The notes beneath the pieces were generated by a model. It was not told the origin of the DNA, did not search any database, and saw nothing but the letters and a program-made list of their open reading frames with translations. The translations under genes and the position numbers were made by a program. Positions 1 to 22,248 of a stretch of DNA of 22,248 nt are shown here, in pieces. Source of the stretch: a virus; IMG/VR virus record IMGVR_UViG_3300037339_000070, positions 1-22,248 of that record. One strand, 5' to 3'. Each line of letters opens with the position of its first letter. Position 1 is the stretch's first letter.

Positions 1-2
1 GG

Positions 3-218
3 ACGGTAAACCAGAATAAGTCTATTTCTTATTCTAAGTCTAGTTCTTTAAAAGACGCATATGAACGACTTTATCTTTTACCTACTGCTCCTATTTCTGT
101 TGTTCGTTCTGTGTGGAGAGGTCTCGCCAGACTATCTCACCCAGATCAGGGTGGGGATGAAGAGCAGTTTAAACAGTATAAAGAAGCATATGACCTCATT
201 AACAAGGAAGCTAAATGA
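3..218 (+). CDS. J-domain (DnaJ-like) protein, C-terminal end only
   Basis: The reading frame is open from the left edge and stops at 216-218, so only the last 71 codons are present and the start lies outside the window. The last ~55 residues read as a J-domain: a helix-II-like stretch (SVVRSVWRGLARLS), the diagnostic HPD tripeptide followed by QGGD, then a helix III with the typical FKQYKEAYDLIN pattern. J-domains stimulate the ATPase of an Hsp70 partner through the HPD loop. A phage copy would be expected to recruit host DnaK, for example to remodel replication complexes (inference). The stop overlaps the ATG of the next gene (ATGA), so the two are translationally coupled. Family assignment is good from HPD plus flanks; the role is unknown because the rest of the protein is missing. 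Confidence 0.75.
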   Translation, partial: TVNQNKSISYSKSSSLKDAYERLYLLPTAPISVVRSVWRGLARLSHPDQGGDEEQFKQYKEAYDLINKEAK

Positions 219-850
219 GCAACGACATAGTAGAGATTCTGAGGAAACATCAACTAAAGAGAATACAGAAGAGTGAGTCTTTTGCTGTTGCCAGAGAACG
301 GCATATGCAAAATAGAACTTCTTATGTTAAGTGCCTTTTATCTGGTAAAGACCCAAATATAGGAGTGCCTCTTCCAGTAGTGTTTATACGTAGTGTATAT
401 AAAAGATTATTGGAGTCCTATACGGGTCAGGCTAACTTATTAGAACAAGAAATGAATAAAAGTAGTATTGCCATGTGGACTCGTATAGAAGAAGCCAGAG
501 AGAAGGCAGGATGCGACGCCGAGAGATATATCAAAGCCCAGTTTGTTTGGTTTGATAAGGCATATGGTAAGGCTCCTAGTATTGAGCAGCTAGCAACCGC
601 TTCTGCTGTTGACCGTGCTATAGAGTTTGCTGGACCAACGGAAGGAAGAGTCTTGAGTAATGGACGTAAAGCTCCAATAACTAAAGCAGATATCTTTCGT
701 GCGAGTGAGAAGCTGTTGCAGTCTCTTATGGAAGCGCAAGGATGTAACAGGGAAGAGTTTTATAGTAAGTTTGTTTTGACTGGGCTATATTCCTTTCCAG
801 ATGAGTTTCTTAAGTTGGACCCTACATATCAAAGACTTATAAATAGATGA
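215..850 (+). CDS. Conserved-context phage protein of unknown function, upstream of helicase
   Basis: I do not recognise this 211-residue protein. It is soluble and rich in charged, probably helical segments. I see no signal peptide, membrane span, zinc motif or Walker motif. The start is well supported: AAGGAAG at 204-210 lies just upstream and the ATG overlaps the stop of the J-domain gene. The end overlaps the helicase gene by four bases (ATGA), so it is co-translated between a J-domain protein and a DnaB-type helicase. That position would suit a helicase loader or another replication accessory factor, but the sequence shows no AAA+ or DnaC-like motif, so this is context only. Confidence 0.8.
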   Translation: MSNDIVEILRKHQLKRIQKSESFAVARERHMQNRTSYVKCLLSGKDPNIGVPLPVVFIRSVYKRLLESYTGQANLLEQEMNKSSIAMWTRIEEAREKAGCDAERYIKAQFVWFDKAYGKAPSIEQLATASAVDRAIEFAGPTEGRVLSNGRKAPITKADIFRASEKLLQSLMEAQGCNREEFYSKFVLTGLYSFPDEFLKLDPTYQRLINR

Positions 851-2211
851 CCAGTTCAGGGGACCAGTTTGCTATAACTGAAGAATATCAAGCTAAAGTT
901 TTAGCTTATATGTTACAGAACCCGGAGTTCTGCACTATATCCGCTGCTCATCTAGCACCAGAACATTTCAATAATAAAGCTTTACAATGGTTCTTTCTGA
1001 CCATATCTGAAGCTAAGCACCCCTTGACCCCTATTACTCTTAGGGAAGAGTTGCTGGCTGCAGCAAGAGCAAAGGCCATAAAGAAAGAGGAACTAACTAA
1101 GTTTGTAAGTCTTTTTGATATTATTCAGGAAAGAGTAATACCTAGTGAAGAAGACTATATTAAAGATAAGATGGATACCTTTATCCGCACTCAGTCTGTT
1201 AGAAAGGCTTTGGTGGATACAGTTGAACTAGCTAAGAGTGAAAGTTGGGACGATATTGTCTCCCTAATGCAAGACGCAGTTGCTTCAGGTGTTCACTTTG
1301 GAGATAGTGGGTACGACTATTTAGGCACGGTAGAAGATCGTGTGTATGATAGAGCCCATCGTCGCGTTAAACGAAAGATTTCTACTGGCATACCAGAGTT
1401 GGATGCTCTCACATATGGGGGCATAAAGAACGGTCAGATGGGTCTTATAGTGGGTGGTACTGGCCGTGGTAAGTCTATATTCCTTCAGTGGTTAGCTAGA
1501 ACTGCTCTTATGCTCAATAAGAAAGTAGTATACTTTACCTTTGAGCTTCAATCTGATGAGATAGCTGACCGCATGGACTCTATGTTCTCTGTGGTTAAGC
1601 CACAGGAGCTAAATGACTTTCAAGAGGAAGTAGTAGAGAATATTACTAAACTAAAGAATACTTTTGGTAAGTCTTTAATAATACAACATTATCCAGCTGA
1701 CACTGCCACTATAAACACTCTTAAGGACTTTTGTAGAAGATTATCACAAGCTGGAATAGTGCCGGATCTAATCATTATTGATTATTTAGATCTAATGAAA
1801 CCACACAGAACGTATGGTGACGTTCACGCAGAGATTGATGCCATTACCAAGGGCATTGTTGGTTTTGCTGCAGAGTTTGATACAGCCATATATACCGCCA
1901 CTCAGTTGAATAGAGCTGGCTTAGTAGCAGACACACCTGACGAGGCTGGTATGGCTGGCTACATTGGTAAGCAATATCATGCAGATATGGTTATGTGGAT
2001 GGCTCAGACTCGCGAGGAGCGGGAGGACGAGCTAATGCGAATACTTATGTCTAAGAATCGTAACGGTAAAATGGGTACTATTACCCTTGAGACTAACTTC
2101 TCATATATGACATTTTATAGAGAGTCCGAAGTAACTGAAACTAAAGAAGTTTTAGTTGATACCCCAGCTGTCTCTCTTGAGGATGCTCTTTTATCTAGTA
2201 TTACTTCTTGA
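847..2211 (+). CDS. dnaB: DnaB-type replicative DNA helicase
   Basis: This 454-residue protein is close to the usual DnaB length. Residues ~8-150 resemble the DnaB N-terminal helical domain, and residues ~175-430 form a RecA-fold helicase core. Visible motifs are Walker A GGTGRGKS (203-210), FTFELQSDE with the catalytic Glu at 233, Walker B LIIIDYLDLM (308-317), ATQLNRAG (motif H3, ~355) and KNRNGKMG (motif H4, arginine-finger region). DnaB-family hexamers move 5'-3' on the lagging strand and unwind the fork while recruiting primase, which here is encoded next door. No intein interrupts the Walker A region, although DnaB is a frequent intein host. Start and upstream gene overlap as ATGA. Function is very likely; loader dependence cannot be seen. 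Confidence 0.95.
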   Translation: MTSSGDQFAITEEYQAKVLAYMLQNPEFCTISAAHLAPEHFNNKALQWFFLTISEAKHPLTPITLREELLAAARAKAIKKEELTKFVSLFDIIQERVIPSEEDYIKDKMDTFIRTQSVRKALVDTVELAKSESWDDIVSLMQDAVASGVHFGDSGYDYLGTVEDRVYDRAHRRVKRKISTGIPELDALTYGGIKNGQMGLIVGGTGRGKSIFLQWLARTALMLNKKVVYFTFELQSDEIADRMDSMFSVVKPQELNDFQEEVVENITKLKNTFGKSLIIQHYPADTATINTLKDFCRRLSQAGIVPDLIIIDYLDLMKPHRTYGDVHAEIDAITKGIVGFAAEFDTAIYTATQLNRAGLVADTPDEAGMAGYIGKQYHADMVMWMAQTREEREDELMRILMSKNRNGKMGTITLETNFSYMTFYRESEVTETKEVLVDTPAVSLEDALLSSITS

Positions 2212-2242
2212 CTATTTTCTACTTAGTATCTATAGCAAGTAA

Positions 2243-3328
2243 ATGTCTAATAGTTTAAGAATCCTTCGTAAGGTTCGTACAGAGTTTGACTTTCAGTCCT
2301 TTGTAGAACTTACGTTTCCTGTTAAATATGCCACTAACGGAGAGATAAGGATATGCTGTCCTAAATGTGGTGACACTAAGTTTAAATGCTATGTAAACAA
2401 TGATAAAAAGTACTTCAACTGCTTCAAGTGTGACTTTAACAGCGGCAACTATGATGTGTTCGACTTTGTAGCGGTTGGAGAAGGTATTACTCGTGCCCAG
2501 GCAATGCTTAGGTTAGCTAGGGAATATGCTGACGTAGCTAAAAGCTGGGAGGAGATCGTAGACTCAGCAGGAGTTCTAGAGGTTGAGGAAGATGAAGCAG
2601 GAGAGCCAAGCACTGTTAAGACTATAGAGAGTCTACCAGAGGGTGTTGTGCAGTTGTCTCTTGAGAAACCAGAAGAGCAAAAGCCCTTCTGGGACTACCT
2701 TTCTTCTAGAGGTTTGACAGATAAAGAAATATTGGACATTAGTACTCATTGTGTACCAGATGAGCGTGTATATCTGTACGATACCAATAGTAGACTAAGG
2801 GGAAACATAGGACACAGAATAGTTTTTCCTGTATATGGAAAAGGTAATAAGTTGGTGTCCTGGCTGGCTCGTTCTATAGATGGGGCTGAGCCTAAATATT
2901 TTAATGCCCCTGAGTCTGAGATTAATAGAACCTTATGGCCCTTTGCCCCTTGTAAGGGACACCTAGCTGTGTTGGTAGAGGGGGTTCTTGATGCTCTTGC
3001 AGTTCGTAGGGTTGGGTTTGGGGCGTATGCCACTTTTGGCAAGAAGATTTCTTATGATCAGGTTTCTTTACTAAAGGACTGGGGTATTACTTCAATAGTA
3101 TTATTCTGGGATAAGAAAGACTCCAAGAAAGAAATGATAAGAGCCATTGAATCATTGAAACTTCATTTTAAAGAAGTCCTAGTCCCAGACTTTACTATTT
3201 GGCCGAAAGACAGAGACTCTGGAGATACGCTTAGCTGGGAACCAGGTGCTGCTTTGTTGAAAGATATGTTGACTAATCATTTACTTGATGTTAACTCTTT
3301 AGAGTTCTCAACGTGGCAGTTACACTAA
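2243..3328 (+). CDS. DNA primase, zinc finger plus TOPRIM
   Basis: The 361-residue protein has an N-terminal zinc-binding module with paired CxxC motifs (C39-x2-C42 and C60-x2-C63), as in CHC2/T7-type primases. A TOPRIM region follows: LVEGVLDAL with the metal-binding Glu at ~246, and LFWDKKD (~288-293) as the acidic motif. It should synthesise short RNA primers for the lagging strand with the adjacent DnaB-type helicase. It is shorter than bacterial DnaG (~580) and lacks a clear C-terminal helicase-binding domain, as in many phage primases. Residues ~112-146, acidic and low in complexity, probably link the zinc and catalytic parts. An in-frame stop directly precedes ATG 2243, so the start is fixed, though the ribosome-binding site is weak (GCAAGTAA). 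The 31-base gap before it holds no clear signal. Confidence 0.93.
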   Translation: MSNSLRILRKVRTEFDFQSFVELTFPVKYATNGEIRICCPKCGDTKFKCYVNNDKKYFNCFKCDFNSGNYDVFDFVAVGEGITRAQAMLRLAREYADVAKSWEEIVDSAGVLEVEEDEAGEPSTVKTIESLPEGVVQLSLEKPEEQKPFWDYLSSRGLTDKEILDISTHCVPDERVYLYDTNSRLRGNIGHRIVFPVYGKGNKLVSWLARSIDGAEPKYFNAPESEINRTLWPFAPCKGHLAVLVEGVLDALAVRRVGFGAYATFGKKISYDQVSLLKDWGITSIVLFWDKKDSKKEMIRAIESLKLHFKEVLVPDFTIWPKDRDSGDTLSWEPGAALLKDMLTNHLLDVNSLEFSTWQLH

Positions 3329-3338
3329 AAGGAATATT

Positions 3339-3782
3339 ATGGAAGATATTATTGTACAGTTTTGTAGGACAAAACAAGAAGCAGTATTACCAGCCAAGGC
3401 GCATGACGACGATGCTGGTTTTGACCTTTATGCTGTTGAGAGATACGTGTACCTATACCCAAATGAAATTGTAACTTTAGATACAGGATTTACTATTGCT
3501 ATTCCTGATGGATATGTAGGGCTTGTGTGTTCTAGGTCAGGATTAGTAGCTAAGAACGGTATAGTTGTTCATAACTCTCCAGGTATTATTGATGCAGGAT
3601 ACAGGGGAGATTTAAAAGTAATATTGTACAACTCTTCTGATGATGTATTCACTGTTAATACAGGAGACCGAATAGCTCAGTTATTGATTCAAAAGGTATT
3701 ACCAGTTAGGGTTGTTGAAGTAGATAAGTTAGATTATACAACAACAAGGGGAGAAAAAGGCATTGGAAGCACAGGACGATAA
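3339..3782 (+). CDS. dut: dUTPase (dUTP pyrophosphatase)
   Basis: The protein has 147 residues, the standard size for trimeric dUTPases, and all five family motifs are present: motif 1 DDDAGFDLYA, motif 2 CSRSGLV, motif 3 with GIIDAGYRGDL (catalytic Asp and Tyr), motif 4 GDRIAQLLI, and the C-terminal glycine-rich motif 5 RGEKGIGSTGR that closes over the active site. It hydrolyses dUTP to dUMP and pyrophosphate, which keeps uracil out of phage DNA and supplies dUMP for thymidylate synthesis. AAAGGA six bases before the ATG supports the start. The last 20 bases overlap the next gene. I see nothing atypical. Confidence 0.97.
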   Translation: MEDIIVQFCRTKQEAVLPAKAHDDDAGFDLYAVERYVYLYPNEIVTLDTGFTIAIPDGYVGLVCSRSGLVAKNGIVVHNSPGIIDAGYRGDLKVILYNSSDDVFTVNTGDRIAQLLIQKVLPVRVVEVDKLDYTTTRGEKGIGSTGR

Positions 3783-4209
3783 TCTCATTGAAACAAAGTA
3801 CCAAAGAGTGGGACATATCAACGAAGGAAGGTTATGTGATACTCTTGCATCCTACTGTGCGGCTAAGCTGCCAGGTACTGTGTTACCTAAACGGTGGAAA
3901 TATGATTCTTCAGATAAGTTTGTAAGTACTTTTGGGAAGGAACCACATTGGGCTATTACAAGAAGTTATCATTGCTATTTGGTAGAGGGGCACCATGTCT
4001 TTAGAGTGTGGACTGACGCTGGTAAGAAGGCTGCTTGTGTGGACGTTCCTAGCCACCTTGCTGCCGCTATTAGTCTTACCCATGATGTTGTACTTATACC
4101 TCCTGGTAGTTTATTTAAATGTAGGCCCCTGACACACAGGCTTAAAGTAAAAACTGTTGAAGATATGCAGGCTGTTGTGTCTATGGTTAAAAGTATATAT
4201 GGTGTGTAA
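3763..4209 (+). CDS. Hypothetical protein, TTG start
   Basis: I do not recognise this 148-residue protein. The first possible start is TTG 3763, which lies inside the end of the dUTPase gene, with GGGGAG at 3748-3753 about nine bases upstream. No ATG occurs until far into the frame, so TTG is the probable start. The protein is mixed alpha/beta in character, with several His, Trp and Tyr residues in its middle (PHWAITRSYHCYLVEGHHVFRVW). It has no zinc pair, no P-loop and no membrane segment. It lies between dUTPase and the zinc-ribbon gene, in a run leading to the polymerase, which suggests an early function but says nothing specific. Confidence 0.75.
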   Translation: MEAQDDNLIETKYQRVGHINEGRLCDTLASYCAAKLPGTVLPKRWKYDSSDKFVSTFGKEPHWAITRSYHCYLVEGHHVFRVWTDAGKKAACVDVPSHLAAAISLTHDVVLIPPGSLFKCRPLTHRLKVKTVEDMQAVVSMVKSIYGV

Positions 4210-4212
4210 TAT

Positions 4213-4509
4213 ATGAGTTGGATAGTTAAAGATTTTGTGTGTAATAGTTGTGGTGAAGTTTTTGAGGAGCTATATAAGAGGGGGAAAGAGGATGAAGTAA
4301 ACTGTGTGTATTGCCTCTCCCATAATACATCCCTAAATGGTATCTCAGCCCCAGCGTTGGGTACTTTTAGTATGGCAGACGCAGCTGGAAGGGCCTCTAT
4401 CCTTAAAAAGAGGTCAGAAGACCATACTAGGCAGACTGTTTTAAAGAATGCTGATAGGTTTGGTGCAGCAGGTTACCAGCGTAGGAATGAATATTTAGGT
4501 AAGAAGTGA
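4213..4509 (+). CDS. Small zinc-ribbon protein, FmdB-like N-terminus
   Basis: This 98-residue protein begins with a zinc ribbon: C10-x2-C13 (FVCNSCGEVFEEL) and C31-x2-C34 (VNCVYCLSHNT). The spacing and the phenylalanine-rich knuckle resemble FmdB-type zinc ribbons, which recur as small regulatory-annotated proteins in bacteria and phages. The C-terminal two thirds is basic and probably helical (RASILKKRSEDHTRQTV), which could bind nucleic acid. It lies immediately before the DNA polymerase gene with a six-base gap, so it is probably co-expressed with it. Whether it acts in transcription or with the replisome cannot be read from the sequence. Confidence 0.82.
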   Translation: MSWIVKDFVCNSCGEVFEELYKRGKEDEVNCVYCLSHNTSLNGISAPALGTFSMADAAGRASILKKRSEDHTRQTVLKNADRFGAAGYQRRNEYLGKK

Positions 4510-4515
4510 GTTCTG

Positions 4516-7500
4516 ATGCTTGAGGGATGGGACTATGACGTTATTAATCAAGTTCCTTTTTCAAAGAAGAAGGGCCTTTCTGATTCTAACTTGTATATAG
4601 TAAATACCCAACAGGAGTGGGATACTTTCTTTGGTCTTCTAATGACCAAGAAGAAAGTAGTGTGCGACACTGAGACCACTGGCTTTGAGTATTACTCTAA
4701 TGATCGTATTATTGGTATGTCCTTTGGTTGGGACAAAGACCATTTTTACGTTCCTGTTCGTCATATAGCTTCTTTTACTGGTGGTGAACCTCCTCCTCAG
4801 TTGGACATGGATGTTATTCGTCCAGACCTTCAGAGGTTCTTTGCTAGAAAAGACGTATTTACTACTTGGCATAATTTCAAGTTTGATGCCCATTTCTACA
4901 AAGCTGATAATATAGATATTCTAACTCCTATTCATGATACAGTTATTCTTTGGCACTTGTATGACGAGAACGCCCCTAAAGCTCTCAAAGTAATATCATC
5001 TGGTTGGGTTGATGATATGAAGAAAAGACATAAGGGTCTTTTTGGTAAAGCAGCCGTAGTTAAAGAGAAGGAAGTTAGTGACTGGCGTTCTCAAGAAGCT
5101 AAGGCTAGAAGAGACCATTATAAACATCTAATACTAGCTAGAGCTGATGAGCTAAAGTTTGATATAGCTCATCAAGGTAAAACTAAAATAGCTTTAAAGA
5201 GATGGATTATAGAAAACGAGCTATCAGGTCATTCTTACAGAGAGGCTAAGAAAGATGATATTCATTATGGGTATGTCCCCATACCTTTGATGACTGAATA
5301 TGCAGCTATGGATACTTTCCTTACCCAAGCTGTATTTGACAAAACCATGAAGGAGTTACTTTTAACTGAAGAGTTAGTTAAAGTTTATACTAATGAGATA
5401 AAGCTTTCTAAGGTTCTCTTTCATACAGAGGAGCTTGGTGCTCGAATAGATGCACAGTATCTTGTCAGGCTGGAACAAGAACTTACCAATGAGTGTGATG
5501 CATATAAGCTGATGATTTATCAACAGCTAGGTAGTAATATCAACTTAAAGTCAGCTGACCAACTTTCTACTGCATTTGAAAAGCAAGGTATTACTCTTAC
5601 CGAGAAGACCAAGGTTGGAAAGAATGTAGTTAATAAGAAAGTATTAGATAAACTAGCTTTGGATCATCCTGTAGTAAAGGATATTTTGTACCTTAGAGGT
5701 ACAGAGAAGATCCTGAATACATATGTTAAGGGTATACAAGGCAACTTAGATATACGTTCATGTATTCACATGAACTTCAATCAGAATGTTACTACAGGCA
5801 GAATGTGTTTAGTAGCAGGAACCAAGATACAAATGCCTTGTGATAGGGTACAGTTTCCTAACGGCAAGAACATTGAGGACGTGAAAAAGGGAGACTTGGT
5901 TTATTGCTATGATGAAGATGGTATGTTGCACTTACGCAAGGTTCTATGGTCGGGCTCTCGTGGCGTGAAGAATGTAATACGTCTTAACTGGAAAGGTCAG
6001 GGCAATAAGAATACTGGGAGTATTACTCTAACTCCAGACCATCGTGTTAGGTTGTTCGATGGGTCTTGGGTTGAAGCAAAGGATTTGAATGAAAATGATA
6101 GAATAATGTCCCTATCTGTTAATGTAAAACCTACTGGATATATTCATCTATATGGGAGGCATTCTTTTGATATTAGAGAGAATATCTTTGTTGCTAATCA
6201 AACTGGACTTATTGGTGAAGTAATACACCACAAAGATGGAAATAAAGTAAATAATGACCCCTCTAACTTAGAAGGTATGTCAAAACAAGAACATTCTAAG
6301 CACCATACAGATATTCTAGATGTAGAGGAACTAAGGGAAAGAGGAAGTAGATTACACACTAAAGAAGCTATAGAAGCTCAACGAAGGTCAATCCGAAGTG
6401 GACCTGAGAATGATTCTTGGAAATCAATATCTAAAAGTACTTTACTACGTTGGGCAGCCATGTTCCATGGTAAGCCTACTGAGATAATGAAGTTTAGTGG
6501 TATGGATTATGAAGTTCTTATGAGAAAATATGATCTATATAATATAGATCTTAAGGACATAAGAAAACGTTATAGTGATAAAGTAGGATACATTTCTCCT
6601 AAAAGAGTAAAAGAAGCTCTTTTGTTAACTCAACCAGAATCTTACTCAAGTTTGGGGGTAGGATATTATAGATTTAAAGAGTTAAGAGATTTCTATGGTT
6701 TAAGTTCAAATCATACAGTGGAGTCGATAGAAGTTCTTAATATATCATTACCAGTATATGATTTAGAGGTAGAAGAGTATAATAACTTTATTGCTAATGA
6801 ATTATGTGTGCATAATAGTTGCTCTAATCCGAACGTTCAAAATGTACCTCGTGGTGATACTCGTATTAGGAAAGCCTTTATTTGCCCAGAAGAGTATTAC
6901 TATATCTTTGCAGACTATTCTCAGATTGAGGTAAGACTTACTGCTCATTACTCAGAGGATCCAATTATGTTGGATGCCTATGCTCGTAATCAAGATATTC
7001 ATACTCGTACCGCTTGCGAAATGTTTGATCTACACTATGATGAAATGGTAGAAGTATTAAAGAATGAGAAGCATGAAAACTTTAATATGTTTGATAGCTT
7101 TCGTTCAACAGCCAAAACTATAAACTTTGGTATCATCTACGGGGTAGGTGCTCCAGGTTTGTCTCAACAAATAGCTAGACCAGAACGTTTTAAAGATGCA
7201 TTAGAGAGTGAGTGGATTGGCGCTTGCCAAGATTACATCAATCAGTACTTTTCTAAGTATAGGTATGTAAAACGATTTATTAGTAGGTGTAGGCGTGAGG
7301 TTAAAAAGGACGCTCAGATAGTAAACTATTTTGGTAGGATTCGTCATTTGCCCTCTATAAATGCCCGTAAGATAATGGGGGAAGACTTTAACTGGCTATC
7401 AGGAAAAGCCGAACGGCAAGCTGCTAACTTCGTGATTCAGTCTACTGCAGCTGACGTGTTTAAGTTTGCAACTGTCCGGGTGGCTGAAGAAGTGTTTAAA

Positions 7501-7686
7501 GATACTCAATCTTATGTTGTAAACCTTGTGCACGATGAGATTCAGTCTTACGTTCACAAAGATGAATTACACTTGCTAAATAAGAAAAGGGATGTTATGG
7601 AAGACTTTAACTTCTTAGTCCCATTGAAGGTAGACTTTGCTTTTTCTACCTCTAGTTGGGCAGATAAACAAAAACTCAAAGGATAA
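4516..7686 (+). CDS. polA: Family-A DNA polymerase with 3'-5' exonuclease, intein-containing
   Basis: The frame encodes 1056 residues, of which 431-767 are an intein, leaving a mature enzyme of about 719. The exonuclease domain shows CDTETTGF (D51, E53), HNFKFDAHF (D124) and YAAMD (Y262, D266), so proofreading should be active. No 5'-3' nuclease domain is present, as in T7-type phage polymerases. The polymerase domain has TGRM/SCSNPNVQNVPR, motif A FADYSQIE (D800), motif B R863-x3-K867-x3-F871-x3-Y875 and motif C HDE at 1006-1008. The Phe at 871 corresponds to E. coli Phe762. It is the likely replicative polymerase of this phage. The stop is four bases upstream of the next gene's ATG. The start has only a weak GTGAG upstream. 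Confidence 0.97.
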   Translation: MLEGWDYDVINQVPFSKKKGLSDSNLYIVNTQQEWDTFFGLLMTKKKVVCDTETTGFEYYSNDRIIGMSFGWDKDHFYVPVRHIASFTGGEPPPQLDMDVIRPDLQRFFARKDVFTTWHNFKFDAHFYKADNIDILTPIHDTVILWHLYDENAPKALKVISSGWVDDMKKRHKGLFGKAAVVKEKEVSDWRSQEAKARRDHYKHLILARADELKFDIAHQGKTKIALKRWIIENELSGHSYREAKKDDIHYGYVPIPLMTEYAAMDTFLTQAVFDKTMKELLLTEELVKVYTNEIKLSKVLFHTEELGARIDAQYLVRLEQELTNECDAYKLMIYQQLGSNINLKSADQLSTAFEKQGITLTEKTKVGKNVVNKKVLDKLALDHPVVKDILYLRGTEKILNTYVKGIQGNLDIRSCIHMNFNQNVTTGRMCLVAGTKIQMPCDRVQFPNGKNIEDVKKGDLVYCYDEDGMLHLRKVLWSGSRGVKNVIRLNWKGQGNKNTGSITLTPDHRVRLFDGSWVEAKDLNENDRIMSLSVNVKPTGYIHLYGRHSFDIRENIFVANQTGLIGEVIHHKDGNKVNNDPSNLEGMSKQEHSKHHTDILDVEELRERGSRLHTKEAIEAQRRSIRSGPENDSWKSISKSTLLRWAAMFHGKPTEIMKFSGMDYEVLMRKYDLYNIDLKDIRKRYSDKVGYISPKRVKEALLLTQPESYSSLGVGYYRFKELRDFYGLSSNHTVESIEVLNISLPVYDLEVEEYNNFIANELCVHNSCSNPNVQNVPRGDTRIRKAFICPEEYYYIFADYSQIEVRLTAHYSEDPIMLDAYARNQDIHTRTACEMFDLHYDEMVEVLKNEKHENFNMFDSFRSTAKTINFGIIYGVGAPGLSQQIARPERFKDALESEWIGACQDYINQYFSKYRYVKRFISRCRREVKKDAQIVNYFGRIRHLPSINARKIMGEDFNWLSGKAERQAANFVIQSTAADVFKFATVRVAEEVFKDTQSYVVNLVHDEIQSYVHKDELHLLNKKRDVMEDFNFLVPLKVDFAFSTSSWADKQKLKG
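5806..6816 (+). mobile_element. Intein in DNA polymerase, with HNH endonuclease domain
   Basis: This is a 337-residue in-frame insertion (residues 431-767) between TGRM and SCSNPNVQNVP of the polymerase, a junction that matches uninterrupted PolA proteins (TGRLSS-DPNLQNIP) exactly once it is removed. Splicing blocks are visible. Cys1 begins block A (CLVAGTKI). Block B is TPDH (506-509). Block F is VYDLEVEEYNNFIA. Block G is ELCVHN, giving the penultimate His and terminal Asn, followed by Ser+1. The central part contains VIHHKDGNKVNNDPSNLE and a distal HSKHH, an HNH endonuclease signature, in place of the commoner LAGLIDADG type. It should self-splice after translation, and the HNH domain could drive homing into intein-less polymerase genes. 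All key splicing residues are present, so I expect it to be functional. Confidence 0.95.
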
Positions 7687-7690
7687 TACA

Positions 7691-8170
7691 ATGATTGATG
7701 ATGAACTAAATCTAGTTGAAGCGTTTAAAATCGGTAGTAATACTTTTCCAAATAAACTTAATGAACATTTGGATCTAAGAACCAAACATATTGACACTTG
7801 TTTCTGTGAACATTCGGAGCTATTTGCTTGGTACGCTACAGCATATGAGCTAGCTTTGTATACAGAGCTCCATCTGAAAGAAGAGCTAGCTCGTTTATAT
7901 GCCAGGGCTGACCATAAAGCTCGCATGGACTCCAAAATGAGTGGGATTAAACTAACTGAAAAGATGGTTGAGAATACAGTCATAACTTTCCCAGAGTATG
8001 TTGATAAGCAAAATGAATATTTTGATTCTAAGCTCAATACGGGCTTGCTTAGAGCTGCTAAGGACGCTATGATTCATCGTCGCGATATGCTAATCCAAAT
8101 GGGAGCAACATATCGGGCAGAGGGCCAGTCGGACCTCAAACTAAAACAACAAGTAATAAAAGGTAAATAA
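7691..8170 (+). CDS. Unknown helical protein between polymerase and SSB
   Basis: I chose ATG 7691, giving 159 residues, because AAAGGA lies seven bases upstream and the polymerase stops just before. An in-frame ATG at 7637 would need a 50-base overlap and adds a residue string that is only a frame-shifted reading of the polymerase end. The protein is predominantly helical and highly charged, ending in RRDMLIQMGATYRAEGQ and a lysine-rich tail. I have a weak recollection that short phage proteins ending in a similar RR-ML-LGA-R-E pattern sit beside SSB or recombination genes. That would suggest a recombination or SSB accessory factor, but I cannot confirm it and no catalytic motif is visible. 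Confidence 0.85.
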   Translation: MIDDELNLVEAFKIGSNTFPNKLNEHLDLRTKHIDTCFCEHSELFAWYATAYELALYTELHLKEELARLYARADHKARMDSKMSGIKLTEKMVENTVITFPEYVDKQNEYFDSKLNTGLLRAAKDAMIHRRDMLIQMGATYRAEGQSDLKLKQQVIKGK

Positions 8171-8171
8171 C

Positions 8172-9029
8172 ATGTCATTTCTAGATAAAGTAAGCGAACA
8201 AAAGAAACGAACCGAAGAACAACTAGCTAGGGGAGGCGGAGTCAGGTCCTCAGCCAAGTTCTGGAGACCTGAGAATGGGGATAACAAGATTCGTGTTATG
8301 CCTCAGTGGAAAGATGGCTTAGATGGTGAGTTCTGGAGGGAAGTTGCACAGCATTGGAACGTCACGGACGACCAAAAGGGTCCCATTATCTGCCCAAAGG
8401 AAACCCCAGGTTTGGAGGGGGAATGTCCTATCTGCGAGTTGGTTAAAGTTCTACGAGCAGATAAATCCAATACAGAAGCACAAAGGGTAGCCAAAGAGAT
8501 TAGAGCTAAGAAGACATATCTTCTTAATGTTCTAGTAAAGAAGGACCCTGTGTACACTGCCAAGGACGTAGCTGAGTATACACAAAGCCGCCCTGATCAA
8601 GACTGTCCCTTTGACGTAGGGGACCCTAAGATTCAGATCTATGCTTGTCCTACTACAATCTTTGATCAAATCTTAGGTATTATCCATAACTCTGGTAAGA
8701 ACATAACTGAGCTGGCTACTGGTAGGGACCTATCTATCAAGAGAATTCCCCACAAGGACCCACGCAAGACTAGGTATGAGGTTTACCCAAGCCTAGAGGC
8801 TTCTGATGTTGGGTTTAGTGACTTGTCACTCCCAGCTTTGGACCAAGTTGGTTTTCAGCTTGAGTATGATGCTATGGTGGATCTTCTTAGTAAGAGCCAT
8901 GTAGCCGAGTTGGCTGGTACTATTTTTGGGTCTTCTCATTCTCTTCCTTCGGGAAAACAAGTGGAAAAGCCTAAAGTAGTTTCTTCCACTGACTTAGAAG
9001 AACAAATGCGACAAGAGCTTAACGCTTAA
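8172..9029 (+). CDS. T4 gp32-like single-stranded DNA-binding protein
   Basis: The 285-residue protein starts with a basic N-terminal arm (SEQKKRTEEQLARGGG), which in T4 gp32 mediates cooperative binding. The core opens with KFWRPENGDNKIRVMPQ. A zinc site H61, C74, C85, C88 follows, with spacings of 13, 11 and 3 that almost equal T4 gp32 (H64, C77, C87, C90: 13, 10, 3). The C-terminus (DLEEQMRQELNA) is moderately acidic, as expected for the partner-binding tail, though less so than in gp32. It coats single-stranded DNA at the fork and at recombination intermediates. The start follows the previous stop by one base and is preceded by AAAAGGTAAATAAC. Its neighbour RecA is probably a functional partner. 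Confidence 0.88.
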   Translation: MSFLDKVSEQKKRTEEQLARGGGVRSSAKFWRPENGDNKIRVMPQWKDGLDGEFWREVAQHWNVTDDQKGPIICPKETPGLEGECPICELVKVLRADKSNTEAQRVAKEIRAKKTYLLNVLVKKDPVYTAKDVAEYTQSRPDQDCPFDVGDPKIQIYACPTTIFDQILGIIHNSGKNITELATGRDLSIKRIPHKDPRKTRYEVYPSLEASDVGFSDLSLPALDQVGFQLEYDAMVDLLSKSHVAELAGTIFGSSHSLPSGKQVEKPKVVSSTDLEEQMRQELNA

Positions 9030-9046
9030 GTGGCATGAGGGGACAT

Positions 9047-9105
9047 GGGGAGGCCGTCATTTTGTCTTGGGGCTAAGACAGTTGGCGGTCTCCCCGTGTT
9101 GTTTT
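9047..9105 (+). terminator. Extended hairpin between SSB and recA genes, possible terminator or attenuator
   Basis: A left arm at 9047-9058 (GGGGAGGCCGTC) pairs with 9084-9095 (GGCGGTCTCCCC) over 12 positions, two of them G-U. Inside it a second perfect six-pair stem, TGTCTT (9063-9068) with AAGACA (9075-9080), closes a six-base loop. GTGTTGTTTT follows at 9096-9105. This has the shape of an intrinsic terminator with an imperfect T-tract, and it sits in the longest gap of the replication/recombination block. It directly precedes AGGAGG (9106-9111), so it could instead modulate recA expression by partial termination or by protecting the 5' end of a processed mRNA. The structure is seen directly; the function is inferred. 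Confidence 0.6.
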
Positions 9106-9116
9106 AGGAGGAAACT

Positions 9117-10115
9117 ATGGATAGAGACGATAAGTTAAAAGTACGAGCAGACTTGCTCAAGAAGCTTAATAAAGACCACGGCAAAGGCACCATAGGGGTG
9201 TACTCTGACATGCCTAGGTTGGACGTAGAGACTATTTCTTCTGGTTCCCTTGGGTTAGATGTAGCCTTGGGGGTTGGCGGTTGGGCTCGTGGCAGAATTG
9301 TAGAAACCTATGGGAAAAACGCGTCCGGGAAGACAACCTTAGCGTTGCACGCCATTGCCGAAGCTCAGAAGACGGGAGGGTTAGCTGCTTTCATAGATGC
9401 AGAACATGCCCTAGACCCTTCATACGCTGAGAACCTTGGAGTGGATATGGACGACTTAGTGTTGTCCCAACCAGATAACGGAGAACAAGCCCTCAATATT
9501 ACTAGAGAACTAATTGAATCTAATGCATTTGATATTATAGTAATAGACTCAGTTTCAGCTCTAACTCCTATAAAAGAGATTGAAGGGGAAGTTGGAGACT
9601 ATCATGTTGGTGCTCAGGCCCGTATGATGAGTCAGGCTCTTAGAAAGCTAGCTGGACCTGTGTCTAGCTCTAAGACAACTTTGGTTTTCATTAATCAAAC
9701 TCGTATGAATATTGGAGTAATGTTTGGCAATAAAGAGACAACTTCAGGTGGTCAGGCTTTGAAGTTTTATGCTACTCAAAGAGTAGAAATCTCTAAGATT
9801 GGATCTCTCAAAAAGGGAGACGTAATACTTGGTGGCCGTACTCGTTGTAAAGTTGTTAAGAACAAAGTAGCTCCTCCATTTAAGGAATGTGAGTTTGATA
9901 TTGTCTTTGGAAAAGGAATCAACAAACAAGGGGAAATACTAGATGCAGCTATTGCTCTAAACCTTATAGACAAAAATGGGTCGTGGTATACCTATGATGG
10001 GGAAAACATAGGCCAAGGGCGTGACGGGGCCTTAGAGTGGTTTCAGCAGAACACTGATAAGCTTTCCAAGATAGAACATGTGGTTAGACAACACTTTGGA
10101 TTAGATAAAGACTAA
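9117..10115 (+). CDS. recA: RecA recombinase
   Basis: The 332-residue protein is a bacterial-type RecA rather than a T4 UvsX. Walker A is GKNASGKTT (66-74), the catalytic Glu lies in AFIDAEHALD (E96), and Walker B is IIVIDSVSAL. Loop L1 (EIEGEVGDYHVGAQARMM) and loop L2 (FINQTRMNIGVMFGNKETTSGG) bind DNA. It forms filaments on single-stranded DNA and drives strand exchange for recombination-dependent replication and repair. A near-perfect AGGAGG five bases before the ATG is the strongest ribosome-binding site in the window and suggests high expression. The C-terminal domain is short with a modest acidic end. The gene follows the gp32-like SSB gene and precedes SbcD/SbcC, its probable end-processing partners. 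Confidence 0.96.
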   Translation: MDRDDKLKVRADLLKKLNKDHGKGTIGVYSDMPRLDVETISSGSLGLDVALGVGGWARGRIVETYGKNASGKTTLALHAIAEAQKTGGLAAFIDAEHALDPSYAENLGVDMDDLVLSQPDNGEQALNITRELIESNAFDIIVIDSVSALTPIKEIEGEVGDYHVGAQARMMSQALRKLAGPVSSSKTTLVFINQTRMNIGVMFGNKETTSGGQALKFYATQRVEISKIGSLKKGDVILGGRTRCKVVKNKVAPPFKECEFDIVFGKGINKQGEILDAAIALNLIDKNGSWYTYDGENIGQGRDGALEWFQQNTDKLSKIEHVVRQHFGLDKD

Positions 10116-10138
10116 TGTAATACTTATGGAGTAGACAA

Positions 10139-10306
10139 ATGCCATATTATCTGCAAACTCCCATTGGGGCAGTAGAGATTTCTGAAGATGAATATACACA
10201 TATAAAGCTAGATGAACTTATGGGGGACTATCATCCTTCAGAGTATTATCTTGAGTACTTTGAGGCTAAAATAGCTCCTAAGAGGAGGCTACCTAAAGGT
10301 GTCTAA
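10139..10306 (+). CDS. 55-residue unknown protein
   Basis: ATG 10139 opens a 55-codon frame that fills the space between recA and the sbcD-like gene. GGAG at 10128-10131 lies seven bases upstream, good spacing. The product (MPYYLQTPIGAVEISEDEY start) is rich in Tyr and Glu in its first 45 residues and ends in a basic KIAPKRRLPKGV tail. It has no recognisable motif. The end overlaps the next gene's GTG start by eight bases, typical of this operon. The Shine-Dalgarno site, the exact fit to the gap and the overlap argue that it is real. I cannot assign a function. Confidence 0.65.
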   Translation: MPYYLQTPIGAVEISEDEYTHIKLDELMGDYHPSEYYLEYFEAKIAPKRRLPKGV

Positions 10307-11399
10307 GCCATTAAAAGAGTTTCTAATCTTTAGTGACTTTCATGCACATAACTTCAACTATGCCGCTACTAGAGTTACCATCCCGGGTATGCGTGGTTTG
10401 TACAACTCTAGATTAGCGGATAGTGCTGAAGTTCTTGATGAAATGTTAGAATATGCAGTTAAGTCTAAAATAAAGACTGTTGTATTCTGTGGAGACTTGT
10501 TCCATAAACGGACTTCAGTTAATACTGATGTAAGACATGTAGTTGTAAATAGATTACATAAGTTTGTGGAAAAAGGTATACAGCTATATATGATACCAGG
10601 AAACCACGACATGGGGGATCGCAAGGGTTATGTACACAGTCTGGTGGGTCTTGGAGAGCTAAGTGATCATATTCATGTGTACGACAAACCAAGTATTACT
10701 ACTTTAAAGACAATATCTTTTGTGTTTGTTCCTTACACTGACAACCTTACAGAGGCTAGAGTCATGTTACAGAAGGCTGGAGACCTTGCAGACTTAAGTA
10801 ATACCCCATGTGTGCTATTTGCTCATTTAGGTATGCAGGGGGCTAAGGTTGGAAGTGACTATGTATTGGTTAACGACTCTGATGTGTCAGTTTCTGATGT
10901 TCCCAAGGAAAAGTTTGTTGCTTGTTTCTTCGGGCACTTTCACGAGCATCAACGTCTGTTCCTAAACGGATGGTATGTGGGTGCCACCCATCAGCATAAC
11001 TGGGGTGACTCAGGAGGTTCTAGGGGGTTTCTACATGCTAAGGTTTATTATCAAGATAAAGAGCCAAAGTTAGACTTTACGCAGATAAAGACAAACGCTC
11101 CTAGGTTTGTAGTTGGAAGAGAAGTTGAGCAAGTTCCTTGGAAGTCTAATGACTTTATTAAGATTATTACTGATTCTAAAGTATTCGACCTGGAGTCAGT
11201 TAAGAAGAAAATGGGAGTACAGAACTTAGAGATTGTGGTTGAAGATACTGATGCTGAAACTGAGTTTTCTTTAGATATCTCACAGTTAAGTCCTTCAGCC
11301 GTTTTAAACCAATGGGTAGATCAAAAACTACCTGAACACTTAACTAAAGAAGAAGTCCTTAACATTGGACAGGACATATTGAAAGAAGTAGGAATATGA
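10299..11399 (+). CDS. sbcD: SbcD/Mre11/T4 gp47-like nuclease subunit
   Basis: This 366-residue calcineurin-type phosphoesterase shows the Mre11 motifs in order: FSDFHAH (D13, H15), FCGDLFHKR (D66), IPGNHDMGD (N102, H103, D104), FAHLGMQG (H176) and FFGHFHEH (H213, H215). All metal ligands are present. With SbcC it should form the ATP-dependent nuclease complex that processes DNA ends and hairpins, as T4 gp46/47 does, to make single-stranded DNA for RecA. The start is GTG 10299 with AGAGGAGG at 10281-10288; no nearby ATG keeps the N-terminal motif. The ATGA overlap at 11396 couples it to the next gene, which separates it from its SbcC partner. Confidence 0.93.
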   Translation: MSKPLKEFLIFSDFHAHNFNYAATRVTIPGMRGLYNSRLADSAEVLDEMLEYAVKSKIKTVVFCGDLFHKRTSVNTDVRHVVVNRLHKFVEKGIQLYMIPGNHDMGDRKGYVHSLVGLGELSDHIHVYDKPSITTLKTISFVFVPYTDNLTEARVMLQKAGDLADLSNTPCVLFAHLGMQGAKVGSDYVLVNDSDVSVSDVPKEKFVACFFGHFHEHQRLFLNGWYVGATHQHNWGDSGGSRGFLHAKVYYQDKEPKLDFTQIKTNAPRFVVGREVEQVPWKSNDFIKIITDSKVFDLESVKKKMGVQNLEIVVEDTDAETEFSLDISQLSPSAVLNQWVDQKLPEHLTKEEVLNIGQDILKEVGI

Positions 11400-11791
11400 G
11401 TACAGATAGAATAAATGGTATTAGTTTGATTGTTAACAATAGTGGGCACATTGCTTTTAATGCTGACGTTTCTTTCAGCGTAGAGGAAAAGGAGAATATT
11501 AAGTCAGTGCATGTTTCTGACGTAATATACACTCTTATTCTATCTGCTCTCAAGGAGCAAGCATCTGGAGCACATCTTCTTCCTGGAGATTATCGTATGG
11601 TGCTTACGTCTTGTTTGTCTGCTATTGCTAAGCCAGAGGAGCAGGTAAGTGATGATTCAACGTTTACTGAACCAGTTGCTGAAACAGGGGATGCGTCAGA
11701 GGATGTTTCTGAGGAGACTTCTGAGACGGGAGGAGAGGCGGAAGAAGAGGGAACAGAGGAAGAGGAGGCCCCAATAGATGATTTTCACTAA
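11396..11791 (+). CDS. Small protein with long acidic tail between sbcD and sbcC
   Basis: This 131-residue protein is unfamiliar. Residues 1-~77 look like a compact folded domain. Residues ~78-131 are low-complexity and extremely acidic (runs such as EAEEEGTEEEE) and end in APIDDFH. An acidic disordered tail closing on a short hydrophobic/aromatic tip recalls the C-terminal tails of single-stranded DNA-binding proteins, which recruit replication and repair enzymes; this is analogy only. The gene overlaps sbcD at its start (ATGA) and sbcC at its end (14 bases), so it is expressed with both. A role as an accessory or regulator of the SbcCD complex, or as a DNA mimic, is possible but unproven. 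Confidence 0.8.
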   Translation: MSTDRINGISLIVNNSGHIAFNADVSFSVEEKENIKSVHVSDVIYTLILSALKEQASGAHLLPGDYRMVLTSCLSAIAKPEEQVSDDSTFTEPVAETGDASEDVSEETSETGGEAEEEGTEEEEAPIDDFH

Positions 11792-13697
11792 GCTCTTTAT
11801 TAAGAACTTTGGTTCCATAGGGGAAATGGACCTTCCCCTATCGGACCAAGGTCTTACTCTCATTGTAGGCAGGAACGAAGACGCTCCCAAAGCTGACTCA
11901 AATGGGGCTGGGAAAAGTCTACCACTAGATGCCTTTTCTTGGGCTCTATGGGGGGAGACAGTGCGCGGGTTTGCAACAGAAGAAATCATACATAGTAAAG
12001 TAGGAACTAACTGTAGGGTTGAAGTAAGCCTAGTTGACCTTGGGCATACATACACTGTATGTAGGCTAAGGGGCAACCGTTTAGATAAGAACTATAAACC
12101 CAATGATTTGATATTACTATGTGACGGAGAAGATGTTTCTGGGGCTTCTATAGCGGACACCCAAAGTATGATTGAAGAGCTTGTAGGGTTAGACTTTACA
12201 ACGTTCTGTGCAATGATGCCGGGAGCGGGAGTCAACGTAGCGTCTATGACAGACGCTCAGGTGAAGGGCCTGTTGGAGAAGCTTCTTCGTACGGAGACCT
12301 TAGGAAGGGCCTCAGAGGAGGCTAGAAGGAGGCATAGAGAAGCTTCTAACTCTGTTACGGTGAAGAGTACGGAGCGTAAAGACTTAGAGCTTGCTATAGA
12401 AGAAGTTGAAACTCGTATTATCGACCTGGAAGATAAAGAGTTAGAGTTTTCATCTAAGAGAGACCAAAAGCTACAAGAGCTAAATGAGCAGTTGGAAACT
12501 ATAGAACGTAAGAAGTTTTATCAGCAAAGTATTATTGACTCGTTGGATGAATACCTTCTCAAGAAGATTAATAAACAAACTGATATTGAAGAGGTAAATA
12601 TCAATATTAGTAATATTAAGATTAGACTTAATAATACTACAAAGCATCATGACGCTGAGCTTCTTTATTTGGAGAAGAAGGTAACAGTGGAACAAGCTGC
12701 TTTAAAGACTTCTTCTTCTAATCTTATGAAGATAAGAGCGCTAACTGGTGTATGCCCTTCTTGCTCCCAGTCCGTTGATGCCCCCCACAAAGCAACTTTG
12801 GAGGAGGCCGTACTGGAAGAACAAGTAGGACTTGAAGGACAAATAAGTATTATAAAAGATAGTATTACTACAACAAAGAAGTTAAAGTTAGAAGAAGAAA
12901 AGTATTACTTATCTCTTATAAACGAAAGTTCTGTTTTATTAGAAACATTAGAGAAAGACCTAGAATATATAGAACTGTTCCTCAATAAGGAAGATAGATC
13001 AAGGATTGAGCTATTGAACCTTGCGGAGCGGCAGAAACTATTGAATAATAACAAGATTGAACTCGAATCTAATATAAATCCTTATTCTAGTTTACTAAAC
13101 TCTGAGAGACAAGTATTACTCAGTAAGGTACACGTACAAGAAAAGCTAAATAAAGAGATAGATGAATATAAATCTAATGTTGATATATTATCTTTTTGGG
13201 TAGATAGTTTTTCACCCTCGGGCATTAGGAGTTTTATGCTTGAGCATATTACTCCTATCTTAAATCAATATGCAAAGCAATATGCAGACCTTATTACGGA
13301 CGGAGAGATGAGTATTACTTTCCATACAAAGGATGTTCTTAAAAGTGGTAAGGCTAAGGAAAAGTTTAATATACAAGTTTCTCAGAAACATGGTGGCAGT
13401 TCATATGCCTCCAACTCAGCAGGGGAGAGAGCTAGAGCTAACTTAGTTATTGCTTTAGCTTTAGGTGAGCTTGCAGCTCTTAGGGCTGACAAGACTATAT
13501 CCTTTCGCTTTCTTGATGAGCCTTTTGAGTCTATCGACGAGTCTGGTATAGAGGCTATAGTAGCCTTACTTAACCAACAAAGAGAGAAATATAATACTGT
13601 GTATGTTATTACGCACCAGGATTATCTTACTCAGTTGTTCCAAAACAAGTTGACTATTGTCAAAAAAGATGGATACAGTGTAATTGAGGAAAACTAA
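11778..13697 (+). CDS. sbcC: SbcC/Rad50/T4 gp46-like ATPase subunit
   Basis: The 639-residue SMC-like ATPase has an extended Walker A ending in SNGAGKS (~31-47), as in gp46 proteins. A long coiled coil (~180-320 and ~335-470) is broken by a zinc hook C326-P-S-C329 (GVCPSCSQ). The ABC signature is NSAGERARA (546-554) and Walker B is FRFLDEPFESID (D580, E581). It pairs with the SbcD-like nuclease to hold DNA ends and drive ATP-dependent resection that feeds RecA. At 639 residues it is far shorter than bacterial SbcC (~1000) but near T4 gp46 (~560), so the arms are short. The stop codon overlaps the next ATG (TAATG). Confidence 0.95.
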   Translation: MIFTKLFIKNFGSIGEMDLPLSDQGLTLIVGRNEDAPKADSNGAGKSLPLDAFSWALWGETVRGFATEEIIHSKVGTNCRVEVSLVDLGHTYTVCRLRGNRLDKNYKPNDLILLCDGEDVSGASIADTQSMIEELVGLDFTTFCAMMPGAGVNVASMTDAQVKGLLEKLLRTETLGRASEEARRRHREASNSVTVKSTERKDLELAIEEVETRIIDLEDKELEFSSKRDQKLQELNEQLETIERKKFYQQSIIDSLDEYLLKKINKQTDIEEVNINISNIKIRLNNTTKHHDAELLYLEKKVTVEQAALKTSSSNLMKIRALTGVCPSCSQSVDAPHKATLEEAVLEEQVGLEGQISIIKDSITTTKKLKLEEEKYYLSLINESSVLLETLEKDLEYIELFLNKEDRSRIELLNLAERQKLLNNNKIELESNINPYSSLLNSERQVLLSKVHVQEKLNKEIDEYKSNVDILSFWVDSFSPSGIRSFMLEHITPILNQYAKQYADLITDGEMSITFHTKDVLKSGKAKEKFNIQVSQKHGGSSYASNSAGERARANLVIALALGELAALRADKTISFRFLDEPFESIDESGIEAIVALLNQQREKYNTVYVITHQDYLTQLFQNKLTIVKKDGYSVIEEN

Positions 13698-14071
13698 TGG
13701 CTACTAAAACAGTTAAAGAGACCACAAAAGAGTTTATAATAATTGGTGACGCTATTCAAAAGTCATTACATTTACGTATTACTAGACATGATAATGAGAT
13801 TAATAAGTGTCTAACTACCGTTGCTGACCTTCTCCTTTCTAAAAGTAATGGAGATATCGAGCAGTTGGCTTCACAAGCTGCTGCAGGTATGCTGGCTCTA
13901 ACCTCTCAGAAGCATCTAACTTCCGACGCTTTGTTAATTAAGACGCAACTAGACCGAGCGTCATATCTTTCAGAGGAGAGATTAGACTTAACTTGTATCG
14001 CTAAAAACCTATTCTCTAGTGAATATTATAGAGTACTTTTAGATGAAGCCATAAGATATGGATTGGTTTAA
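13697..14071 (+). CDS. Hypothetical helical protein
   Basis: I do not recognise this 124-residue protein. It appears entirely alpha-helical, with many Leu and Ala residues (TTVADLLLSKS, QAAAGMLALTS), and it lacks cysteine pairs, P-loop or membrane spans. The start overlaps the sbcC stop as TAATG, and the end overlaps the upstream of two candidate starts of the next gene. It is the first of three small unknown genes between the recombination genes and the nucleotide kinase. Only its place in the operon suggests an early, non-structural role. Confidence 0.78.
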   Translation: MATKTVKETTKEFIIIGDAIQKSLHLRITRHDNEINKCLTTVADLLLSKSNGDIEQLASQAAAGMLALTSQKHLTSDALLIKTQLDRASYLSEERLDLTCIAKNLFSSEYYRVLLDEAIRYGLV

Positions 14072-14354
14072 GATGTCTAAAGCTACAGAAACAAAGCGTA
14101 TTAAGGACCTAGAAAAAGAGGTTTATAGGCTTTTGTCTAAAGTAGACAGCTATAATGAGGTCGTAACTGAGTTTAGTTCTAATATTGAACAAATACGTGA
14201 CCTAGAACTAGAGATAGTACACAAGCTCTCTTCTGTCCACAGTAAGCTAGAGTCTTTAATTTCTAACTATAGTGTCTTGGGTGTTATTTTATATTCTTCT
14301 TTTGTTATTCTAGCTACTCTTATTATATATAGCCTATTGGAAGGTTGTAAATAA
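14058..14354 (+). CDS. Coiled-coil protein with a C-terminal membrane anchor
   Basis: The protein has 98 residues from ATG 14058, or 93 from ATG 14073, which begins MSKATETK and avoids the overlap; the choice is uncertain because neither has a strong ribosome-binding site. Residues ~10-70 form a charged heptad-like helix (RIKDLEKEVYRLLSKVDSYNEV), and residues ~72-93 are a hydrophobic segment (LGVILYSSFVILATLIIYSLL) followed by EGCK. The architecture is tail-anchored: a cytoplasmic coiled coil held to the inner membrane. Such a protein could tether phage components to the membrane. It is too unlike classic holins (single C-terminal span, long soluble part) to call it one, and no lysis gene is near. 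Confidence 0.75.
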   Translation: MDWFKMSKATETKRIKDLEKEVYRLLSKVDSYNEVVTEFSSNIEQIRDLELEIVHKLSSVHSKLESLISNYSVLGVILYSSFVILATLIIYSLLEGCK

Positions 14355-14611
14355 TGTCCTACAATCCTGTATTTGAGTGTATGCAACGTAAGCAAGAACT
14401 CATAGATAATGAAAAGCCTATTAGAGAGCCAAGACTTATACCAAAGTCCTCGGCTGCGTTGCTAGTAAGCACAGATAAGGAAGACGGGCATTTGATCTTT
14501 AGGATTGTTTATCCAGAAGGCACAAAGGAAGATACGCCCCCTGTTGAGGCTGTTTCAAAGGCTCTTGCCTTTATTATAGACAGTACTTCATTGATTGTTG
14601 AGGAAGATTAA
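14354..14611 (+). CDS. Hypothetical small protein
   Basis: This is an unknown protein of 85 residues, joined to both neighbours by TAATG-type overlaps. The middle (SSAALLVSTDKEDGHLIFRIVYPEG) reads as beta strands, and the C-terminal part (VEAVSKALAFIIDSTSLIVEED) as a helix and strand with an acidic end. No cysteines form a zinc site and no catalytic motif is visible. The tight overlaps and codon use like its neighbours support a real gene, probably co-translated with the nucleotide kinase that follows. Confidence 0.75.
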   Translation: MSYNPVFECMQRKQELIDNEKPIREPRLIPKSSAALLVSTDKEDGHLIFRIVYPEGTKEDTPPVEAVSKALAFIIDSTSLIVEED

Positions 14612-15447
14612 TGCATATAGTTGGTATTACTGGACATGCCGGGGCGGGTAAGGATGAAGTAGCTGGTCGTTTAGCAGAAAAGTATGGGTACCTTCAAATA
14701 GCCCTAGCTGACCCTATTAAGCGTTTTGGCTTAAATGTATTTGGCTTTGATGTAATACAACTATGGGGACCTGCCAAGAATACCTTTGACCCATTATTTA
14801 ACGAATGTAATATTCGTTCTTCTGGTGTGTTATTCGAGCCAGGCTGTCAGCTAGGGTCAGTTAAAAGGGTGTGTGATATGGGATGGGGAGACGCCGCTGT
14901 GCGTCTCTCCTCATATGGTCCTAAATGGATAGAAGAGTTAGTTCCACTTGAAGATAGAGAAGAAGCTCTTAAAAAGCTATACTTTTGGTTTGCTTCATTG
15001 GGACATCATTATCCACAACTTAGCCCAAGAATCTGTCTACAACATTTGGGAACTGAGTGGGGTAGAAATGTTATCAATAAAGATATATGGATAAGTAAGT
15101 TTATAGATACCGCTCAGCATATTTTAGATGGATACCAATATAGTAGAGAAGTAGGTCTTACGGCGGGCAAAGAAGCTCAGTTGCCTAATGGTATTGTGGT
15201 TTCTGACGTGCGTTTTGCTAATGAAATAGAACATATTCGTAAAGTTGGTGGCAAAGTAATACGTGTAACAAGAGAGTCCGCTGATAAGAAAGCTAATAGT
15301 TTAGGCATTATGAAACATGCCTCTGAGGTCGAACAGGCTGAGTTTGCTGATAATATGTTTGATTGTATACTTAAAAATGATAAAACTATTAAAGATTTGT
15401 TTAGTTCAGTAGACATTGTAGCTGCTGCGTTTAAGGGGAATAAGTAA
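14611..15447 (+). CDS. Deoxynucleoside monophosphate kinase (T4 gp1-like)
   Basis: This 278-residue P-loop kinase has Walker A GITGHAGAGKDE (residues ~5-16), followed by IALADPIKR, a pattern of phage dNMP kinases. Further features are RICLQHLGTEWGRNVINKDIW in the middle and IVVSDVRFANEIEHIRKVGGKVIRV near residues 190-216, the conserved DVRF-NE motif of this family. It phosphorylates deoxynucleoside monophosphates to diphosphates for phage DNA synthesis and works with the dUTPase encoded upstream. At 278 residues it is a little longer than T4 gp1 (241), with an insertion around residues 40-110. Overlaps (TAATG) link it to both neighbours. Confidence 0.88.
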   Translation: MHIVGITGHAGAGKDEVAGRLAEKYGYLQIALADPIKRFGLNVFGFDVIQLWGPAKNTFDPLFNECNIRSSGVLFEPGCQLGSVKRVCDMGWGDAAVRLSSYGPKWIEELVPLEDREEALKKLYFWFASLGHHYPQLSPRICLQHLGTEWGRNVINKDIWISKFIDTAQHILDGYQYSREVGLTAGKEAQLPNGIVVSDVRFANEIEHIRKVGGKVIRVTRESADKKANSLGIMKHASEVEQAEFADNMFDCILKNDKTIKDLFSSVDIVAAAFKGNK

Positions 15448-15773
15448 TGGAAAAAGAGACATTAGAGGATGAAGAGGGACTATCAGATGAGCAGCTTGAG
15501 GCGTCTCATAGGGTGTACCTATCTGAAATTATGAGACAACTAACTGAGTCTGATAGATTTAATAGATTCTTTAAAGTTAACTATGAAGTTCAAGTACACC
15601 TTGATAAACAGAATAAGAGTTACGATATACGTTTAATTGAGCGTCCTCCAGAGTTAGCCGCTCAGGTTCTTAAGGATTTAGTTGTGGAGCACTCTAAGGA
15701 CCACTCACCCTCGGTAGTTTTACCTACAGCTGCTGATATTGCCGCCCTCAAGGGAGATGTAAATAAGAAATGA
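15447..15773 (+). CDS. Hypothetical acidic protein
   Basis: This is an unknown protein of 108 residues with an acidic N-terminus (EKETLEDEEGLSDEQLEA). A mixed segment in the middle has alternating charged and aliphatic residues (FKVNYEVQVHLDKQNKSYDIRLIERP) that reads as two beta strands. The last third is helical. I see no cysteines, membrane segment or known motif. It starts in the stop of the kinase gene (TAATG) and overlaps the next gene by four bases. Function is not inferable. Confidence 0.75.
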   Translation: MEKETLEDEEGLSDEQLEASHRVYLSEIMRQLTESDRFNRFFKVNYEVQVHLDKQNKSYDIRLIERPPELAAQVLKDLVVEHSKDHSPSVVLPTAADIAALKGDVNKK

Positions 15774-15985
15774 ATAATGAAGAGTTTTGTCAAATAGTAG
15801 AATGGGAAGGCTGGCTGTATGTATTGCTAGAGGTAGACTCCTCTGAGATAGAGGACGACGCAATTAGCGAAGCTTTGTCTGACGTTCAGACAGCTTTTAA
15901 ATACTTAAGAAGTATTGTCCCAGATATAGAGTTAGATATAGATGATGAGGATTCCGACTTAGAGTTGTTAGACTTTGGAGACTGA
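15770..15985 (+). CDS. Hypothetical very acidic small protein
   Basis: The product is a 71-residue protein with a net charge near -20. Its C-terminal half is dominated by Asp and Glu (PDIELDIDDEDSDLELLDFGD), and the N-terminal half looks like one helix-strand unit with two Trp residues (VEWEGWLYVLLEV). The start overlaps the previous gene (ATGA), and the end overlaps the TTG start of the endonuclease-like gene by 11 bases. Small, highly acidic phage proteins sometimes act as DNA mimics against host nucleases or nucleoid proteins; that is only a possibility here. Confidence 0.7.
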   Translation: MNNEEFCQIVEWEGWLYVLLEVDSSEIEDDAISEALSDVQTAFKYLRSIVPDIELDIDDEDSDLELLDFGD

Positions 15986-17636
15986 AGTTAAAATTGGGAA
16001 CAAGTATGGTTCTTGGTTAGTACAGGAAGGCCCCACACGGGGTAAAAAGTATTACTGTGTATGTTTGTCTTGTGGAAAGACAGCTAAGTATGTTAAAGGC
16101 TATGACCTATTAAATGGTCGTACAACTACTTGTAAAAGCTGTGCTACTAAGCTGCGCAGAGAAACTCACGGTATGTCTAACTCTTTGGAATATAATACGT
16201 GGGTTCACCTAAATCAGCGTTGCTATAATCCAAAGAATAAAGACTACAAGAACTATGGTGCTAGAGGCATAGAGGTTTATCCTCTATGGAGAACTAGTTT
16301 TGAGTCCTTTTATATGATGGTAGGTCCTCGTCCCAATCCTACCGATACAATTGAAAGAATTGACTATAATAAGGGCTACTTTCCTGGGAACGTAAAATGG
16401 GCTTCAAGACAAGATCAGGTTTTAAACAAATGCTTTCATCCCGAAACGCCTCTGTTGCTACATTCAGGTGGAGTAAAGCTTGTTAAAGACATAGTAGTAG
16501 GGGATAAGTTAATGGGACCAGACTCATTGCCCAGAACAGTGCAAGAAGTTACTACAGGCTATGGAGAACTTTATAGTATAGAACAGAAGCGAGGAATGCC
16601 TTATGTTGCTAATGGTTCTCATGTTCTTGTATTAAGAAATCGTCATTCTGAAACAGAAATTGAATGTTCTGTTGATGATTATTTGAATAGGTTTAAATCT
16701 TTTAAGTATGATCATCAACAGTTTTCTGTAGAAGTACATTATCCTGAGCGCTATACTCCTTTAGACCCTTATTTGTTTGGGTTATGGCTTGGGGATGGTA
16801 GAAAGGCTACTACATGTTTTCGTATTATAACAATGGATCAAGAAATAGTGGAGTTTTTATCTAGTTTTGCTGTTTCTAACAATCTTAAGTTAAGTAAGTA
16901 TGAGAAACTTGGAAAATGTAACGAATGGGGATTAGTGAAAACCTCAGGCAGGACTAATCCTTTGTTAGCTCCTCTCAGAGAGTCCGTTAAATCCTGGGAT
17001 TCTTATATGTTTAACTCTACTGAGAATAGATTAAAGTTCTTAGCAGGGATAATGGATAGTGATGGATATTGGTCTGATGATCACCACCACTATATTCTGA
17101 ATTGGAAACATAAAGAGTGGATACATAAGGTGTATTTGTTAGCTAGGTCTTTGGGGTTTGCTTCTTCCCCTCCTCGCTCTCGTAATAAAGGGCAATATTA
17201 TCAGTTATTGATAAGCAGAGTTAGTGTTGCTGGCGCTCCTCCATGTTTGGTACCTCACAAGAAGCCTAGGACCTATTCAAAATACAGAAGTCTACGTTCT
17301 CCTATTAATATTACTAGTGTAGGAATTGATAAGTTTTATGGTATTACTGTTGGTGAAGATAATAGGTTTTTATTAGAAGACTGTACTGTAGTTCATAATA
17401 GTGATAATATATACCTTGAAATAGGTGGAGTTTCTAAGACTGTTTCTCAATGGGCTGAAGAGGCTCCAGTTTCTGGCTTTACTATATACAAGAGAATTAA
17501 TAGAGGATGGCTAGAAAAGTATGGTGCATATAAAACAGTATTTACCCCCTCAGCAGCCAGCTTGGGGACAGCAGCCTCCTTGGGTAGTAATACAACCCAA
17601 GATGACGAAGAAGCAGAGGAAGATGATCCAAGCTAA
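15975..17636 (+). CDS. HNH/AP2-type homing-endonuclease-like protein interrupted by an intein
   Basis: The frame gives 553 residues. Residues 153-475 are an intein, so the spliced product is about 230. The N-terminal extein carries a zinc ribbon (C30, C33 with C53, C56), then HGMSNSLEYNTW, QRCYNPKNKDYKNYGARGI, GPRPNPTDTIERIDYNKGY and NVKWASRQDQ. This is the pattern of a widespread phage family annotated as HNH/AP2-domain homing-endonuclease-like proteins (usual form DRID-GNY-PGNCRWAT). The C-terminal extein (GGVSKTVSQWAEEAPVSGFTIYKRINRGW) is the family's helix-turn-helix end. The only plausible start is TTG 15975, since a stop lies just upstream and no other start precedes the zinc ribbon. 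Acidic residues at the extreme end (DDEEAEEDD) overlap the next gene. Activity of the extein is unproven. Confidence 0.85.
   Translation: METEVKIGNKYGSWLVQEGPTRGKKYYCVCLSCGKTAKYVKGYDLLNGRTTTCKSCATKLRRETHGMSNSLEYNTWVHLNQRCYNPKNKDYKNYGARGIEVYPLWRTSFESFYMMVGPRPNPTDTIERIDYNKGYFPGNVKWASRQDQVLNKCFHPETPLLLHSGGVKLVKDIVVGDKLMGPDSLPRTVQEVTTGYGELYSIEQKRGMPYVANGSHVLVLRNRHSETEIECSVDDYLNRFKSFKYDHQQFSVEVHYPERYTPLDPYLFGLWLGDGRKATTCFRIITMDQEIVEFLSSFAVSNNLKLSKYEKLGKCNEWGLVKTSGRTNPLLAPLRESVKSWDSYMFNSTENRLKFLAGIMDSDGYWSDDHHHYILNWKHKEWIHKVYLLARSLGFASSPPRSRNKGQYYQLLISRVSVAGAPPCLVPHKKPRTYSKYRSLRSPINITSVGIDKFYGITVGEDNRFLLEDCTVVHNSDNIYLEIGGVSKTVSQWAEEAPVSGFTIYKRINRGWLEKYGAYKTVFTPSAASLGTAASLGSNTTQDDEEAEEDDPS
16431..17399 (+). 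mobile_element. Intein with LAGLIDADG endonuclease, inserted in an endonuclease-like gene
   Basis: This is a 323-residue in-frame insertion. It begins at Cys153 (CFHPETPLLL, block A) after QDQVLNK and ends KFYGITVGEDNRFLLEDCTVVHN, with block F and block G, the penultimate His and terminal Asn, before Ser+1 (SDNIYLEI). Block B is ANGSHVLVL. Two LAGLIDADG motifs are present, LFGLWLGDG (267-275) and FLAGIMDSDG (355-364), each with its acidic metal-binding residue, so it is a full homing-endonuclease intein. Removal joins QDQVLNK to SDNIYLEI, restoring the usual continuous Q--NR-NN---Y region of the host family. The sequence shows no disabling changes, so splicing and homing should both be possible. 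Confidence 0.93.
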
Positions 17637-18072
17637 TAGTAAGATAGATACTGTTGTATGCCATGCCTGTGCTGGATACTTTACCCCTTCTGGTCTTAGA
17701 ATGCATATGGGAAGTGAAAAGTGCAGGTTGGCAACAATAGCTAAACCTATGAAGGAAGCTGTTACTAAGGAATATAGTAAAAGACGGGCTATAGGAAAGC
17801 ACCCAATAGTTAAGAACGTGGCCTTAGCTCTTAAAAGAAGGAACCTAGAGACGTTATGCGCTCTTGAGCTGGCACCTACAAAACTTATGCACACCGACAT
17901 TGACTGTTCTATTCTAGAACAGTATTGGGTCAGTGAGTGGGTATACCGTATCTGGGAGAGATACAATAAAAGTGGATATACCAGACAGGCTTATGTACTT
18001 TTAGAGAACCTTAGCACTTTGTCTGTACAAGATAGAGAAAGTGAGATAGGTTTGCTTTTGTTGCAGATGTAG
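17602..18072 (+). CDS. C2HC zinc-finger protein of unknown function
   Basis: I place the start at ATG 17602 (MTKKQRKMIQANS), giving 156 residues. ATG 17623 is an alternative with AGAGGA very close upstream. A longer reading from 17521 adds only a Pro/Gln-rich frame-shifted copy of the preceding gene's tail. The N-terminus is basic and is followed by a single zinc finger, CHACAGYFTPSGLRMHMGSEKC (C-x2-C-x12-H-x5-C), of the C2HC type that usually binds nucleic acid or a protein partner. The rest is basic and helical (KEYSKRRAIGKHP, ALKRRNLETL) with a Trp/Tyr-rich end (QYWVSEWVYRIWERY). It sits beside two nuclease-like genes, so a DNA-linked role is plausible. Confidence 0.75.
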   Translation: MTKKQRKMIQANSKIDTVVCHACAGYFTPSGLRMHMGSEKCRLATIAKPMKEAVTKEYSKRRAIGKHPIVKNVALALKRRNLETLCALELAPTKLMHTDIDCSILEQYWVSEWVYRIWERYNKSGYTRQAYVLLENLSTLSVQDRESEIGLLLLQM

Positions 18073-18080
18073 AGGGTGAT

Positions 18081-18584
18081 ATGGTAGATTCTCGGGATAA
18101 AGGGGCTAGGGGGGAGCGTAAAGCTCTTAAACTATTGGAGAAGTGGTGGGGCTCTGACTTTGCCAAGACGCCCAGCTCAGGGGGGTTCAAGACCAAGAAG
18201 TTTAGGCAGGAATGGAACTCAGAGGGGGACATTGTAACCCCAGATAAGACCTTTCCTTTTGCTGTTGAGGTTAAATGGTGGGAAGGCTGGTCCTTAGACC
18301 AGATTCTAACAGCCCCCAAAACGAGTATATGGAGCTGGTGGGAGCAAGCTAAAAGGGAGACTTCAGAGGGTAGATTTACCCTTTTAGTCTTTAAAAAGAA
18401 CCGTCAGGACTTCTTTATGATGACTAAAGAAGAGGAGAAGCATACCCCTTACCAGGCAGAGTTCACAAAATCTGCTAGAATACGAGTCTTGGACAGACAA
18501 GAGGGCTTTGTCTATGTTAGGCTATTTAAGGATTTGTTGAAGGAACCCACCGAGCTATGGGCACGAAAACTAAGAAAGAGCTAG
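18081..18584 (+). CDS. PD-(D/E)XK nuclease, probable Holliday-junction-resolvase type
   Basis: This 167-residue protein has the compact layout of a PD-(D/E)XK nuclease: an N-terminal helix with KGARGERKALKLL (the conserved Glu), a GD dyad in EGDIVTPD (the metal-binding Asp), and the E-x-K element in FAVEVKWWEGW. A serine-glycine run (AKTPSSGGFKTKKF) lies between the helix and the core, as in Hjc-like archaeal/phage resolvases. In a phage with RecA and SbcCD it would be expected to cut branched DNA before packaging, as T4 gp49 does; the exact substrate is not readable from sequence. GAGGGTGAT stands just before the ATG. It overlaps the small zinc ORF that follows by 28 bases. Confidence 0.78.
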   Translation: MVDSRDKGARGERKALKLLEKWWGSDFAKTPSSGGFKTKKFRQEWNSEGDIVTPDKTFPFAVEVKWWEGWSLDQILTAPKTSIWSWWEQAKRETSEGRFTLLVFKKNRQDFFMMTKEEEKHTPYQAEFTKSARIRVLDRQEGFVYVRLFKDLLKEPTELWARKLRKS

Positions 18585-18664
18585 AGGCTCAGATACCTAA
18601 ATGCCCTGCTTGTGGTAAGATTCTACTTATATGTAAGTGCCAGGAGAACCAGATCGAGAAATGA
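18557..18664 (+). CDS. 35-residue zinc-knuckle micro-protein
   Basis: The frame ATG 18557 to TGA 18662-18664 encodes a lysine-rich N-terminus (MGTKTKKELEAQ), then a compact cysteine cluster: IPKCPACGKILLICKCQ, with C-x2-C and C-x-C, a minimal zinc knuckle. AAGGA at 18540-18544 is a possible, somewhat distant, ribosome-binding site. The end overlaps the epimerase-like gene start as ATGA, the standard junction in this operon. The organised cysteines and the ATGA junction make a real gene likely despite the small size. Function is unknown; such knuckles often bind nucleic acid or a partner protein. Confidence 0.55.
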   Translation: MGTKTKKELEAQIPKCPACGKILLICKCQENQIEK

Positions 18665-19434
18665 GTGTGAAAGGTCGCACTAGATTCTCTGTGTCTGGGA
18701 CGCACCCCTTACTGGGTCTTGTAAGAAATCACTTTATACATAAAGGGTTTGCTCTAGTACCCTGGGACGACCAGTATGACTTTTGTCTAATTGGTGCAGA
18801 GATAGAGAAAGAGCGGCATCCTCCTTTAGCGCAGCTAGAGTTACAAAAGATGCAGGTAGGCTACAAGCCTGTATTACTTTTGTCGTCTTCTAAGGTATAT
18901 TGCGGCTATCAGGATAAAGCTGTTCTGAATGAGAGCATAAGTTGTATAGACGACAGATTTACAGAGGTTGCCACTAGAAGTGCTGCAGTTTATGCTATAG
19001 CAGCTGAGCATCTATTCTGTTTGGATAGTTGTCTTGCCATTCGCCCCTTTAACGTATATGGCCCGGACATAACGTGGGGTATAGTGTATAATACTATCGG
19101 TGCTTCACGCAGAAAGGAGAACATTTTATATTCTCCTACTGTTTATCCCCACTTCACCACTTCCTTTATCCATCAAGATGATTTTCTAAAGGCTATTGAT
19201 AAGCTTTTAGAAAGAAAGGCTAAAGGTGTGTTCAATGTAGGCTCTCCTGAGAGAGCTAGCTATGTATACTTAGTTCAGAACGTTTGGAAGTTTGTTAATG
19301 GGGACTTACTTTTGCCTACTTTATTAGTAAGTAATACTTATTGTGATGGCTATCCTTCTCTGGAAAAGCTAGAGCAACAAATAGAATGGCTCCCTAAAAC
19401 GTCGTATAGATCTGGTGTATTTAAAATGCTATAG
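18661..19434 (+). CDS. SDR-type sugar epimerase/dehydratase-like protein, active-site residues degenerate
   Basis: The ATGA start at 18661 gives 257 residues; a GTG at 18637 would only lengthen it into the preceding gene. The fold resembles NAD-dependent epimerases: FSVSGTHPLLGLVRNHFIHKGF at the N-terminus corresponds to the GxxxxxG nucleotide loop, PVLLLSSSKVYCG to the catalytic Ser strand, LAIRPFNVYGP to the RPFNVYGP motif, and SFIHQDDFLKAI with GVFNVGSPE to the C-terminal segments. The Y-x-x-x-K dyad expected before AAEHLF is not there: the region reads TRSAAVYAIAAE, which aligns Ala at both positions. The central region is also short against the usual ~310 residues. It may have lost catalysis, or act on another substrate. 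It follows the nuclease genes and precedes the promoter. Confidence 0.8.
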   Translation: MSVKGRTRFSVSGTHPLLGLVRNHFIHKGFALVPWDDQYDFCLIGAEIEKERHPPLAQLELQKMQVGYKPVLLLSSSKVYCGYQDKAVLNESISCIDDRFTEVATRSAAVYAIAAEHLFCLDSCLAIRPFNVYGPDITWGIVYNTIGASRRKENILYSPTVYPHFTTSFIHQDDFLKAIDKLLERKAKGVFNVGSPERASYVYLVQNVWKFVNGDLLLPTLLVSNTYCDGYPSLEKLEQQIEWLPKTSYRSGVFKML

Positions 19435-19440
19435 TATTGC

Positions 19441-19490
19441 TTGTGTGGTAATTACATACATGGTATACTAATTCATAAATATGGTATAAT
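19441..19490 (+). promoter_or_regulatory. Tandem extended -10 promoter elements before the virion module
   Basis: The 74-base gap between the epimerase-like gene and the next CDS holds two elements of the form TG-N-TATAxT: TGGTATACT (19461-19469) and TGGTATAAT (19482-19490). The word ATGGTATA recurs exactly 21 bases apart, two helical turns. The first has TTGTGT at 19441-19446 as a possible -35, with 17 bases between the hexamers. The second has no -35 but a perfect extended -10. The gene downstream starts at 19509. This is the only gap with such a signal and it marks the start of the structural genes, so it is a credible sigma-70-type promoter. The doubled motif could also be a regulator site. 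Confidence 0.6.
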
Positions 19491-19508
19491 AGGTGTTTCT
19501 GGGAATAT

Positions 19509-19925
19509 ATGGATTCCACTAACTATGTTCTAGCTGACTCTTTGTCTGTGGCTACTGAGGGTCTTTTAGATGAAAATATAGGGATTAGTGTATTAGGGTG
19601 GGTTGTCCGAGTAGAACAAGAAGATTCTAAAGTCACCATTCCTTTAGGTCCTTTATTGGTTGACTCTCTTAGGGAGTGGTGGGTTAGAAAGTATTTCTTC
19701 GAAGAACCAGTTGGAGAGTACGAGTTAGATGGCCCCTTTAGGTACGACCACGCTAGAACAAAAGCTCGTGACCTAAGTAGAGAGAATGAGTCTGGACTTA
19801 CAGAACTAGTAGTATTTGAAGACAATATACTTTACGTAGCTGCTACTTATTTACGTGGGAAGAAACGATATCAGGGTCTTAGAGCTTACCAAGCGGCCCT
19901 TAACGCTTTACCACCAAGTTTATAA
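19509..19925 (+). CDS. Hypothetical protein, first gene of the virion module
   Basis: I do not recognise this 138-residue protein. It is the first gene after the promoter, with a GGGA a few bases before the ATG. The composition suggests mixed alpha/beta: ISVLGWVVRVEQEDSKVTIPLGPL early on, then a Trp-rich helix (REWWVRKYFFEEP), and a positively charged C-terminal helical stretch (RGKKRYQGLRAYQAALNAL). I see no signal peptide, membrane segment or zinc motif. Its place directly before short virion-like proteins and a fibre gene suggests a structural or assembly role, by context only. Confidence 0.8.
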   Translation: MDSTNYVLADSLSVATEGLLDENIGISVLGWVVRVEQEDSKVTIPLGPLLVDSLREWWVRKYFFEEPVGEYELDGPFRYDHARTKARDLSRENESGLTELVVFEDNILYVAATYLRGKKRYQGLRAYQAALNALPPSL

Positions 19926-19937
19926 AGGTATTTTAAC

Positions 19938-20201
19938 TTGGCCAAGATCTTAATAGGAAGAACTTTAAACTCTACTACAGATTCAGTTACAACTGAACAG
20001 GGGATTGGTTCTACTCCTTGGAGTGTAGCTGAACAAAATGTTTTGGTTCCAGAGCAATATGATTATATTGAACTTGGATATGCTGCTGACTTAGTGACCT
20101 CCGCTACCTATAAGCTAGGTGGACCTGCTGGAACTGTTGTGGCGGTTTTAGCTCTTACTTATGATGTTAACTCTAACTTAGAGACGGTGACTAGAACATA
20201 A
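19938..20201 (+). CDS. Small virion-associated protein, TTG start
   Basis: The 87-residue product starts at TTG 19938, the only start before the conserved N-terminus MAKILIGRTLNSTTDS, with TAAAGG at 19922-19927 upstream. The segment YDYIELGYAADLVTSATYKLGGPAGTVVAVLAL followed by LETVTRT is a pattern I associate with a common family of short beta-rich proteins in phage tail/fibre regions, which follow the same Y-Y-I-x-L-x-Y and V-Y-K-x-G-G arrangement. It is probably a minor structural or fibre-adaptor protein. The end overlaps the next ATG (ATAATG). The assignment rests on pattern memory and context. Confidence 0.7.
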   Translation: MAKILIGRTLNSTTDSVTTEQGIGSTPWSVAEQNVLVPEQYDYIELGYAADLVTSATYKLGGPAGTVVAVLALTYDVNSNLETVTRT

Positions 20202-20416
20202 TGGCTTCTAAGTTTGTTTTCAATCCTTTTACTGGAAACTTTGATGTTGTAACAACAGCCGCTAACGTTTGTCCTATTGTGGGGAACTGGCCTATTTACG
20301 CTGACGAAGATGGAGCCTTGAGAATAGCTCCGTTATTGCTCACTTCTGAGGAAAACTGCATTACCTCTATTAATGGTGACCTAATTTATGCAGTTGACCC
20401 ATACATAGTCCCTTGA
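20201..20416 (+). CDS. Short virion protein with NPFTG start motif
   Basis: The product is 71 residues and begins MASKFVFNPFTGNFDVV. The N-P-F-T-G-x-F-D sequence recurs at the start of many short phage tail-fibre-region proteins, where it probably forms a docking strand. The rest has a Trp-containing segment (VGNWPIYADEDGALRI) and ends in DPYIVP without charged tail. It is placed between the short beta-rich protein and the long fibre gene, with a one-base overlap upstream and 25 bases downstream that hold only the next ribosome-binding site. A structural role is likely from position and motif. Confidence 0.68.
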   Translation: MASKFVFNPFTGNFDVVTTAANVCPIVGNWPIYADEDGALRIAPLLLTSEENCITSINGDLIYAVDPYIVP

Positions 20417-20441
20417 CCCCTGTTATTTAGGAGAGATTTGA

Positions 20442-22248
20442 ATGGCAAATTCAAAACACCATAGAGAACTGATAGCTGGTGATATACATACTACAGTACA
20501 GTTTGATGTAGCCAACCAAGCAGCTCGTTTAGCTTTAGATTTAACTGTTCCCTCTCCCGCAATCAACTTTGGTACTGCATGTTACCAACAGGACAATGGT
20601 AAAGTATACCTTTGTTTAGTAGAAAGAGACTCTGGTAGTCCTAACTATGGTGTAAATGACCCTTCCATTTGGAAGGATATTACAGCGGCAGCTGCAGGTG
20701 GTCAACCAATTTCTGTTCTTGACCACGGTGTTTTAGAGACTTCAAATGTAGCTTCTATAGATGTAACAGGAAACGCCACTGTTAGTGTAGTAGGAGACGC
20801 AGTAACTATAGATGTTACTGGCGGAGGCGGCGGGATTGTTTCTATCCAAGAAGATGGAACTCCAGAAGGCACGGCGGACACGCTCAACTTCTCCACTAAC
20901 CTCAACGTCAGCATTGCTGGAGGGGTAGCTACGATCACTGCGCCTGTCGTGGCTTTCACGAGTGGCACTGTTGTAGACAACCAGATTGTTCGTTACGACA
21001 CCAACGGGAACCAGGTCCAGGGTGGTACCACTCAGCCCACGATCGATGATGCTGGAAACATCGTCATGGTCGGCACGGCTACTGTGGACAGCGTTGATGT
21101 GTCTGCTTTTAAGTTAGAGTATGATACGCATACTCACGACCCAGCAGACGTAGTTGCGACTGGAATAACAGATACCTGGGTATTGACTGCACAGTCTAAT
21201 ACTGCTACTTGGGCAGCTCCGTCTGGGTCTGCTACTGATGTGTTTACTGGTGTTGGTAAGTTTGAGTACAACGGTGTTGTAATACCTTCAACTGACCCTA
21301 CATTTGGTAAATGGACAAAGAACAATGGTACTGATGGAAGTGTTACCCGCATTGATATTTCCAACATTGCTCTTAACGGTTTAGATGCGTCCGGTCTGTT
21401 CTTAGCCCTCACTGGTGGCGCTCACTTACTTATTCGCAACGGTCTTGAAGCTAGTGTTTATGACATTTCTTCTGTTACTGATAATACAGTATATATTTCT
21501 CTTGCAGTAACGTTTACTGGTAAGTCTACTTTCTTTGGTAACCCAGTAGTTGCTGATGTAAATGATATTGGAGTATTCGCTGCTCCTAATTCTTCTGCAG
21601 TTATTGCTGTTTCGCAAGATGGAGACCCCCCTGTAAAGTCTGGTAGTACTCTTAACTTTACTGGAGGAGGAGTTACAGTAACTGATGGTGGTGGTGACAT
21701 CATCGACATTACTATTGGTGCTGGTGCAGCTCCTGTAGCCACTGTGTTCTCAAGAACTGGCACCGTACTTGCCGCAGCTGGAGACTATGCTGCTAGTTTA
21801 GTATCGAATGACAGTACAGTAGACGGTGGAACAGGTTTTGTAGCTGACGCATTAAACACTCTAAACTCTGGCAAAGAAGCCACTGGTGTAGCTGCTGGAC
21901 TCATAACTACACATTCCACTAACGCTGCTGGGCATCCATTAGCAATAGGAGTATCTCCTGGGCCTGAAACTGCTGGTTTCATGTCTGGTCCGTCTAAGAC
22001 AAAGCTAGACGGTATTACAGCTGGTGCTCAGCCCAACTGGATAAGCTTGTCGGCTATGAATACCGCTTTGTCTACAAATATAGACCAAAGCGGAGACGCT
22101 CGTCCTCCAACAGCCAACTCAGTTGGTTTAACTGAACTAGCCATTGGTACCGCTGGTAACTTGATTACTTACGGGGCAGATACTGAGCCCGCTTTTGTTG
22201 CTACCAGCGCCACAGTTGGACATGTCCTAAAGAGCGCCGGAACAGGAC
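20442..22248 (+). CDS. Tail-fibre-like protein, C-terminus missing
   Basis: The frame from ATG 20442 stays open to the right edge, so at least 602 residues are present and the end is missing. AGGAG at 20429-20433 supports the start. Residues 1-~90 form a distinct N-terminal domain (HRELIAGDIHTTVQFDVA, YQQDNGKVYLCLVERDSG). The rest is Gly/Thr/Val/Ala-rich beta structure with three related repeats and short phage-fibre motifs such as YDTHTHDPAD and FMSGPSKTKLDGITAGA, which recur in phage fibre and tail-spike stalks. It would recognise the host surface or form the fibre stalk. Residues ~125-220 are encoded by DNA of distinctly higher GC, a sign of mosaic origin. I cannot tell whether a chaperone or a trimerisation domain follows. 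Confidence 0.85.
   Translation, partial: MANSKHHRELIAGDIHTTVQFDVANQAARLALDLTVPSPAINFGTACYQQDNGKVYLCLVERDSGSPNYGVNDPSIWKDITAAAAGGQPISVLDHGVLETSNVASIDVTGNATVSVVGDAVTIDVTGGGGGIVSIQEDGTPEGTADTLNFSTNLNVSIAGGVATITAPVVAFTSGTVVDNQIVRYDTNGNQVQGGTTQPTIDDAGNIVMVGTATVDSVDVSAFKLEYDTHTHDPADVVATGITDTWVLTAQSNTATWAAPSGSATDVFTGVGKFEYNGVVIPSTDPTFGKWTKNNGTDGSVTRIDISNIALNGLDASGLFLALTGGAHLLIRNGLEASVYDISSVTDNTVYISLAVTFTGKSTFFGNPVVADVNDIGVFAAPNSSAVIAVSQDGDPPVKSGSTLNFTGGGVTVTDGGGDIIDITIGAGAAPVATVFSRTGTVLAAAGDYAASLVSNDSTVDGGTGFVADALNTLNSGKEATGVAAGLITTHSTNAAGHPLAIGVSPGPETAGFMSGPSKTKLDGITAGAQPNWISLSAMNTALSTNIDQSGDARPPTANSVGLTELAIGTAGNLITYGADTEPAFVATSATVGHVLKSAGTG
20709..21716 (+). repeat. Three diverged copies of a ~36-residue beta repeat in the fibre gene
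   Basis: Copies at 20709-20816 (from ISVLDHG to VTIDV), 20835-20942 (from IVSIQEDG to ATITA) and 21603-21716 (from IAVSQDG to IDITI) share the order I/V-S-V, D-G, a central I/L-N/D-F/V strand, a G-x-V/T turn and a final ATI/DIT strand. The DNA sequences are diverged, so these are old protein-level repeats. The first two are almost adjacent; the third is about 660 bases away. They probably build a repeated beta-stalk unit. The alignment was made by eye. Confidence 0.55.

Follow-up and report, generated by a model that had tools for sequence, protein, structure and literature searches.

Is the nuclease gene at this locus a selfish element that has itself been invaded by a second one, or is it an ordinary phage gene that has acquired an intein? 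The stretch of DNA analyzed here (22,248 nucleotides, "the window") stems from an uncultured tailed phage; it is a 22-kb fragment taken from an IMG/VR record. It contains an ORF of 553 codons (15975..17636, + strand) that encodes an HNH-type protein, the outer protein, with a LAGLIDADG intein in its midst. The initial annotation had considered the outer gene to be probably selfish as well, giving two nested mobile layers.

Gene context and relatives

The window contains replication and recombination genes, namely those for DnaB-like protein, primase, dUTPase, PolA, RecA, SbcCD, and dNMP kinase. PolA and dNMP kinase were named by profile or family matches, and the other replication genes were read from ORF translations. 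The outer gene is located between the dNMP kinase gene and a gene for a PDDEXK_15/RusA-like resolvase (18081..18584, + strand), with PolA, RecA, and SbcC upstream. It starts with TTG and overlaps the end of a conserved ORF of 71 amino acids (15770..15985, + strand), which is without functional assignment and is syntenic in close relatives. A conserved Cys/His ORF follows (17638..18072, + strand) and is syntenic in nine close relatives. As listed, this ORF spans 17521-18072 and shares 116 bases with the C-extein; its homology to the relatives starts only near 17638, and the true start is thus probably there or just upstream. When 50,697 phage records were searched at the DNA level, nothing matched positions 14000-19500 of the window.

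The resolvase gene is also syntenic in relatives and served as the query with which these were collected from IMG/VR. Nine close relatives, including the contig L005, and one distant relative, L084, were obtained. Some of the nine are nearly identical to one another.

Boundaries and motifs of the intein

The precursor was divided into an N-extein (residues 1-152, 15975..16430), an intein of 323 amino acids running from Cys1 to Asn323 (precursor residues 153-475, 16431..17399), and a C-extein (residues 476-553, 17400..17633), all on the + strand. The N-extein consists of a Cys-rich N-terminal part followed by a beta-beta-alpha-metal (HNH-type) core, and the C-extein of a strand pair, a helical (HTH-like) segment, and an acidic tail. 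Splicing is predicted to yield a protein of 230 amino acids and 26.1 kDa. In an AlphaFold prediction of the whole precursor the intein region was poorly modeled, giving no usable intein model.

The intein was delimited and typed by Pfam, by alignments to phage inteins and to PI-SceI, and by the empty site in relatives. Pfam matches comprised Hom_end_hint (1.4e-16), Hom_end (2e-8, above the cut-off), and LAGLIDADG_3 (4.7e-5). Helicase inteins of Klebsiella, Vibrio, and Salmonella phages aligned over 100% of its length with ~33% identity and E-values down to 3e-43, and a sequence search of the PDB returned PI-SceI at 1.9e-16. In the PI-SceI alignment Cys1, the terminal His-Asn, and the Asp residues of both LAGLIDADG motifs were matched, and Lys187 and Lys277 stood opposite the catalytic residues Lys301 and Lys403 of PI-SceI. 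The same alignment located block B (GSHV with intein His64, 16614..16625), the first LAGLIDADG motif (LFGLWLGDG with intein Asp122, 16773..16799), and the second (LAGIMDSDG with intein Asp211, 17040..17066), all on the + strand. Block G (VVHN) followed by Ser+1 (17388..17402, + strand) was read from the sequence as the splice junction and agrees with the empty-site alignment. The class-1 features, Cys1, the block-B His, the C-terminal His-Asn, and Ser+1, are thus all present and in frame, as are the features of a homing endonuclease, i.e. two LAGLIDADG motifs with acidic residues plus Lys187 and Lys277. Judged by its sequence, the insert is a real and intact class-1 LAGLIDADG intein that retains the residues for splicing and for endonuclease activity. 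The initial annotation had described a complete intein with Cys1, HN, Ser+1, and both LAGLIDADG motifs, and the Pfam matches, the phage inteins, and the PI-SceI alignment agree with that description.

The empty site

The syntenic contig L005, from the same phage clade, encodes an uninterrupted outer protein of 219 amino acids that is 68% identical to the spliced one. The alignment continues across the junction (QVLNK/SDN), and window positions 16158-16430 and 17397-17551 align to adjoining stretches of L005. In all nine close relatives the extein halves abut with zero gap (NK/SDN). In the distant L084 the outer gene occupies the corresponding position, and its extein matches end no more than two codons apart. 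The intein was absent from the outer gene in all nine close relatives and in L084. Around the insertion site 84-89 of 120 bases are common to the window and the close relatives, and the latter already have Ser at position +1. The junction originally placed at Lys152/Ser476 is therefore correct, and the intein-less homologues with the same junction that had been called for as a check do exist. The alleles with and without the intein, found in syntenic phages, constitute a natural pair with which homing and a splicing-gated nuclease can be tested.

Predicted fold and putative active site of the outer protein

PHROGs names the outer family HNH endonuclease, in keeping with the original assignment of the split gene to an HNH-nuclease family. 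Pfam contained no model for the family and gave no HNH match, which makes the assignment as a nuclease an indirect one. An AlphaFold model of the L005 protein, built with 42 sequences, reached a pLDDT of 87 and showed a strand-strand-helix core at residues 125-150 (strands 125-128 and 140-143, helix 145-150; 16347..16424, + strand). The best PDB match of the model was PacI, ranking first both in Foldseek (E 0.3) and by Z score (6.2 over 75 residues, 2.6 A); each of these values is weak alone. PacI is an HNH enzyme with the site His42-Arg93-Tyr100-Asn113, in which Arg replaces the usual His (PMC3765158), and its metal ligands are Asp and Asn (PMC4081073). From the end of the alignment, where model residue 156 pairs with chain residue 121, we inferred a constant offset of 35. 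In this inferred register Arg128 (16356-16358), Tyr135 (16377-16379), and Gln148 (16416-16418), all on the + strand, would correspond to Arg93, Tyr100, and Asn113 of PacI, and Glu127 is placed opposite Asp92. PacI Asn is thus represented by Gln in the outer family, and PacI Asp by Glu in this clade. The columns of Arg128, Tyr135, and Gln148 were computed to be invariant in 42 of 42 homologues. The model and this motif register make it probable that the outer protein belongs to the HNH nucleases of the PacI-like beta-beta-alpha-metal type.

Asn151 (16425-16427) is invariant as well and adjoins the junction residue Lys152. The intein is inserted directly after Lys152, where the core helix ends, and parts the core from the C-terminal segment.

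Two labels of the initial annotation fared less well. "AP2-type" was not upheld, as Pfam found no AP2 domain in 42 family members and the C-terminal part was modeled as strands followed by helices. As to "zinc-ribbon", Cys28, Cys30, Cys33, Cys53, and Cys56 are conserved in the clade, but a ribbon was not confirmed, and residues 2-54 weakly resemble SH3/Tudor-like barrels.

Behavior of the outer gene in the clade

A selfish endonuclease gene is expected to be optional among close relatives. The outer gene was found in 10 of 10 contigs (the window and its nine close relatives), in one syntenic place and in one copy each; neither an empty locus nor decay of the gene occurred among these 10. Even L084, with a PDDEXK protein of only 47% identity, has the gene in this place. 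Its mean pairwise identity of 0.79 was the highest among six genes compared, and its divergence correlated with that of its neighbors (r = 0.81-0.93). A dN/dS of ~0.08 for the most informative pair (L076/L082) indicates purifying selection. Being universal, syntenic, single-copy, neighbor-tracking, and constrained, the outer gene behaves as a resident phage gene in this lineage and shows no sign of mobility in this clade. The intein consequently sits where inteins usually do, at a conserved position of a nucleic-acid enzyme that is itself conserved. Even an HNH gene that carries the label "homing endonuclease-like" can thus be stable and conserved in phages.

The extein alone matched 949 phage records; the intein, searched separately as had been proposed, led to the phage helicase inteins. 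Given this wide spread, the outer gene likely descended from a homing endonuclease, and fixation in the clade is compatible with an earlier homing history.

Proposed pathway and alternative explanations

We consider it probable, reasoning from sequence, that the locus consists of a vertically inherited, resident phage gene for a PacI-like HNH nuclease and, within it, a class-1 LAGLIDADG intein that is competent for homing. After translation, the intein would excise itself via Cys1, Asn323, and Ser+1, joining Lys152 to Ser153 of the spliced protein. Splicing would complete the nuclease, as the active-site helix with Gln148-Asn151 would otherwise stay cut off from the C-terminal segment. The intein endonuclease would cut intein-less alleles in co-infecting relatives, and repair would copy the intein in. 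It would target the outer gene because the site is conserved and not because the gene is mobile. The outer nuclease itself probably serves phage DNA metabolism.

The nested arrangement proposed initially would make the outer gene an active, free-standing homing endonuclease gene with the intein as its parasite. It draws on the wide but patchy distribution of the family in phages (the 949 records), on the PHROGs name, on a NUMOD3 motif in a divergent family member, and on the fact that other phage HNH families, e.g. IPA-HNH, are counted among the homing endonucleases (PMC10448857). The universal presence of the gene at one place, its single copy, its tracking of the neighboring genes, and its low dN/dS speak against it, and we regard this explanation as unlikely. 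If it were true, the locus would be a parasite-in-parasite system with protein splicing gating another mobile element. A variant in which the outer gene still homes at a low rate, while the intein rides on it and gates its homing, appears very unlikely. It is quite unlikely, too, that the intein is retained for conditional protein splicing, as a means to postpone nuclease activation during infection or to make it dependent on conditions. With the junction four residues past the presumed metal-ligand position Gln148, the core is split from the C terminus, and the unspliced precursor is probably inactive. Inactivity of the precursor is, however, usual for any intein in an active site, and all known relatives lack the intein, which is more in line with a parasite than with an indispensable regulator. 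Splicing might, as first suggested, determine when the nuclease becomes active.

Two further explanations concern the integrity of either partner. Block B of the intein reads Asn-Gly-Ser-His and not the usual Thr-x-x-His, as might be seen in a decayed, non-splicing intein that leaves its host gene inactive. One intact frame of 553 codons, the preserved nucleophiles, the preserved catalytic acidic and lysine positions, and the full-length similarity to other phage inteins make such decay most improbable. The outer protein, for its part, could be an HNH-derived DNA-binding regulator, since in all 42 sequences Arg stands where HNH enzymes canonically have His, and Pfam detects no HNH domain. PacI has Arg at this position yet cuts DNA (PMC3765158, PMC4081073). 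The matching Tyr is invariant too, and a site invariant throughout the family favors catalysis; a regulator is therefore improbable. A resident nuclease gene carrying an intact intein remains the preferred explanation.

Precedents and related systems

No record among the 50,697 phage records covered 80% or more of the whole precursor. Scans for the site itself used exact patterns, by which divergent cases can be missed. The pattern W-A-[ST]-x3-Q-x2-N-x-C occurred at 63 loci in IMG/VR without an intein, these being intein-less family members with a natural Cys and otherwise chance matches. The intein-start pattern had three matches in 84,980 GTDB genomes, all by chance, and the intein-end pattern at this site, verified on the window, had none in IMG/VR. 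In the open-access literature, no description of an HNH gene interrupted by an intein was found. Thus, the outer HNH family appears new as an intein host, no precedent having been found in the phage records or in the exact-site scans of IMG/VR and GTDB, and a probable PacI-type HNH nuclease joins the list of intein hosts.

Inteins in conserved phage nucleic-acid enzymes, including a RecB/Cas4-like nuclease, have been documented (PMC5050341). The inteins of the latter in mycobacteriophage cluster C1 (e.g. Megamind gp211, contig L115) are likewise LAGLIDADG inteins in a phage nuclease gene, are also inserted at a catalytic-looking motif (VELKS), and have RecA-like and RusA-like genes nearby. Their host is, however, a PD-(D/E)XK nuclease with a different fold and a different insertion motif, and the inteins are only ~25% identical to the one described here, in a partial alignment. 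Mycobacteriophage matches named "HNH endonuclease" were rejected as precedents, as they are actually such RecB/Cas4-like proteins with an intein; a "homing endonuclease" of Vibrio phage 1.009.O proved to be a helicase with an intein. Megamind gp211 (L115, 2039-3802) is itself called "HNH endonuclease" in many C1 phages, a name that looks wrong for a protein that lacks an HNH match, carries a LAGLIDADG intein, and has been described as a RecB/Cas4-like nuclease (PMC5050341).

Nearest to the intein by sequence are the DOD inteins of phage helicases (Klebsiella JD001/MEW1, Salmonella ER18, Vibrio 1.009.O), which match it over the full length and with the same block order but differ in their helicase host and share only ~33% identity. 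PI-SceI, the yeast VMA1 intein, has the class-1 architecture, Cys1, HN, both LAGLIDADG Asp residues, and both Lys positions in common with it and differs in host, size (454 amino acids), and DNA target. R.PacI resembles the outer protein in the core fold, as modeled, and, in the proposed register, in the Arg-Tyr motif replacing the canonical His; unlike the outer protein, it is a restriction enzyme without an intein, has Asn instead of Gln, and lacks an equivalent C-terminal helical segment. Among RNA elements, there are known cases of nuclease ORFs with a splicing element nested in them (PMC4801052). In Chaetomium mS1247 a group II intron resides inside the homing endonuclease ORF of a group I intron, so that there, too, a splicing element interrupts a nuclease ORF and can govern its expression. 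That system is mitochondrial, depends on RNA splicing, and has a true intron homing endonuclease as its host ORF.

Other inteins and minor observations

The SbcC-like gene in contigs L083 and L086 changes frame at one point (1408-1409 in L086), a possible frameshift. A second intein, of the Hint plus HNH_3 type, is located in the window at 5806-6816 (PolA residues 431-767) within the PolA gene (4516-7686); six related contigs lack it at the corresponding position. PolA of contig L107 (IMGVR_UViG_3300009702_000045, 271-3423), from a relative, has a LAGLIDADG intein of its own, distinct from this one and inserted elsewhere (RSVAK/C...HN/TINFGIIYG). Upstream of position 271 in L107 there is an in-frame TGA near the N terminus of PolA, due to either an assembly error or decay. 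Since the L107 intein occupies a separate site, at least three intein sites exist in this phage clade.
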